The translations under genes and the position numbers were made by a program. Shown one piece after another: positions 1 through 64,000 of a stretch of 64,000 bases of DNA; position 1 is the stretch's first letter, and each line of letters opens with the position of its first letter. The stretch is taken from positions 62,001 through 126,000 of the forward strand of contig JAGXFV010000034.1 in NCBI GenBank assembly GCA_024637095.1. The letters run 5' to 3'. The DNA comes from Actinomycetes bacterium (GTDB lineage Bacteria; Actinomycetota; Thermoleophilia; RBG-16-64-13). A model generated the notes under the pieces. It was not told the DNA's origin, made no database searches, and was given only the letters and a program-made list of their open reading frames with translations.

Positions 1-1445
1 GGCAGTCCTTTGAAACGCTCCAACTCGTCGGGGTAACGGGCGCTGACCGGCGTCTGCTGATCCAGGAAGACATAACGGCGCTCCTTGGCGTGATCGAGGA
101 GCTCGGTGCGGTGCTCTGGATGGGCGATCTGGATGAGGGCCATGGCCCGTTCCCGGATGGACTTGCCGTGCAGATAGGCAATCCCGTACTCGGTGACTAT
201 GTAGTGGACGCTGCCCCGGGAGGTAACGACCCCCGCTCCTTCAGAAAGCACGGGAACGATGGTGCTGCTTCCGTCCGGCGCCACGGAGGAGAGGCATATC
301 ACCGGCCGTCCTCCCCGCGAGCGCGACGCCCCCCTCACGAAGTCAACCTGCCCCCCGATGCCACTGTAGAAGCTGTATCCGAGCGAATCCGAGCACACCT
401 GACCGGTCAGATCGATCTCGAGCGCCGAGTTCACCGCAACCATCTTGTCGTTCTGCCCAATCACGTAGGGGTCGTTGGTGTAGTCGGAGGGATGGAACTC
501 GCACTGTGGGTTGTTGTCGACGAAAGCGAGCATTTCCGGCCCACCCAGACAGAAGGAGGCCACGATCTTGTCGCGGTGCAGGGTCTTGCGGGAGTTCGTG
601 ATCACCCCGGCGTCGACAAGTTCGATCACGTCGGCCGTCAGCATTTCCGTGTGGATGCCCAGGTCTTTGCGGTCGTGCAGGAACTGCAGGATTGCGGGAG
701 GGATGTGGCCGATACCGATCTGCAGGCAGGCCCCATGGCCCACCAGCTTGGCCGCCTGACGGCCGACCTCGAGGGCGGTTTCGTCGAGCGCGGGCGGGCG
801 CCACTCGAGCAGGGGTTCCTCGAACTCGACGATGGCGTCCAGCTCGTCCACGTGAATGAAGCAGTCGCCCAGGGTGCGGGGCATGCTGGGATTGATCTGC
901 GCGATGCGACAGCGGGCGGCTTCGGCCGCGGGCTTGGTGATGTCGACAGCGACGCCAAAGGAGCAGTAGCCGTGGGCGTCCGGAGGTGAAAGTTGAATGA
1001 GGGCCGTGTCGATCGACAGCTGGCCACTGCGGAAAAGTCGAGGCACTTCGGAAAGGTAGACCGGGGTGTAGTCGGCGCGGCCTTCGGCCACGTCGTTGCG
1101 TACGTCCGCTCCGATGAAGAAAGAGTTGAGGCGGAACGTCTCGCTGAAGCGGGGAGCGGTGTAGGGCGCTGTGCCCAGGGTCAGCAAGTGATAGACCTCG
1201 GTGTCGGCCAGACGGCTGCCCGCCTCGGTCAATTCGCGGACCAGCGCCTGCGGCTCTCCGCAGCCGGCGCCGATGAAGACATGGTCACCGCGGCGGATGA
1301 GCGCCAAGGCCTGGGGTAGAGAGCGCAGCTTGCTCTGGTATCGGTGCCGCCAGCTCTCGGGAGCCGCGCTGGGCGTGCGAGTTGCGATGGCCGCCTCCCT
1401 CTCCGGTTTCGAGTCCGCGCCTCGGCCTTGCTGCCCCCTGAACAA
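1..1445 (-). CDS. Acetyl-CoA hydrolase / 4-hydroxybutyrate CoA-transferase family protein (C-terminus beyond left edge)
   Basis: Class I CoA-transferase that moves CoA between acyl-CoA and a free acid (acetate or 4-hydroxybutyrate type), or hydrolyses acetyl-CoA. Reading the minus strand gives the family landmarks in order: an early IRRGDHVFIGAGCGEP, the active-site region NSALEIDLTGQV with the catalytic Glu, the CoA-site run GIGGQVDFVRGA, then SRGSVHYIVTEYGIAYLHG and IAHPEHRTELL. Only the far end is cut off by the window. The last visible residues (ARYPDELERFKGL) go past the usual CoA-transferase end and resemble the joint found in proteins that continue into a GNAT acetyltransferase domain; that is inference. 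The start is uncertain: there is no ATG in frame. TTG at 1445 is the only usual start codon I found upstream of the conserved region; an ATC at 1388 follows a good GGAGAGGGAGG box. Acetyl-CoA synthetase lies just upstream on the same strand. Confidence 0.85.
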   Translation of the reverse strand, partial: MFRGQQGRGADSKPEREAAIATRTPSAAPESWRHRYQSKLRSLPQALALIRRGDHVFIGAGCGEPQALVRELTEAGSRLADTEVYHLLTLGTAPYTAPRFSETFRLNSFFIGADVRNDVAEGRADYTPVYLSEVPRLFRSGQLSIDTALIQLSPPDAHGYCSFGVAVDITKPAAEAARCRIAQINPSMPRTLGDCFIHVDELDAIVEFEEPLLEWRPPALDETALEVGRQAAKLVGHGACLQIGIGHIPPAILQFLHDRKDLGIHTEMLTADVIELVDAGVITNSRKTLHRDKIVASFCLGGPEMLAFVDNNPQCEFHPSDYTNDPYVIGQNDKMVAVNSALEIDLTGQVCSDSLGYSFYSGIGGQVDFVRGASRSRGGRPVICLSSVAPDGSSTIVPVLSEGAGVVTSRGSVHYIVTEYGIAYLHGKSIRERAMALIQIAHPEHRTELLDHAKERRYVFLDQQTPVSARYPDELERFKGL

Positions 1446-1521
1446 ACATATATCAGACGGTCCCTGCGGCCAAATCCGCCGTGGAGACGGGGGTGGGCCT
1501 GGCGATCGTTCATTGGGGCAA

Positions 1522-1551
1522 AAGCAAGGGGGACGGCCGAAGCCGCCCCCC
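1522..1551 (-). terminator. Rho-independent terminator downstream of acetyl-CoA synthetase
   Basis: On the minus strand a 10-bp stem (arms 1551-1542 and 1537-1528, one G-U wobble) closes a TTCG tetraloop and is followed by TTGCTTTTG. It lies about 60 bases after the acs stop codon, so it should end that transcript before the CoA-transferase gene. A second GC-rich hairpin near 1573-1594 lies between it and the stop codon. Confidence 0.75.
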
Positions 1552-1607
1552 TTTGCCGAAGCGGAGGTCCGCCGCCCCCGACAAGTGGGGGCGAGGTCTT
1601 CCGGGTG

Positions 1608-3575
<1,968 letters not shown>

Positions 3576-3849
3576 GTTTCCCCCTTTGCTGGTGTGACGG
3601 GTTCTTGGTGCAGTCCGGCCACTCTTTACCCCCCGGGGAGGTGCCGGCACGCGCGATGCGTGGGTTTCGCGCAGCAAAAACGATATCAATGTACAGTCCA
3701 TTGCGGCAACTGGACTCGACATCTATTCCATGAGCGGGCGGGGAGGGAGGGCGACCGGCAGGAGAGGGACGCCACCTGCTGGGCGGGTACTCTCGTTGTC
3801 GAGGGGAATCGCCCCCGACAGCCGCCCGCGGCGTCAGCTATGGGGAATC
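3576..3849. other. Intergenic region between acs and alr
   Basis: About 270 bases, the 5' leader and promoter region of acs. I see no convincing small gene; the longer open frames here are extensions of neighbours without recognisable sequence. An AT-richer patch near 3676-3712 is the likeliest promoter position for acs, but no clear -35/-10 pair stands out. Confidence 0.4.
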
Positions 3850-5058
3850 CTAGCCGTTGAGGAACACGCGGCGAGCGCGACGCGGGAAGATGGAGCAGGT
3901 CACCTCGTAGTTGATGGTATTCAGCCAGCGGGCAACTTCCTCGGCAGTGATCCGCTCCTCGCCCTGAGTGCCGATCAACGTGACCAGGTCGCCTACCTCC
4001 GCCGGCTCGTCCCCCAGGTCGACGGCAAAGGAATCCATGGAGACCCCGCCGACCATGGGGCGGCGCCGGCTGCGGACGAGGACCTGTCCCTTTCCCTCGA
4101 GTCCTCTGCGCACACCGTCGGCGTAGCCCAGCGGCACCAGACCGACCCTGGTGGGGATCTCGGCGCGGAACCTATGGCCATAGCCGACCCCTTCCCCCGG
4201 CGAGAGCTGCTTGATCGAGGTCAAGGTAGAGTGCCAAGTGAGGGCCGGCCTCAGCCCATCCCGCTCGGGGTCGCGCTGGAAAGGGGAGAGGCCGTAGAGC
4301 GCCACGCCGACCCGCACCGCATCCAAGTGGGCCTCCGGATGGCGGAGCGTGGCCGCGCTGTTGGAAGTGTGCCGAACCGCCTTGGGCCAACGGCGGCGGA
4401 CCAACTCGCTCAATCTGTCGAACTCGGCGAGTTGGCCGGTCACCGAAGCCTTGTCCTCGTCGGCGCAGGCCAAATGGGTCATGACGCCGTCAACCGAAAC
4501 TTCGCGCAAAGTCTCCAACCGGTCCAGCGTTCGTTCGAGTTCGGGTTGGGCCAGTCCACGCCGGTGCATGCCGCTCTCTAACTTCAGGTGAACTCGGAAG
4601 GTGGTTGCCGTCTCCGCCGGAGAAGGAACGAATCCCACAACACGGGTCTCCGCCGCCGCCCGGGCCAGCAGATCGAGTCCCCACTCCTCGGCCAGCGCGA
4701 TCTCCACTTTGGCGGCCGCCAGACTTCGCAGTTCCTGCGCTTCTATGAAAGGTCCCAGGGCGAGCAGCCGGCCACCGTAGCCGCGCTGCCGCAACTCGAG
4801 GGCCTCGTCGGTGGTCACGACCACGAGTGCAGTCGCTCCCGCTTCGACCGCGGCGCCGCCGGCTTCGAAAGCGCCGTGCCCGTATCCGTCCGCCTTCACC
4901 ACGGCCCAGATTTCGGTGGCCGCGCTTAGCTCAGCCCGCAGTCGGCGCACGTTGTGGCGGATTCTCTCCAGATCGACCAGCACCACGCTGCGCCCAGGCA
5001 GGATCTCAACTGGGCCATCGGGAGCCCGCGAGTGGCTGTTTGCCTCGCCCTTATGCAT
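3850..5058 (-). CDS. alr: Alanine racemase
   Basis: PLP enzyme that converts L-alanine to D-alanine for peptidoglycan. 402 residues. The N-terminal barrel carries AVVKADGYGHGA, whose lysine holds PLP. The C-terminal part has GVGYGHRF, with the second catalytic base Tyr, then GVSMDSFAVDLGD and TINYEVTC near the end. The ATG at 5058 was chosen because the upstream frame to 5280 does not resemble the family and would overlap the divergent gene at 5179. There is no good ribosome-binding site before this ATG, so the exact start is less certain than the function. Transcribed away from the YHS-SLOG gene, with roughly 120 bases between starts. Confidence 0.95.
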   Translation of the reverse strand: MHKGEANSHSRAPDGPVEILPGRSVVLVDLERIRHNVRRLRAELSAATEIWAVVKADGYGHGAFEAGGAAVEAGATALVVVTTDEALELRQRGYGGRLLALGPFIEAQELRSLAAAKVEIALAEEWGLDLLARAAAETRVVGFVPSPAETATTFRVHLKLESGMHRRGLAQPELERTLDRLETLREVSVDGVMTHLACADEDKASVTGQLAEFDRLSELVRRRWPKAVRHTSNSAATLRHPEAHLDAVRVGVALYGLSPFQRDPERDGLRPALTWHSTLTSIKQLSPGEGVGYGHRFRAEIPTRVGLVPLGYADGVRRGLEGKGQVLVRSRRRPMVGGVSMDSFAVDLGDEPAEVGDLVTLIGTQGEERITAEEVARWLNTINYEVTCSIFPRRARRVFLNG

Positions 5059-5178
5059 GAGAGAGCGGCTCCATGGTAGGAGAATGGACGACCGATGATA
5101 TAACACGCTGATTCGCTGCTGTCGAAACCGGGGCAGGTCTCTTAGGGGGACGCAGCCCGTTTCCCGAAAGGGCTTCTC

Positions 5179-5931
5179 ATGGCGCACGATCCGGTATGTG
5201 GAATTTCGCTTCGCGAGAGTGAAGCCGAGGCCGCCGCCGTCCACCGCGGCCGGCTGTACTACTTTTGCTCCCTCGAGCATCGCGAGATATTCGAGTCAGG
5301 CCCGGAGCTCTACTCCAAGAACGTCAAAGCGCTTCCGCTGCAGGTTGGGGTGATGGGCGCCGCCTCGGGCCACCTGTCAGAGGAGGTGCGCGAACAAGCC
5401 TACCTCGTAGGCAAGGCGATCGCCGAGCGGGATATGGTGCTGATCACCGGGGCCGCGCCGGGGCTGCCCTACGAGTCTGCCCGGGGCATTCACGAGGGTG
5501 GGGGCATATCCGTGGGCATCTCGCCGGCGCTGAGTCTCGACGAGCATCGCTACGTCTATGACTCGCCCGCAGATGTCTTCGACGTGATGATCTACACGGG
5601 CAGCGGGCTGATGGGCCGAGAGATCGTCAACATCCGCTCCAGCGACGTGGTGATAATCATCAACGGGCATTCGGGCACCCTGGGAGAGTTCGCCATCGCT
5701 TACGACGAGGGCAAGTTGATCGGGGTGGTTGAAGGTAGCGGCGGCATCGCCGACTCCATCCCCATGCTGCTCGAGGCCATCGGTAAGGAGACCGGCGCTT
5801 TCGTCATCTACGACAGCGACCCCGAAGTGCTGGTGACACGCCTGGTGGAGGCCTACGTGGATTCCCACTACAAGCACCCCTCGGTCTTCGAGATCAATCA
5901 GATCGAAGGGCGCAGGATGCCCAGGGGCTAA
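5179..5931 (+). CDS. YHS-domain / SLOG (LOG-like Rossmann) fusion protein
   Basis: 250 residues with two parts. Residues about 1-45 are a YHS-type metal-binding module: DPVCG at the start and YYFCS later, the two cysteine sites typical of YHS domains in copper ATPases. From about residue 55 a SLOG/TIGR00725-like Rossmann fold follows (VGVMGAASG, MVLITGAAPGLPYESARG, GTLGEFAIAYDEGK). The usual LOG motif PGGxGT is replaced by a GTLGE form, so phosphoribohydrolase (cytokinin-type) activity should not be assumed. Such SLOG proteins bind nucleotides or related ligands. The pairing suggests metal-dependent sensing or handling of a nucleotide ligand, but the substrate is unknown. Monocistronic, divergent from alr; a TATAAC box at 5099-5104 is a possible -10. 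Confidence 0.8.
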   Translation: MAHDPVCGISLRESEAEAAAVHRGRLYYFCSLEHREIFESGPELYSKNVKALPLQVGVMGAASGHLSEEVREQAYLVGKAIAERDMVLITGAAPGLPYESARGIHEGGGISVGISPALSLDEHRYVYDSPADVFDVMIYTGSGLMGREIVNIRSSDVVIIINGHSGTLGEFAIAYDEGKLIGVVEGSGGIADSIPMLLEAIGKETGAFVIYDSDPEVLVTRLVEAYVDSHYKHPSVFEINQIEGRRMPRG

Positions 5932-5983
5932 CGGTTTATGATTGCCGAACGTTTCGGGCCGCGGGGGCGGCGGCGCTGCCGTC

Positions 5984-6029
5984 GGTATGGGGGCATGACA
6001 CCCGGGCGGTGCGCCCGTGCCGCCATACC
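5984..6029 (+). terminator. Inverted repeat after the YHS-SLOG gene, possible terminator
   Basis: GGTATGG at 5984-5990 pairs with CCATACC at 6023-6029, with further GC pairing inside. It lies about 50 bases after the stop codon at 5931. There is no T-run, so intrinsic termination is doubtful; it could also stabilise the 3' end. Confidence 0.35.
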
Positions 6030-6061
6030 CGCCTCGCGGTGGGGTACGGCGTAAGGGCAAC

Positions 6062-6082
6062 AAAAAGAGCCCCGAAGGGCCC
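6062..6082 (-). terminator. Rho-independent terminator of the small zinc-ribbon gene
   Basis: Minus strand: GGGCCC (6082-6077), TTCG loop, GGGCTC (6072-6067), then five T (6066-6062). A compact tetraloop terminator 28 bases after the small gene's stop codon, which supports that gene being a real transcription unit. Confidence 0.75.
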
Positions 6083-6110
6083 ATTTGAATCGAATACGGG
6101 TTGGTGGCGG

Positions 6111-6251
6111 TTAGGCCGTCACCACCGAACTCTCAAGCCGCGCGGTCGAAGCCGCTACGGTCTCCGCTACCCAGCCTCCACACGCCGGGCAGACCCAGAC
6201 GGAATGGGGGATCGAGGTGCAGCAGTGTACGCAGGTTGTTGATTGTTTCAT
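6111..6251 (-). CDS. 46-residue zinc-ribbon-like small protein
   Basis: A small gene found by reading the minus strand: ATG at 6251, TAA at 6113-6111. The protein starts MKQSTTCVHCCTSIPHSVWV and then has CPACGGW, so two CxxC knuckles 12 residues apart form a plausible zinc ribbon. The tail is short and Ala/Thr/Ser-rich. Support for expression is strong: a near-perfect AAGGAGGTGA ribosome-binding site seven or so bases before the ATG, a candidate -10 box at 6317-6312, and a tetraloop terminator just downstream. No enzyme domain fits in this length; I do not know the function. It diverges from the pyruvate dehydrogenase-type operon. Confidence 0.75.
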   Translation of the reverse strand: MKQSTTCVHCCTSIPHSVWVCPACGGWVAETVAASTARLESSVVTA

Positions 6252-6310
6252 TAGGTCACCTCCTTCAGACGAGACCATCTCGCCATTCGCTCAACTAATC
6301 ACGTTGGGGG

Positions 6311-6317
6311 TATTCTA
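6311..6317. promoter_or_regulatory. Candidate symmetric -10 box between the zinc-ribbon gene and the E1alpha gene
   Basis: TATTCTA reads as TATTCT on the plus strand and as TAGAAT on the minus strand. The minus-strand box would start transcription about 55 bases before the small gene. The plus-strand box would give a leader of about 215 bases for the dehydrogenase operon. No clear -35 element was found on either strand. The rest of 6252-6537 shows no gene. Confidence 0.35.
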
Positions 6318-6537
6318 GCGCGAATTTGCCTCTTGAGTGTTAAAAGAGGGTTTCAGCGTGAAGATCTGTTCGGGTGTTCCTCCGTTGCGTCGCCCTGGCA
6401 AGTGTAGGAAGCGGGTAAACGCGGAGATAGATAGGAAACCATCGGGACCGTGTCTCTGGAGGGAGCGCGGTGGCCGCACTCGCATTTGCTGGGCGAGGGC
6501 ATGACGCAAGTAAGCTTGGAGGAAGGGAGGTAGGGCC

Positions 6538-7620
6538 GTGCCCGTTACCACGCTGGCACAGTTCTCCATCGAGCGGGTCGAGGTTATGGATCATGAGGGG
6601 AACGTGGACGAGTCCCTCATGCCCGATCTGTCGGAGGAGCAGATCCGCCATCTGTACGAAACCATGGTGCTCACCCGGCAGTTCGACGAGCGGATGCTCA
6701 AGCTCCAAAGACAGGGGAGGCTGGGCACTTTCGCGCGGGTAATGGGCCAGGAGGCGGCCCACATCGGCACCACCTATGCCCTCGAAAAGGGCAAGGACTG
6801 GCTGGTCCCGGCCTTCCGCGAGACCGGCGCCTTCATCCTCTGGGGGACTCCCTTGGAAAGCATGCTCGCGGTCAATGCCGGTGACGAACGCGGGCAGAAG
6901 ATCGACGAGGGGGTCCGAGTGCTGCCGGTCTCCGTCCCGATCGCCACCCACCTGCTGCACGCCACCGGAATAGCCTGGGCCATGAAGCAGAAGGGCGAGG
7001 CTTCCATCGCTTTGACTGTGTTCGGCGATGGCGCCACCTCGGAGGGAGACTTCAGCGAGGCCATGAACTTCGGCGGAGTGTTCAAGTTGCCGATGATCTT
7101 CCTCTGCCAGAACAACCAATGGGCTATCTCCGTGCCCTATCACAAGCAGACCGCGGCCGCCACGGTCGCGCAGAAAGCCATCGCTTACGGCATGCCCGGG
7201 GTGCAGGTGGACGGCAACGACATCTTCGCCGTCTACCGGGTGGCCAAGGAAGCCGCAGACCGGGCCCGTGGCGGTGGGGGACCCACTCTGATCGAGGCGC
7301 ATACCTACCGGTTGAGCGACCACACCACCTCGGACGACGCCCGCCGCTACCGCACCGCCGAAGACCTCGATCCCTGGTTGAAGAAGGACCCCATTCCGCG
7401 CCTTGCACGCTACATGCAAAAGCAGGGCATGCTGGACGACGATGGGGTCGTGCAGGTGCGGGAGCAGGCGATTCAGAAGGTGGCCGACGCGGTCAAAGCC
7501 TTCGAGGAGATAGAGCCCGCCGATCCAGAGCGGATCTTCGACAATGTTTTCGAAGAGCGCACGGCCAACCTCGAGGAGCAACTCCGCTGGCTCAAATTCC
7601 GCACGGGAGAGGGGAGGTAG
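6538..7620 (+). CDS. pdhA: 2-oxoacid dehydrogenase E1 component, alpha subunit (pyruvate dehydrogenase type)
   Basis: Thiamine-diphosphate-dependent E1 that decarboxylates pyruvate or a branched-chain 2-oxoacid and passes the acyl group to lipoyl-E2. 360 residues. The ThDP/Mg motif is GDGATSEGDFSEAMNFGGV followed by FLCQNNQWAISVP. The phosphorylation-loop-like segment YRLSDHTTSDDARRYR is also present. GTG start at 6538 behind GGAGGAAGGGAGG. Beta subunit and E2 follow with gaps of 3 and 2 bases, so the three are one operon. Substrate (pyruvate against branched-chain 2-oxoacid) cannot be settled by sequence alone. Confidence 0.93.
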   Translation: MPVTTLAQFSIERVEVMDHEGNVDESLMPDLSEEQIRHLYETMVLTRQFDERMLKLQRQGRLGTFARVMGQEAAHIGTTYALEKGKDWLVPAFRETGAFILWGTPLESMLAVNAGDERGQKIDEGVRVLPVSVPIATHLLHATGIAWAMKQKGEASIALTVFGDGATSEGDFSEAMNFGGVFKLPMIFLCQNNQWAISVPYHKQTAAATVAQKAIAYGMPGVQVDGNDIFAVYRVAKEAADRARGGGGPTLIEAHTYRLSDHTTSDDARRYRTAEDLDPWLKKDPIPRLARYMQKQGMLDDDGVVQVREQAIQKVADAVKAFEEIEPADPERIFDNVFEERTANLEEQLRWLKFRTGEGR

Positions 7621-7623
7621 CAG

Positions 7624-8604
7624 GTGGCTCGATTGAACATGGTGCAGGCGATTGACCAGGCCCTCCAGCAGGAGATGGAACGGGACGAAACGGTCATCGT
7701 CTTGGGAGAGGACGTGGGGAAGGACGGCGGGGTCTTTCGGGTGACCGAGGGCTTAGTAGAGCGGTTTGGCGAAGACCGCGTGATCGATACGCCCCTGGCG
7801 GAGTCGGCCATTCTCGGCTTTTCCATCGGCGCCGCCATCGCGGGTTACCGTCCCGTGGCCGAGATGCAGTTCTCCGGCTTCAGCTACCCGGCCTTCGATC
7901 AGATGATCAGCCACGCCGGCCGCATGCGCAAGCGCAGTCAGGGCACCTGGACGGTACCCTTGGTGATGAGAACTCCTTACGGCGGCGGCATCCGCGCTCT
8001 GGAGCACCATTCCGAGAGCATGGAGGCCATCTGGGCGCATATCCCGGGGATAAAGACCGTGATCCCGTCGGATCCCTACGACGCTAAAGGCCTGCTCACT
8101 GCGGCCATCCGCGACCCCGACCCCGTGGTCTTCTACGAGCCCAAGCGGGTCTACCGGGCGATCAAGATGGAAGTGCCTGAGGAGCCGTACGACATCCCGC
8201 TGGGCAAGGCGAAGATCGTGCGCGAAGGCACCGACGCCACGTTGATCGCCTGGGGCGCTCAGGTGCGCACCTGTAAGGCGGCGGCGGAACAGATGTCTGA
8301 GGAAAAGCGGGGCGAGGTCGAGGTGGTGGATGTGCGCACACTCAATCCCTTCGACCGCGATACCGTCATCGGCAGCGTGCGCAAGACGGGCAGGGCGGTG
8401 ATCGTCAGCGAAGAACCGCCGACGGCTTCGTTCACCTCCGAGATCATGGCGCAGATCATGGAGCATGCCATCCTCAAACTGGAGGCCCCCGCGCGGCGGG
8501 TCACGGGCTTTGACACTCCTACGCCGCTGGCCAAGCTCGAAGACTGGTTCCTGCCCGACGTTGATCTGATCGTGCGTGAGACCCTCAAGACGCTGGAGTT
8601 CTAG
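7624..8604 (+). CDS. pdhB: 2-oxoacid dehydrogenase E1 component, beta subunit
   Basis: Partner of the alpha subunit; together they form the alpha2beta2 E1. 326 residues, the normal size. Visible features: VLGEDVGKDGGVFRVTEGL near the N-terminus, RVIDTPLAESAILGFSIGAA, a pyrimidine-domain middle with RTPYGGGIRALEHHSES, and the C-terminal transketolase domain with DVRTLNPFDRDTV. GTG start at 7624 with GGGAGGTAG upstream, overlapping the end of pdhA. Confidence 0.95.
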   Translation: MARLNMVQAIDQALQQEMERDETVIVLGEDVGKDGGVFRVTEGLVERFGEDRVIDTPLAESAILGFSIGAAIAGYRPVAEMQFSGFSYPAFDQMISHAGRMRKRSQGTWTVPLVMRTPYGGGIRALEHHSESMEAIWAHIPGIKTVIPSDPYDAKGLLTAAIRDPDPVVFYEPKRVYRAIKMEVPEEPYDIPLGKAKIVREGTDATLIAWGAQVRTCKAAAEQMSEEKRGEVEVVDVRTLNPFDRDTVIGSVRKTGRAVIVSEEPPTASFTSEIMAQIMEHAILKLEAPARRVTGFDTPTPLAKLEDWFLPDVDLIVRETLKTLEF

Positions 8605-8606
8605 CC

Positions 8607-10103
8607 ATGGCTTTTGAGTTCAAGTTCCCGGATGTGGGTGAGGGCATCACCGAAGGCGAGTTGCTCAGCTGGAAAGTGGCCGAAGGTGAAGCGGTGGTGG
8701 AGGACGATACTCTTGCCGAGGTCGAAACCGACAAGGCGGTGGTCGAGATTCCCAGCCCGCGGACGGGCAAGATCCTCAAACTGCACGCCGAGGAGGGAGA
8801 CCTGATCGAGGTCGGCCAGGTCATCGTCAGCATCGAGGAGGGTGAAGCCGCCGCCCAGCCGGCGCGCGCCGAGGCGCCTCCGGAAGCGGCCCCCGCCGCC
8901 AAGGAACCGGAGCAGGCTTCCGGCCAAGCGAGGCCGGCGGCGGCAGAAGAGGTAACTCCGCCATCGCCCCCGGCGCCCCAGCCGTCCTCGGCGCCGCCTT
9001 CCGAGCCCGAGCGGCCGGCGGAAAACGCGGCTGAGTCCGAGGAAGGCGAGGCAGAGGCCGAAGAGTTCTACACGGGGTCCGTGGTCGGGCAGCTCGAAGA
9101 GGCGCCGGACGAGGAAGCGGCGCCGGCGCAGACCGCGCGCACCGAGGCGGCGGAGCAGCCGGAAGAGGGCGGCGTTCTGGCCATGCCCTCCATCAGGCAA
9201 CTGGCGAAAGAAATGGGAGTCGACCTCGGGAAGGTGAGCGGAACCGGGCCACAAGGCCGCATCCTGCGTCAGGACGTGGAAGATCACGCCGAGGCCGCGG
9301 CCTACGGCCGCGAAACCGTGCAGGCGCCCTCGGTCCAGCCCCAGGAGATGGAGCAGGCCGAGTCCTGGATGGGCGGAAACCTGCAACAGGACGAGCATGG
9401 CGTTGTGGAGAGGGTGGCCTTCAAAGGCGTGCGCCGCATCATGGCTCACCGCATGGCTGAGTCCCTGGCCAAGCAGGCGCAGGTGACCACCACCGACGAA
9501 GCGGACGTCAGCATCCTGAAGCGCATCCGCGAGAAGGAACGGACTCTGGCGGCCGAGCGCGGCGTCCGCCTGACCTACCTGGCCTTCGTCATCAAGGCCT
9601 GCGCGGTGGCGTTGCAACGGTTCCCGCGGGTGAATGCGGTGCTCGCGCCGGACTGCGACGAGTTCGTGCTCAAGCGCTACTACAACATCGGGCTCGCGAT
9701 CGATACCAAGGCCGGTCTCATGGTGCCCAACATCAAGAACGCCGACCGTAAGAGCATCTTCAAGATCGCCGAGGAGATTATCGATCTGGTGGAGCGCGCG
9801 CGGGACCGCAAGCTGGATCTTGCGGCGCTGAACGGCGGCACCTTCACCATCAGCAACTACGGCGCCATCGGCGGTATCAACGCCACGCCGGCGACCAACT
9901 ACCCGGAGGTCGCCATCCTGGGGATGGGCCGAGTCCGCGAAATGCCGGTCGTGATCGACGGACAGATCAAGATCCGGCACATGCTGCCGCTGTCCCTGAC
10001 CTTCGACCATCAGTTGATCGATGGAGCCGAGGCTTCCCGCTTCCTCAATCTGATCATCGGTTTCCTGGAGGACCCGGATCGGTTGCTCCTGGAGTCGATC
10101 TAA
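8607..10103 (+). CDS. pdhC: Dihydrolipoamide acyltransferase (E2) of the 2-oxoacid dehydrogenase complex
   Basis: Carries the acyl group from E1 to CoA. 498 residues in the usual order: one lipoyl domain (about 1-78; lipoylated Lys in VETDKAVVE), a long acidic Ala/Pro/Glu linker (about 80-195), a peripheral-subunit-binding domain (MPSIRQLAKEMGVDLGKVSG), and the acyltransferase domain (about 265-498). The catalytic motif is FDHQLIDGAEA, matching HxxxDG with Gln where Arg is common. No E3 (dihydrolipoamide dehydrogenase) gene is near, so E3 must be encoded elsewhere. A long open frame on the opposite strand here is a composition effect. Confidence 0.95.
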   Translation: MAFEFKFPDVGEGITEGELLSWKVAEGEAVVEDDTLAEVETDKAVVEIPSPRTGKILKLHAEEGDLIEVGQVIVSIEEGEAAAQPARAEAPPEAAPAAKEPEQASGQARPAAAEEVTPPSPPAPQPSSAPPSEPERPAENAAESEEGEAEAEEFYTGSVVGQLEEAPDEEAAPAQTARTEAAEQPEEGGVLAMPSIRQLAKEMGVDLGKVSGTGPQGRILRQDVEDHAEAAAYGRETVQAPSVQPQEMEQAESWMGGNLQQDEHGVVERVAFKGVRRIMAHRMAESLAKQAQVTTTDEADVSILKRIREKERTLAAERGVRLTYLAFVIKACAVALQRFPRVNAVLAPDCDEFVLKRYYNIGLAIDTKAGLMVPNIKNADRKSIFKIAEEIIDLVERARDRKLDLAALNGGTFTISNYGAIGGINATPATNYPEVAILGMGRVREMPVVIDGQIKIRHMLPLSLTFDHQLIDGAEASRFLNLIIGFLEDPDRLLLESI

Positions 10104-10106
10104 CGC

Positions 10107-11048
10107 TTGGAGGGGGAGATCCCGATCGGAAGTAACCGGGATCTCCCCGACCTGCGCCGTTCCGCCCGATGCGACCTGGGCGCTCAGGAGCTGAATGAGC
10201 TGCTGCGGGGAGTGGGCCTTGTCCTCGCAGCGCCAACCCTGCCCGAGATCGCGCCTCTGCGCGCAGCCCTGCGCGACGCCGAGTCTCTGGAAGTGGCCGG
10301 GAAGCCCTGGTGGCTTGGACACCTCGCGTCGCGCGGCGCTGGGGCGGCCGCGCGGGTCCTCGTGGCCCTCACCGGTTACGAAAAGGCCAACGTCGCGCAT
10401 GCCCTGACCAGCGTGCTGCAGGCCGGGCGTCCTCGCGCGGTGATTCTCTCGGGAGTGGGCGGCGGCTTCGCTCAGGCCGGGGTGGACGTCGGTGATCTGG
10501 TCGTCGTCGAGCGCGAGGCCTACGGTGACACCGGGGCCTGGTCGGCCGAGGGAGAATGGCTCTCGGCCGAGGAACTGGGCCTCCCTCTCGCCGAGGTCGC
10601 GGGCCGGTCCATGTGGAACGAGTTTCCGCTGGACGCCGTGCTCGCCCGGCGGGCCCACGATCTCTTGCGTAAGCTCGCGTCGGAGGCCGAGGACCGCGAG
10701 GCTGTTCCCGTGGAAAGCCGCACGGGACTGCGCGCCGAAGCCCGGGTCGATGGTAGCGAGGGGGTTCATCGTGGGCTGGGGGTCACCAATTCCACCGCCT
10801 GCGGCACGGCGGCAGGCGCCGAGAGGCTTTGGAAGCGCTGGCGGCCTCTGGTGGAGAGTATGGAGGGGGCAGCCGCAGCCCACATCTGTCTGCTCTACGG
10901 CGTGCCGCTGGTTGAACTGAGGGGAATCAGTAATTTGGTTGGTCCCCGGGACCGGTCTTCCTGGCAGTTGGAGGCCGCGGCGGAACGATCGGGGAGGGCG
11001 GCCGTCGCTGTCGCCATCGACCTGCTGGGAGAAGAGCCGTCCGCATGA
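10107..11048 (+). CDS. mqnB: Futalosine hydrolase
   Basis: Cleaves futalosine to hypoxanthine and dehypoxanthine futalosine in the alternative menaquinone pathway. It belongs to the nucleoside phosphorylase fold: TGYEKANVAHALT, a Gly-rich ILSGVGGGFAQAGVDVGDLV, and near the end ESMEGAAAAHICLLYGVPLV with RGISNLVGPRD, which is the substrate-binding signature of MqnB. The start is uncertain. TTG at 10107, three bases after the E2 stop codon, gives 313 residues; GTG at 10212 gives 278 residues, begins just at the conserved part and is nearer the usual length. Its stop codon overlaps mqnD by ATGA, so the two are translationally coupled. Confidence 0.88.
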   Translation: MEGEIPIGSNRDLPDLRRSARCDLGAQELNELLRGVGLVLAAPTLPEIAPLRAALRDAESLEVAGKPWWLGHLASRGAGAAARVLVALTGYEKANVAHALTSVLQAGRPRAVILSGVGGGFAQAGVDVGDLVVVEREAYGDTGAWSAEGEWLSAEELGLPLAEVAGRSMWNEFPLDAVLARRAHDLLRKLASEAEDREAVPVESRTGLRAEARVDGSEGVHRGLGVTNSTACGTAAGAERLWKRWRPLVESMEGAAAAHICLLYGVPLVELRGISNLVGPRDRSSWQLEAAAERSGRAAVAVAIDLLGEEPSA

Positions 11049-11887
11049 TCCTGGCCTATTCGCCCTGCCCCAACGATACCTATATCTTTCATGCCTGGAT
11101 TTCGGGCCTGCTACCCGGCGCGCCCCAAGTCGAAGAACGGCTGCTCGACATCGATGCGCTCAACGATCTGGCGCGCGTGGGCCAAGCGGATGTCTGCAAG
11201 ATCTCCTTCCACGCCTTCGGGCACCTGCGGGACCGCTATGCCCTGCTGCACTCAGGGGGAGCCCTGGGACGGGGATGCGGACCCTTGCTGGTGACCCGCG
11301 CCGACAAGGCATCGGGGAGACCTGCGGACCCTGGCGCCCTAAGCGGGCTTTCGGTCGCGATCCCCGGCCGCTGGACCACGGCCGCGCTTCTCCTGCGCCT
11401 CTTTGCTCCGGGGCTGGAGGGGCTCAGGGTGATGCCCTACGACCGGATCATGCCTGCCGTAGAAGCCGGAGAGGTCGATGCCGGCCTGATCATCCACGAG
11501 AGCCGCTTCACCTATCCCGACCACGGACTGTCCGCCCTCGTGGATCTCGGCGAGTGGTGGGAAAGGGAGACCGGGCATCCGATCCCTCTGGGCGCCATTG
11601 CTGTGCGCCGGGACCTGGGCGAGGAGTTGGCCGGCCGGGTGGAGCAAGCGGTGAGGGCAAGTCTGGAGCACGCCCGGGCGAACCCCGCGGCCTCGCGCGC
11701 CTATATCGAAAGACACGCCCAGGAGATGGACCCCGATGTCTGCCGCCGGCACATCGATCTGTACGTCACCGGTTTTAGCCTAGACTACGGGGACGAAGGC
11801 GAGACCGCCATCCGCGACCTGCTGCAGAGGGGCGCGCAGGCCGGGGCCTTCCCCTCATCGGAAAAAAGCCTATTCTGGGACAGGTAG
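11045..11887 (+). CDS. mqnD: 1,4-dihydroxy-6-naphthoate synthase
   Basis: Converts cyclic dehypoxanthine futalosine to 1,4-dihydroxy-6-naphthoate, a later step of the futalosine menaquinone route. 280 residues with a periplasmic-binding-protein-like fold. Landmarks: AYSPCPNDTYIFHAW at the N-terminus, ADVCKISFHAFGH, GRGCGPLLV, and AGLIIHESRFTYPDHGL, which contains the conserved His. Overlaps mqnB by 4 bases. Finding mqnB and mqnD together, directly behind the dehydrogenase genes, points to a menaquinone-based respiratory chain; the remaining mqn genes are not in this window. Confidence 0.95.
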   Translation: MILAYSPCPNDTYIFHAWISGLLPGAPQVEERLLDIDALNDLARVGQADVCKISFHAFGHLRDRYALLHSGGALGRGCGPLLVTRADKASGRPADPGALSGLSVAIPGRWTTAALLLRLFAPGLEGLRVMPYDRIMPAVEAGEVDAGLIIHESRFTYPDHGLSALVDLGEWWERETGHPIPLGAIAVRRDLGEELAGRVEQAVRASLEHARANPAASRAYIERHAQEMDPDVCRRHIDLYVTGFSLDYGDEGETAIRDLLQRGAQAGAFPSSEKSLFWDR

Positions 11888-11978
11888 CCCCGATCAGGAG
11901 AACCGGCCGCTTCCGTCGGGGCGCCGATGTCTGACTCGCTGTCCCTGTCCCAGCCCGCAGGCCGTCCGCCGCCTGCGG

Positions 11979-11984
11979 TATCCT
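11979..11984 (+). promoter_or_regulatory. Leaderless-type -10 box for the ABC-F gene
   Basis: TATCCT ends 6 bases before the ATG at 11991 and there is no ribosome-binding site between. This spacing puts the transcription start at or next to the start codon. Confidence 0.5.
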
Positions 11985-11990
11985 CTCCCT

Positions 11991-14009
11991 ATGATCCATC
12001 TGAACGAACTCTCCAAGACCTTTGGTGCCCAGGTGATCCTGGATGAGGCTTCGCTGCACGTAAAGCCGGGCATGCGCCTGGGGCTGATCGGCCCCAACGG
12101 AGCCGGCAAGACCACTCTGTTGCGGATCATCACCGGGGAGATGTCGGCCGACAGCGGCGAGATCAATGCGCGCAAGGATCTCAAGATCGGTTTTCTGCCC
12201 CAGGAGATCGAGGAGATCGCGGACCACACGGTCATGGAGGAGGTTCTCGCCTCCTACGCAGAAATCCTCGATCTCGAGCGGAGGATGAAACTTCTGGGAG
12301 AACGGCTGGCGGAGTACGGGCCGGCTGAAGGAAAATCCGCGCCAGGAGTCTCGTACGGAGGTGACGGTGGTAATGGCGCCTCCTCCGATGCGGAGCAGGA
12401 CGCCGAAGACGTGCTGACCGAGCTCGGTTCGCTGCAGACCGCCTTCGAAGCCGCCCACGGGTACGAACTCGAGGCGCGGGCGCAGTCGATCACCCGGGGC
12501 ATGGGTTTTGGCGAATCCGACTTCGACCGCCCCATCGTGGAGCTCTCGGGGGGTTGGCGAATGCGCGTCGCTCTGGCCCGGCTGCTAATGGAGCACCCTG
12601 ATCTGCTGCTGCTGGACGAGCCCACCAACCACCTCGATCTGGAGAGCCTGCTTTGGTTGGAGGACTTTCTGCTCGAATGGTCCGGCAGCCTGGTTCTGAT
12701 CAGCCACGACCGCTACTTCCTCAATCGGTTGGTCACTCATATTGCCGAACTCGACCGCGGAGTGATCGACCTCTACGCCGGGGACTACGATTCCTTCGAG
12801 AAGGAGAAGCGGCTGCGTTACGAGTCTCTGGTCAGCACCGCCAAGAACCAGCAGAGGGAGATCGACCAGGCGGAGAGCTTCATCCGCCGCTTCCGGGCGA
12901 AGAACACTAAGGCCAAACAGGTTCAGCAGAAGATCCGGCATTTGGAGAAGATGGACAAGATCGATGTCCCGGATCTGGGGCGTAAGGAGATTCGCTTCCG
13001 CTTTCCCCAGCCGGGGCGTATCGGACGGGTGGCCGCGGAAGTGTCCCACGTGCGCAAGGCCTATAGCGAGACCGTGGTCTACGACGACCTCAATGTCGTG
13101 GTCGAGCGCGGTGAGAGGATCGCACTCGTGGGCCCCAACGGCGCCGGCAAATCCACGCTGCTCAAGCTGCTGGCCGGCGTGATCGAGCCCGACGCGGGTC
13201 TTATCAAGCTGGGCCATCAGGTGCGGCAGGAGTACTTCGCTCAGCACCAACTCGAGGTCTTCGATCCGCGGCGAACCGTTCTCAAGACCATGGAAGAGGC
13301 GGCCGGGCCGGTGGACCGGGTCGATCAGGTACGGGACTTCCTCGGGGCCTTCCTCTTCACCGGGGACGACGTTGACAAGCCCGTGGGCGTGCTCTCCGGG
13401 GGAGAAAAAGCACGGCTCGCCCTGGCGCGCATGCTGCTCGATCCCGCGGGGCTGTTGCTCCTGGACGAACCCACCAATCACCTGGATATGGCTTCGCGCG
13501 AGGTGCTGATCGAGGCGCTGCGGCAGTTCCAGGGATCCATTGTCTTCATCAGCCACGACCGGCACCTGATCAACAGCATCGCCTCGGAGGTGATCGAGGT
13601 CGATTCCGGGCGCCTCGTCCACTACCTGGGCGACTGGGAGTATTACCAGTGGAAAAGGGGGCGCGGCCCCGAACCAGTGCCGGTAACCGCCGCGGACGCA
13701 CCGGCGGGCGGCAAGCCGGCCGTGGACGGAGCGACCAAGACCGTGCGGGGCAATGGAGCTGGGAGGCGCATCAGCCGCGAGGAGCGAAAGACCCTACGGC
13801 GTCTCCACTCCCGGGCAGAGAAACGCATCCTCGAACTCGAAGAGCGCCAGGAGGAACTGGCCCATATTCTCTCCGACCCGGAGTTCGCCAGTGACCACAC
13901 TGTGCTGGCCGAGGCGAGCGAGGAAGCGGGTGCGGTGGGCGAAGAGCTCGGCTCGCTCTACGAAGACTGGGAGGAGCTGGCGGGGAAGGTCGCGGACCTG
14001 GACGACTAG
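11991..14009 (+). CDS. ABC-F family ATP-binding protein (ribosome-associated type)
   Basis: Soluble twin-ATPase with no membrane segment. First ATPase: [11 protein letters not shown] near residue 40, then signature [16 protein letters not shown] and [13 protein letters not shown] linker with [15 protein letters not shown] and a charged helical arm follows, as in the P-site tRNA-interaction motif of ABC-F proteins. Second ATPase: [30 protein letters not shown] and [12 protein letters not shown]. An extra acidic insert lies at about residues 105-150, and a basic coiled-coil tail at about 595-670, as in Uup-like members. ABC-F proteins act on stalled ribosomes or confer antibiotic protection; which applies is unknown. 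The stop codon shares CTAG with the convergent M23 gene. Confidence 0.9.
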
Positions 14010-15304
14010 CGGTACTTGCTGAGCGTGGGGTAGGGGTTGGTCGGCGAACCGCCTCCGGGGCGGATCTCGAAGTGCAGGTGCACTTCGGTTCCCCGGGCGT
14101 TACCCGTGTTGCCGGCATAGCCGATGACCTGACCCGCGCTCACGCTGGTCCCGGCGCTCATGCCCGAAGCCAGCGAACTCAGGTGGGCGTAGTAATAGGA
14201 GTTACGGTCGTTGCCGCGCAGCCAGATGGTGATCCCGCCAAGGCCGCTCTCATAGGCCTTCGCCTTGCTGATCACGCCGTCGGTCACGGCCACGAGCGGC
14301 GTATTGCGGGCTGTCATGATGTCAGTCCCCTGGTGGCTGCGGCCGCCGGAGCGCGCGTAACCCCAGTCGTCGATGAAGCTGTTGGGACCCTGGACCGGGA
14401 AGACCCAGGAACCGGACGCGATGACGCCGCTGGCCCGGCTGGAGGACCCGTCGGAGCTCGACGAGGACGAGCTCGACGAGGACGAGCTCGAGCCGGTCGC
14501 GCTTCTGGGTTCGCTCGAGCTGCGGGAAGCTGCCGCCGCCTGCTGTGCCCTGCGCTCTTCGGCAGCCTTGCGGGCCGCTTCCTCACGTCGGCGCTCCTCG
14601 TCTTCCAGACGGCGCACCCGCTCGCGCAGGGCGTTGTACTCGTCCTTGGAGGCATCCAGCTGCGCAAGGGCACGATTGTTGGTCTCCTCCAGAGAGTCGA
14701 GCGCCTGGGTCTCCTTGCGCTCCCTGGTGGTGAGTTCCGCCTCGAGTTCGTCCAACTTCTCCAGATGGCCCGAGACCTGATCAAAGAGCTCACGATCGCT
14801 TTCGGCCACGTCGGAGAGGCCTCGGTAGCGCCGGAGGATCTCGCTGAAGCTGAGGTCTTTCCTAAAGAGCGCGGAGAAGAAGGCGGTTTCGGTGCTGCCC
14901 CCGCTCATGTACATCCTGCGTAGCCGCGAGGCCACTTGGGTTTCGAGAGAGGCCAGATCGGCTTTGCTGCGATCCGTGGCGGCTGCGGTCTCGCTGAGGG
15001 CGTCCCGCGTCTGGTGCACGGTTTCCTCGGCGTCCGCTTGTTGGGCTGCCAGCTTGTCCAGTTCCGCCTGTTGGCGCTCCAGTTGGGCTTTGGCCTGTTC
15101 CAGTTCCTTCTTGGCGTCTTCGACTGTGGCTGCCTTGGCCGGCGTCGCGAAGGGCGTCGGGGTGAGGCCGCCGCCGGTGATCGGGGCGAAGGCCAGCATG
15201 GGGAGGACGATGAACATCGCCAAGGCCACCACGACGGCGCTTCGGAAGCGAAAATGGGAATGGCCCGCAAATGCGGCACGTATTTGTGTTGATGGGTCGA
15301 ACAC
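14006..15304 (-). CDS. Secreted M23 metallopeptidase with coiled coil and poly-Ser linker
   Basis: Predicted cell-wall hydrolase or an activator of one (PcsB/EnvC-like layout). From GTG 15304 it has 432 residues: a signal anchor ([18 protein letters not shown]), a long coiled coil (from about residue 58 to 270, rich in Glu/Gln/Arg), a serine-rich linker (Ser repeats interrupted by Asp, about 285-310), then an M23 domain with SHQGTDIM and VHLHFEIR. The zinc ligands His and Asp of HxxxD and the HxH pair are present, so it looks catalytically able. An open frame reaches 15493, but GTG 15304 follows a TAGACT box by 8 bases and precedes the signal segment, so I prefer it. Convergent with the ABC-F gene; the stop codons overlap. 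Confidence 0.87.
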
Positions 15305-15312
15305 GGCGGCGG

Positions 15313-15318
15313 AGTCTA
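15313..15318 (-). promoter_or_regulatory. Leaderless-type -10 box for the M23 peptidase gene
   Basis: TAGACT on the minus strand lies 8 bases before the GTG at 15304, with no ribosome-binding site. It supports the chosen start. Confidence 0.4.
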
Positions 15319-15422
15319 CAGGCGGGTGCTGGAGATGAAAAGGCGAGAATGTAAAGTTTCTGTGCGGAATGGGTTTTTCGGGTAGCTCCAGAACGGGACT
15401 TTCAAGAGGAGGTGGCACGCAG

Positions 15423-15914
15423 ATGCCCTCATTCGACGTGGTAAGCCGAGTCGACATGCAGGAGCTGGACAACGCGGTCAACATGGTGCGCAAAGAGGTT
15501 GCCCAGCGCTACGATTTTCGCGGCTCGAAGGCAGAACTGGAACTGGACCGCAAGGAAGGAGCGGTTAGCTTCTTGACCGAGGACGAGATGAAGCTTCGAG
15601 CCTTGCGCGAGATGCTTTTGGCCCGCGCGGTCAAGCGGGGGATCGACACCAAGGCATTCGACTTCAAAGATCCTCAGCGGGCCGGGGGAGACATGATGCG
15701 CCAGGAGGTCGACATCGCCACCGGGCTAACTGAAGAGGTGGCCAAACGCATCGTCAAAGCGATCAAGGGAACCAAGATGAAGGTGCAGTCCTCGATCCAG
15801 GGCGATGAGGTGCGGATCACCGGCAAGAAGCGCGACAATCTGCAGGAAGTGATCTCGTTCCTCAAGGAGCAGGATTTCGAGGTGCCGCTGCAGTTCGTCA
15901 ACTTCCGGGACTGA
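15423..15914 (+). CDS. YajQ family nucleotide-binding protein
   Basis: 163 residues, matching the YajQ/DUF520 family end to end: [19 protein letters not shown] at the start, [46 protein letters not shown] and [15 protein letters not shown]. Members bind nucleotides or RNA, and one Xanthomonas homologue binds cyclic di-GMP; the role here is unknown. ATG 15423 was chosen over an upstream in-frame ATG at 15369 because it follows AAGAGGAGG and starts the conserved sequence. The hydrolase gene follows after 3 bases, so the two are probably co-transcribed. Confidence 0.95.
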
Positions 15915-15917
15915 GCC

Positions 15918-16619
15918 GTGGCTCCGGAGCACGTGGTCTTCGGGGGCATCGGCATGGGCCTCGACCTGGCGGGCACCCTGGAAGGGGTGCTGGAGGAACC
16001 TCAGAGTTCAAACGAGACTGCTTCTGCCGGAGGTCTGGTCTTCGCGCACCCGCATCCGCTCTATGGCGGCACCCTTCGCCAACCGCTGGTCCACCACGTG
16101 GCGAACGCCGCGCGGGAAGCGGGCTTCAGCACGCTGCGCTTCAACTTTCGCGGAGTAGGGCGGAGTGCGGGAGAGTTCGACGGCAGAGCCGAGCGTGATG
16201 ACATAAGGGCGGCGGCGCAGTTCATGCGGAGGCGGCTTCAACCGTCACGCCCGCTGGTGTTGGGCGGTTTTTCCTTCGGCAGCATCATGACGGCCGCCGC
16301 GGTCATCGCGGGGGAGCCCGCCGACGCGCTTGTGCTGGTCGCTCTGGTGATCCGTTCGGAGGAGTTCAGCGAAGAGGAACTGGTAGGGCTAAGCCGCTTT
16401 CGCGGGCCCGTGCTGGCCGTCTGCGCCGAGGAGGACACGCTGGCGTCTCCGGAAGTCGTGGGGCCGTTCCTGCAGAGTCTCGATCTCGACCTCACCTTGG
16501 AGGTGCTGCCCGGCGCGGATCACATGTTCAACGAGCGCCAGCGCGAGGTGGGGGCGGTCGTTAAAGGGTTCTTGGAACGGCGTTTTGTCGCGACCGGCAC
16601 GGAAACCACAAGAAGATAG
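15918..16619 (+). CDS. Alpha/beta hydrolase (COG2945-like)
   Basis: 233 residues, GTG start three bases after yajQ. Shows the small alpha/beta-hydrolase pattern: FAHPHPLYGGTL (oxyanion region), RFNFRGVGRSAGEFDG, the nucleophile elbow GGFSFGS with the catalytic Ser, CAEEDTLASP carrying the likely acid, and GADHMFNERQ with the catalytic His. The substrate is not known. The genomic link to yajQ does not suggest one. Confidence 0.85.
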   Translation: MAPEHVVFGGIGMGLDLAGTLEGVLEEPQSSNETASAGGLVFAHPHPLYGGTLRQPLVHHVANAAREAGFSTLRFNFRGVGRSAGEFDGRAERDDIRAAAQFMRRRLQPSRPLVLGGFSFGSIMTAAAVIAGEPADALVLVALVIRSEEFSEEELVGLSRFRGPVLAVCAEEDTLASPEVVGPFLQSLDLDLTLEVLPGADHMFNERQREVGAVVKGFLERRFVATGTETTRR

Positions 16620-16621
16620 GC

Positions 16622-16627
16622 TAATAT
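16622..16627 (+). promoter_or_regulatory. Leaderless-type -10 box for the DEAD-box helicase
   Basis: TAATAT ends 7 bases before the ATG at 16635; no Shine-Dalgarno sequence lies between. Confidence 0.5.
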
Positions 16628-16634
16628 TCTCCAT

Positions 16635-19388
16635 ATGAATGAAGATAACGTGCGCGAAAACGAAATGAACTCCCCCGAGCCGGCAGATGAAGCAGCGGCC
16701 GAGGTAGCCCCCGAGATCAGCACCGACGAAGTCGATAGCGCGGCCGAAGCCGAGGCGGAAGCCGAACACGTGGAAACCGACTCCGAATCAAAGGAGACCG
16801 AGGACGTCGGATCGTCGAGCGCCGAGACCGAGCCTCCTGCCGAAGAGCCCCGAGAGCCCCAGTCGCCTGCGGCGGAGCCGGCCGTCGAGCCCGAGGCGCA
16901 GGCTGCAGATCCTGCCCAAGAGGTTGAGACCCAGCCTGCAGACCCGGCCGAAGAGGCCGAGGCCATGCCTGCCGTTTCGCCCGATGCCCCGGAGGAACCC
17001 GTCGAAACGCCCGTAACCTTCCAGGACTTCAATCTGACGTCCTCGGTCATGCAGGCGATAGACAAGATGGGATTCGTCGAGCCAACCCCCATTCAGAAGA
17101 AATCCCTCCCGCTGGTCCTCGAAGGCCGGGATCTCCTGGGTCAGGCGCAGACCGGGACGGGCAAGACCGCAGCGTTCGGTATCCCCATGGCCCAGAACCT
17201 CGATCCGGAAGGGCCGGTGCAGGCCCTGGTTCTCTGTCCCACCCGGGAGTTGGCCGTCCAGGTCTCGGAAGAGCTTCACGAACTCAGTCTCTTCAGCGGC
17301 CAGAAGGTCCTGCCCATCTACGGCGGACAACGGATCGACCGTCAGATCAATGCTCTCAAGAAGGGTGTGCAGATCATCGCCGGCACCCCCGGGCGCGTGC
17401 TGGATCATCTCGGCCGCGGAACGCTCGACCTCACCGGGCTCAGGATGCTGATTCTGGATGAGGCCGACATGATGTTGGATATGGGCTTTCTGCCCGATAT
17501 CCGCCGCATCCTCCGGCAATGCCCCGAAGATCGGCAGACCATGCTGTTCTCGGCCACCATTCCCGACGACATCCGGAACATCTCCGACCGTTACATGCGG
17601 GATCCGGTGTCGGTTTCCGTGGTTCCGGAGACGCTCACGCTAGACGATACCGAGCAGATCTTCTATGAACTGCCCGAGGACGAGAAGCTGGAAGCTCTCA
17701 CTCACCTGCTCGACTATGAAGACGAGAGCGCTTCAGCCATGATCTTCTGCCGGACCCGCCGAAACGTGGAGAGGCTCGCGCGCAAGCTCAAGGGCCGCGG
17801 CTACGAGGTGGAGGGCCTGCACGGCGATCTGACCCAGCAGCAGCGCGACCGGATCATGGAAGGCTTCCGCGGGGGAGAGTTCCCCTACCTGGTAGCCACC
17901 GACGTCGCCAGCCGCGGGCTGGACATCAGCCACGTCACCCACGTGATCAACTACCACATCCCGCAGGACCCGGAAGCCTACGTGCATCGAATTGGCCGGA
18001 CGGGGCGCATGGGCCGGTCGGGAGTTGCCATCACCTTTGTCACCCCCGCCGAGTACTGGGACCTGCTGCGCATTCAGGAGTTCTCGCACGCCCAGATCGA
18101 AGAGGGCGAACTCCCCTCGGCCGAAGAGATGGAGGAGCGACGCCGTGCCGCCAGAGGCGACGAGGCCGCCCAGGAAAGTGTGCGCCGCCAGGAGAAGGCC
18201 CGAAGGGAAGAATCGGTGGCAGTCGAGCAACCCGCCATAGCCGAGGCATTGGCGACAGTCGAGCCGGGAACCCTTGCGGCATCCGCGGCGATAGCCCCCG
18301 ATCAAGTTGAGGAGAAGCCCCGCCGTCCCCGGGAGCGCCGTCGGCCGGGCAAGGGCCCTCGCGATGAAGAAAAGCGTTCTTCCTTCTTCGATGAGCTTCG
18401 CAGCATGACCGAGGGTGCGCAGACCGAAGCCGAACGCCACCAGCGGCGCTACACCCTGCGCGATATCGACAAGCGCATCGAGGTGACCGGTGTCGAGGAG
18501 GTGCTCAAGGAGGCCGACCGGCTGGAGCGGGAAGCCCTGATCTCCGAAGCCCAGCTTCAGGCGGAGAGGGAGGCCGGCGGACAGGCTCAGGAAGCCTCGG
18601 CCCGCGGTGCCCTCGAGGATCTGCGCCGGCGGGAGCGCGCCGAGGCGGAGCAGTTGCGGCGCAAGGATGTCGAGGAACGCATGCGTGACGCCCGGCACGC
18701 GGAGGAGATTGCCGCCAAGAAACCGGCGCGTCCGGTTCGGCCAAGGCCGAGCGCGAGGCCGGAACCTGTGGCCCAGACGCCCGTCGCGGCCGTCCCCGAG
18801 ATGCCCGCCATCCCGGGGGCTCCACTCACACCCGCCGAGATACGTCCGGCGGCGATGGCGGAACTATCCGAGGAGGAACGCATTCTTCGCGCCCTCCAGC
18901 TGCGCGATCATCTCTCCGGCCGGCTGCAGGAGCTCGATTCGCATTCGGTTCGAGACTATCTCGCGGTTATCGACCGGCTGGCCGTCGACTTCGCCCCCAA
19001 GCTCATCGCCGCATTTCTGCTCGGCGCCTACTCCCAGTCCGGAGCGGTGCCCTTCCGGCGTGAACCAGAAGAGAAGGGGAAGGCGGCCGCGGCGCCGGGT
19101 CGCAAGCCCGAGGAGGGCGATTCCCCCGACGAGAACGGCGACATGACCCGGCTCTTCATTTCGATCGGGCGACGGGCGAAGGTTAACCGACAGCAGCTCG
19201 AGGATTTGGTGCGGGAGACCGCAGGCATCCACGAGGAGGATATCGGGCGGATCGACCTACTTCACCGCTTCGCCTTCATCGAGGTGCGAAAGGCGATCGC
19301 ATCGAAGGTGATCGAGACCATGCAGGACACCGTCTTCCGAGGACGTGAGATCTCGGTGGAAAGGGCGAAAAGCCGGCCCGGCGAATAG
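16635..19388 (+). CDS. DEAD-box RNA helicase with long acidic N-terminus and DbpA-type RNA-binding domain
   Basis: 917 residues, far longer than the usual 400-600. Residues 1-120 are acidic low-complexity (Glu/Ala/Pro-rich). The helicase core spans about 125-470: Q-motif PTPIQ, AQTGTGKTAAF (I), PTRELA (Ia), DEADMMLDMGF (II), SAT (III), ATDVASRGLD (V) and HRIGRTGRMGR (VI). Residues about 500-740 are charged and helical. The last 80 residues (MTRLFISIGRRAKVN onward, ending EVRKAIASKVI...GREISVERA) look like the DbpA RNA-binding domain that targets rRNA or structured RNA. A ribosome-assembly or cold-response helicase (DbpA/CsdA-like) is likely. The acidic arm and charged insert have no assigned role. 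Confidence 0.92.
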   Translation: MNEDNVRENEMNSPEPADEAAAEVAPEISTDEVDSAAEAEAEAEHVETDSESKETEDVGSSSAETEPPAEEPREPQSPAAEPAVEPEAQAADPAQEVETQPADPAEEAEAMPAVSPDAPEEPVETPVTFQDFNLTSSVMQAIDKMGFVEPTPIQKKSLPLVLEGRDLLGQAQTGTGKTAAFGIPMAQNLDPEGPVQALVLCPTRELAVQVSEELHELSLFSGQKVLPIYGGQRIDRQINALKKGVQIIAGTPGRVLDHLGRGTLDLTGLRMLILDEADMMLDMGFLPDIRRILRQCPEDRQTMLFSATIPDDIRNISDRYMRDPVSVSVVPETLTLDDTEQIFYELPEDEKLEALTHLLDYEDESASAMIFCRTRRNVERLARKLKGRGYEVEGLHGDLTQQQRDRIMEGFRGGEFPYLVATDVASRGLDISHVTHVINYHIPQDPEAYVHRIGRTGRMGRSGVAITFVTPAEYWDLLRIQEFSHAQIEEGELPSAEEMEERRRAARGDEAAQESVRRQEKARREESVAVEQPAIAEALATVEPGTLAASAAIAPDQVEEKPRRPRERRRPGKGPRDEEKRSSFFDELRSMTEGAQTEAERHQRRYTLRDIDKRIEVTGVEEVLKEADRLEREALISEAQLQAEREAGGQAQEASARGALEDLRRRERAEAEQLRRKDVEERMRDARHAEEIAAKKPARPVRPRPSARPEPVAQTPVAAVPEMPAIPGAPLTPAEIRPAAMAELSEEERILRALQLRDHLSGRLQELDSHSVRDYLAVIDRLAVDFAPKLIAAFLLGAYSQSGAVPFRREPEEKGKAAAAPGRKPEEGDSPDENGDMTRLFISIGRRAKVNRQQLEDLVRETAGIHEEDIGRIDLLHRFAFIEVRKAIASKVIETMQDTVFRGREISVERAKSRPGE

Positions 19389-19508
19389 CCGCTCGCCGCT
19401 GATCCTGCGTACGGGGCAGTGCATCCCTCGAGACAGGGACGGCCACTCCATGGGGCGGGGCGCCCATCCCCCAACCAAAGGCCGATAACCTGCCCGAGGT
19501 TTGCGGGC

Positions 19509-19514
19509 TAGGGT
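19509..19514 (+). promoter_or_regulatory. Leaderless-type -10 box for comEA
   Basis: TAGGGT ends 6 bases before the ATG at 19521, with no ribosome-binding site. It fits the TAnnnT pattern only at the fixed positions. The rest of 19389-19508 shows nothing I can name. Confidence 0.35.
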
Positions 19515-19520
19515 TGCGGC

Positions 19521-20237
19521 ATGCCCTCGCTGCCCACATCCCGAGTTCTGGTGTACGCGGCCTTTGCCCTGATTGTCCTGTTGGCCGGAGGGTGGAGTCT
19601 GGCCAAAGCCGGACGAGCCGCCGATTCCGCCGGGAGCCGGGAGGCTGACGCGGCCCTGGTGGTGACCCTCCCGGGGCAGGTGATGGGCTCGGGCGCGGAC
19701 GGCGAAGGCGCGCAGGAGGGAGTGGGGGGCATCCAGTCCGGATTCGCGTCCACCACCACGACTTCTGGTCCTCCCATTGTGGTTCACGTGACCGGCGCGG
19801 TCGTGCGCCCCGGTGTCTACTCGCTCGAGCCAGGTGCGCGCGTCTTCGAGGCGGTGGCCGCGGCGGGTGGGCCGATACCCGAGGCCGACGAGCAGTCTCT
19901 ATCCCTGGCAACGCCGCTTACGGACGGCGCTCAGGTGGTCGTTCCTGCAGAGGGGGAGGCCGGAGGGGTGAACCTGGGGGGCGGAGGCGGAGCGGTCGCG
20001 GGAGGCGTGGGCGGCGCCGCCGGAGGTTCGGGTGCCGGAGGCGGCGCCATGATCTCTCTCAATACGGCGACGGCGGCAGAGCTCGAGGAGCTACCGGGAG
20101 TCGGACCCAAAACGGCCGAGCAGATAGTGGGCTCGCGTGATGCCGAGGGGCCCTTCGCCTCGCTGGAAGACCTGGAGCGCGTTCCCGGGATCGGTCCCAA
20201 GACGATTGAACGCTTCCGGGGCTTGGCGCAGCCGTAG
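19521..20237 (+). CDS. comEA: ComEA family DNA-binding competence protein
   Basis: Membrane-anchored receptor that binds incoming double-stranded DNA during transformation. 238 residues: an N-terminal membrane segment (VYAAFALIVLLAGGWSL), an SLBB domain (VHVTGAVVRPGVYSLEPGAR), a Gly-rich flexible stretch, and two helix-hairpin-helix motifs (LEELPGVGPKTAEQIV and LERVPGIGPKTIERF). ComEC follows after 11 bases, the usual order. Confidence 0.95.
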   Translation: MPSLPTSRVLVYAAFALIVLLAGGWSLAKAGRAADSAGSREADAALVVTLPGQVMGSGADGEGAQEGVGGIQSGFASTTTTSGPPIVVHVTGAVVRPGVYSLEPGARVFEAVAAAGGPIPEADEQSLSLATPLTDGAQVVVPAEGEAGGVNLGGGGGAVAGGVGGAAGGSGAGGGAMISLNTATAAELEELPGVGPKTAEQIVGSRDAEGPFASLEDLERVPGIGPKTIERFRGLAQP

Positions 20238-20248
20238 GATTTCAGGTC

Positions 20249-22831
20249 ATGGGGCCATTCGAGCGCTGGCTGGTTTGGCGGGTAGGCGTCCCCCGGCTGT
20301 GTTGGGTTCTGCTGGTCCTGGGACTGGTTTTGGGATCGCGGTTCCCTGGGGCATCATCGCGTCTTTTGCCCCTACTCATGGTGCTCATCGTGCTACTCGT
20401 CCTTACCCTGGTCTCTTCTCGGCGGGTAGAAGGGCCAGGGTCTGGGGCGGGAGACAGTATCCGGGCGGAAAACGGGGTACGCGGCGGACTCCCCCGCATC
20501 GCCTTGGTCGGAGCGCTCATCTTGACGGCGGGAGCCGTGCTCGGGACGGGAGACGTCCTGGGGACTCTGACGGCGATCGATGCCGACTCCCCCGAAGCGC
20601 GGAGCGGTGGCTTCTGGGGAGCGATGCGTGCGCGTTCAAGCGGGTATCTGGGACTGGGGTTGGGCGGGCCTCAGGCGGGCCTTCTCCGCGGGGTCGTGCT
20701 CGGGGAGCGGGACGGAGTTCCCCGCGAACTGATCGATGCTTTTCGGGCGAGCGGCCTGGCCCACATCCTCTCCGTTAGCGGTCTCCACGTTGCCGGGCTG
20801 GCCGGCGGGGTGATAGCGATCGCCGGCGTACTGCGTCTGCCGCGACGCCCCGCACTCTTGCTGGCGGGCCTCTGCGCGGCAGTCTTCGTTCCTCTGACGG
20901 GAGCTCGGGTGCCGGTTATTCGGGCCTTCGTCATGCTGCTCGCCGTGCTTTCCGCCGAGCTTTCGGGCAGGCGGCGCGACTCCTGGCTGGTGCTTGTTCA
21001 GGCTGCCACCGTGGTGCTCGTCTGGGATCCTCTGGCGTACACTGCGGTGGGTTTTCAACTCTCTTTCGCGGCGGTGGCCGGCATTCTGGCCTGGGGCAGT
21101 AGACTGCAGCGCGCACTCGGCTTTCTTCCCGAGTTGCTCGCACAGGGGATGGCCATCTCGCTCGCCGCCACGCTCGGCACCCTTCCTGTGTCTCTGCTGG
21201 TGTTTGGCAGCGCCTCGATCGTCGGCGTCCTCGCCAACGTATTCGCCGTGCCGGTGCTGCCGGTCGTGATGGGCTTGGGCATGGGCTCCCTGCTAAGCGG
21301 CTTCTTGGGAGAGGCACTGCCTGTGGTGTTCAACCGGCTGGCGGCGGTTCTCCTCGCGTACGTGACCGAGATCGCGATGGTCTTCTCCCGCGCACCTCTC
21401 TTGGAATTCCGCATGGTGGCGCCTCTTCTCGGGCTGCTCGTTGGCGGGGCGGCTGCCTACGTCTTGCTCTTGCTGAAGCGGCGAGAGGACGCGCGGGCGG
21501 GGCGGGGTTTTGCGCTTCTCCCAATTCTGGCAGCCGGAGGACTGTTGGGTTTGGCCTTGTGGACGGCCGCAAGTTTCGTCCATAGGGAAGCTGTACTGGC
21601 CTGGGGCAGGGAGAGCTGGCCCGAAAGGCCCGAACTGCGCGTGCTCGATGCGGGAGAGGGAGCCGCCGTACTCGTGCGCACGCCGGGAGGGAAGACGGCC
21701 CTGATCGACGGAGGCCCTGCTGAGATGGACCTGGGAGGGCAACTCCGAGCCCTCGGCGTCCGGCGCCTCGACCTGGTGGTGATCACGCACCCCCACCTGG
21801 ATCATTTCGGTGGGTTGCTCGAGGCGCTCGCGGAGTTGGAGGTCGAAACCTTCATCGACCGAGTTCGGTTGACGGAGGCGGACTCCATGGCGCCGGGCGG
21901 CGGAGTCGATGGGATTGTGGACGGGGTGCGCGTCAAGGGTGTCGACCAGGCGTGGGCGAAAGAACCGTCTCGCGATTCCATGGCTTACTATGCTCTTCTC
22001 GAAGCCCTCGACGAGCAAGGCTCGCGCCGGCTGTCCGGCGAGGAGGCCTTGAAGCTTCGGCTGGACGGGCTGGAGTTCGAGTTCCTGGCCAGACGGCCTC
22101 CGGTGTTGGTCGACCGAGGCGCGGGCAAGGAACTCGACGGCGATCGGGTAAACGACGCGTCACTCGTGACGGTGGTTCGCTGCGACGGCGTTGCTATACT
22201 CGTCCCAGGCGATGCCGAGGCGCCTGTCCTACGGGCGCTCGGGATACCGGTGGTTGCGTTGGTCGTGCCTCATCACGGCAGCAAAGAGGCCGTCGATGCG
22301 GCCCTGCTCATGCGGTTGGCGCCAAGCATCGCCGTCATCCCCGTCGGGCCCAACACTTATGGGCATCCGGCTCCTGAAGTTATTGCTGATCTCGCGGCCA
22401 GTGGCGTCAGCACCTTCCGGAGCGATGCGCACGGCTGGGTAGCCTTGGAGTTCGGTCAGGGGCGACTCGCGGTGCGCACGCAGCACGGGTCGGGAGCAGT
22501 GTCCGCCCGTCCATCGACGGACATGGTCTGGTGGATGCGGGAACAACGGCAGAGGGGGATCGTCAGTGCCCGGAGGCAAGGGCGCAAAGAGCAGCGGGAC
22601 CGGCGGGGGAGAGGCCAGGCGGCCTTTGTCCCCGGCGTATCTCATCCTTGGGGACGACGAACCCAAGGTCGAACTCGCGCTCCGCCGCCTGCGTGCCCGC
22701 ATAGTCGAGGAGTCGGGCACCGAACTGAACATCGACGAGTTCCGCGCGGGCGACCATCCGGCACGCGAAGCGGTGGCTGCCGCCAACACTCTGGCCTTCT
22801 TGGAGGGAATCCGGTTGGTCCTGGTGCATGA
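20249..22831 (+). CDS. comEC: ComEC/Rec2 family competence protein (DNA uptake channel)
   Basis: Inner-membrane channel for single-stranded DNA. The 860-residue frame has hydrophobic segments at the N-terminus, the Competence domain (about 120-400; GLAHILSVSGLHVAGLAGG is its signature), more membrane helices, and a C-terminal metallo-beta-lactamase-like domain (about 455-740) with VVITHPHLDHFGG and VPHHGSKEAVD, possibly a nuclease. Homology should end near residue 750. The last ~85 residues are basic, proline-rich and overlap the start of holA by 266 bases in another frame, so the true stop may have been lost or the tail may be unstructured. Confidence 0.92.
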   Translation: MGPFERWLVWRVGVPRLCWVLLVLGLVLGSRFPGASSRLLPLLMVLIVLLVLTLVSSRRVEGPGSGAGDSIRAENGVRGGLPRIALVGALILTAGAVLGTGDVLGTLTAIDADSPEARSGGFWGAMRARSSGYLGLGLGGPQAGLLRGVVLGERDGVPRELIDAFRASGLAHILSVSGLHVAGLAGGVIAIAGVLRLPRRPALLLAGLCAAVFVPLTGARVPVIRAFVMLLAVLSAELSGRRRDSWLVLVQAATVVLVWDPLAYTAVGFQLSFAAVAGILAWGSRLQRALGFLPELLAQGMAISLAATLGTLPVSLLVFGSASIVGVLANVFAVPVLPVVMGLGMGSLLSGFLGEALPVVFNRLAAVLLAYVTEIAMVFSRAPLLEFRMVAPLLGLLVGGAAAYVLLLLKRREDARAGRGFALLPILAAGGLLGLALWTAASFVHREAVLAWGRESWPERPELRVLDAGEGAAVLVRTPGGKTALIDGGPAEMDLGGQLRALGVRRLDLVVITHPHLDHFGGLLEALAELEVETFIDRVRLTEADSMAPGGGVDGIVDGVRVKGVDQAWAKEPSRDSMAYYALLEALDEQGSRRLSGEEALKLRLDGLEFEFLARRPPVLVDRGAGKELDGDRVNDASLVTVVRCDGVAILVPGDAEAPVLRALGIPVVALVVPHHGSKEAVDAALLMRLAPSIAVIPVGPNTYGHPAPEVIADLAASGVSTFRSDAHGWVALEFGQGRLAVRTQHGSGAVSARPSTDMVWWMREQRQRGIVSARRQGRKEQRDRRGRGQAAFVPGVSHPWGRRTQGRTRAPPPACPHSRGVGHRTEHRRVPRGRPSGTRSGGCRQHSGLLGGNPVGPGA

Positions 22832-23579
22832 CGCTCAGGCCTGGCGCAAGCCGGATAAGGAGGACATCGCCGCCTATCTCGAGTCGCCGGCGCCTGACGC
22901 CTGCCTCGCCCTGGTGGCAACCACGCTTCCGCCCAAAGACCCGCTGCGCAAGGCTTTCCAGAAGAAGGGCGAGGTGCTCGAGTACCGAGCGCCCAAGAGC
23001 TGGGAGCTCCCGGAATGGACGGTCAGGCAGGCGAAGAAGCTCGGGGTCAGCCTTGGTTCGGCCGAGGCCAAGCTCTTGGTCGAACGAGCGGGCGCCCACC
23101 AGCAGAGTATCCTGCGCGAACTGGAGAAGCTGCTCAGCTACAAGGGGCGCGCCCGGGTGACCGCCGAGGACGTGGAGCTCCTGGTTCCGCGTACTCTGGA
23201 GGCCCGGGTCTTCGATCTGGTCGATGCGGTGGTCGATGGGCAAGGGTACGCCGCCTTCTCCATCGTCGAGGATCTCTACGGATCGGGCGAGAAACCGAAT
23301 GGCCTCTTCTACCGGGTGCTGCGTCACTACCAGCAGCTTGCCCGGGTGCTCGCACTCCGTGAGGAAGGCTGGCCGCAGGCGCAGATTCAGTCGGAGCTCC
23401 AGCTGAAGCCCTATCCCGCCAAGAAGATCTTCAAGCAGGCGGGCAATTACTCGGTCGAGCGGGTGCGGGCGGCGCTTGGTCACCTTGCCGAGACGGACGC
23501 GCGCATGAAGGGCCAGGCGAACACCCCTGCCGAATTCGAACTCGAGCTCTGCTTGGGGAGACTGCTCGCGCTACGCTGA
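22566..23579 (+). CDS. holA: DNA polymerase III, delta subunit
   Basis: Clamp-loader subunit that opens the sliding clamp. 337 residues. The N-terminal AAA-like domain lacks a working P-loop, as usual for delta: AYLILGDDEPKVELALRRL, then LVHDAQAW, and a C-terminal collar domain with GLFYRVLRHYQQLARVLALRE and KIFKQAGNYSVERV. GTG at 22566 has AGAGGGGGAT upstream at good spacing; a TTG at 22626 just before the conserved part is an alternative. It begins inside the comEC frame. Confidence 0.93.
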   Translation: MPGGKGAKSSGTGGGEARRPLSPAYLILGDDEPKVELALRRLRARIVEESGTELNIDEFRAGDHPAREAVAAANTLAFLEGIRLVLVHDAQAWRKPDKEDIAAYLESPAPDACLALVATTLPPKDPLRKAFQKKGEVLEYRAPKSWELPEWTVRQAKKLGVSLGSAEAKLLVERAGAHQQSILRELEKLLSYKGRARVTAEDVELLVPRTLEARVFDLVDAVVDGQGYAAFSIVEDLYGSGEKPNGLFYRVLRHYQQLARVLALREEGWPQAQIQSELQLKPYPAKKIFKQAGNYSVERVRAALGHLAETDARMKGQANTPAEFELELCLGRLLALR

Positions 23580-23645
23580 GGTCATGAAGGGACGGCGTGA
23601 CGGGGGTGCTGATGGGTAATGTGATGGGCGAGGAAGAGAGGCCCA

Positions 23646-23685
23646 GAGGGGCCGGGCGTGGAGGCGTGCCTCCGGCCCGGGGTCC
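23646..23685. terminator. Shared hairpin between convergent holA and rpsT
   Basis: GGGCCGGGC...GGAGGCGTGCCTCC...GGCCCGGGG forms a large GC-rich stem with an inner GGAGG/CCTCC helix. It lies between the stop codons of two convergent genes, and on the plus strand CTACTCTTT follows. It can serve both strands, though T-runs are weak. Confidence 0.5.
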
Positions 23686-23958
23686 CTACTCTTTGGCGGA
23701 GAGTTGCTGGACGAGGTGATCGACCTTCGACTTCTTGCGGGCCGCGTTGTTGTCGTGAATGGCATGCTTCGCCGCGGCCTTGTCGATGGTGGAACTCAGC
23801 TTCCGGGCTATTTCCCGAGCCTGATCCTCCTCCTTGGCCGCCACAGAGTCACGAAGGCGGCGGAAGTACGTCTTGATCGCGGACTTGTAGCGAAGATTCT
23901 CCATGCGCTGACGCTGCGCGATAACCACGCGTTTACGCTGTTGTCTGCTGTTGGCCAC
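23686..23958 (-). CDS. rpsT: 30S ribosomal protein S20
   Basis: 90 residues, basic and helical, the standard length. It opens MANSRQQRKRVVIAQRQR and has the conserved TYFRRLRDSV and KAAAKHAIHDNNAARKKS regions that contact 16S rRNA. GTG start at 23958 behind GGGAGGAGGTGA. Transcribed away from murJ, with a shared promoter zone of 83 bases. Confidence 0.98.
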   Translation of the reverse strand: MANSRQQRKRVVIAQRQRMENLRYKSAIKTYFRRLRDSVAAKEEDQAREIARKLSSTIDKAAAKHAIHDNNAARKKSKVDHLVQQLSAKE

Positions 23959-24024
23959 TTGTCACCTCCTCCCACCGAATCGCAGGGGCTATTGCGATGC
24001 CTTCCCTTGAAGGCCGGGGGAGTT

Positions 24025-24032
24025 TAGCATAG
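24025..24032. promoter_or_regulatory. Overlapping -10 boxes for divergent murJ and rpsT
   Basis: TAGCATA holds TAGCAT on the plus strand (24025-24030) and TATGCT on the minus strand (24032-24027). The plus-strand box would start murJ mRNA only about 5 bases before its GTG. The minus-strand box gives rpsT a leader of about 60 bases containing a strong ribosome-binding site. Confidence 0.45.
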
Positions 24033-24041
24033 CCCCCATAC

Positions 24042-25715
24042 GTGGGCAATCGAGGTAGACAGGGTCTGGCGGCCGCGGCCGCCTTTCTAATGGTCGCGAC
24101 GGCGGCCTCGCGGGTGCTCGGCCTTTTCCGCGAGCAGGTGATGCTCTCGGTGCTGGGGCTAAACGCGCAAATGGGGGCCTTCACCGTCGCCTTCAAGATC
24201 CCCAGTCTGGTCCGCACGCTGGTCGCCGATACCGCTCTGAGCGCCGCCTTTATCCCCGTGTTCAGCGAGCTCCTGGCCAAGGACCGGCGGGAAGAAGCCT
24301 GGCAGGTGGCCACCACCATAATGCTGCTGGCCACCCTTGTCCTGGGCGTCATCAGTTTGATGGGAGTGCTGTTCGCCCCGCAGGTGGTTGCGCTGGCCGC
24401 GCCCGGCTTCGAGGATCCGGCGACAATCGAGCTGGCGGTGGAGCTCACCCGCATCATGTTCCCCACCGTGCTCATCTTCGGTCTAACCGGAATCATGATG
24501 GGGATTCTCAACTCATACGATCACTTCACCCTCCCCGCGCTCGCGCCCATCGTGTGGAACCTGGTCATCATCGGTGCGGTGTTCTTCTTCGCCGACGACC
24601 TGGGCTTTCAAGCCTTGGCCTGGGGCATTGTCATCGGCACGGTGCTGCAGTTGGTCATCCAAATACCAGCGGTGACCTCCCGGGGCGGGCGGAAGATGCT
24701 TTCGGTCTCGCTGCGCCACCCTGCGGTCCGTCGGGTGGGGATCCTGCTGGGGCCGGTGATGCTCAGCCTGGGCGTGGTCAACTTCAACGTGCTGATCAAC
24801 ACCATCATCGCCAGCTACATAAGCGAAGAGGCGCCTGCCGTCATCGACAAGGCTTTCCGTCTGTTTCAGCTTCCCCAGGGGATGTTCGCCATCGCCATCG
24901 GGACGGTGCTCTTCCCGGCGCTCTCGCGACTGGCGGCTTCCGATCAGCTGACCGGTTTTCGCTCGACGGTCTCGCTGGGGGTGCGGCAGATCCTGTTCGT
25001 CACCCTGCCCTTCACCGGGTTTTTCATCGTGCTCGGTCAGCCCACGGTGCGCTTGATCTTCGAGCACGGGTTGGTCTCCCCCGAGGACACCGGGCAGATC
25101 GCCTGGGCGCTCGCCTTCTACAGCGCGGGCATGGCCTTCGTAAGCGCCAACACGTTGCTGAACCGGGCCTTCTACGGTTTGCAGAAGGCCTGGCTCCCGT
25201 TGATGGTCGGCGGCATCAATCTGGTTTTGAACGCGGCTCTAAGCCTGGCTCTGTATCGTCCCCTGGAGGAGGGCGGCATCACCCTGTCCACCGCGTTGGT
25301 GTCGGCATTCAACTTTCTCGCGCTGATGTGGCTGCTCAAGCGGGAGGTAGGCACGGTCGACGGCCGGGCCATAGCCTCCTCCGGGTTCAGGTCGGTGGCT
25401 TCGCTCGTTCCGCTTGGCCTGGCGGGCTTCGGGGCCTGGTATCTGCTTGACGGCCTCGTGGGAAGATCGCTGCCGGGGCAGCTGGTCTCGCTGGCAGCGG
25501 GGTACGCCGCCGGACTCGCCGCCTACGCCATCGCCGCTCGGCTCCTGCGAATGCAGGAACTGCATGAAGTGCTGGCGGTGTTACGGCGGCGTCGCAGCCG
25601 GGCGGCCGTGGGCGAGGCAGGGGTAACCGCGGGCACGGAGGCGGGATCCGAGGGGGGCGACATCGCTCCGGGATTCTCCCGCTCCTCGGCCGACTCGACA
25701 GACGAAGGAGACTAA
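24042..25715 (+). CDS. murJ: Lipid II flippase MurJ (MviN family)
   Basis: Flips lipid II across the cytoplasmic membrane for peptidoglycan synthesis. 557 residues with about 14 hydrophobic segments. Family signatures: ASRVLGLFREQVM near the N-terminus, AFKIPSLVRTLVADTALSAAF, FIPVFSEL, RLFQLPQGMFAIAIGTVLFP and NTLLNRAFYGLQ. A short charged cytoplasmic tail ends the protein. GTG start at 24042; the mRNA may be nearly leaderless. A MoaD-like gene follows after 1 base. Confidence 0.95.
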   Translation: MGNRGRQGLAAAAAFLMVATAASRVLGLFREQVMLSVLGLNAQMGAFTVAFKIPSLVRTLVADTALSAAFIPVFSELLAKDRREEAWQVATTIMLLATLVLGVISLMGVLFAPQVVALAAPGFEDPATIELAVELTRIMFPTVLIFGLTGIMMGILNSYDHFTLPALAPIVWNLVIIGAVFFFADDLGFQALAWGIVIGTVLQLVIQIPAVTSRGGRKMLSVSLRHPAVRRVGILLGPVMLSLGVVNFNVLINTIIASYISEEAPAVIDKAFRLFQLPQGMFAIAIGTVLFPALSRLAASDQLTGFRSTVSLGVRQILFVTLPFTGFFIVLGQPTVRLIFEHGLVSPEDTGQIAWALAFYSAGMAFVSANTLLNRAFYGLQKAWLPLMVGGINLVLNAALSLALYRPLEEGGITLSTALVSAFNFLALMWLLKREVGTVDGRAIASSGFRSVASLVPLGLAGFGAWYLLDGLVGRSLPGQLVSLAAGYAAGLAAYAIAARLLRMQELHEVLAVLRRRRSRAAVGEAGVTAGTEAGSEGGDIAPGFSRSSADSTDEGD

Positions 25716-25716
25716 G

Positions 25717-26010
25717 GTGAACTCGACGAGCGCGGACGATCCCATTCGGGTGACGGTGAAGCTCGGCACGGAACTGCGCGCGAAGGTGCCTCAATTCGAG
25801 GGGGGAGAAGGCCAGGTCGAACTTCCGCCGGGAGCGAGCGTGCGCGACCTGATGGCCCAACTGGGGATTCCCGAAGGCGAGGTCAATCTCATTTATCGCG
25901 ACTTCAAGCCGGTGGTGCCCGAGGCCGAGCTTGAAGACGGCAGTCGAGTCGCGCTCTTTCCGCCCAACTTCATCCACTTCTCTCAGTTCTACCTCAAGCG
26001 GGGAGAGTAG
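25717..26010 (+). CDS. MoaD/ThiS-fold (ubiquitin-like) small protein 1
   Basis: 97 residues, GTG start 1 base after murJ, with GAAGGAGAC before it. The pattern LPPGASVRDLMAQLGIPE, then VNLIYRDFKPV, then LEDGSRVALFPP matches the beta-grasp sulfur-carrier fold. Unlike true MoaD or ThiS it does not end in Gly-Gly: after the ALFPP element it continues into NFIHFSQFYLKRGE. It therefore cannot be activated in the standard way and may be a binding module. It resembles the next gene in layout. Function unknown. Confidence 0.65.
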   Translation: MNSTSADDPIRVTVKLGTELRAKVPQFEGGEGQVELPPGASVRDLMAQLGIPEGEVNLIYRDFKPVVPEAELEDGSRVALFPPNFIHFSQFYLKRGE

Positions 26011-26164
26011 GCGGGTTCACGCCGGAGTGGCGCGCGATTGAGCGAAGCCGCAGGTAAAGGCGTGGCTGGGGAGCGTGCTGGCGGGCTCCCGCGGGTACCG
26101 GAAAGGCTACGCCTTGGGCGGAAGAGTTGGTAAAGACACCGCGGCACACGAGGGGTGGTCATCG

Positions 26165-26425
26165 ATGTCGGAGCGGATGATCGAGATTCGGGGGTACTTC
26201 ACCCTCGGCGACCGTATGGGAGGCAAGCGCCGTATCTCGGCGGATCGGGATTGGACGGTCTCGGACCTTCGCGAGGAGGTGGGCCTAGCCGAGAAGGAGG
26301 TGGGCTTCACCATGGTGAACGGCTGCTGGGCGGATCCGGCCTCCGAGGTCCTGGGGGGTGACCGGGTCGCCTTCTTCCCCGAATACGTGCCCTACCACAA
26401 GGTCTACGGGATGTGCGTGCTCTAA
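26165..26425 (+). CDS. MoaD/ThiS-fold (ubiquitin-like) small protein 2
   Basis: 86 residues. [28 protein letters not shown] and [12 protein letters not shown] follow the same beta-grasp order as the previous gene, again ending without Gly-Gly ([13 protein letters not shown]). The start could be ATG 26165 or ATG 26177; ribosome-binding sequence is weak. An in-frame region back to 26075 is unlike the family. About 150 bases of apparently non-coding sequence separate it from its paralogue. The 161-bp repeat begins directly at its stop codon. Confidence 0.6.
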
Positions 26426-26586
26426 CAGGCCGTTGAAGAATGACGCTTCGCCGCGGGAGTGCGCTGGGTACGCGCAAGGCAAGGACGCAGGGAGCGTTCG
26501 TAGCAGCGCTACGAGCGCGACCGAGGACGACGCATGGCGCCGCCCAGTGCGGTCCCGCGGCCGCGGTCTCGTTCTTCAACAGTCTG
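26426..26586. mobile_element. MITE-like palindromic repeat element, 161 bp
   Basis: The ends are 15-base inverted repeats, CAGGCCGTTGAAGAA on the left and (reverse complement) CAGACTGTTGAAGAA on the right, matching at 13 of 15 positions. The centre has a palindrome TCGTAGCAGCGCTACGA and a GCAAGGCAAGGACGCAGGGAG stretch of a kind I recall from dispersed intergenic repeats of many bacteria. It has no coding capacity of its own. It sits exactly between the MoaD-like stop codon and the lepA promoter. I saw no obvious second copy in this window, but I did not search it exhaustively. Confidence 0.65.
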
Positions 26587-26638
26587 CCAAGGCCGCCCCT
26601 CACGGCGGTGTCCAACCGTCCGCTTTGGCGGCCTGGGG

Positions 26639-26644
26639 TACAAT
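26639..26644 (+). promoter_or_regulatory. Candidate -10 box for lepA
   Basis: TACAAT ends 10 bases before the lepA ATG and no ribosome-binding site intervenes, which implies a leader of only a few bases. Confidence 0.45.
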
Positions 26645-26654
26645 ACGTGGCCGC

Positions 26655-28466
26655 ATGGACGCCTTTTCTCATATTCGCAACTTCTCCATCATTGCCCACA
26701 TCGATCACGGCAAGTCGACGCTGGCCGACCGCATCCTGCAGATCACCAAGACGGTGGCCGAGCGCGAGATGCGCGAGCAGATGCTGGACCGCATGGACAT
26801 CGAGCGGGAGCGGGGGATCACCATCAAGGCGCAGGCCGTGCGCGTCTACTACAAGGCTTCCGACGGGCGGGACTATCAGCTCAACCTGATCGACACCCCC
26901 GGCCACGTGGACTTTACCTACGAGGTCTCGCGGAGTCTGGCTGCCTGTGAAGGGGCGTTGCTGGTGGTGGACGCGAGCCAGGGCATCGAGGCGCAGACCC
27001 TGGCCAACACTTACCTGGCCCTCGAGCACGACCTGGAGATCATCCCCGTGCTCAACAAGATCGATCTGCCCGGCGCCGAGCCGGAACGTCGCTCGGAGGA
27101 GATCGTCAACCTGATCGGCTGTGAGCCCCAGGATATTTTGCACATCTCGGCCAAGACGGGAGCCGGGGTTGAAGAGGTGCTCGAGGCCATCGTGCACCGG
27201 ATCCCGCCACCGCAGGGGGATCTCCACGGCCCGCCCCGCGCGCTGATCTTCGATTCGCTCTACGACCAGTACCGTGGCGTTGTGGCTTTCGTGCGGGTGG
27301 TGGACGGCAGCTTCAGCAAGAACGACCGCATCCGCAGTTATGCGACCCAGCGCAAGAGCGAAGTCGAAGACGTGGGCATCTTCAGCCCGGACATGCTGGC
27401 TACGGGTACGCTCAGCGCAGGAGAGGTGGGCTACATCATCGCCGGGATCAAGGAGGTGGCGGACCTGCGTGTGGGGGACACCCTGACGCACATCGACAAT
27501 GCCGCTCCCCACCCGCTGGAGGGTTACCGGGAAGCGACGCCGATGGTGTTTTGCGGGCTGTTTCCCATGGAGGGCGACGACTACCCCGCGCTGCGTGAGG
27601 CTCTGGAAAAACTGGCTCTGAACGACGCTTCGCTGCATTACGAGCCGGAGACCTCCAAGGCGCTGGGCTTCGGCTTTCGCTGCGGATTCCTTGGTTTGCT
27701 GCACATGGAGATCGTGCGCGAGCGCCTGGAGCGGGAATTCAACCTGGAACTGCTCACCACGACTCCCAACGTGCGCTACGAGGTGGAACTACTGAACGGT
27801 GAAGTGCGCATGGTCAGCAACCCGGTGGACTTTCCCGATCCCGCCGTTATCGCGGAGGTGCGGGAGCCCTATGTGGCTGCCAGCATCATGGTGCCCAGCG
27901 ACTTCGTGGGCACGGTGATGGAGCTCTGCCAGGACAAGCGGGGAGCCTTCCGCGACATGGAGTACCTCTCCGAGGAGCGGGTTCGGCTCGCCTACGACCT
28001 TCCTCTGGCCGAGATCGTGCTCGACTTCTTCGACCTGCTAAAGACCCGCAGCCGGGGCTACGCCAGCCTGGATTACGAGATGAAAGGGTTCGAGCAGGGC
28101 GACCTGGTCAAGCTGGACATTCTGATCGCCGGCGATCCGGTGGACGCGCTCAGCCTGATCGTGCATAGGGACAAGGCCTACCAGGCGGGGCGGGACATCG
28201 CCGAGCGACTGCGCAAGCGCATCCCGCGGCAGATGTTCGAGGTTGCCATCCAGGCTGCGATCGGGAGTCACGTCATCGCCCGGGAGACGGTGCGGGCCAT
28301 CCGCAAGGACGTCTTGGCAAAGTGCTACGGCGGGGATATCACTCGCAAGCGCAAGCTGCTCGAAAAGCAGAAGGCGGGCAAGCGGCGAATGAAGACGGTG
28401 GGGCGCGTGGAGATTCCGCAAGAAGCATTCCTCGCCGTGCTGGACCTGGACGACAAGGGCGATTAG
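26655..28466 (+). CDS. lepA: Elongation factor 4 (LepA) GTPase
   Basis: Ribosomal back-translocase-type GTPase, also linked to 30S assembly. 603 residues, the standard size. G-domain motifs: [15 protein letters not shown] (G1), RGITIKAQ (G2), DTPGHVDF (G3), NKIDLP (G4). The LepA-specific C-terminal domain is present ([19 protein letters not shown] near the end, with conserved basic residues). ATG 26655 begins the conserved sequence; the same frame is open back to 26358 through the repeat element, but that part is not family-like. Confidence 0.98.
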
Positions 28467-28481
28467 CCCGGTGGGCTGCAC

Positions 28482-28640
28482 TTGATTCTCGAGTACCTTA
28501 TCGCCGGGCTGATCCTGCTGGTCCTGGGTGGGGTTCGGTTGCTGCTCCCCGATCCTGAGGGTCGTTGGCTTTCGAAGGCGCTGGGCATCGCCGCACTGCT
28601 GTTCGGCCTGATTCTTTTCGTCGCGGCCCTCGTACTCTGA
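28482..28640 (+). CDS. 52-residue two-helix membrane protein
   Basis: A short open frame read between lepA and hemW: TTG at 28482, TGA at 28638-28640 overlapping the hemW ATG by one base. The protein has two hydrophobic helices (EYLIAGLILLVLGGVRLLL and ALGIAALLFGLILFVAALVL) joined by a short charged turn with Pro-Asp-Pro-Glu-Gly-Arg. The tight fit between its neighbours and the clean two-helix pattern argue that it is real; the TTG start and a modest ribosome-binding sequence (GGTGGG) argue for caution. Function unknown. Confidence 0.55.
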   Translation: MILEYLIAGLILLVLGGVRLLLPDPEGRWLSKALGIAALLFGLILFVAALVL

Positions 28641-29773
28641 TGGCCGCGACGGGCGGGAGTGCGGTAGGCGCCCGTCACCTGTACGTGCATCTGCCTTTCT
28701 GTAGACGGCGCTGCGCCTACTGCGACTTCGCCTCGGAGCCGCTGGCGGCCCATCAGGCTTCCGGGCGGGTGGAGCCGTATCTCAGCCGGGTTCGAGAGGA
28801 GATCGAGGCGGCCGGCGAGATCTTGGCTCCCGCTCTGGAAACCATCTACCTCGGGGGAGGCACGCCCACGGCTTTGCCGAGGGAGTTGCTGCTGCCCTTC
28901 GTGGGAGTTCTGGCCGAGCGGCTGGCCCCGGGCGGGGAATTCACCGTCGAGGCCAATCCCGAGACCGTGGACCGCCTGCTGCTCGAGGAGTTGAGAGCGG
29001 CCGGAGTCAACCGGCTCTCCCTGGGCATTCAGTCCTTCTCCGAAGAATTGCGCTGCACGCTGGGCCGTCAGGTGCCGCAGGAGGCGGTGAACGACGCGAT
29101 CGAGACGGTCACAGAGGTCGGCTGGCGGGAGTGGAGTCTCGATCTGGTCTACGGCATTCCCGGGGCCTCTCTGGACGACCTGCTGTCTGATGTGGAGCGT
29201 GCCCTCTCGTGCGGCCCTGCCCATATTTCGCTCTACGATCTCACTTACACCGACAGCTTCGCCGCCCGACTGCGCCGACGCAGCGGGCCGCAGACGCGCG
29301 AGCTCGCCGAATCGGCGGCCGAGGAGCACTACGCGCAGGTGGTGGACCGTCTGGAGGAGGCGGGCTACCGGCGCTACGAGGTATCCAACTTCGCCCTCGC
29401 CGGCCACGAGAGTCGGCACAACCAGGCCTACTGGCGGCTGGAGGACTACATGGGCGTGGGGGCGGCGGCTGTGTCCACGGTGGGACTCCGCCGCTGGACG
29501 AACCCCCGGCGCGTCCGCGCCTACCTCGAGGCACGCTCGCCCGAAGCCGAGACGCTCGATGAGCGCACTAAAATGATCGAGCGGGCAATGCTCGGTCTGC
29601 GCACCCGAGAAGGCGTCTTGATGGCCGAGGTCGGCCTGGTGCTGGACGAGGACGGCCTCGCCAGGATGAGGGAGGCAGGCTTCGCCCAGGTAGAGGAGGG
29701 GTATTTGCGCCTCGGCCGGCGCGGCCTGGATCTCGGCAACTCCGTGATAGCCGACCTGCTGCTCCTGGACTGA
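28640..29773 (+). CDS. hemW: HemW-like radical SAM protein (heme chaperone)
   Basis: 377 residues. N-terminal radical SAM motif LPFCRRRCAYCDF (CxxxCxxC) binds the [4Fe-4S] cluster; then GGGTPTAL, EANPETV, NRLSLGIQSF and a C-terminal HemN-type domain. The short cysteine motif fits HemW, which handles heme, better than the true oxidase HemN. ATG at 28640 was chosen over an upstream frame to 28565 because it begins just before the family sequence. It follows lepA as in many bacteria. Confidence 0.93.
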   Translation: MAATGGSAVGARHLYVHLPFCRRRCAYCDFASEPLAAHQASGRVEPYLSRVREEIEAAGEILAPALETIYLGGGTPTALPRELLLPFVGVLAERLAPGGEFTVEANPETVDRLLLEELRAAGVNRLSLGIQSFSEELRCTLGRQVPQEAVNDAIETVTEVGWREWSLDLVYGIPGASLDDLLSDVERALSCGPAHISLYDLTYTDSFAARLRRRSGPQTRELAESAAEEHYAQVVDRLEEAGYRRYEVSNFALAGHESRHNQAYWRLEDYMGVGAAAVSTVGLRRWTNPRRVRAYLEARSPEAETLDERTKMIERAMLGLRTREGVLMAEVGLVLDEDGLARMREAGFAQVEEGYLRLGRRGLDLGNSVIADLLLLD

Positions 29774-29808
29774 AAGGGCGCCCTCGGTGGCAAGGGAGCC
29801 GGGTCGCA

Positions 29809-29837
29809 TCGACCTTCGTCAGGGGTCCCGTTATACT
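29809..29837 (+). promoter_or_regulatory. Candidate sigma-70-type promoter of the hrcA-dnaJ operon
   Basis: TCGACC (29809-29814) and TATACT (29832-29837) are spaced by 17 bases. The transcript would start about 45 bases before hrcA. I found no CIRCE inverted repeat in the surrounding 115-base gap, so HrcA autoregulation by CIRCE is not supported here. Confidence 0.45.
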
Positions 29838-29888
29838 CTGCAACACCCATTGACTCAATTCGACGCTGAGAGCGAAGCACGTTAGCGA

Positions 29889-30956
29889 ATGCCTGAAGGG
29901 CACTCAATCAAATCAGTCACCAAAGAACTGGGCGCCGGGCTCACCTCGCGCCAGCACGTCATCCTGGGGCTCGTGGCCCAGGAATACATCCGCTCGGGAC
30001 TGCCGGTTTCTTCGAGACTGGTGGCCGGCCGCGCGGGCTTCAAGGTGTCTCCCTCGACCGTGCGGAACGAGTTCGCCGTGCTCGAGGATCGGGGTTTTCT
30101 CACCAGTCCCCACACCTCAGCCGGCCGGGTGCCCACCGACATCGGCTACCGTGACTTCGTCGACTGGCTGTTGGGAACGAAGGGCGGCCAGGAGGCGCCG
30201 CCGCCGGTGCCCGAGCCGCGATTGGCCCAAGAGGTGGACGACGCCCTGCAGCAGACCAGCGAGGCCATGGCCCAGGCAACCAATCTCCTGGCCCTGGTGG
30301 TGGCCCCGAGTTCAAGTGGCGAGCAACTGCGGCATATTGAATTGCTTCTGCTGCAGTCCAATCTGTTGATGACCGTCTTCATCCTATCGACCGGTAGAGT
30401 GGCCAAGCGGATCATCGACTTCCCTGAGCCGGTCGACAGCGCCCTGGTGGACTGGGGCCGCAGCTACCTCAACGAAATGATGGGCGAACGCCGTCTGAGC
30501 GAGCGTCTGGTGCGCCGGGTTCTGGACAACCCCGAGCTCTCTCGCCGGGAGAAGGCATTCCTCGAGAGCCTGGCCCCTGCCTTTCAGCGCTTCCTGGATG
30601 AGTCGGTCGACGCGCTCTACGTGGGCGGAGCTTCGCGGCTGCTTTCCGAAAACCACTTCGACAGCGTGGAAGATCTGCGTGAACTGCTGAATCTCCTTGA
30701 GCAACGCTACTTCCTGCTGCGCCTGCTGCGCCGCGCCCTCGACGATAAGGGCGTGGTGGTGCGGATTGGCTGCGAGAACGAAGAGCAGTCCCTGCACCGT
30801 TTCTCTCTGGTGGCGGCGGGCTACGGCCTCCCGCACCGCATGCTGGGCACGGTCAGCCTGATCGGCCCCACGCGAATGGACTATGGAGCGGCTATCGCCA
30901 CTGTCAGGGGCACCGCTCAGCTACTCAGTGACTATCTGGAGGACCGGTACGAGTGA
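29889..30956 (+). CDS. hrcA: Heat-inducible transcriptional repressor HrcA
   Basis: Repressor of chaperone genes through CIRCE sites. 355 residues. N-terminal winged helix: [39 protein letters not shown] and the [18 protein letters not shown] signature. The C-terminal dimer/inserted domain follows ([42 protein letters not shown]). Its TGA overlaps dnaJ by 4 bases. No groE or dnaK genes are in this window. Confidence 0.97.
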
Positions 30957-32098
30957 AGCGTGACTACTACGAAGTGCTCGGGGTGACCCGGGGGGCCGAA
31001 GTCCACGACGTGAAGAAGGCCTACCGGCGACTGGCCCGCGAGCTGCACCCGGATGTCAACGGCCACGATCCTGAGGCCGAAGAGAAATTCAAGGAGGCCA
31101 CCGAGGCCTACGAGGTGCTGAGCGATGCTCAGAAACGCCAGACCTACGACACGTACGGCCACGACGGCCTGCGGCGTGGCGGGGGAGCCGCAGGAGGTCC
31201 CTTCGCCGACTTCTCGGACATCTTCGACGCGTTTTTCGGCGGCGACATGTTCGGTCGCGGCGGGGCGGACATATTCGGGCAGGCCACGGGTCGGCGCTCA
31301 CGGACGAGCAGGGGGCGAGACGTAACTCTCCCGCTCCAGATCGACCTGCAGGAAGCTGCCTTCGGGGCCAATCACGAAGTGGAGATCGAGCTTCTGGATA
31401 CCTGCATGGCCTGCGGCGGGGCTCGGACTACCGATCCGGCTTCGGTGAAGTCCTGCGCCGACTGTGGCGGCACCGGCGCTCGGCGAAGCGTGCGTTCTAC
31501 TCCCCTGGGCCAGTTCATCCAGACCGGCGCCTGTCCGACCTGCCGGGGAGAAGGCCAGATAATCAGCCAGCCTTGTGAGGAGTGCAAGGGGCAGGGCCGC
31601 ACCCGTCAGGGCAAGACCATCGAAGTGGATGTGCCTGCTGGTATCGCCGATGGGCAGCGACTGCGCTTCGGAAGTCAGGGAGAGGCCGGAGCCGGCGGCG
31701 GTCCCCCCGGCGACCTCTTCGTGGAGATCTCGGTGGCGCCTCATCCCGAGTTCGAGCGTGACGGTGACGACATCCTCTCGCGCAAGGACATCACCATGGT
31801 CGAAGCCGCTCTGGGAACCACCGTCTCCGTGGCCACACTCGACGGCGAGGAGGAGATGGTGCTGCCTCCGGGCACGCAGCCGGGCGAAGTCAAAGTACTG
31901 CGGGCGCGCGGGGTTCCGCATCTGCGGCGGAGCGGTCGCGGGGACCACCACGTGCTCTTGAATGTGATGGTCCCGCAGGACCTCACAGGCACCCAGAAAG
32001 ACCTGCTGCGCGAGTTCGACGAGTCCTGCGGACCGGAGCATTACGACCTGAAAGAGGAAGGGATCCTCCAGCGGATCAAGCACCTCTTCACCCGCTGA
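30953..32098 (+). CDS. dnaJ: Chaperone protein DnaJ
   Basis: Co-chaperone of DnaK. 381 residues: J domain (1-70) with the HPD motif in RELHPDVNG, a Gly/Phe-rich region, four CxxCxG zinc motifs (CMACGG, CADCGG, CPTCRG, CEECKG), and the C-terminal substrate domains. GTG start inside the hrcA stop codon (GTGA), so translation is coupled. Followed by prmA after 10 bases. Confidence 0.98.
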
Positions 32099-32108
32099 CT
32101 TCCGGCTG

Positions 32109-32972
32109 ATGGGCGCCGATCCCGCGGTCAGAGTCACTATTCCCACTGCTTGGGCCGAGATCGCCGGGGCGCTGCTCTATGAGCGGCTTGGACCTTTCCA
32201 GGAACTGGGGGAAGGGGAGCGCAGGCACCTCATCTTCTACCCCTTTAGGCATGGCGCCGGGTTCGTCGAAGACGAGGAGATCCTGGCGCCGTTGCCCGAA
32301 GAACTCCGTGCTCTGATCTTTCTCGAACGGGTGCTCGTGCCGGGCGGCTGGGAGGACTCCTGGAAGATCCACTTTAAGCCGATCGTGATCCGGCATTTGG
32401 CCGTGCGCCCGCCGTGGGAGCCCCCGGTACCCCATGTCGAAACGGAGTTGGTGCTGACTCCCGGTCTGGCCTTCGGCACCGGACTGCACCCCACCACCCG
32501 GGGGATCCTGTTGTTGCTCCAGGACGGCGAAGCCCGTGGTCCGTTGGTCGACGTCGGCACCGGCTCGGGCATACTGGCGCTCGCCGGGCACGGGCTGGGC
32601 TTTGCTCCGATCCGCGCCGTGGACAACGATCCCATCGCGGTGGAGGCGGCGCGCGCGAACGCCGGCAACCATTCGGCGGCGATCGAGGTGCAATGCCACG
32701 AGCTTGAAGACGTCCCGCTCGAGTGGTTTTGGGCGGCGACGGTCTTGGCGAACATCACCCTGGAACCGGTTTCGGCCCTGCTGGAACGTCTGAAGGGTTT
32801 GGAGATCCGACGGCTCTTGGTTGCCGGCATACTCTCTGGCGAACAGGAGTTCCTGCTGGAGGGTCGGGCCCGGGAGGCGCGGCTGAGGATTGCGTCGCGG
32901 CTCTACGAGCACGAGTGGGTGGCCTTCGATCTGCGTCCGCAATCCTGCGCGGCGGGGGAAAAGCGGGAGTAG
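32109..32972 (+). CDS. prmA: Ribosomal protein L11 methyltransferase
   Basis: SAM-dependent methyltransferase acting on ribosomal protein L11. 287 residues. Family marker LAFGTGLHPTTRG, SAM motif LVDVGTGSGILALAG and the post-I acid in VDNDPIAVEAA, then ANITLEPVSALL in place of the usual NPPY-like stretch. The N-terminal part is divergent, as is common for actinobacterial and thermophile members. It lies in the hrcA-dnaJ-prmA order seen widely. Confidence 0.88.
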   Translation: MGADPAVRVTIPTAWAEIAGALLYERLGPFQELGEGERRHLIFYPFRHGAGFVEDEEILAPLPEELRALIFLERVLVPGGWEDSWKIHFKPIVIRHLAVRPPWEPPVPHVETELVLTPGLAFGTGLHPTTRGILLLLQDGEARGPLVDVGTGSGILALAGHGLGFAPIRAVDNDPIAVEAARANAGNHSAAIEVQCHELEDVPLEWFWAATVLANITLEPVSALLERLKGLEIRRLLVAGILSGEQEFLLEGRAREARLRIASRLYEHEWVAFDLRPQSCAAGEKRE

Positions 32973-33036
32973 ATGGACCGAGGCCGAATCCTGTTTCTGA
33001 CGCCAACCGGGGTTTAAGCCCGCGAAGGGAGTAGAT

Positions 33037-35016
33037 GTGGCTCGAGGTAGGAAGCCCAGCGGGGGTGCGCGAAAGCCTGGCGGGGCCCCCAAGAAGGGCC
33101 GTGGCGCGCATGGTTCCGGGGGCTCATCCTCCCGAGGGCCGGCGCTCTCTTCGCGCAAACGGGCGGGTGGCGAGAGGAAGGCCTCCGGCAATGGGCGCCC
33201 CGGCGCGGGCAAACGAGGCACGGACCGCGCGGGGTCGTCCCGTGGGCTCTCCGGTCCGAAGCACGTAGCCGGGGTTGTGACCCGGCGGGGTAAGCACCTC
33301 GAGATCGAACCTCTTTTCCAGACGGGTTCCCCGTTCCTGATCGCCCGTGAGGGCAGCCGGCGGGTCGAGGTGGGCGACGTGGTTCTCGGACAGTACTCAC
33401 ACGGCCGGCGGCTGCGGGTGACCCGCAAGATCGGCCGGCGCGACCGCTTGGAAGACGTGATCGAGGCTTTGATGCTCGACACCGTGGTCGAGCGCGGGTT
33501 CTCCGCCGAGGTCCTGGAGGAGGCCGCGGAAGCAACGAAGGCCGGTGAGCAGCACGACCGCTATCGCGCGGACCTGCGCGACCTGTTCACCTTCACCGTC
33601 GATCCCGAGACCGCCCGCGACTTCGACGATGCGCTCTCCTTCGAGGCGGCGTCCGCGGGTGTCCGGGTCTTTGTCCACATTGCCGATGTGTCCTACTTCG
33701 TGGAAGAGGAGACCGAACTCGACCGCGAGGCGCTGCGGCGCGCGACGTCGATCTACGTCCCCACCGGCGTCGAGCCCATGCTTCCCCAGATCCTGAGCGC
33801 GGGTGTCTGTTCACTTCAGCCCGAGGTGGACCGCAAGGCGGTGACCGTCGAGATGGAACTGGACCGCGGCGGACGGGTGCTCTCGGTCAAGTTCTACCGC
33901 TCCCTGATTCGGAGCGACCTGCGGATGGACTACGATCAGCTCGAGGAGATCTTCCAGGATCGCCGTATGCCGAGTCCCGAGCTCGCGGCGGCTCTCGAGT
34001 TGGGCAGGCCTCTGGCTCAAACGCTGCGCGAGAACCGTTACGAGCGGGGAAGTCTGCGCATCACCTCCACCGAGCCGGAATTCCATTTCGAGGGTGATCG
34101 CATAGTCTCCGCCCATGCCGCGGAGGAGCTCGAGAGCCACAACTTCATCGAGGAGTACATGGTCCTCACCAACGAGCAGGTGGGGACTTTTCTCGAACGC
34201 GAGAAGGTGCCCAACGTCTACCGGGTGCACGACACGCCCGACCCCTTTGGCCTGGATCGTCTGCTGAACGTGCTCGAAGAACTCGAGGTGCCCACGCCCC
34301 CCTTCGACGCGCTGACGGCCACGCCGGGCCAAGTGCGGCGCGTCATGCGCGAGGTGGCGGAGATGATCGAGCGCTTTCGGCCCGCCGGCCTCGGCCGGGC
34401 CGCCCTGGTACAGCAGGTGCTACGCGCCCAGTCTCGAGCCGTCTATCAGACACAGAACATCGGCCACTTCGGCCTGGCCCTTGCGACGTACAGCCATTTC
34501 ACCTCGCCGATCCGACGCTACCCAGACCTGCTTACCCATCGCGCGCTGCTCGGGCATCTGCAACTGGGGCCCCAGCCAACCACCGCCACCCTGTCCGAGT
34601 GGGCTCAGCACTGCTCACTTCGGGAGCGCGAGGCCTCCAAGATAGAGCTGAAGGCGGACGATTTGGCCCTCGCCTTCCTGCTCGAGCGGAGATTGAAGGA
34701 GGAGGGCCGGGACACCGTCTTCGAAGGGCAGATCATGGGCCTCGTGGGATCGGGGGCCTTCGTGCTGTTCGATCGGCTGTACGAGGGCTTCCTGCCGGCC
34801 CGGGCCCTGCCCGACGATTACTACGAACTCAACGACCACGAGACCGCACTGGTCGGCCGCCGAACCGGCCGGGCATTCCGTTTGGCGGATGTGGTGCCGA
34901 TCCAGGTTTCGCAGATCGATGCCGCGCGCGGACGCGTCGACCTGGTTCCGGCGCGGCCTGGAGACGGCGGCGAATCCGCCGGCAGGTCCACCAAAGGATC
35001 CGATTTCAAGGAATAG
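33037..35016 (+). CDS. rnr: RNase R-like 3'-5' exoribonuclease (RNB domain)
   Basis: Degrades structured RNA processively, and acts with SmpB-tmRNA in ribosome rescue. 659 residues. The N-terminus is a basic Gly/Arg/Lys-rich tail (about 1-85), then a cold-shock-like region, then the RNB catalytic domain with DPETARDFDDALSFE, whose aspartates hold Mg, and HFTSPIRRYPDLLTHR. A short S1 domain ends it (VFEGQIMGLVGSGAFVLFD). GTG start at 33037 after GAAGGGAG. It is shorter than the E. coli enzyme because the N-terminal helix-turn-helix is absent. smpB and ssrA lie within 1.3 kb downstream. Confidence 0.93.
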   Translation: MARGRKPSGGARKPGGAPKKGRGAHGSGGSSSRGPALSSRKRAGGERKASGNGRPGAGKRGTDRAGSSRGLSGPKHVAGVVTRRGKHLEIEPLFQTGSPFLIAREGSRRVEVGDVVLGQYSHGRRLRVTRKIGRRDRLEDVIEALMLDTVVERGFSAEVLEEAAEATKAGEQHDRYRADLRDLFTFTVDPETARDFDDALSFEAASAGVRVFVHIADVSYFVEEETELDREALRRATSIYVPTGVEPMLPQILSAGVCSLQPEVDRKAVTVEMELDRGGRVLSVKFYRSLIRSDLRMDYDQLEEIFQDRRMPSPELAAALELGRPLAQTLRENRYERGSLRITSTEPEFHFEGDRIVSAHAAEELESHNFIEEYMVLTNEQVGTFLEREKVPNVYRVHDTPDPFGLDRLLNVLEELEVPTPPFDALTATPGQVRRVMREVAEMIERFRPAGLGRAALVQQVLRAQSRAVYQTQNIGHFGLALATYSHFTSPIRRYPDLLTHRALLGHLQLGPQPTTATLSEWAQHCSLREREASKIELKADDLALAFLLERRLKEEGRDTVFEGQIMGLVGSGAFVLFDRLYEGFLPARALPDDYYELNDHETALVGRRTGRAFRLADVVPIQVSQIDAARGRVDLVPARPGDGGESAGRSTKGSDFKE

Positions 35017-35077
35017 CCTGGATAGGTGTCGAAGCAAATTGGGCTGTGAATAGCGGCTCTTGGCGAAAGGAGACCGG

Positions 35078-35686
35078 ATGGAGTACGGACGGGCATTGAG
35101 CTTTCCCTGGAAGAGCGAAGGCTGGATATCGAAAATTGTCGTCGGCTCCATCCTCAACCTCATTCCTGTGCTCAACCTGGCCAATTACGGCTACGGCATG
35201 GAGGTGGCCCGCCGGGTGGCATACGGGGATGTCGAGGAGCTACCGGCCTGGGATCAGCTGGGGCGCTACTTCGTCCGCGGTTTGGCGGTTGGCCTGGCGG
35301 CCTTTCTCTACATGCTCCCCGGCATGCTGCTTGCAGGGCTGCTGCTCGTGGGGACGGATTTCCAGGGTGACTACGCCCCCTCGGCGGCAGCAATCTACTT
35401 TGGCTGGAGCTTCATTCTCATGCTGATGATGCCGATCGCGGTGCTGCGCTACGCCCTGACCGATCGGTGGTTCACCATGTTCGACTTCGGTTGGATCTGG
35501 TCGGTCATTGGCCGAAATCTGGGCTCCTACCTCGCCATTCTCATCGTCGGAGCCGTGCTCTCGACGCTACTGGTCCTACTCGGCACGCTCGCCCTGGGAA
35601 TCGGAGCGATCGTCGCCGGCTTCTGGAGCGTGCTGATGTTCTTTCACCTCTTCGGGCAACTGGGGCGCAGAGCGGTGACCGGGTAG
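35078..35686 (+). CDS. DUF4013-like integral membrane protein
   Basis: 202 residues with four or five hydrophobic segments ([40 protein letters not shown] and [21 protein letters not shown] among them) and a conserved start [21 protein letters not shown] that matches DUF4013-family proteins. ATG 35078 follows GAAAGGAGA. No function known; a membrane protein between rnr and smpB. Confidence 0.7.
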
Positions 35687-35690
35687 AGGT

Positions 35691-35696
35691 TATACT
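35691..35696 (+). promoter_or_regulatory. Leaderless-type -10 box for smpB
   Basis: TATACT ends 6 bases before the smpB ATG at 35703; the nearest purine-rich sequence is too far to serve as a ribosome-binding site. Confidence 0.55.
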
Positions 35697-35702
35697 TGCT
35701 GG

Positions 35703-36167
35703 ATGGCACGAGACGGAAGCAGACTGATCGCCAAGAACAAGAAGGCATTCCACGACTACTTCGTCGAGGAGACCCTCGAAGCCGGGCTGGTGCTCACCGG
35801 CACCGAGGTCAAGTCTCTGCGGGACGGCAAGGTCAACCTTCGTGACGCCTATGCCAACATCGACGGCGAAGAGGTTTGGCTCCTGGGAATGCACATCAGC
35901 CCGTACGAGCAGGGCAACATCTTCAACCACGATCCCCTGCGCGAGCGCAAGCTGCTGCTTCACAAATCGGAGATCCGCCGACTCTTGGGGAAGGTCCAGG
36001 CGGCCGGCTACACGCTGGTACCCACCAAGCTCTACTTCAAGGACGGGCGGGCCAAGGTGGAAATCGGCCTGGCTAAGGGCAAGCAGCTCCATGACAAGCG
36101 GGAAACGCTCGCCCGCAAGGAGGCCGAACGCGAGATGCAGCGCGCCTTCAGAGACCGGCAGCGCTAG
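35703..36167 (+). CDS. smpB: SsrA-binding protein SmpB
   Basis: Binds tmRNA and delivers it to stalled ribosomes. 154 residues. Conserved blocks: [75 protein letters not shown] and a basic C-terminal tail. Directly upstream of the ssrA gene it serves; probably transcribed on its own. Confidence 0.98.
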
Positions 36168-36189
36168 GCTCCGCGGCAGCGGGGAGTGG

Positions 36190-36217
36190 GGCCGGATGGT
36201 ATACTAATTATCCGGCC
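36190..36217 (+). promoter_or_regulatory. ssrA promoter region enclosed in an 8-bp inverted repeat
   Basis: GGCCGGAT (36190-36197) and ATCCGGCC (36210-36217) are perfect 8-base arms. Their 12-base loop contains TATACT (36200-36205), preceded by TG in an extended -10 arrangement. The start would be about 40 bases before mature tmRNA. The hairpin might instead terminate smpB (its 3' flank is CTTAT). Confidence 0.5.
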
Positions 36218-36249
36218 TTATGGGTCCGCTGACCCGGCCGCTTCCTCAT

Positions 36250-36613
36250 GGGGGCGACATGGTTTCGACGGGGCTAGTGGTCTGGATGAGAGTAGCGAGC
36301 CGAGATCCCAACTTCTCGTTAAACGTTGGAACACTTATAGCTGGTAAGCAAGAACTAGCATTGGCCGCCTAACTAAACACTAGGTAGGCCTGTCGTCCCT
36401 CCCTCTCCTGCCGGGGAGTCAGACGGCATTATATTAGGCGGGATAGCCCAGGGCGAATGCCATCGGCGCCCAGGGGACTTTAGATGGCTGGCTAATCGGA
36501 CCCAGCTTCTGCGGGGTCGAGAGGCGAGGAGATTTCGAAAATAGCAGGGGCTACGCTCGTAGAAGCTTTCATCAGACGAGTCTCGGACGGGGGTTCGATT
36601 CCCCCCGCCTCCA
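36250..36613 (+). ncRNA. ssrA: tmRNA (transfer-messenger RNA)
   Basis: Rescues stalled ribosomes with SmpB. The tRNA-like ends are clear: GGGGGCGACATGGTTTCGAC at the 5' end, and GGGTTCGATTCCCC plus the closing CGCCTCC arm and discriminator A at the 3' end; the 7-bp acceptor stem pairs with one G-U. CCA is not encoded. The tag reading frame ends CTAGCATTGGCCGCC TAA, giving the -ALAA degradation tail. If resumption is at GCT the tag is AGKQELALAA; the resume codon is inferred. The AT-richer interior is normal for tmRNA. Confidence 0.96.
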
Positions 36614-36635
36614 CCTTCGTTCTTCGTTGCTGCGA

Positions 36636-36641
36636 TAGTCT
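36636..36641 (+). promoter_or_regulatory. Leaderless-type -10 box for the TauE/SafE gene
   Basis: TAGTCT ends 6 bases before the ATG at 36648, with no ribosome-binding site, only 23 bases after the tmRNA end. Confidence 0.45.
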
Positions 36642-36647
36642 GGCTGC

Positions 36648-37481
36648 ATGACTATCGGCTTTCTCCTCGCACTCCTCACCGTGGCCGTCAGCGCCGGCTT
36701 CGTCGGCTCGTTGGTCGGTCTGGGCGGGGGCATCGTCGTCATTCCCGCTCTCACCCTGCTCTTCGGGGTCGACATGCACTACGCCGCGGGCGCGGGGCTC
36801 GTCACGGTGATCGCCACCTCGAGCGGCGGCGCGATCCGCTACCTGCGGCAGGGCCTCTGCAACATCCGGGTGGGAGTCTTCCTAGAACTGGCCACCACCG
36901 TGGGGGCCCTGGGAGGCGCCCTTCTGGCGGGAATGCTGGCCGGCCCTTCCCTGCAGGTGATCTTCGGCGTGGTAGTTCTGGGCGCCTCGGTCATGGTGCT
37001 GCGGCGCCAGGAAGAGCACGGCATTTCGCTCGAAGGCGACCGCCTCTCCGGTCTACTCCGCCTGAGCGATGAGTATCTGGATAGAAAGCATGCCACCCTG
37101 ATCGAATACCATCCCCAGCGCACTGTCCTTGGGTTCCTGCTGATGATCGCGGCGGGAGTGCTCTCCGGCCTTTTGGGGATCGGTTCAGGGGTCTTCAAGG
37201 TTCCGGCCATGGACACGGCCATGGGGCTGCCCATCAAGGTATCCGCCGCAACCAGCAATTTCATGATGGGAGTCACTGCCTCTTCCGGCGCCGCCGTCTA
37301 CTTCGCCCGGGGCGATATCAACCCGATCATTGCTGGGCCGGTCGCGATCGGCGTGCTGCTCGGGGCCCGCCTCGGCTCGGGGCTCTTGCCGCGCCTTCCC
37401 GCGGCCGCCGTCAGACGGCTATTCGTGGCGGTGCTCGTGGTCGTTGCCCTGCGCATGATGCTGGAGGGTCTGGGCGTATGA
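36648..37481 (+). CDS. Sulfite exporter TauE/SafE family permease
   Basis: Predicted anion or organosulfonate exporter in the cytoplasmic membrane. 277 residues and about eight hydrophobic helices in two halves; the Gly-rich repeats GFVGSLVGLGGGIVVIPAL and SGLLGIGSGVFKVPAM are typical of the family. A cytoplasmic loop in the middle (HGISLEGDRLSGLLRLSDEY) is longer than usual. The next gene starts inside its stop codon (ATGA). The transported compound is not known. Confidence 0.88.
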   Translation: MTIGFLLALLTVAVSAGFVGSLVGLGGGIVVIPALTLLFGVDMHYAAGAGLVTVIATSSGGAIRYLRQGLCNIRVGVFLELATTVGALGGALLAGMLAGPSLQVIFGVVVLGASVMVLRRQEEHGISLEGDRLSGLLRLSDEYLDRKHATLIEYHPQRTVLGFLLMIAAGVLSGLLGIGSGVFKVPAMDTAMGLPIKVSAATSNFMMGVTASSGAAVYFARGDINPIIAGPVAIGVLLGARLGSGLLPRLPAAAVRRLFVAVLVVVALRMMLEGLGV

Positions 37482-37858
37482 TGCCCGAGGGAAACCTGCG
37501 CGATCCGGAACTGGGGCGCCGGCTGAGTCAAGTGCTGGCGGTGGGCGTGTGGGCCGCGGTGGCGTTGCTGTCCCTGGGCATCCTCATGCTGCTCGTGCGC
37601 GGCCCCGGCGTGACCGAAGGAACCGATCTCCTGGCCTATCCTCAACCCCTCTTCCGCGAGGACCCCATCGCGGTGCTCCGCCGCGCCTCGAGGCTGGAGG
37701 CGCTTGCTCTGGTCGAGGTGGGTCTCCTGGTGTTGATCGCTACCCCTGCCGTCCGGGTTCTGGCTTCCGGTTTCCTGTTCCTCAAAAGACGGGAATGGAT
37801 TCTCGTCGGCATTTCCGCCGTCGTGCTTATAGTGATCACCCTGGCCTGGTGGGGTTGA
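37478..37858 (+). CDS. DUF1634 membrane protein
   Basis: 126 residues with three hydrophobic helices (VLAVGVWAAVALLSLGILML, LALVEVGLLVLIATPAVRV, WILVGISAVVLIVITLAWW). DUF1634 proteins are often next to TauE/SafE permeases, as here with a 4-base overlap, and may be an accessory subunit. Function is not established. Confidence 0.8.
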   Translation: MMPEGNLRDPELGRRLSQVLAVGVWAAVALLSLGILMLLVRGPGVTEGTDLLAYPQPLFREDPIAVLRRASRLEALALVEVGLLVLIATPAVRVLASGFLFLKRREWILVGISAVVLIVITLAWWG

Positions 37859-37917
37859 GGAGGCCGAGGATCGAGGAGCTCACCCAGAACAAATCAGACT
37901 CGTGCGCTGCCTTCGGG

Positions 37918-40119
37918 GTGATCGCCCAGGCGATGGACGAGGGACGGAGCGCCCTCACCGAGTCGGAGGGCAAGGCCCTCCTGGCCGACTACGGGATAGC
38001 GGTCGCAGAGGGCGCGCTGGTGCACGACGAGGCGGAAGCTCTGAGGGCCGCACGCCGCCTGGGATTCCCGCTGGTGCTCAAGGGGGCTTCCTCTCAGATC
38101 CTGCACAAATCGGATGCCGGCCTCGTGGTCCTCGATCTGCGGGACGAAGCCGCTGTCCGCCAGGCCTATCGCGAGTTGGTGGCGCGGGGAGAGGGACGGC
38201 TCGACGGGGTGCTGGTCGAGCAGATGCTCGTCTCTTCGCGGGAATTCGTCTGCGGACTGATCCGCGATCCCCAGTTCGGGCCGGTGGTGATGTTCGGCCT
38301 CGGCGGAGTGCTGGCCGAAGCGCTCAATGACGTGGCCTTTGGGGTGGCGCCCCTCAGCCGGCGGGAAGCCGAGTCCCTGCTCGACGCCATTCGCTCGCGC
38401 GAGCTCCTTGGGCCCTACCGCGGGGCGCAGCCGGTCGACCGCCGGGCGCTGGTGGACGTGCTGATGGCGCTGGGCCGCATCGCCGAAGAGCACCCCGAGA
38501 TCAGGGAGATGGACATCAACCCCCTGCTGGTCCCCGAGGGCCGGCCGGTGGCTGCCGACGCCCTGATCACGCTCGGACCTGCCGTCGAGCCGGCGCCGCG
38601 CTTCGAGATCGACTTCGAGCGGTTGGACGCGGTATTCAATCCGCGCTCCGTGGTGGTGGTGGGCGCTTCGTCCACGGTCACCAAGTGGGGCGGAACCATC
38701 ATGACCAATATCCTGGCCGGCGGTTTCGACGGCCCCGTCTATCCGATCAATCCCGGGGCGCAGCGCATCTTCGGGCTACCCGCTTATCCGAGCGTTGCTG
38801 CCTTGCCCGAGGTGCCCGACCTGGCGGTCGTCGCGGTTCCGGCGCGGATGGTGCGCGCGGTGGTCGAGGAGTGCGCCGACCGGGGCGTGCGCGCCGTCGT
38901 GGTGGTCACCTCCGGTTTTTCCGAAGTCAGCGAGGAGGGAGCCGAGGAAGAGGAGCGCATCGCCGAGATCGCCCGGCGGCACGGCATGCCGGTGGTAGGG
39001 CCCAATTGCATGGGCATCATCTCCTCTTGGTCCCGGTTCTATGCGACGGGAGCCGTGGTGATGCGGCCCGGTCGCGGTCCGGCCGCCTGCATCTCGCAAT
39101 CGGGAAACATGGGCATCCAGCTGATGTCCTCGGCGGAACAGCGGCAGGGCGGTATCGGCCGCTTCATCGGCGTGGGTAACGAGGCCATGGTCGACTCCAC
39201 GGACTTCCTCGAGTACCTGCATCGGGACCCTCGGACGGGGGTGATCCTCATGTACATGGAGGGCGCGGACGACGGCAGGCGTTTCCTGGAGATCTCGCGG
39301 GAGACCGTGAGGGACAAGCCCGTAGTGGTGCTCAAAGGGGGATCGAGCGACTTTGGCAGCCGTGCGGCCGCCTCGCACACCGGCGCGATGGCCGGTTCCG
39401 CCGAGATCTTCGAAGCCGCCGCGCGGCAGGCCGGCATCAACCTGACCTACGACCCGGACGAGTTCCTGGACCTCGCCTTCGCATTTTCCTATCTGCCCAT
39501 CCCTGCAGGTCGGCGCACGGCGATCGTCACCATGGGCGGCGGCTGGGGAGTGGTGGGCGCCGACGAGGCCGCCCGATCCGGTCTCGCTCTGGCCCGACTG
39601 CCCGAAGAGGTGATCGCCGAACTGGACGAGGTGCTGCCTCCCTTCTGGAGTAGGGCGAATCCGGTGGACCTGGTCGGCACCACGGCCGAGGGCGTGGCCG
39701 AGAAGGCGGTGGAAGCGGTCGTCCGTTCGCCCGAGGTGGACGGGGTGGTCGTCCTCGGCGTCGTGGGGATGATGACCACGCCGGTGAGGATCCTGAAAGA
39801 GGCTGCGGAACTCGCCGCGGAAAGGGGCTTTGCCCCGCCGGACGTGGGGCCTGGAGGCCTGGCCCGCTACCGCGAGCGCGAGGAGCGCTTCTTGGAGGAG
39901 GTCGCCTGTCTCATGGAGCGGCACGGCAAGCCCATCATCAACGTCTCCTTCACGCCTATCGAGCAGGCGGTTTTCGACTTCGGCCGCCGCTACGCGACTC
40001 TGGTGCTGCCCTCGCCTCTGCGCGGGGTGCGGGTGATGGCCCATCTGGCCGGCTACGGCTGCCGCGGCGGGGACAGGGAGAACTGCCCGCCCAAGAGTCA
40101 GGAGAGCCCGGTCCGATGA
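37918..40119 (+). CDS. ADP-forming acyl-CoA synthetase, fused beta-alpha type
   Basis: Makes or uses acetyl-CoA (or another acyl-CoA) with ATP/ADP and CoA. 733 residues. The N-terminal ATP-grasp half (about 10-225) has GASSQILHKSDAGLVVL and MDINPLLV. It is followed by a CoA-binding Rossmann domain (VVVGASSTVTKWGGTIMTNI) and ligase domains containing VGPNCMGIIS and the phosphohistidine loop SHTGAMAGS. GTG 37918 begins MIAQAMDEGRSALTE, the usual short lead into this family; TTG 37855, which overlaps the DUF1634 stop codon, is the alternative. Domain order beta-alpha is the reverse of the common alpha-beta fusion. The gene after it may be coupled. Confidence 0.85.
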   Translation: MIAQAMDEGRSALTESEGKALLADYGIAVAEGALVHDEAEALRAARRLGFPLVLKGASSQILHKSDAGLVVLDLRDEAAVRQAYRELVARGEGRLDGVLVEQMLVSSREFVCGLIRDPQFGPVVMFGLGGVLAEALNDVAFGVAPLSRREAESLLDAIRSRELLGPYRGAQPVDRRALVDVLMALGRIAEEHPEIREMDINPLLVPEGRPVAADALITLGPAVEPAPRFEIDFERLDAVFNPRSVVVVGASSTVTKWGGTIMTNILAGGFDGPVYPINPGAQRIFGLPAYPSVAALPEVPDLAVVAVPARMVRAVVEECADRGVRAVVVVTSGFSEVSEEGAEEEERIAEIARRHGMPVVGPNCMGIISSWSRFYATGAVVMRPGRGPAACISQSGNMGIQLMSSAEQRQGGIGRFIGVGNEAMVDSTDFLEYLHRDPRTGVILMYMEGADDGRRFLEISRETVRDKPVVVLKGGSSDFGSRAAASHTGAMAGSAEIFEAAARQAGINLTYDPDEFLDLAFAFSYLPIPAGRRTAIVTMGGGWGVVGADEAARSGLALARLPEEVIAELDEVLPPFWSRANPVDLVGTTAEGVAEKAVEAVVRSPEVDGVVVLGVVGMMTTPVRILKEAAELAAERGFAPPDVGPGGLARYREREERFLEEVACLMERHGKPIINVSFTPIEQAVFDFGRRYATLVLPSPLRGVRVMAHLAGYGCRGGDRENCPPKSQESPVR

Positions 40120-40133
40120 GAAAGGGGAATCCA

Positions 40134-40706
40134 ATGAGCAAGGGTCCGCCTCCGATTCGCGAGCGCCCCTCGGGGCCGCCTCGGCCTCCGGGTAACTACC
40201 TGGTAACCGCTGAGTCCCAGGTGGTCGCCTCGCTGCCCTACGAAGGCTCTGCAAACGGCATCGGCGAGGTATTCGAGCACCTGCTGACCTGGGCCAACAT
40301 CTACCACACGGAGACCTGGGGACCGTTTGTGGGCGTGTATGTGGATGGCACGGGAGGTGAGGACCGGCCTCTCGTGGCCGAGGCCTGGCTACCCATTCCC
40401 TCGGACATGCTCGAGATGACGCACGGCGACGCGCGCGTTCAGGTGAAGCGGATCCCGCCGGTCCGGGTAGCGGCGACGGTCCATCGGGGCTTCCCCGACG
40501 AACTGGGCGGAGCCCTTCGGAGCCTGCTGGAATGGGCGCAGGCCAGAGAGCTCACGCGGGTGACCGACGATCACCGCCAGGTCTACCGCCAGGCGCCTCC
40601 GGGCCATCCCGACGCCTGGGAGGTGGAGCTCCAGGTACCGGTGAGAGAAACTGATTCGCCTGCGCACGCTCCGCGCCGCACCCACGTCGACCAGGCCGGG
40701 GAGTAG
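40134..40706 (+). CDS. GyrI-like small-molecule-binding domain protein
   Basis: 190 residues. RIPPVRVAATVHRGFPDELGG followed by LRSLLEWAQARELT and the C-terminal PDAWEVELQVPV match the GyrI/AraC effector-binding fold (second half). The N-terminal part is Pro-rich. ATG 40134 follows AAAGGGG; an ATG at 40116 overlapping the ligase stop codon is possible. It probably binds a hydrophobic small molecule; no DNA-binding domain is present. Expressed with the acyl-CoA synthetase. Confidence 0.65.
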   Translation: MSKGPPPIRERPSGPPRPPGNYLVTAESQVVASLPYEGSANGIGEVFEHLLTWANIYHTETWGPFVGVYVDGTGGEDRPLVAEAWLPIPSDMLEMTHGDARVQVKRIPPVRVAATVHRGFPDELGGALRSLLEWAQARELTRVTDDHRQVYRQAPPGHPDAWEVELQVPVRETDSPAHAPRRTHVDQAGE

Positions 40707-40715
40707 CCGCCGGCC

Positions 40716-41891
40716 GTGGCCGCTCCTGCGTCGATTCTTCGCGCCATCGAGCATGAGGGTGGTCGCGTGCCTTTCGCCCGCTTCATGGAGCTCGCCCTGA
40801 CCGAACCCGCGGCAGGCTACTATACGACGAACGAGACCGTGATCGGCCGTCGAGGCGATTTCACCACCGCTCCCGAGCGCTCCCGGGCGTTCCCCGTCTA
40901 CCTGTCGCGCTTCCTGCGGCAGCTTGTGGCCGGCTTTTTCCGCGTGGCGCCGGGGCGTCCACCGCTGATACTCGAGCTGGGAGCGGGGGGCGGGGACCTT
41001 TCGGCGGGGATTCTCTCCGAGTGGCACGCGAACGAGCCCGGACTACGTGACCGCCTGCTCTACCGCACCCTGGACGTCAGCCCGGTGCTGCGCCGGCGCC
41101 AGGAGGAGCGGCTCGCGCCTTACCGTGAGTTTGGCTGGGACGTTCGGGTGCGGGAAGAGCTGAGTTCTCTCGATTCTCCCGGAGTTGCCTTCTCCAACGA
41201 ACTCGTCGACGCCCTCCCCGTCCACCTTCTGAACGTCGAACGAGATGTGCGCGAAGTCTGGGTGGAATCCGACGAGGGGGGCGAGCTGCATCAGCTACTG
41301 GGGGAGCCTACCGAGGCGGCACTGGGGGAGGCTGAACTGCTCTTCGGCTCGGCCCAGGCCGAGGTCCTGTCCGGTTACAGCCGCGACGGATGGATCGAGC
41401 TGCGCCCTGCCCTGGCGGGGCTGATCGAGAGCCTGTCTGGCGCTCTGGGCTCAGACGCCTGCCTGCTGACCATTGACTACGGAGAATGGCTGGCCGGTCC
41501 CCCCAGCGAGGAGACGGCCGGCCCGGAAGCGGGTTTGGCGGCGGCCCCGCCCGCGGTTCCCCACGGCCGCTCGGTGCGCGCTTACTTCAAGCATCAGCGG
41601 ATGGCCGATCTGACCGCCCTCGCGGGCAAACAGGACTTGACTGCGGATGTCGACTTCCGGGCCCTCGATCTCCACGGTTCCCGGTACGGTTTCCACCGTC
41701 TGCTCATGACCTCATTGGCGGCCTTTCTCGCCGGCCTGGGAGCGCGGGAGGATCTCGAGGCGGGGCATCGGGAACAACGGGAATCCTACGACTTTGAGCG
41801 CGACATCCAACTGTCCACCCTAGCCGCTCTGCTCGACGAGAACGACGTGGGCGGTCTCTTCAAGGTGATGATCCAGGTCCGCGAAACGTAG
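40716..41891 (+). CDS. MidA-type SAM-dependent methyltransferase (DUF185)
   Basis: 391 residues. PFARFMELALTEPAAGYYT, GDFTTAPERSRAFP, then the SAM site LILELGAGGGDLSAGIL and FSNELVDALPVH identify the DUF185/MidA family, the bacterial relatives of NDUFAF7. The mitochondrial enzyme methylates an arginine of complex I; the bacterial substrate is unknown. GTG start at 40716, 9 bases after the GyrI-like gene, so probably one operon. Confidence 0.85.
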   Translation: MAAPASILRAIEHEGGRVPFARFMELALTEPAAGYYTTNETVIGRRGDFTTAPERSRAFPVYLSRFLRQLVAGFFRVAPGRPPLILELGAGGGDLSAGILSEWHANEPGLRDRLLYRTLDVSPVLRRRQEERLAPYREFGWDVRVREELSSLDSPGVAFSNELVDALPVHLLNVERDVREVWVESDEGGELHQLLGEPTEAALGEAELLFGSAQAEVLSGYSRDGWIELRPALAGLIESLSGALGSDACLLTIDYGEWLAGPPSEETAGPEAGLAAAPPAVPHGRSVRAYFKHQRMADLTALAGKQDLTADVDFRALDLHGSRYGFHRLLMTSLAAFLAGLGAREDLEAGHREQRESYDFERDIQLSTLAALLDENDVGGLFKVMIQVRET

Positions 41892-41939
41892 TCGGTGGCC
41901 CGATAGGGAACTCGCGAAAAGGCGTCTGAAGGGGGAGTC

Positions 41940-43343
41940 GTGAAAACCAGAACCGAGCAAGACAGTCTGGGCGCATTGGAGGTCCCGGTCGACGCCCTCT
42001 ACGGCATCCAGACCCAGCGGGCCGTCGAAAACTTCCCGATTAGCGGGCGTCCTCCTCACCCGGACTTCACCTGGGCGGCGGTGCTGGTCAAGAAGGCGGC
42101 GGCCCTTTCCAACCTCGCCACCGGCCACCTTGAGCAGCGCCTGGGCCGGGCCATCGTGACGGCGGCAGACGAGATCCTGGCTGAGGGTCGGTGGCGGGAG
42201 CAGTTCGTGGTGGACCGCTTCCAGGCAGGGGCGGGCACCTCGCACAACATGAACACCAACGAGGTTCTGGCCAACCGGGCCAACGAGTTGCTGGGGGCCG
42301 GCCGCGGCGAGTACTCGCCGGTGCACCCCAACGATCACGTCAACATGTCCCAGTCATCCAACGACACGGTGCCCACCATGACCCGTCTGGCGATTTTGCG
42401 CGGTTGGGAGCGTTTGCGGGAGTCGCTGCGGGAGCTGGAGGAGGCTTTCGCGGAGAAGGCCAACGATTTCGACCAGATAGTGAAGTCCGGGCGGACCCAC
42501 CTGCAGGACGCGGTCCCCGTCCGCCTCGGCCAGGAATTCGGCGCCTACCGAACCACCGTGGGCAAGGCGGGGGTGCGTCTGGAGCAGGCGGCCGAGGACC
42601 TGCGCTCGCTCAATCTCGGGGCAACCGCTCTCGGCACGGGCATCAACTCTCCGGCTGAATACCGCGAGCAGGTGGTCGAAGAGCTCTCCCGGCTCACCGG
42701 CTGGCCGCTGCGCGCTCCCCAGGATTACTTCCAGATCACCCAGAGCTATGATGACTTTGTCCGCTTCTCGGGGGAACTGCGCAACCTGGCCGTGGAGCTC
42801 ACCAAGATAGCCAACGACCTGCGCCTGCTGAGCTCGGGTCCGCGGGCGGGGCTGGGCGACATCTCGCTGCCGCCGGTTCAACCGGGCTCCTCGATCATGC
42901 CGGGCAAGGTCAACCCGGTGATGGCCGAGATGCTGAACATGGTCTGCTTCGATGTCATCGGCGGCGACCTGACGGTCTCGCTGGCCGGACTCCATGGGCA
43001 ACTCGACCTGAACGTGTTCGCGCCGGTGATGGCCCACGTGCTCCCCGAGCGCTTGGACAACCTATCTCGCGCCCTGACAGTTTTCACGGATAGGTGCGTG
43101 CGGGGCATCGAGGCCGACGAAATCCGGCTCGCTGATCAGGTTGCCCGGAACACCAGCCTGGCCACCGCCCTCGCCCCCGCGATCGGCTATGCACGTGCGG
43201 CCACGGTGGCTAAGCGGGCGGTGGCCGAAAACCTGAGTGTGCGCGAGGCCGCCGAGCGCGAGGGAGTGGGCGAGGGCCTGGATCTGGACGAGCTGCTCGA
43301 CCCGCGCAGGCTCACCGAACCGGGCATGCCAACATCAATTTAG
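41940..43343 (+). CDS. Class II fumarase/aspartase superfamily lyase
   Basis: 467 residues. The superfamily signature GSSIMPGKVNPVMAE is present, as is VPVDALYGIQTQRAVENFPISG at the start. The substrate-defining region reads AGAGTSHNMNTNEVLANRA, closer to aspartate ammonia-lyase (AGAGTS) than to fumarase (GSGTQ). PNDHVNMSQSSND resembles fumarase. Sequence alone therefore does not decide between fumarate hydratase and aspartate ammonia-lyase. GTG start at 41940 behind GAAGGGGGAG. Alone in its unit. Confidence 0.85.
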   Translation: MKTRTEQDSLGALEVPVDALYGIQTQRAVENFPISGRPPHPDFTWAAVLVKKAAALSNLATGHLEQRLGRAIVTAADEILAEGRWREQFVVDRFQAGAGTSHNMNTNEVLANRANELLGAGRGEYSPVHPNDHVNMSQSSNDTVPTMTRLAILRGWERLRESLRELEEAFAEKANDFDQIVKSGRTHLQDAVPVRLGQEFGAYRTTVGKAGVRLEQAAEDLRSLNLGATALGTGINSPAEYREQVVEELSRLTGWPLRAPQDYFQITQSYDDFVRFSGELRNLAVELTKIANDLRLLSSGPRAGLGDISLPPVQPGSSIMPGKVNPVMAEMLNMVCFDVIGGDLTVSLAGLHGQLDLNVFAPVMAHVLPERLDNLSRALTVFTDRCVRGIEADEIRLADQVARNTSLATALAPAIGYARAATVAKRAVAENLSVREAAEREGVGEGLDLDELLDPRRLTEPGMPTSI

Positions 43344-43436
43344 TGTAACGAGACATTTCTCCAGGCGAGACGGTGCTAGGATGGCCGGACTCTGAGCAGG
43401 TCAGAGGTCAGTCGTCCGCTCTCAGGATCGTCACGC

Positions 43437-45419
43437 TTGAAAGCAAGTTCGGAAAAGCCGCTCGCTTTCCCCCCGGACTCTCCGGTGGCAGCCTCCCTGC
43501 TCAATCATGTGCCCGTGGCCCTCCTGGTGCTGGACCCCGCCAATTGGTCGGTCAGTTATGCCAACGAGCGCGCGCTGGATTTCCTCCCCGAATCTCTGGG
43601 CCGCGGAAGCGTCGCCCTCTCTCTGCCCGATCTCTTGCAGCCTTCCACGGCAGAAGTGCTGGAAGGGGTGCGGCGCGAGGGGCGCAGCCGCGGTTTCGAC
43701 GAGGTGATGCGGCAACTGCCTTCGCGCGGAGAGACCTTTTGGAATCTGTCGCTTATCCCGCTCGGCGCGCCTGGACCGCCACAACGGGTACTGCTTTGCG
43801 CTGTGGACGTCACAGAACAGGTTGGCCTTCGCGAGGGTCTGCGCGGAGCGGTGGCGCGCGAGGCGGAGCGCACGGAGGAACTGTCGGCCATCGTTGCCGC
43901 CTTCCCCGACGGACTGATTCTCACGGATGCTCAAGGCATCGTGCTTTTCGCCAACAGCCGGGCGGCGGAGGTCCTCGGCCTTGGCCGGCCCGACCTCGAC
44001 CAGGCGGATGCCTGTGGGCTCCTAGGCGGAAAGGGAGAGGGCTTCCCGTGTGAGGCCCTGCGGGGGGAGGAGGTGCGAGACCACAGGGTGGTTCTGGACC
44101 GTGGCGGGGCACAGGTTCACATTGCTGCGCACGCCTCGCCCATACGGGAACGCGACGGCAGCATCGTGGGCGCCGCGCTGGTGGTGGTCGATATCACCGG
44201 CTGGGTTCAGGCCCAGCGAAAACTGGAGGCGGCGCTCGCGGAGGAGCGTAGGCGCTCGGCGCAGTTGAGGGTGTTCAGCCAACTCATGATGAGCGTCAAC
44301 AGCGAGACCGAGCCCGGACGGCTTCTGGACACGGTGGTGCATGGGGCCACCCGGCTGGCGGGAGCACTCTCGGCATCCTTCTACAGCGTGGAACGGGGCC
44401 GCCTGCGACTCGATGCCCACTGCGTCTCCCCCGAGGCCTTCAGTCGCGATCAAGCGGCACGCGACCGGGTGCGCTCCCTACTCGGCCGCGTGATGCGGGA
44501 GCGCGAAACCCTCCGCTCGGGGTTTGGTGAACTGGCGGTACCCGTTCTCGAGGGGAACGGCGACCTCACCGGCGTTCTCTTGCTGATGCGCCGCGCGGAG
44601 GGAGGAGGCTTCGCCGCCGACGACGCCGTCTTCGTCGGCAACCTGGCCGCTCACGTCTCCGTGGCACTTCAGAACCTCCGGCGGATAGAACATGAACGGG
44701 AAATCGCCGAGTACCTGCAGCGCGCGATGCTGCCGGAGATCGCCGGCATCGAAGGGCTGGAGGTTCATTTCAGCTATCGCAGCGCGACAGAGGCCACTCT
44801 GGTCGGAGGCGACTTCTACGACCTCATCCCGCTGTCGCGGGGGCGCTGTGCGCTGATCGCCGGAGACGTATGCGGGAAGGGCCTGAGCGCGGCGACCCAG
44901 ACCGCCAAGGCCCGCTACATGTTCCGCGCCTACGCGTCCTTCGACCTTTCCCCGGGGCAGTGGCTGACGCTTGTCAACGAGAACCTGGGGGTGAGCCTGG
45001 CCAGAGATGAGTTCGTGACCGCTGCTCTGGTCGTGGTGGATGCGGGCGTCGGAACCATCACTTACAGTCTGGCGGGGCATCCTCCCCCGCTTCTCATGGA
45101 AGCCGGGCAGCCGGCGCGATTCCTCGGCGGACAACCTGGTCTGCCGCTAAATGCCTTGGAAAAGCAGCGGTACGCGACCCATTCTGACAACCTGGCTCCC
45201 GGGGCGACGCTGCTGCTCTACACCGACGGTCTGTACGAGGCGCGCGCGGACACCGAGTTGTTCGGCGTGGAGCGCCTCGCAAGGCGGGCCCCCGAACTGC
45301 TGTCTGATTCTCTCGCCCGCAGTGCGGAAGCCCTGCTGATCGAGGCGGCGGAGTTTGCCGGGGGCAGGTTGCGGGACGATGTGGTCGTTGGCCTCTGCCG
45401 GAGGGCTCACGGCGCGTAG
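43437..45419 (+). CDS. PAS-PAS-GAF-SpoIIE phosphatase (PPM type)
   Basis: Signalling phosphatase that probably acts on an anti-anti-sigma (STAS) protein. 660 residues: PAS about 15-135 (FWNLSLIPLGAPGPPQRVLL), a second PAS about 140-260 (LILTDAQGIVLFANSRAAEV), GAF about 280-410, and a SpoIIE-type domain about 425-655 with VGGDFYDLIPL, AGDVCGKGLSAA and YTDGLYEARAD, which hold metal-binding Asp residues. The start is not firm: TTG at 43437 is the longest; no good ribosome-binding site precedes it. Cytoplasmic; no membrane helix. Confidence 0.88.
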   Translation: MKASSEKPLAFPPDSPVAASLLNHVPVALLVLDPANWSVSYANERALDFLPESLGRGSVALSLPDLLQPSTAEVLEGVRREGRSRGFDEVMRQLPSRGETFWNLSLIPLGAPGPPQRVLLCAVDVTEQVGLREGLRGAVAREAERTEELSAIVAAFPDGLILTDAQGIVLFANSRAAEVLGLGRPDLDQADACGLLGGKGEGFPCEALRGEEVRDHRVVLDRGGAQVHIAAHASPIRERDGSIVGAALVVVDITGWVQAQRKLEAALAEERRRSAQLRVFSQLMMSVNSETEPGRLLDTVVHGATRLAGALSASFYSVERGRLRLDAHCVSPEAFSRDQAARDRVRSLLGRVMRERETLRSGFGELAVPVLEGNGDLTGVLLLMRRAEGGGFAADDAVFVGNLAAHVSVALQNLRRIEHEREIAEYLQRAMLPEIAGIEGLEVHFSYRSATEATLVGGDFYDLIPLSRGRCALIAGDVCGKGLSAATQTAKARYMFRAYASFDLSPGQWLTLVNENLGVSLARDEFVTAALVVVDAGVGTITYSLAGHPPPLLMEAGQPARFLGGQPGLPLNALEKQRYATHSDNLAPGATLLLYTDGLYEARADTELFGVERLARRAPELLSDSLARSAEALLIEAAEFAGGRLRDDVVVGLCRRAHGA

Positions 45420-46657
45420 ATCAGCAGATCTCCCTGGCGCTCCAGTGTGAGCCCGAAGGGTGAGCTCAGCGTGACCAGACGGCTGAGAATCCGGTCCGCG
45501 GCATCACCCTCCACGACGGCGGGAATGCCGTGGGCATCGGAGAGATACACCGGCGTAATCTGCAGGCTCGGCGGCCGGCCTTCCCGCAGCTCCGCCTCCA
45601 GGAGGAAGGCCTCACCGGTCTCGCGGGAGCGATGGTCGAACACGAAGTCGCCCAGGCTGTAGGCGATGACCGCGTTTTGGTAGATCTCGAGACCCTGAAT
45701 CACGTGGGGATGGTGCCCCAGGACCACGTCGGCGCCGGCTTCCACCATTCTGTGGGCCAAGGCGCGCTGATCGGCGTTGGCGGCGGATTCGTACTCGACA
45801 CCCCAGTGAATGCTCACGATGACCCACTCATACTCCAGAGCCGTGGCGCGGATGTCTTTGAGCAGGCGTTGCTGATCGGGCCTTCCCGGGTTGACGCCGG
45901 CCCGTTCTTGGCCGGCGCGGAAGCCGGCCGGCAGGATCAGTGAGTAGGCCAGCAGCGCCGCACGGTCGCCGTTCACGTCCATCACCGCGGGCGCGCGGGC
46001 GGCGGCCAGGTTTTCTCCGGCGCCTGCCGCGCCAATCCCGGCGGCCGACAGCCGGGCGATGGTGTCGGTGAGGGCGGCCTCTCCCCAATCGAGGGCATGG
46101 TTGTTGGCCAATGAAACCAAGTCGATTCCTGCCGAGCGGAGGCCGGTGACGAGCTGCGGGCGTCCGCGGAACACGACGTCTTTGTCCGGATCGGGAGTAC
46201 CCTGGTCCGACGCCGGTGATTCCAGGTTGACGTAGGCAATGTCCGCCCGGCTGAGAAGCGGGGCAACCCCGGAGAGCGCGGCCTCCCCGCCCTGGGAGTC
46301 GATGAAGTCGCCGACCTTGCGGTCGCCGATAACGTCGCCACCCGCCGCGAGGGTGAGGGAAGCCGAAGCGGGCGGTTCGGATATGGCGGTCGTGGTGGTG
46401 GAATCCGGCCGGCCGGGAGCCTGTTCCGCACCGCCTCCGGAATCTTCGGCTGCCGCCGTGTCGCCGGTCGCCCCCTGGTCGAAGAGGTAGACCCCGCCCA
46501 GGAGAACCGCGAGGAGCCAGACGCCGATCACCATGGCGGCGAGGACGGCCTTCCCGGGGGCGGGCCCGCTGGTCCGGCGTCGGTTCCGCCGCGGGCTCGA
46601 ACTATGACCCGCTCTCGAACCCGGTCCGGTTCCCGATCCTCTTCTTCGGCCGCTCAT
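45407..46657 (-). CDS. CapA-family protein (PGA_cap metallophosphatase-like), membrane-anchored
   Basis: 416 residues. A basic N-terminus and one anchor helix (VLAAMVIGVWLLAVLLGGVY) are followed by a Ser/Thr/Gly linker and the CapA domain: AAGGDVIGD, NLESPASD, ANNHALDWG, VSIHWGVEY and LGHHPHVIQG. These resemble the poly-gamma-glutamate synthesis protein CapA, a calcineurin-fold member. Whether a capsule is made is not shown; no CapB/CapC lie nearby. AGGAGCG is the ribosome-binding site. Overlaps the SpoIIE gene tail to tail by 13 bases. Confidence 0.85.
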   Translation of the reverse strand: MSGRRRGSGTGPGSRAGHSSSPRRNRRRTSGPAPGKAVLAAMVIGVWLLAVLLGGVYLFDQGATGDTAAAEDSGGGAEQAPGRPDSTTTTAISEPPASASLTLAAGGDVIGDRKVGDFIDSQGGEAALSGVAPLLSRADIAYVNLESPASDQGTPDPDKDVVFRGRPQLVTGLRSAGIDLVSLANNHALDWGEAALTDTIARLSAAGIGAAGAGENLAAARAPAVMDVNGDRAALLAYSLILPAGFRAGQERAGVNPGRPDQQRLLKDIRATALEYEWVIVSIHWGVEYESAANADQRALAHRMVEAGADVVLGHHPHVIQGLEIYQNAVIAYSLGDFVFDHRSRETGEAFLLEAELREGRPPSLQITPVYLSDAHGIPAVVEGDAADRILSRLVTLSSPFGLTLERQGDLLIYAP

Positions 46658-46781
46658 CGCTCCTCTATTCTGCGTGGGCCGGCCTTCACCTGTCCGCGGC
46701 TCCCGAGATGGCCGCCGGAACGCAAATGTCCTCTCGAAGCAGTTCCGTTCAGCGCCGAAGAGTTGCGGCGAAGGGCGCGGG

Positions 46782-46787
46782 TATAAT
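46782..46787 (+). promoter_or_regulatory. -10 box upstream of the amidase gene
   Basis: TATAAT, a perfect consensus, 43 bases before the chosen ATG at 46831. No clear -35 at the normal distance. Confidence 0.45.
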
Positions 46788-46830
46788 ACGCGCTCGTCGA
46801 CTCGTCGGAAGTGGAGGCTTTGTTCTGTCT

Positions 46831-47898
46831 ATGAGACCCGTTTCTCGCGGAAGCAGAGGAAAAGAGGTTCTCGATATCCAAACCCGGTTGCGGGGATTGG
46901 GCCTCGAGGTAGGGAGTGAGGGAGCCGACGGACACTTCGGACCCCAGACCGAACTCGCTGTCCGCGCCTTCCAGCAGGGGAGGCTTCTCCTGGCCGACGG
47001 CGTGGTGGGAGAGAACACCTGGGCGGAACTGGTCGAGGCCGGGTACCAGCTTGGCGAACGGCTGGTCTATCTGCGCATACCGCCCATGAGGGGCGACGAC
47101 GTTCTCGATCTGCAACGCAGGCTCAACTCTTTCGGCTTCGATTCCGGTCCGGAGGACGGCATCTTCGGCGCCCTCACCGAGGAAGCGTTGATGGAGTTTC
47201 AGCGGAACGCCGGTCTCAACGTGGACGCCATTCTGGGCGAGAGCACCCTGGACCGCCTGCAGCGGGTGCACAAGGCCGAGCTAGGCGTCCATGGCAGGAA
47301 GATACCGGACCGGATGGGGGGCTACGTCGGCCGCAGTGCGCTCGAGGGAGTCAAGATCACCCTCGACCCGGGTCATGGCGGAACGGATCGAGGTCATCTG
47401 GGAATAGCGGGCTTGACCGAGAAGAAGATCAATCTGGACCTCGCCCGGCGACTCGCCGACCGGCTCAGGGCCAGGGGAGCGGAGGTTCTCCTTGTCCGTG
47501 AGTCCGATTCCCATATTGGATTCTCCGAGCGGGCCGAGCTGGCCAACCGGTGGGGAACGGAGATCAACCTGGCCCTCCACCACAACGCCAACCCCAGTGC
47601 GCGGGCCCACGGCGCCGCCACCTACTACTTCGCCAACGGGACCTATTTCTCCGAGGCGGGGAAGCGCCTGGCCGGCTATATCGTCAAGGAGTTGGTCGAG
47701 GGCTTGGGACGCACCGACCTGCACACGCATGGCCGAAATTTCTCCTGTCTGCGCGAGCTGGACGGTCTCTCCGTGATGGTGGAACCCGCGTTTATGACCC
47801 ACCCGGCGGAGGGGGCCGCGCTTCGCGGGGTGGGTACGATCGAGGCCGAGGCGGAAGCCATATTGAGGGGACTGGAGCGTTACCTAAGCCGCAGCTAG
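46831..47898 (+). CDS. N-acetylmuramoyl-L-alanine amidase with two peptidoglycan-binding domains
   Basis: Cleaves stem peptides from peptidoglycan. 355 residues: two PG_binding_1 modules (about 10-70 and 85-145, each with a DIQTRLRGLG or DLQRRLNSFG helix), then an Amidase_3 domain with ITLDPGHGGTDRGHLG, HHNANPSARAHGAATYYF and the catalytic Glu in MVEPAFMTHP. The zinc ligands are present. No signal peptide is seen from ATG 46831; starts further upstream (in frame to 46708) do not supply one either. The position suggests it could be exported by another route or act after lysis. Confidence 0.87.
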   Translation: MRPVSRGSRGKEVLDIQTRLRGLGLEVGSEGADGHFGPQTELAVRAFQQGRLLLADGVVGENTWAELVEAGYQLGERLVYLRIPPMRGDDVLDLQRRLNSFGFDSGPEDGIFGALTEEALMEFQRNAGLNVDAILGESTLDRLQRVHKAELGVHGRKIPDRMGGYVGRSALEGVKITLDPGHGGTDRGHLGIAGLTEKKINLDLARRLADRLRARGAEVLLVRESDSHIGFSERAELANRWGTEINLALHHNANPSARAHGAATYYFANGTYFSEAGKRLAGYIVKELVEGLGRTDLHTHGRNFSCLRELDGLSVMVEPAFMTHPAEGAALRGVGTIEAEAEAILRGLERYLSRS

Positions 47899-47953
47899 CC
47901 CGCGCATCGATCGCGCAGCTTTTTCCCACAGGGTTGTTACCTTCAGAGAAGGA

Positions 47954-49228
47954 ATGATAGAGTCGCCCGCAGCGTGGGCCTCGAGGCCTCGTTTGCTGCG
48001 CACACAATTAGGGAGGCCACGAATCACCGGTTTGACACAGGGAATATCAAGGCGGGATTCGGAGGGACGTTTCTTCGTTCCGGCAATCGCGGTTCTCGCC
48101 TTCACCATTTTTGGACTCTTCCTTCTGGCCGCTCCTGCCAACGCGGAGCCGGCCAAGATCACCCAAGCCAAGAGCGAAGCCGCTGCTCTGCGCCAGCAGG
48201 TTGAACGGCTGGGCATGCAGGTCGAACAGGCCGCGGAAGACCTGGCCTACGCTCAGTGGCAACTCGGGGAGACCAAAGTCGCCATCGACGAAAACCAGAC
48301 CAAGCTCGATAAGGCCGAAGAAGATCTGACCGTCTCCAGCGACAGGTTGGCCAAGCGCCTCGACGGCATCTACCGGGAGGGCGAGGTTGGCTTCTGGAGC
48401 GCCCTCTTCAGCGCAGATTCCCTGCCCGACCTGCTGAACCGCATGGACTTCCTCAACAGGATCGGGGAAGAAGACGGCAATCTCTACGAGGAGATAGCTA
48501 CCTTCCGCCAGAGTGTTGGCGAGCAGCGTGAAGCGCTGGCCGCGCAGAAGGCCGAGCACGACCGGTTGGTCGCGGCCAAGGCTGAGGCGGAAAGAAGCCT
48601 GGAGAGCCGGCTCGGTCAACAGAGCTCCCAGCTGCAGGGCAAAGAGCAACAGATCGCTCAGTTGGAGAAGGAAGAAGCGGAACGGCAGGCGCGGATCGCT
48701 GCTGAAGCCCGGGCCGCGGCGGCACGGGAAGCCGAAAGAGCCGCTCAGCAGCGCGCCCAGGCTTCGAGTTCCTCGAGCTCGAGTTCGTCCTCCTCGAGCA
48801 GTTCCTCGAGCAGTTCTTCGAGTGCTTCCTCGAGTTCCAGTTCCTCGTCCAGCCAGCCGTCTCGCAGCGTAGCCCGTTCCGGGTCCGCCGGCTCGGCGCT
48901 CGAAGCGGCGATGAGTATGATCGGCGTGCGCTATGTGTGGGGCGGGGCCTCTTCCAGCGGCTTCGACTGCTCCGGCCTGATGCTCTGGGCCTACGCCCAG
49001 GTGGGGGTATCCCTGCCTCACTCTAGCCGCGCTCAGTTCGGCTACGGGACCGCGGTCTCGCGGGATCAACTGCAGCCGGGCGACCTGGTTTTCTTCGGCA
49101 GCCCGATTCACCACGTGGGCATGTATGTCGGGGGCGGCAACTACCTACACGCGCCCTATACCGGCACCACGGTCAGGATCGACGGCATGAACCGGCGGGA
49201 CTTTACCGGGGCCCGGCGCATCGGCTAG
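47954..49228 (+). CDS. NlpC/P60 endopeptidase with coiled coil and poly-Ser linker
   Basis: Secreted cell-wall peptidase (RipA/PcsB-like). 424 residues: signal peptide (VLAFTIFGLFLLAAPANA), a coiled coil of about 220 residues (Lys/Glu/Gln-rich), a serine run (about 270-305 encoded by TCG/AGT/TCC repeats), and an NlpC/P60 domain with GFDCSGL (catalytic Cys), IHHVGMYVG (His) and NYLHAPYTG. ATG 47954 gives a 40-residue leader before the hydrophobic core; TTG 48032 would give a more typical signal peptide. It lies just after the amidase gene. Confidence 0.87.
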   Translation: MIESPAAWASRPRLLRTQLGRPRITGLTQGISRRDSEGRFFVPAIAVLAFTIFGLFLLAAPANAEPAKITQAKSEAAALRQQVERLGMQVEQAAEDLAYAQWQLGETKVAIDENQTKLDKAEEDLTVSSDRLAKRLDGIYREGEVGFWSALFSADSLPDLLNRMDFLNRIGEEDGNLYEEIATFRQSVGEQREALAAQKAEHDRLVAAKAEAERSLESRLGQQSSQLQGKEQQIAQLEKEEAERQARIAAEARAAAAREAERAAQQRAQASSSSSSSSSSSSSSSSSSSSASSSSSSSSSQPSRSVARSGSAGSALEAAMSMIGVRYVWGGASSSGFDCSGLMLWAYAQVGVSLPHSSRAQFGYGTAVSRDQLQPGDLVFFGSPIHHVGMYVGGGNYLHAPYTGTTVRIDGMNRRDFTGARRIG

Positions 49229-49230
49229 CG

Positions 49231-50271
49231 GTGCCGGCGGTGGAGCGGCCTTCGACGGCCGTTTACTACCACCCGCTCTTTCTCGAGCACGATACCGGGC
49301 TGCACCCGGAATCGCCCGAGCGCCTCGTGGTCATCGCGGAGGCGCTTCGGGCTTCGGATCTGTCCCTTGAATGGCGGCGTCCTGAACCGGCCCCCCGTCC
49401 CGCCATCGAGCGGGTCCACTCTCCCGACTACGTGGACCGGGTTCGCGAGATTGCGGCGACTGGAGGGGGAGCGCTCGACCTGGACACCGCCATTTCGCCG
49501 CGCTCGTTCGACGCCGCGGTCCTTGCCGCCGGAGCGGGCATTCAGGCGGTAGACGCGGCGCTTGACGAGGGGCAGCAGGCCTTCTTGCTGGTAAGACCTC
49601 CCGGGCACCACGCCAGGCCCGCACGCGGCATGGGTTTCTGCCTCTTCAACAACATTGCCATTGCCGCGGCTCACGCCTTGGAAGTGCGCGGCCTCGAGCG
49701 GGTGCTTGTCGTCGATTGGGACGTGCATCACGGCAACGGCACCCAGGAGGCCTTCTACGGCGACAAGCGAGTGCTCTTCCTAAGCATGCATCAGCAGTAT
49801 CACTTTCCCGGTACCGGCTGGCCGGAGGAAGTCGGCGCCGGTGAAGGCTCTGGGTACACGGGCAACTACACTTTGCCTGGGGGCGCCGGAGACGGGGCCG
49901 TCAGGCTCTTCATCGAAGAGCTGGTCGTTCCGCTGGCGCGGGCCTACCGCCCGCAGCTGGTTCTGGTTTCGGCGGGCTATGACTGCGAATCGGGCGACCG
50001 GTTGGGCGGGCTGAGCCTGACCCGAGCCGCCTTTGGCTGGATGTCCCGCCGGCTTCTCCTACTGGCGCGCGAGGGGGCCGCGGCCGGCCCCATCTTCTTT
50101 CTGGAGGGCGGCTACGTGCCGTCGATGATGGCGCGGTCCGTGCTGGCCACCCTTGCCGCACTCGAGCACGAGCCCGAGGGCTTTCTGGGGGAGCCCAACG
50201 CCCCTGAACGCGCCTCCCTGGAGGAGATCCTCGCCGCGCTTAGGCCTTATTGGCCCGCCATCCTCAAATAG
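49231..50271 (+). CDS. Histone deacetylase family / AcuC-like protein
   Basis: 346 residues. Zinc-dependent deacetylase fold: YYHPLFLEHDTGLHPESPERL, LLVRPPGHHARPARGMGFC with the charge-relay His pair, VVDWDVHHGNGTQE with Asp and His zinc ligands, and SAGYDCESGDRLGGL. Bacterial members deacetylate lysines in proteins (AcuC acts on acetyl-CoA synthetase in Bacillus) or small amides. GTG start 2 bases after the NlpC/P60 stop codon, so it may share that transcript. Its target is not shown. Confidence 0.9.
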   Translation: MPAVERPSTAVYYHPLFLEHDTGLHPESPERLVVIAEALRASDLSLEWRRPEPAPRPAIERVHSPDYVDRVREIAATGGGALDLDTAISPRSFDAAVLAAGAGIQAVDAALDEGQQAFLLVRPPGHHARPARGMGFCLFNNIAIAAAHALEVRGLERVLVVDWDVHHGNGTQEAFYGDKRVLFLSMHQQYHFPGTGWPEEVGAGEGSGYTGNYTLPGGAGDGAVRLFIEELVVPLARAYRPQLVLVSAGYDCESGDRLGGLSLTRAAFGWMSRRLLLLAREGAAAGPIFFLEGGYVPSMMARSVLATLAALEHEPEGFLGEPNAPERASLEEILAALRPYWPAILK

Positions 50272-50329
50272 CCCGGGATTTCGCCGATACATCTGCCAGG
50301 TCCGGTTTTCTGCCCAGGAGGCCGGGTGC

Positions 50330-50355
50330 CCCCGAGGAAGCGAAACTTCCCGGGG
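50330..50355 (+). other. Strong hairpin in the pilT leader
   Basis: CCCCG (50330-50334), bulged A, GGAAG (50336-50340), loop CGAAA (50341-50345), CTTCC (50346-50350) and CGGGG (50351-50355): ten pairs with one bulge. It ends about 30 bases before the pilT ATG. There is no T-run, so it is not an obvious terminator of the upstream gene. The 115-base gap holds no other clear element. Confidence 0.45.
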
Positions 50356-50386
50356 TGAGCCACGTTCCATTCCGGGTGGAGGATGT

Positions 50387-51475
50387 ATGAGAACGATTGA
50401 CGAACTTCTGGCAATCATGGCCGAGAACGCTGCTTCCGACCTTCATCTCAAGGCGGGCAGCCCACCGGTGATGCGGGTCGACGGCGAGTTGGGCCCCCTG
50501 GACGAGGGTTCGGTGGAGGCCGAGGACACCAAGGACTATGCCGCCGCGCTCATGAGCGACAAGCAGATCCGCCGCTTCAGCGAGACCAACGAGATCGACT
50601 TTGCTTACAGCGCGCCCAAGATTGGCCGTTTCCGGGTGAATGTCTACCGCCAGCGCGGTAGCATTTCCATCGCAATCCGGCAGGTCGCCTACCGCATCCC
50701 CAGCTTCGAGGAGTTGTTTCTGCCGCCTGAGGTGCAGCAACTTGCGCTCGAGCCTCGCGGGCTCGTCCTGGTCACCGGAACCACGGGCTCGGGTAAGACC
50801 ACCACCCTCGCCGCGATGATCGACCACATCAACACCAACCTGCGCCGCCACATCGTCACGGTTGAGGATCCCATCGAGATCCTTCACCGCGACAAGAAGT
50901 CCATCGTGCAGCAGCGCGAGGTGGGACTGGACACCGAAAGCTACTCCTCTGCCCTCAAGTACGTGCTCAGGCAGGATCCGGACGACATTCTCATTGGGGA
51001 GATGCGCGACCTGGAAACCGTGCGCACGGCTCTCACAGCGGCGCAGACGGGCCACTTTGTGATGAGCACTCTGCACACCATCGACGCCACAGAGACCGTC
51101 AACCGCATCATCGACTTCTTCCCGCCCTACCAGCAGAAGCAGGTGCGCATCATGTTGGCGGGCACGCTGCGCGGCATCATTTCTCAACGTCTGTTGCCGC
51201 GGGCGGACGGCGAAGGGCGCGTGCCGGCGGTCGAGGTGCTGGTGATGACCGGGCGGATCCGAGACTTCATCCTGGACCCCGAGCACACCGCCAACATCGA
51301 GACGGCCATCAAAGAGGGCGAGTTCTACGGGATGCAGACCTTCGACCAGAGCCTGGTCGGACTCTACGAAGAGGGCCTGATCACACTGCACGACGCCCTC
51401 GGGGTGTCGACCAGTCCCCACGACTTCAAGCTGTTGGTCCAGTCCCGCGGTCATGACGTGTCGCTGATCGCCTGA
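50387..51475 (+). CDS. pilT: Type IV pilus retraction ATPase PilT
   Basis: 362 residues. N-terminal PAS-like domain (ASDLHLKAGSPPVMRVDGEL), then the ATPase: Walker A GTTGSGKTTTL (about 132-142), VEDPIEI (Asp box), Walker B region LIGEMRDLETVRTALTAAQ and the His box GHFVMSTLHT, finishing with a C-terminal domain. PilT drives pilus retraction for twitching motility and DNA uptake, which fits the comEA/comEC genes of this window. ATG 50387 with GGTGGAGGA before it; an upstream frame to 50153 is not family-like. Confidence 0.95.
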   Translation: MRTIDELLAIMAENAASDLHLKAGSPPVMRVDGELGPLDEGSVEAEDTKDYAAALMSDKQIRRFSETNEIDFAYSAPKIGRFRVNVYRQRGSISIAIRQVAYRIPSFEELFLPPEVQQLALEPRGLVLVTGTTGSGKTTTLAAMIDHINTNLRRHIVTVEDPIEILHRDKKSIVQQREVGLDTESYSSALKYVLRQDPDDILIGEMRDLETVRTALTAAQTGHFVMSTLHTIDATETVNRIIDFFPPYQQKQVRIMLAGTLRGIISQRLLPRADGEGRVPAVEVLVMTGRIRDFILDPEHTANIETAIKEGEFYGMQTFDQSLVGLYEEGLITLHDALGVSTSPHDFKLLVQSRGHDVSLIA

Positions 51476-51584
51476 TGACCGGGATACCGGCCCTCTAGCC
51501 GGAGACTCCACGTTCCGGATTCTCAGCAGCCAGCCCTGCTCCTGCCGGGGGTGGAGCCGCGGCGCGGAAAACGGGTGGGCGCGG

Positions 51585-51590
51585 TAAACT
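51585..51590 (+). promoter_or_regulatory. Leaderless-type -10 box for the hypothetical gene at 51597
   Basis: TAAACT ends 6 bases before the ATG; no ribosome-binding site is present. Confidence 0.5.
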
Positions 51591-51596
51591 GACCGC

Positions 51597-52154
51597 ATGC
51601 CCGCCTTTCTTCAAACCGTTCGGCGCTCCGCCGGCGCATTCCGGCCCGTCACCGTCGCCGGCCTGCCCCGGGTGCCGCGCGGCGTGGCCCTGCTCGCGCT
51701 GCGCCTGCCCTGGTTGGTCCCCGTACGCCTGCGCTGGCGGGCCGCCGCCGGCGGACTGGGGCTCGTCATCGCGCGGCTTCAAGCCGAGTCTTCTGTCGGC
51801 GCGGTCATGCAGTCGTTGGGCGAGGAGCACGGGCGTTCGCTGCGGGAGCAACTGTCATACGGCAAGGGCCCGCTGGAGTGCGCGCGCGCGGTCACCCTGG
51901 CCAACCGGTTGTTCCGCATACACGCGCACTCCGAAATGAGGGGGGAGAGTGCATTGGTGATCACCCCGGGGTGTCCCTGGTCGCGGGAGGAGTGGTGGGG
52001 CGCGACCGCCTGCGGGGCGTTCTCGCGGTACGAGGTGGGACTGACCCGCGGCCTGAATCCCCAGGTGAGGTTGCGGTACGAGTCCAAGCGAACGCGTGGC
52101 GACCGGCGGTGTGTCGGGGTGTATTCCTGGAGCGAAGAGAGAAAGGCGGAGTAA
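51597..52154 (+). CDS. Hypothetical protein, possibly ATC-hydrolase-like
   Basis: 185 residues. The second half (ITPGCPWSREEW, CGAFSRYEVGLTRGLNP, RYESKRTRGDRRCVG) has Cys and Gly-Leu-Asn-Pro positions like L-2-amino-thiazoline-4-carboxylate hydrolase family proteins and related putative sensors. I am not sure of the family. No membrane helix or signal peptide is evident, but the N-terminus is basic and hydrophobic. A RAM-domain gene starts at its stop codon, so the two may work together. Confidence 0.55.
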   Translation: MPAFLQTVRRSAGAFRPVTVAGLPRVPRGVALLALRLPWLVPVRLRWRAAAGGLGLVIARLQAESSVGAVMQSLGEEHGRSLREQLSYGKGPLECARAVTLANRLFRIHAHSEMRGESALVITPGCPWSREEWWGATACGAFSRYEVGLTRGLNPQVRLRYESKRTRGDRRCVGVYSWSEERKAE

Positions 52155-52445
52155 ATGGTCACGGCCTTTGCCCTGATAAACGTGGAGAGACACCGTTTGG
52201 CCGAGGTGGCCGAGCGCCTCATCGAGGTCGACGGGATCGCCGAGGTCTACTCGGTGGCGGGTGAGTACGACTACGTGGCCGTGCTGCGGGTCCCGCGCTA
52301 CGAGGACATGTCCGGCGTGGTCACCGATGGTCTGGCCAAGGTCGAAGGCGTGGTGGATACCGAGACACTGATGGCCTTCCGCTGCTATTCGCAGCATGAC
52401 CTGGAACGCATGTGGAACCTGGGTGGGGAGTCGGCCCAGGGCTGA
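52155..52445 (+). CDS. Stand-alone Lrp/AsnC ligand-binding (RAM) domain protein
   Basis: 96 residues, no DNA-binding domain. AFALINVERHRLAEVAERLI, VDGIAEVYSVAGEYDYVAVL and VVDTETLMAF match the RAM domain of Lrp-type regulators, which binds amino acids and oligomerises. It starts immediately after the previous stop codon (TAA ATG). Such proteins may sense an amino acid and act on a partner; the partner here is unknown. Confidence 0.85.
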   Translation: MVTAFALINVERHRLAEVAERLIEVDGIAEVYSVAGEYDYVAVLRVPRYEDMSGVVTDGLAKVEGVVDTETLMAFRCYSQHDLERMWNLGGESAQG

Positions 52446-52474
52446 AGCCGGCGCGGCTGCCGGCGGGTCCCGGG

Positions 52475-52828
52475 CTATTCCTCGTCGGTCTGTCCCACGA
52501 TGACGTTGACGACGGTGGTGATCAGCGAGATCAGCACAGCCGTGATGATGGCCCAGATGAAGCTATCGACCTCAAAGCGCGCGCCCATCAGCCAGTCGAG
52601 CAGTTGGACCATGATGCCGTTCACCACCAGGACGAACAGGCCTAGGGTCAGACAGGTCAAGGGGAGGGTCAGCACCTTGAAGATGGGCCGGACGACCGTA
52701 TTGAGCACACCGAGCACCAGGGCGGCGACCACCGCCCAGAGCACGGACGAAACCTCCACCTGGGGGAGAAGGTAGGCGGCCAGCAGGATGGCGACCGTGT
52801 TCGCTACCCAGCCAAGGACCCACTTCAT
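52475..52828 (-). CDS. Phage-holin-4-like membrane protein
   Basis: 117 residues with four hydrophobic helices (WVANTVAILLAAYLLPQV, LWAVVAALVLGVLNTVVRPIF, LTLPLTCLTLGLFVLVVNGIM, SFIWAIITAVLISLITTVVNV). NTVVRPIFKVLTLPLT is the signature of the Phage_holin_4_2 family, which is common in ordinary chromosomes and not evidence for a prophage. Its ATG overlaps the pafC stop codon by ATGA, so it is the third gene of the pafBC operon. Confidence 0.85.
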   Translation of the reverse strand: MKWVLGWVANTVAILLAAYLLPQVEVSSVLWAVVAALVLGVLNTVVRPIFKVLTLPLTCLTLGLFVLVVNGIMVQLLDWLMGARFEVDSFIWAIITAVLISLITTVVNVIVGQTDEE

Positions 52829-53802
52829 TCGGCCTCTCCTCTTTGATATTGACGCAGGAGCTCCGCAGCCTCTTCTCTGACCCGCTTTCTGAGTGCTAAC
52901 GGAGACTCAACCACAGCATTACCCCCATGGCTCAGCACCTCGCGCGCGAGCCAAGATTCCTCGAGATAGGGGATTCGCGCCCGGACGCGGTCTTCCTGCA
53001 CCTCCGCCTCCACCTCGTAGCCCTCTTCTTCCAGCCTCAGCCGTTGCCCGGCGGGGAAGCTGACGACGGCACTGGAGGCGCTGGCGGTGTGGCCCGGGAC
53101 CTCAGGGTGGGTGCGGTATTCGAGGGCGGGCCGAGGCTGGAACCGGCGGCCGGTCATTTCGACCGTTCGGATCCGGTCGAGACGGAAGGTGCGTTCGTCC
53201 GAAGCGGCCAGGCACCAGGTCTGCACGTACCAACCCGGACCTCCATGGATCAGGAAGTGGGGTTCCACCTCGCGCTCTGAGAGCTCTCCCCGGGCCGGCG
53301 TGAAGTACTCGATCCGAACGATCTCGCGGCCGGTCACGGCCTCGCGTAACTGAGCCAGGACCCGGTCGTCGGTGGGAAGCGCGTCGGTGATTCCCACCTC
53401 GTCGCCGATGTCGTCGCCCAGGGCCTGCGCCAGCTTTTTTCGCAGCGAGGCGAGGACCGCGCCTCCCTCTTCCCCCTCCTTGCCCAACAGGTCGAGCGCC
53501 AGGAAAAGGGCTTTGGCCAGTAGCGGGGTTAGCCGCGAGGGCCGCACGTGGGTCTCCGATAGGGTCTCGCGCGAGACCGAGACGTGGTCGCCCTCGAGGG
53601 ACGCGAAAATGATATAGGTTCCGCCTCCGTGATTCACCAGGTTCAGCAGGTTGATATCCGCCTCTATCTCGGCTCGGTCGAGTCCCAGGGCTTCCTCGAT
53701 GTCGGCCACGGGCACGGTGTCGGAGCGGGTTTCGTCCAGCAGGTAGTGCAGCAGCGTCAGTAGCCGCGAAAGGCGGTCCGGCGGAACCGGCGGCCGGCTC
53801 AC
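52825..53802 (-). CDS. pafC: WYL-domain transcriptional activator PafC
   Basis: Second subunit of the PafBC activator of the DNA-damage response. 325 residues. Winged helix (LSRLLTLLHYLLDETRSD, VADIEEALGLDRAEIEADINLL), then a WYL domain (FLIHGGPGWYVQTWCLAASDERTFRLDRI) and a WCX C-terminal domain. GTG 53802 overlaps the pafB stop codon (GTGA); an extra upstream frame to 54024 lies inside pafB and is not family-like. Confidence 0.92.
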   Translation of the reverse strand: MSRPPVPPDRLSRLLTLLHYLLDETRSDTVPVADIEEALGLDRAEIEADINLLNLVNHGGGTYIIFASLEGDHVSVSRETLSETHVRPSRLTPLLAKALFLALDLLGKEGEEGGAVLASLRKKLAQALGDDIGDEVGITDALPTDDRVLAQLREAVTGREIVRIEYFTPARGELSEREVEPHFLIHGGPGWYVQTWCLAASDERTFRLDRIRTVEMTGRRFQPRPALEYRTHPEVPGHTASASSAVVSFPAGQRLRLEEEGYEVEAEVQEDRVRARIPYLEESWLAREVLSHGGNAVVESPLALRKRVREEAAELLRQYQRGEAE

Positions 53803-54809
53803 TTCGGCTCCGGCTGCGAGGGGTGCACATCCAAGACTCGGCGCAGCATGCGCGTCAACTCTTGCCTGAGTTCCGGGGGAGCGACCACCTCGACCTTCGG
53901 TCCGAGTTGCAGGACCCAGGCGAGGAGTGCATCTCGGTCGGCGTATGGCACTTCGAAGAACTCCCCTCCGGTGTCCTGTCCGCCCACCCGCACGGCCTCC
54001 GCATACGTCCTCTCGAGCCACCATCCCAGGCTGGCGTCGGCGCGGAGCGTGACCGTTCCCACCGGGAAGTCCAGGAGCCAGGAGGGTCGGCTCCTGTAGT
54101 GCCCCGGATCATAGAGATCCGGCACCTCGAAGTCGCGCGGCTTCTTGCTGGCGAACTCAACGGTTCCCCGGATTCGCGAGAGCCGGAACATGCGCTCGCC
54201 GTCGTGCTCGTGATCGCGCCCCACCACGTACCAATGGCCGCCGATGCGGAACAAACCGTAGGGATCGAGTGAGCGGGTGGACTCGGCGTCGCGGTGGGCG
54301 GAGTAGTAGCCGAACCGCACGCTCTTGTGCCGGGCAACCGCGTCTTCGAGGCGCGCGAATTGGGGGCCTCTGTCTTGCGCCTCTTCGTCGGCAGGAAGGG
54401 CGAGGCCCAAGCTGGCCGGGTCGAGCGGATCGCCGGGTGCGGCTGCCATCAGGGTGGAAAGGGCCAGCCGAAGGGGCCGGACGTAGGGGAAGCTGCCCTC
54501 GAGCAGCACCAGCGCGGCGGCCAGGGCGCGCTCTTCCTCTGAGGTCAACTCGAGGTCGGGCAGGTAGAAGTTCTCCGGGGGGAGGTGGTAGAGGTCGCGG
54601 TCCCCATCGTCGTGAACCTCGACGACGATGCCGGAGCGGCTCAGCTCTTCCCGATCCATGTGGAAGCGGCGGGTGAAGGTGTCGACGCCCATGCCGGCGT
54701 AACCCTCCACTGATTGCGCGATTTCGTGCCCCGTCACCGGGCGGGCCCGAGAAAGGAGAAACGACACCAGAGAGAGCTGGCGGAGGAGTTTGTCGTCGCC
54801 GCGGGCCAT
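53799..54809 (-). CDS. pafB: WYL-domain transcriptional activator PafB
   Basis: 336 residues. Starts MARGDDKLLRQLSLVSFLLS, winged helix with VDTFTRRFHMDREEL, WYL domain (DPYGLFRIGGHWYVVGRDHEH, RMFRLSRIRGTVEF) and a C-terminal WCX domain. In mycobacteria PafBC activates recA-independent repair genes after DNA damage. It faces the AddB-like gene across 80 bases. TACCCT precedes the ATG by 7 bases, so it too may be leaderless. Confidence 0.93.
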   Translation of the reverse strand: MARGDDKLLRQLSLVSFLLSRARPVTGHEIAQSVEGYAGMGVDTFTRRFHMDREELSRSGIVVEVHDDGDRDLYHLPPENFYLPDLELTSEEERALAAALVLLEGSFPYVRPLRLALSTLMAAAPGDPLDPASLGLALPADEEAQDRGPQFARLEDAVARHKSVRFGYYSAHRDAESTRSLDPYGLFRIGGHWYVVGRDHEHDGERMFRLSRIRGTVEFASKKPRDFEVPDLYDPGHYRSRPSWLLDFPVGTVTLRADASLGWWLERTYAEAVRVGGQDTGGEFFEVPYADRDALLAWVLQLGPKVEVVAPPELRQELTRMLRRVLDVHPSQPEPK

Positions 54810-54816
54810 ATGGCTT

Positions 54817-54822
54817 AGGGTA
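54817..54822 (-). promoter_or_regulatory. Leaderless-type -10 box for pafB
   Basis: TACCCT on the minus strand ends 7 bases before ATG 54809. I did not find a TGTC element at the PafBC-dependent position upstream of it. Confidence 0.4.
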
Positions 54823-54859
54823 GCGTACGGAGGTCCGCGAGGGCAGCGTCTTCTGCCTT

Positions 54860-54882
54860 CTGTCCGCCGGGCGTAATACAAT
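54860..54882 (+). promoter_or_regulatory. Possible PafBC (RecA-NDp-like) promoter of the addB-like gene
   Basis: TACAAT (54877-54882) ends 7 bases before GTG 54890. Eight bases upstream of it is CTGTCCGCC (54860-54868); the known RecA-NDp consensus is TTGTCRGTG, then 8 bases, then TAnnnT. Five of nine positions match, including the TGTC core, at exact spacing. Weak match, right place. Confidence 0.4.
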
Positions 54883-54889
54883 TCGCCTG

Positions 54890-57800
54890 GTGAAGTCTCG
54901 CGAGGACATACAGCTCGAGGGCTGGGGCGCGGCCCTGGAAAGCCGGACTACGGCTCTCGCAAAGGGGCTGATCCTGGTGGTCGGTCCGCCCAACTCCGGC
55001 AAACTCGGACAGGTCATCGGCTGGTGGCAGGAGAATCGGGAGGCGGCTCCCTTTCTGCTGGCGCCCACGCGCATGGACGCGCACGAACTGGCTGCAGAAA
55101 CGCTCGAACGCAGCGGTGGAGCGGTTATCGGTGGCTCGCCTTCGGGCACCTTCGACGATCTGGCCGGGTTGATTCTCGGAGGCCGGCCTCGGCTGCTCGG
55201 CCCTCTCCGCCGGCAGCTCCTGCTGCGCCGCATTCTCAGTACCGCCGACCTGGAGTCGCTATCAGCGGTGGCGGAGCTACCCGGAGCGGCCCAGGCTTTC
55301 GAGAAGCTGCTGCGGGAACTGGGCGAGACCGGCATGCCCCTCGAAGGGGTGACGGCCTCTCTGGACGCCTGGGCGCAGGCCTCGGGAGATTCCTTGCCCG
55401 AGGAACTCGCTCTGGCCTATCAGAAGTACGCGTCGGCCTGCGCCAATCTCCAGGTGCAGGAACGCTGGGAGGTGCTCGCCCGGGCGGAGCGCGAACTTGG
55501 GAGCCCCGGGTGGCGGCGGCCGGTGGCCGCCCACGGATTCACCTCGTTCACCTCAGGCCAGCGCTCCTTGTTGCTCGCGCTCTCACAGCGGGCCCCGGCT
55601 CTCGTCACGCTGATCGGCGGCGCCCCCGCCTTCGACGAAGCCTGGGGGGCCGAGGTGGGTTGGTGGCAGCAACGAGCGACGGAAGTAGTCCACACGCGGC
55701 CGCAGAGAAGGGTCTACTCCTCGGCCGCGCTGGCCCGGCTGAACGCCTGGTGGAGCGGGGGAGAGCGGAGCGAAGGGCCCGGCGCCGGCGGAGACGCGGA
55801 GCAGGCGGCTGGGGAGTTCGGAGCCGGCGGAGACGCGGAGCAGGTGGCCGGGGAGGGCCTCTCCACCGATTCCAGTGACATCCGGGACTCCAAAGGGGCT
55901 ACCGGAGTCCGCTTCATGCTTTCCTCGGGTCGGCGAAACGAGGTAGAACTCGCAGGCCGGCAAATCGTGGGCCTGCTGCGAGAAGGGGTTCCACCGAATG
56001 AGATCGCGGTGGTGGTCCGCGATTCATCTCGCTGGCACCGGATAGTCGGTCAGGTCTTTGGCGCCTACGGCATTCCCCACCGCATCGACATGCGCATGGA
56101 GTTCGGGGCAACCGGTCTTGGGGCCGCTTTCCTCCAGGCGGTGCGCGGCTTCATCCGCGGAGACTTCGTCGAGCTCTTTGCCTATCTGCGCGGCCCGTAT
56201 TCTCCTTACGAGGCCGACCTCGTCGACCGGCTGGAGATAGAGATCCACGATGGAGCCCATCATTCCGGGGCCGCGCTCCGGCGCGCCGTCGCCCGCTCCC
56301 TACCGGACCAGTTGGGGCCAGTGCGCGATGTGTTGGGTAAGGACGAGTCCGGCCGGGCGATCATTCGCGCCGAGGCGGTCGAGGTCCTGGCCCGTGCCTT
56401 CCTCGAGCGGGCATCCTTCGGTATTCAGGACGTCCGCCAGATGGAAGCGGACGCGCGCGCCTTCGGCGTCGTCCGCGGTTGGGCCAAGGAACTCTCGCAC
56501 TGGCAACCCGCCTTTTCCGAAGAGCGGCCTCCGACTGCGGCCGAAGCGTTGTCCGCGCTCTCCAAGAGCCTTCTCCCCATGGGTCGCGAAGAGGAGGGGG
56601 GAGTCGTTCACGTGCTGACGGCGGTGCGTGCGCGGGCCCGGCGGTTCACCGTGATGTTCATGCTTGGGCTGGTCGAGGGGGAGTTCCCCCGACCCCGGGA
56701 AGAGAAGGGGCTGCTGAGCCGCCGCCGCCGGCAGGAGGCCAACCGCGCTTGCGGCCGGGAGTTGTTCGTCGACCGGGGCCCGAATGAGGAAGAGGCGCTT
56801 TTTGCTCTGCTTCTGTCCCGGCCGTGGCAGCTTCTCTATCTCTCCGCCCGGGATACGGAGGACGAGGGGGAGGAGGTCATCCCCTCGCCCTTGTACGAAG
56901 CCTGTCGCACTGTGCTGGGGGCGGACGCGGCAAACCTGCGCCGCGGCCTCGAGGAGGTGGTTCATCAGGTTGGAGAGGCCCCTTCCGAACGGGAGTATCT
57001 GCGGGCCTGCGCGGTCCAGGGACTGCTCCCCGACGCCGCGCTGGGTTTGAGCGGGCGGCTCGAGACGGCGCCCTGGCGGCGACCTCCCTGCCTGACTCGG
57101 CCCGAGGTTATGAGGCAGTTGGCCGCCCAGGAGTCTTTTGCCGCACGGCAACTGGAGTCTTATGCGCAATGTCCTTTCCGCTGGTTCATCGAGGACCTGA
57201 TAGGCCGCGAGAAGATGGAGCGGGAAATGGACCCGCTGGCTCGGGGAATCGTGCTTCACGGGTCCCTCAGCGCAATCTACGGCGCGCTGGCGAAGGAGGG
57301 CCTGCTCCCGCTAGGCCCTGCGGCGCTCGATCGCGCCTTCGAGCTGGTCGAGCTTCATGTGGCCCTGGCGCTCGGCGCCTTTGACCACCACGGGACCGCC
57401 GGTCAGCGGCGGCTGCTCTTGACCGCGGCGACCCGAGATCTCAAGCGCTTCTGCGAGTTCGACGCTAACTCGGGCAGCCAACTGCGACCCGCCTTGTTCG
57501 AGCACTCCGTCGGCACGAATGGCGGTGTGGACATCGGCGGCGTCAAGATTCGTGGACGGATCGACCGCATCGACGTCGACGGTCAGGGACGCAATTTTGT
57601 GATCGATTACAAGGGGGGCACCTCGGTGCCCAAACTGCCTTTCTCGCAGGAAGGCAATCTGCAGATCCCGCTCTATCTTTGCGCCCTTCGCGCCGAAGGC
57701 CCCCAGACTCAGGTGGCGGGCGGAGCCTACGCGGCGCTGGGTTCCAACAAGCGGTCGGGGATCTATCTGGAGGGTGTCGAGGTAGGAGGCTGGGCACGGA

Positions 57801-57979
57801 AGCCGCTCGATGAGGAAGAGCTTCTCGAGGAACTGGAGCTATGCGTGGCCAGAGCCGGCGAAGCGGCCGAGGGCATTCGCAACGGCAGGATCCCGTCCGA
57901 TCCCGCTGAGGGGAAGTGCCCGTTCTACTGCGATCTGGCGGGCATATGCCGTTCGGGACGACGCCCGGAGAGGTTCTGA
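54890..57979 (+). CDS. AddB/AdnA-like helicase-nuclease subunit with Fe-S PD-(D/E)XK nuclease
   Basis: First subunit of a double-strand-break resection machine. 1029 residues. The ATPase half is degenerate: GPPNSGKLGQVI has Leu where Walker A needs Ser/Thr. The C-terminal nuclease (about 730-1029) has YAQCPFRWFIEDLIG, GRIDRIDVDG and FVIDYKGGT (the PD-(D/E)XK core), and a final CPFYCDLAGIC. Together the cysteines form the 4-Cys set for an iron-sulfur cluster, as in AddB. A duplicated Gly/Ala/Glu linker of 2x13 residues lies near residue 300. It is coupled to the next gene (TGATG). Transcribed away from pafB. Confidence 0.85.
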   Translation: MKSREDIQLEGWGAALESRTTALAKGLILVVGPPNSGKLGQVIGWWQENREAAPFLLAPTRMDAHELAAETLERSGGAVIGGSPSGTFDDLAGLILGGRPRLLGPLRRQLLLRRILSTADLESLSAVAELPGAAQAFEKLLRELGETGMPLEGVTASLDAWAQASGDSLPEELALAYQKYASACANLQVQERWEVLARAERELGSPGWRRPVAAHGFTSFTSGQRSLLLALSQRAPALVTLIGGAPAFDEAWGAEVGWWQQRATEVVHTRPQRRVYSSAALARLNAWWSGGERSEGPGAGGDAEQAAGEFGAGGDAEQVAGEGLSTDSSDIRDSKGATGVRFMLSSGRRNEVELAGRQIVGLLREGVPPNEIAVVVRDSSRWHRIVGQVFGAYGIPHRIDMRMEFGATGLGAAFLQAVRGFIRGDFVELFAYLRGPYSPYEADLVDRLEIEIHDGAHHSGAALRRAVARSLPDQLGPVRDVLGKDESGRAIIRAEAVEVLARAFLERASFGIQDVRQMEADARAFGVVRGWAKELSHWQPAFSEERPPTAAEALSALSKSLLPMGREEEGGVVHVLTAVRARARRFTVMFMLGLVEGEFPRPREEKGLLSRRRRQEANRACGRELFVDRGPNEEEALFALLLSRPWQLLYLSARDTEDEGEEVIPSPLYEACRTVLGADAANLRRGLEEVVHQVGEAPSEREYLRACAVQGLLPDAALGLSGRLETAPWRRPPCLTRPEVMRQLAAQESFAARQLESYAQCPFRWFIEDLIGREKMEREMDPLARGIVLHGSLSAIYGALAKEGLLPLGPAALDRAFELVELHVALALGAFDHHGTAGQRRLLLTAATRDLKRFCEFDANSGSQLRPALFEHSVGTNGGVDIGGVKIRGRIDRIDVDGQGRNFVIDYKGGTSVPKLPFSQEGNLQIPLYLCALRAEGPQTQVAGGAYAALGSNKRSGIYLEGVEVGGWARKPLDEEELLEELELCVARAGEAAEGIRNGRIPSDPAEGKCPFYCDLAGICRSGRRPERF
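55781..55858 (+). repeat. Two tandem 39-bp repeats inside the addB-like gene
   Basis: Two copies of a 39-base unit, encoding GAGGDAEQAAGEF and GAGGDAEQVAGEG. Both are in frame, so the reading frame is preserved. It looks like a flexible linker made by duplication rather than a mobile repeat. Confidence 0.8.
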
Positions 57980-60900
57980 TGAGTCTCACTCCCGAGCAGC
58001 TCAGAGTGATCGACAACCGGCAGCGCACCATTTTCGTGGAGGCAGGGGCGGGGACAGGCAAGACCACCCTGCTGGTCGAGTGCTATCTGTCGGGGCTGCT
58101 CGATGATGGCCTGACGCCCGAGCAGTTGCCCACGGTTACCTTCACCCGGAAGGCGGCCGGGGAAATGCGCGAGCGCATCCGGCGGGCCTTGCTCGACCGA
58201 GGGGAGAGCTCCCTGGCTCGCCGCGTGCAGGACGCTCCGATAGGCACGATCGACAGCTTTGCCGCCCGCATCCTCCGGGACAACGCGCTGGAGGCGGGGC
58301 TCGACCCCGCGTTCGGCATTCTCGAGGAAGAACGCGCGGCGATGCTGGCGCGGCAGGCGTTCCGGGACGTGTGGGAGAGGCACGTCTGCTCGTTGGATGA
58401 TGAGCGCCTCATCAGGCTGAGCCCCTTCCAGAAAGAGGTCGAGGGCGGCGTCATCCGCCTCTACGAAAGACTTCGGGGGACCGGCCGAGAGGAACCCGGC
58501 CTGGCGTTGCCGGTCTCGCCCGCTTCGGGGCCGGCCGAGACCGCTCTTCGCGGCGCTCTTCGAGCCTTCCTCGACGCGGGCATAGACCGGGCCAAAGCGT
58601 CGCGAAGAATGCTCGAAAACCTGGACAAGGCCGAGGCCTGCTGCGAATGGCTCGACCGCTCGGTCTCGCAGGCTCCCGAGCAAAGGATCGCTGAGCTGCG
58701 CAGCTTTCGGCCGAACGCGGGCTGTGGCAACGCACAGCAAAAGGCGCTGATCAAGGCCGTGCAGGAGGAGAGCGAGCAGCTCCACGGTGTCCTCGGAGAG
58801 CAGCTCCTAGCTCCGCTCGTCGGCCAAGTGGATGAACTGCTCGCCGGGCTGCACTGCGAGTATCGAAAACGCAAGAAGGATCTTGGTGCCCTCGACTTTC
58901 TCGACCTCACCCTGGAAGCTCGGTCCTTGCTCGAGCGGGGTCTCGGAGGGCTGGAGCGCGGTTCCCGCCTGATAGTGGATGAGTTCCAAGACACCAATGA
59001 TCTGCAGTGCGCCTTCTTTGACGCTCTGGGCGCGGAGGCCGTCCTCACCGTCGGGGACCAGTTCCAGAGCATCTACGGGTTCCGCAACGCCGATGTCGAG
59101 GTATTCCGCGATCGCAGACGGAAGACCCCGGCCGGCTCGGTTTTCACCCTGAGCACCAACTTCCGCTCGCGGCAGCCGGTGTTGAACGTGGTCAACCGGG
59201 TGTTTAGGGATGAGGCCCTTCTGGGGTCGGAACTGCTCGAACTCACTTCGGGTAGAGAACCGGGGGAACCAAGGCAGGGCCGGACCGTACCCCGCGGCAC
59301 GCTTGGCCCCGCTGCCGAGCTGGTTCTCCTTGAGAAGGAGGCAGGAGAAGACTGGCGGGAACAGGAGGCCCGCGCGTCCGCCGAATGCGTGGAGCGACTG
59401 GTGCGCGCGGAGGGATGGAAGCAGCGGGACGTGGTCATGCTTTTCCACTCGACGCGGGGGATCGATGCATACGCCGAGGAGCTGGAGAAACGGGGCCTGG
59501 GTGCCTACGTGGTGGGCGGGCGAAACTACTACGCCAGCGAGGAAGTCGGTGACGTTCTCTCTCTCCTGAGCCTGTTGGTCAACCCGCACGACGATCTTGC
59601 CTTGCTTACCGTGCTCCGGTCACCCTTTGTCGGGGTGGCGGATGACGTGCTCTATCTGCTTCGGGAAAAAGCGGGAAGGCGGCGGTCGGCCGGCAGGAGA
59701 CCCTTTCTCTGGACTGCGCTCCTTGCCATCGCGAAGGGGCAGGAGCTGCCGGGCGCCACCGAAGACGAGGTGGCTTCCCTGCGCGATCTGGCGGCCGGGG
59801 TCTTCGAACTGCGCGGGCGCATGGGGACTCCGGGCTTGGGTGGATTCGTCGAGCAAACGCTCAACCGCTTCGACTACGATCTGGCCGTGCTTCGGGCTCC
59901 ACAGGGCCGCCGGCGGTTTGCCAATCTGCGGAAGCTAATGCGCCTCGCCGATGAATTCGAGTCGGTAGAGGGCCCCGATCCAGCGTCTCTGGTCGCCTAT
60001 TTGCGGGAGAGGGGGGAACTCGCGGCCAAGGAAGGGAACGCGGCCATCCTGGCTGAGGGTGAGGACGTAGTCCGGCTGATGACCATCCATCAGGCGAAGG
60101 GCCTGGAGTTTCCCGTCGTGCTGGTGGTGGGCCTGGGCTCGGAAGGCGGGGGTCGTGAAGGCTCGGGCATGCACGTGGGACTTCGCGGAGAGGTCGGGTT
60201 TCGCCTCAAGCTGGAGGATGGTCCCGGTAGCCCCACTGTGGAGTACGGGCCGGTCGAGGCGATTATCGAGGAGGCCTCGCGACGGGAGGCCGAGGAACTG
60301 CTGCGCAAGGCATACGTGGCCTTGACCCGGGCCGAAGAACGACTGGTGCTGGTGGGAACCCGCGGGATCGCTGGAACCGCGCTCCTCCATTACCTTGAAG
60401 GCCTGTTCCAACTCCCGCCTGCGCCGGATCTCGAGGCGCCTGGGCGTCGGGCGGCTCCAGATTCCCGGGCGGCGTCAGATCTCCGAGAATCACCCAGGGC
60501 GGATGAATCGGAAGGCGACGGCTTCTACCCCTGGGAGGGTATCGACCTCAGGGTGCGGTCGGTGGCGGCGCTGCCCGCCACCGACGCTCCCATAAGGCCG
60601 GTGCACGCGCCACCCATGCGGGGGACCGCAGCGCCGGAACCGCCGGCCTTTGTCGACCGGCTCGCACCCAAAGCGCCCGTGAAGAGCGTGAGCTTTTCTT
60701 CGCTTTCTCTCTACCAGGCCTGCCCCAGACGCTACTTCCTCGAATCGGTGTTGGGACTCGGTGAGTTCGATGCCCGTGGGGGAGCCGCCCCCGAGGGGGC
60801 GGCCGCCGAAGCCCAGCCCGAGTTCGACGACGGCGCTGGTGGCCAGGGACTTCCCGGGACGCCCGGTGCCGACGAGGCCGGGGGAGTGTCAGGGAGGGAC

Positions 60901-61557
60901 GTGGGCGTAGTGGTTCACCAGATGCTGGAGGAGGCCGAACTCGCCAGGGCCGAGCCCAGCGAGGCCGCACTGGCCCACCTGGCGGCCCGCGCTCTGGAGA
61001 GGCACGGTCTATTGGGGGAACCACACATCGCCCACACCAGCGTGCGCCTCGCCTGCGCCTTCTGGCGGTCGCCTGTCGCCACTCATCCCGGACTGGCTGC
61101 GGGCGGAAAAGAGGTGCCCTTCGTCTTCGCGCACCGCGGTTTCCTGGTGCGCGGGATATTCGACCTGCTGCTCGAGGAGGGCCGGGGTGCCTGGCACATC
61201 CTCGACTACAAGACCAACCGCCTGGGGGACGGGGGGCGCGCCGAGGCGGTGAAGCATTACCGGCTGCAGGCGGCGATCTACGCACTGGCGGCGCTACAAG
61301 CAGGGAAAGAACAGGCTAGGGTTTCCTTCCTTTTTCTGGAGCAGCCGGACGAGCTCGTGACTTATGAATTCGCCGTCTCTGATCGGCCCGCGCTCGAGGA
61401 GGAACTGAGGGCTGCGCTCGAGGGCATCGAGAATGGCAACTTCGCGGCGCGGGAGGGCCACTGCGACTGGTGCTCGGTCGAGGGGCTCTGTGGGCCGCGT
61501 GGCGTGGATGGACCAGGGTTCTTCGTTGGTGGTAACATAGCCGCTCGCGGGGCGTAG
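57979..61557 (+). CDS. AddA/AdnB-like UvrD-type helicase-nuclease subunit
   Basis: Motor of the resection complex. 1192 residues. Intact helicase motifs: VEAGAGTGKTTLLV (I), TFTRKAAGEMRERI (Ia), GTIDSFAARIL, LIVDEFQDTND (II), GDQFQSIYGFRNAD (III), LSTNFRSRQPV (IV), MTIHQAKGLEFPVVLV (V) and YVALTRAEERLVLV (VI). The C-terminal nuclease has VRGIFDLLLEEGRGAWHILDYKTNRL. YQACPRRYF and the terminal CDWCSVEGLC suggest an iron-sulfur cluster here as well. The ATG at 57979 overlaps the previous stop codon by one base. Its stop codon lies inside the tRNA-Pro gene. Confidence 0.9.
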   Translation: MSLTPEQLRVIDNRQRTIFVEAGAGTGKTTLLVECYLSGLLDDGLTPEQLPTVTFTRKAAGEMRERIRRALLDRGESSLARRVQDAPIGTIDSFAARILRDNALEAGLDPAFGILEEERAAMLARQAFRDVWERHVCSLDDERLIRLSPFQKEVEGGVIRLYERLRGTGREEPGLALPVSPASGPAETALRGALRAFLDAGIDRAKASRRMLENLDKAEACCEWLDRSVSQAPEQRIAELRSFRPNAGCGNAQQKALIKAVQEESEQLHGVLGEQLLAPLVGQVDELLAGLHCEYRKRKKDLGALDFLDLTLEARSLLERGLGGLERGSRLIVDEFQDTNDLQCAFFDALGAEAVLTVGDQFQSIYGFRNADVEVFRDRRRKTPAGSVFTLSTNFRSRQPVLNVVNRVFRDEALLGSELLELTSGREPGEPRQGRTVPRGTLGPAAELVLLEKEAGEDWREQEARASAECVERLVRAEGWKQRDVVMLFHSTRGIDAYAEELEKRGLGAYVVGGRNYYASEEVGDVLSLLSLLVNPHDDLALLTVLRSPFVGVADDVLYLLREKAGRRRSAGRRPFLWTALLAIAKGQELPGATEDEVASLRDLAAGVFELRGRMGTPGLGGFVEQTLNRFDYDLAVLRAPQGRRRFANLRKLMRLADEFESVEGPDPASLVAYLRERGELAAKEGNAAILAEGEDVVRLMTIHQAKGLEFPVVLVVGLGSEGGGREGSGMHVGLRGEVGFRLKLEDGPGSPTVEYGPVEAIIEEASRREAEELLRKAYVALTRAEERLVLVGTRGIAGTALLHYLEGLFQLPPAPDLEAPGRRAAPDSRAASDLRESPRADESEGDGFYPWEGIDLRVRSVAALPATDAPIRPVHAPPMRGTAAPEPPAFVDRLAPKAPVKSVSFSSLSLYQACPRRYFLESVLGLGEFDARGGAAPEGAAAEAQPEFDDGAGGQGLPGTPGADEAGGVSGRDVGVVVHQMLEEAELARAEPSEAALAHLAARALERHGLLGEPHIAHTSVRLACAFWRSPVATHPGLAAGGKEVPFVFAHRGFLVRGIFDLLLEEGRGAWHILDYKTNRLGDGGRAEAVKHYRLQAAIYALAALQAGKEQARVSFLFLEQPDELVTYEFAVSDRPALEEELRAALEGIENGNFAAREGHCDWCSVEGLCGPRGVDGPGFFVGGNIAARGA

Positions 61558-61621
61558 CGCAGCCTGGTAGCGCGCATCGTTCGGGACGATGAGGTCCCGG
61601 GTTCAAATCCCGGCGCCCCGA
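61548..61621 (+). tRNA. tRNA-Pro (anticodon CGG)
   Basis: 74 bases fold into a full cloverleaf: acceptor CGGGGCG/CGCCCCG, D-arm GCGC/GCGC, anticodon stem CATCG/CGATG with loop TTCGGGA (anticodon CGG, codon CCG), T-arm CCGGG TTCAAAT CCCGG, discriminator A. CCA is not encoded. The first 10 bases are the last codons of the helicase gene. Confidence 0.97.
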
Positions 61622-61627
61622 CTGGAG

Positions 61628-61654
61628 AGCCGCCGATCGGCGGCTTTTTCTTTC
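61628..61654 (+). terminator. Rho-independent terminator after tRNA-Pro
   Basis: AGCCGCC GATC GGCGGCT forms a perfect 7-bp stem followed by TTTTTCTTT. It ends the transcript that includes the helicase-nuclease genes and the tRNA. The following 190 bases up to rex hold no gene that I recognise. Confidence 0.9.
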
Positions 61655-61847
61655 TTTAGAGCCAACCGGCGGTTCTTGGCGGGTCGGCCTGGCCTCTAGG
61701 CGAGGCGCGGGTGCTGATCGGTTAGGCTATTGGCGGTCAAAGGGCGTGTGGTATCTTTCACTTGCCCTGAGGGCACGATCCGGCGCAGGTTTCCACGCCC
61801 GTGGAGAGGGCCGGTTTCGCTGGTATCGCAGTCCGTCGAGGAGGAGT

Positions 61848-62486
61848 ATGGCCGAGAAACTCAGTCTGGGCGTAGCCGCCCGACTCTCGACCTACCTCCG
61901 AATCCTCAGGCAGGCGCGAAAGCAGGGCCGGGACAGTATCTCTTCCCAGGAAATCAGCGATCACGCCAACGTCAACCCGACTCAGGTGCGGCGTGATCTT
62001 TCGGCTTTTGGCCGCTTCGGCAAGCGAGGAGTGGGCTACAGCATCGGCTCGCTGATCGGCGAGATCCAGGAGATCCTTCACAGCGAGGGCCCCTATCGCA
62101 TCGCCGTGGTGGGGGCGGGCAAACTGGGGGGCGCTATCGCCACCTCATCGATCTTCCAGGATCACGGCTTTGGCATTGCCGCAGTCTTCGATAACGATCC
62201 CCACAAGATCGGCGGCCACCTAGGCGGTTTGGAAGTACTGCCCACCGAGCGGGCGCCGGAATTTTGCCGCACACAGGGGATAGTGATCGGGGTGATCGCC
62301 GTGCCCCCCGAAGGAGCTCAACAGGCCGCGGACGCGCTGGTCGCCGGAGAGGTGCGAATAATCTTCAACTACACGGAGACGCTGCTCACGGTGCCCGACT
62401 GGGTCACGGTCCATACGGTGAATCCCGCCGAAGAGATGCTCTACGCGCTCTACTTCTCGATGCCCGATGAGCTCGAGGCCCAGTAG
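61848..62486 (+). CDS. rex: Redox-sensing transcriptional repressor Rex
   Basis: NADH/NAD+-responsive repressor of fermentation and respiration genes. 212 residues: winged-helix DNA-binding domain (LSTYLRILRQARKQGRDSI, SDHANVNPTQVRRDLSAFG, KRGVGYSIGSL) and Rossmann NAD-binding domain (IAVVGAGKLGGAIA). ATG 61848 after GAGGAGGAG; an upstream frame to 61746 is not Rex-like. Fits the menaquinone genes and the anaerobic or microaerobic flavour of the window, though none is shown to be a target. Confidence 0.95.
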   Translation: MAEKLSLGVAARLSTYLRILRQARKQGRDSISSQEISDHANVNPTQVRRDLSAFGRFGKRGVGYSIGSLIGEIQEILHSEGPYRIAVVGAGKLGGAIATSSIFQDHGFGIAAVFDNDPHKIGGHLGGLEVLPTERAPEFCRTQGIVIGVIAVPPEGAQQAADALVAGEVRIIFNYTETLLTVPDWVTVHTVNPAEEMLYALYFSMPDELEAQ

Positions 62487-62521
62487 GGCCGGTTGTCCGC
62501 CCGTTCGGCTTTCCGCGAGTC

Positions 62522-63535
62522 CTAGCCGGTTAGGGCCACGACCAGCACGGTATCTTCCGGAGCTGCTCCATCCTCCGCAAACGGTTGAGTCGCGAAACCC
62601 TCCCCGCCGGCTCGTGGCCGGAGCAGGAGGGTGGCGTCAACGGCCCGGGACAGGGCGGCGGGGAGGTCCGCCGATGAGGTGACGGTGGTCGCCACGTCGA
62701 GTCCTGCCTCGCTCAGGGACTCGATCAGCAAGGGGATGTCTTCAGGCAGCATTCGGGCCAGATAGGCGCCGCCCGCCACCGTCGGCGAGGGCATTGCCCG
62801 CAGGGTGGTGATGCTCTCGAAGATTTGCGCGGCCTCCTCCGGAGACGTCCCCGTCGACAGGCGCACGTTCAGCACCTCACCCGGTGCCGCCCTCGGTGAC
62901 TGTTCGGCGGCGTCCAGGGCGCGCGCCTCTTCAGGGGCTCCCGTGTTGGCACCGTCGCGACCCTGCTCGGCCGCCGCGCTGCCGGCCTCCGCCTCATCCT
63001 CGGCCGCTGAGCCCTCGGCCGCTTCGTCTCCAGCCGAGCTTTTGCTGGAGTCTTGGGCCGTTGCCGCGGCCTCCTGGTCGGTCGACTCCTGCTGATCCGC
63101 CGGGGAATTTGCCTGGAAGGAACGCAGGTCATCCGCCTGGTCACTCTGGGTGAACCAGACCAGTCCGACGCCCACGAAGATCAGGAGCGCCGCTGCGGGT
63201 AGCAGGGTGGAGGGGCGAAGCCAGGCGGGCAGGCGGCTAAGAACCGAGATCCTTCTGCGCCCGGTGTCCCGCACCCGGGCCGGGAGTTCGATTTGCCCGA
63301 GCATTCGGTGTTCGAGCCTCCCGAGCACCTGCTGCTCGAGTTCCAGCGGAGGTTCTGCGCTCTGCACGGCGGCGAGCAAGGCCATGGCCTTGCGCTGCTC
63401 AGCTATGGCCTCACGGCAACGGGCGCAGCCAGAAAGGTGCCGTGCGAATTCCCGCGAGTGCTCGTCCGTGAGGGTGCCATCCAGGTAGTCCAGGACGGCT
63501 TCTCTACGCCCGTCGATGTGCTCTTGTTCGCGCAT
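62522..63535 (-). CDS. Zinc-finger anti-sigma factor, single-pass membrane
   Basis: 337 residues. N-terminal anti-sigma zinc finger HLSGCARC (HxxxCxxC) within EFARHLSGCARCREAI, a membrane helix (LLPAAALLIFVGVGLVWF), a long Ser/Asp/Glu/Ala-rich outer linker, and a C-terminal domain about 100 residues long (VRLSTGTSPEEAAQIFESI...RAVDATLLLRPR). It should bind and silence the sigma factor encoded directly upstream, 6 bases away, until a signal at the outer domain triggers release. That outer domain matches no family I can name with confidence. Confidence 0.85.
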   Translation of the reverse strand: MREQEHIDGRREAVLDYLDGTLTDEHSREFARHLSGCARCREAIAEQRKAMALLAAVQSAEPPLELEQQVLGRLEHRMLGQIELPARVRDTGRRRISVLSRLPAWLRPSTLLPAAALLIFVGVGLVWFTQSDQADDLRSFQANSPADQQESTDQEAAATAQDSSKSSAGDEAAEGSAAEDEAEAGSAAAEQGRDGANTGAPEEARALDAAEQSPRAAPGEVLNVRLSTGTSPEEAAQIFESITTLRAMPSPTVAGGAYLARMLPEDIPLLIESLSEAGLDVATTVTSSADLPAALSRAVDATLLLRPRAGGEGFATQPFAEDGAAPEDTVLVVALTG

Positions 63536-63541
63536 CTCTCC

Positions 63542-64000
63542 CTATTCTTCGCCTGATTCTCTGACGACTCCCGGTAGCCCAGGGTTCCCCCGCTGTCGAT
63601 TGGCCAGGTTCGCCTGCGGTCCCGTCCCATCCTGACCCCTTGCCCCCGCCGGGTGCCCTCCGGGAGCCTCTACCCCCGCAGGGGCCGCGCCGCCCGGGGA
63701 CGGGGCGAGAGAGCGCGCCAGCAGCGCACGCGCCCGGAAGAGGCGGGATTTCACCGTCCCCTCGGCAATTTCAAGGATTTCCGCGGCTTCTGCATAGCTG
63801 TAATCGAGCAGATCGCAGAGCACCACGGTGAGCCGGAAGTCTTCGGGAAGGGCCGTTAGGGCGGCCATGACCTCATCCGACAGGCGGTCCTCGGCAGGGG
63901 CGCGTGATGCGCGGGGCGTATCGGCCTCTTCGACCAAGCGCTCGAGCGAGACCTCGTCCGTGGGTTGCGGCCTGCTTTTGCGAAAATGATCCCGCACGGT
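63542..64000 (-). CDS. ECF-type RNA polymerase sigma factor (N-terminus beyond right edge)
   Basis: Only the C-terminal part is visible (about 152 codons). Sigma region 4 is clear: ALPEDFRLTVVLCDLLDYSYAEAAEIL, then the recognition helix IAEGTVKSRLFRARALLA. Unlike most ECF sigma factors it has a further 50-residue Gly/Ala/Pro-rich tail after region 4. Upstream of region 4 is RDHFRKSRPQ, the end of the region 2-4 linker. The anti-sigma gene follows after 6 bases; the two are an operon. Confidence 0.9.
   Translation of the reverse strand, partial: TVRDHFRKSRPQPTDEVSLERLVEEADTPRASRAPAEDRLSDEVMAALTALPEDFRLTVVLCDLLDYSYAEAAEILEIAEGTVKSRLFRARALLARSLAPSPGGAAPAGVEAPGGHPAGARGQDGTGPQANLANRQRGNPGLPGVVRESGEE

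Follow-up and report, generated by a model that had tools for sequence, protein, structure and literature searches.

In mycobacteria, the promoters of the PafBC damage regulon share the consensus tTGTCRgtg-8 nt-TannnT (PMC5656591). Activation of PafBC occurs when ssDNA binds to its WYL domains, and the active form enables RNA polymerase-SigA to work at promoters carrying a −26 motif, with which PafB makes contact; the M. smegmatis PafBC residues required for this binding of ssDNA have been mapped (PMC11804915). AdnAB, UvrA and SSB are induced by PafBC in mycobacteria (PMC8151990; PMC8223512), and the association of PafBC with the Pup-proteasome locus is a context trait reported for Actinobacteria (PMC8223512). 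DriD of Caulobacter is likewise a WYL-domain activator that binds ssDNA, acting in a non-SOS damage response (PMC12340889); it comes from a different phylum, and its likeness to PafBC is taken from its description. In a literature search of incomplete coverage, no paper joining PafBC with addAB linkage was found.

Whereas mycobacterial pafBC lies with pafA, the pafBC genes analysed here are divergent from a pair of addBA-like genes, in an uncultured Actinomycetota lineage without a detectable Pup ligase. They lie in a 64-kb stretch of DNA (the window) from a genome of 2.47 Mb in 49 contigs (G000). The features of the locus, in window coordinates, are:

52475..52828, minus strand: gene of a Phage_holin_4_2 small membrane protein (Pfam PF04020, E=3e-31), third gene of the predicted pafBC operon
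52825..53802, minus strand: pafC, the HTH_PafC-WYL-WCX subunit (PF19187, 37.8 bits with a cut-off of 32; WYL; WCX)
53799..54809, minus strand: pafB, the HTH-WYL-WCX subunit (WYL and WCX by Pfam; closest solved chains PafBC/PafB)
54817..54822, minus strand: pafB −10, TACCCT, 7 nt before the ATG; pafB is probably leaderless
54859..54866, plus strand: −26 box TCTGTCCG, proposed PafB contact site, at 16/16 readable addB promoters of the family
54877..54882, plus strand: addB −10, TACAAT, 94% identity across genera, 12 nt from TGTC
54890..57979, plus strand: addB-like subunit gene with a GTG start (PF12705, E=1e-32)
57973..61557, plus strand: addA-like subunit gene, starting at GTG 57973 or ATG 57979 (PF00580, PF13361, PF12705)

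The gap between the pafB ATG (54809, minus) and the addB-like GTG (54890, plus) is exactly 80 bases, and the coordinates confirm the preliminary description of pafB, pafC and holin genes with a resection enzyme diverging from them. The pafB/pafC and pafC/Phage_holin_4_2 genes overlap by 4 nt each, and because of these overlaps the three genes likely form an operon. The last product is a holin only by its Pfam family name. Its gene adjoins pafC also in three relatives (G001, G004, G012) and weakly in two genomes with a fused pafBC; since it is kept behind pafC in several genera, the protein may have a functional link to the operon. On the other side of the locus, a rex gene lies behind the addA-like gene.

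PafB and PafC form the single pair of this kind in the G000 genome. PafB matched the B half of the solved PafBC structure 6sj9 with 55.7 bits and its C half with 35.5 bits, while PafC matched the C half with 65.3 bits and the B half with 25.3 bits. The closest solved chains were the B half of 6sj9 and M. smegmatis PafB (7p5x, 9fnd) for PafB, and the C half of 6sj9 and M. smegmatis PafC (7p5x) for PafC. Pfam recognised WYL and WCX domains in both proteins and HTH_PafC above the cut-off in PafC; the HTH of PafB was unrecognised by Pfam, yet it aligns to that of M. smegmatis PafB. By alignment, nearly all residues that M. smegmatis PafBC needs to bind ssDNA are retained in the two subunits: PafB R181, Y196, R208, R211 and R214 of that species are R179, Y194, R206, R209 and R212 here, and PafC R201 and R204 are R207 and R210. 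The exception among the ssDNA-binding residues is M. smegmatis PafB R204, which is replaced by H202. The activator thus resembles the mycobacterial one, a heterodimer of HTH-WYL-WCX subunits with the ssDNA-contact residues kept. Across the class, PafC-type matches were found in 37/37 genomes tested, and members often carry a natural PafB-PafC fusion of ~700 aa.

For the divergent enzyme, the preliminary description had allowed either an AddAB- or an AdnAB-like identity. AddA combines an SF1A helicase with a nuclease, and AddB is a nuclease with Fe-S cysteines and an inactive helicase fold; AdnAB has a UvrD-like motor and a nuclease in both subunits. The family profile of the first subunit matched B. 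subtilis AddB (3u44_B) at 3.5e-54 versus 6e-28 for mycobacterial AdnA, and the best solved chain for the second subunit was AddA (3u44_A, 1.2e-45) versus 6e-22 for AdnB. The AddB-like subunit has a Walker A motif (GPPNSGK), a PD-(D/E)XK nuclease and Fe-S type cysteines (C761...C1010-X3-C1014-X5-C1020), and Pfam recognised no UvrD domain in it; the AddA-like subunit has a UvrD-type helicase and a PD-(D/E)XK nuclease. We take the cysteine pattern to resemble the Fe-S motif of B. subtilis AddB, with a spacing that is presumably CX2C-X5-C in that protein versus CX3C-X5-C here. An AdnAB identity was rejected because the Add chains match better and the first subunit is without a recognised UvrD domain. 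By its domains, its cysteines and the solved chains that it matches best, the two-subunit enzyme is of the AddAB type, not the AdnAB type. It shares with B. subtilis AddAB two nuclease domains and one recognised helicase, but differs from it in the proposed PafBC control, and the scores of both subunits fall far short of the NCBIfam equivalog cut-offs for AddA and AddB. With mycobacterial AdnAB, which is induced through PafBC (PMC8151990, PMC8223512), it has in common that both are actinobacterial two-subunit resection enzymes.

The putative addB promoter reads TCTGTCCG-CCGGGCGTAA-TACAAT (54859-54882; box, N10 spacer, −10). The TGTC core (54861-54864) lies 12 nt from TACAAT (54877-54882), the mycobacterial spacing from TGTC to the TA of the −10, just as had been claimed. 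The GTG of addB follows 7 nt past the −10, and because of this short distance the transcript is probably leaderless. The earlier comparison with the mycobacterial RecA-NDp (P1) layout holds for the spacing but only partly for the letters: only 5/9 positions agree with the literal TTGTCRGTG, which is not found here, and the consensus of the lineage is TC[TC]GTCCG, with GTC.G common to the mycobacterial box. A search of both strands of the 64-kb window gave a single TGTC-N12-TANNNT, and 0.3% of dinucleotide shuffles of the 80-base intergenic contained this pattern; for the tighter [CT]GTCCG-N10-TASAAT the figure was 0.005%. With a matrix derived from the family, the addB site scores 23.1 and the runner-up in the window 14.3. 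On the pafB side, TAnnCT is found 6-8 nt ahead of the pafB ATG in 10/11 relatives read, mostly after GTGCGC or similar.

We compared the locus within its family, sampled as 18 genomes of 12 genera; many of the relatives' genomes are fragmented draft assemblies. Outside the genus of G000, the AddB proteins are ~34-43% identical to its AddB. The divergent pafBC and addBA arrangement was found in 16/16 genomes in which both were readable, and the box stands at its exact spacing in 15 of the 16 readable addB promoters and is one base closer in the remaining genome (G006). The addB start codons mostly lie 4-10 nt past the −10. Between genera, identity is 85% in the box and 94% in the −10, and 26% in the 38 bases upstream, 32% in the spacer and 31% in the 10 bases after. 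Flanks and spacer are unconserved, and the box and −10 form a functional footprint that does not merely reflect relatedness. Six genomes of a second family (f6), also of this class, likewise have addB divergent from pafBC, here as a fused gene, and the same box lies between the two, oriented toward addB. In three further families (f4, f5 and f7), pafBC and addB are unlinked, and addB is without the box.

Neighbourhood, spacing, the letters of the core and the kinds of function among the targets (below) point to PafBC as the reader of the box. One alternative is that another damage-responsive regulator, e.g., ClgR or another WYL or HTH protein, reads the box and that the neighbourhood of PafBC is incidental. 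In favour of this, recognition of the mycobacterial P1 promoter by ClgR is reported in work cited by PMC5656591, the box departs from its mycobacterial counterpart, and other families of the class have both a box-free addB and an unlinked PafBC. However, two families have the box in the gap between pafBC and addB, the PafBC promoter has exactly the same GTC.G core and distance to the −10, and the sole PafBC pair of the genome has kept its HTH and WYL features. We therefore regard another reader as unlikely, and the comparative tests support the interpretation of the addB promoter as a predicted PafBC target.

The association of PafBC with the Pup-proteasome locus was not seen in this lineage. 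No Pup ligase (PafA, PF03136) was detected in 61 relatives of the class, and the C. glutamicum control was positive. The Pup-locus association is a context trait and not a trait of the PafBC protein family.

Further candidate targets in G000 were collected by a pattern search and in chosen stretches. The strict pattern YGTCNGN10TANAAT gave 6 matches in the 2.47 Mb, and the reversed pattern, which served as a control, gave 0. The six sites precede addB, uvrA, nrdR-nrdJ, a DUF1858 gene, rseP and a FAD oxidoreductase gene (uvrA, rseP and the FAD oxidoreductase were named by eye from translations). The GTG of uvrA is 8 nt past the −10, as expected for a leaderless gene. The box ahead of nrdR, which is followed by the B12-dependent ribonucleotide reductase gene nrdJ, scores 22.3 (G000:C42:13933). 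Slightly relaxed forms, in the −10 or the box, were found at lexA (TCTGTCCG-N10-TACTCT, as TCTGTCCGGCGGCGCTGC-TACTCT; G000:C15) and at the gene of a YhaM-like OB/HD exonuclease. The motif is thus present at other repair genes, which the preliminary description had made a test of its reading. It had also presented the locus as a compact one with the regulator beside a main target; the box does recur at the same orthologous promoters, but the locus is not self-contained and looks like one node of a small regulon.

Three side observations concern individual sites. The boxed DUF1858 gene (G000:C36:109793) is leaderless, encodes 74 aa and has no known damage link. An identical 22-mer, CGTCCGGTCCGGCTGATAGAAT, occurs at G000:C40:20227, G001:C26:99986 and G006:C1:2464358; depending on the genus, the gene that it precedes is either the FAD oxidoreductase gene or the YhaM-like gene, and the flanks are unrelated. 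At G012:C24:8766, a boxed leaderless gene (start 5 nt past the −10) encodes a product that resembles a PD-(D/E)XK-type nuclease by eye; Pfam gave no match on its first 90 residues.

Across the 18 genomes of the family, the strict pattern gave 83 matches versus 24 for the reversed control, and by our own count 37 of about 82 matches lie at addB, uvrA, the YhaM-like gene, rpsF-ssb, nrdR-nrdJ or rarA. Orthologous upstream regions were counted as boxed at a score of at least 13, which is reached by 0.3-0.4% of same-size background windows. By this measure, the box was found upstream of uvrA in 8/15 genomes, of the YhaM-like gene in 11/16 and of rpsF-ssb in 7/16, although not of rpsF-ssb in G000; the SSB gene comes after rpsF at the loci checked. 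In f6 (8 genomes), 40 strict matches were found versus 10 in the control, with addB, recJ and nrdJ as recurrent boxed genes; the box stands directly ahead of nrdJ, and in four genomes ahead of a leaderless recJ that starts 6 nt past the −10. Two matches (G006, G014) seemed to lead a coaE-uvrB operon, but this was rejected as coaE is followed by a gene other than uvrB.

The predicted targets resemble those of the mycobacterial regulon in including an end-resection enzyme, UvrA and SSB, but lexA, nrdR-nrdJ, recJ (in f6) and the YhaM-like gene are boxed here, unlike in mycobacteria. The reverse is true of recA, a classical PafBC target: none of the recA upstream regions scored at least 13 (0/17 genomes), contrary to the earlier expectation of a motif there. 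A site with a score of 14.7 upstream of G000 recA was rejected because it is inside the coding region of the upstream gene, and no convincing site was found at a promoter further up the recA operon, which was inspected in G000.

Does the conserved sequence simply represent the constitutive promoter type of leaderless genes in this lineage, without damage control? The start lies 4-10 nt past the −10 in 24/47 matches with long ORFs, and some targets (rpsF, rseP) are housekeeping genes. However, a general promoter type is hard to reconcile with the rarity of the strict sites, 6 in the whole 2.47 Mb and a single one in the 64-kb window, or with the pafB promoter, which is predicted to be leaderless and lies in the same intergenic without the −26 box. 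The sites moreover cluster at repair and dNTP-supply genes, and the recA upstream regions lack the box. We consider a constitutive role very improbable.

LexA and RecA are encoded in nearly all these genomes, and for this reason the box regulon may be a second pathway beside SOS, overlapping with it at lexA. In G000, a LexA box, GAACATAAGTTC, lies ~40 nt downstream of the −10 of lexA, and box and LexA box occur together at lexA also in G001, G004 and G005. These GAAC-N4-GTTC boxes, and the presence of LexA in most genomes of the family, would be compatible with control of addBA by LexA (SOS) instead of PafBC. No LexA box was found by sequence inspection in the pafB-addB intergenic, nor was one found at uvrA or the YhaM-like gene, and direct SOS control of addBA has almost no likelihood.

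We consider it highly likely that the 80-base divergent promoter pair is part of a circuit in which PafBC, activated by ssDNA after damage, switches on addBA together with uvrA, lexA, nrdR-nrdJ and the YhaM-like gene. The scheme takes ssDNA sensing, sigma adaptation, the binding of the box by PafBC, damage induction and a loop by analogy from the mycobacterial work. After DNA damage, ssDNA would bind the WYL domains of PafBC, and the activated protein would join RNA polymerase at promoters with the −26 box, ten bases before the −10, acting by sigma adaptation. It would then turn on the adjoining addBA and, elsewhere in the genome, uvrA, lexA, nrdR-nrdJ and the YhaM-like exonuclease gene. AddAB produces ssDNA at broken ends, so that pafBC and addBA side by side may act as a positive loop; lexA, which has a LexA box downstream, may on activation contribute to resetting SOS. 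Some observations count against this PafBC scheme: the boxed rseP, DUF1858 and FAD oxidoreductase genes are without a clear damage link, the box has TGTCCG versus TTGTCRGTG, recA is not boxed, addB is box-free in the families with unlinked pafBC (f4, f5 and f7), and a histidine replaces M. smegmatis PafB R204.

The mycobacterial PafBC damage regulon is known; what appears new here is a variant of it with pafBC linked to addBA. The lineage is an Actinomycetota group that has PafBC and no detectable Pup ligase, with the regulator beside a resection enzyme instead. Its predicted regulon retains the functional core of resection, excision repair, SSB and dNTP supply and drops recA, and the analysis yields a lineage-specific promoter code with a short list of targets. 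As a speculation, to which we give well below even credence, PafBC may originally have been a stand-alone ssDNA-triggered regulator paired with AddAB in pupylation-free Actinomycetota that joined the Pup-proteasome locus later, the pafBC and addBA pair being a relic of a self-amplifying circuit. The enzyme adjoining the regulator is probably the source of the ssDNA to which the regulator responds, and the ssDNA-sensing model thereby becomes testable, with the neighbouring enzyme as the possible supplier of the regulator's ligand.
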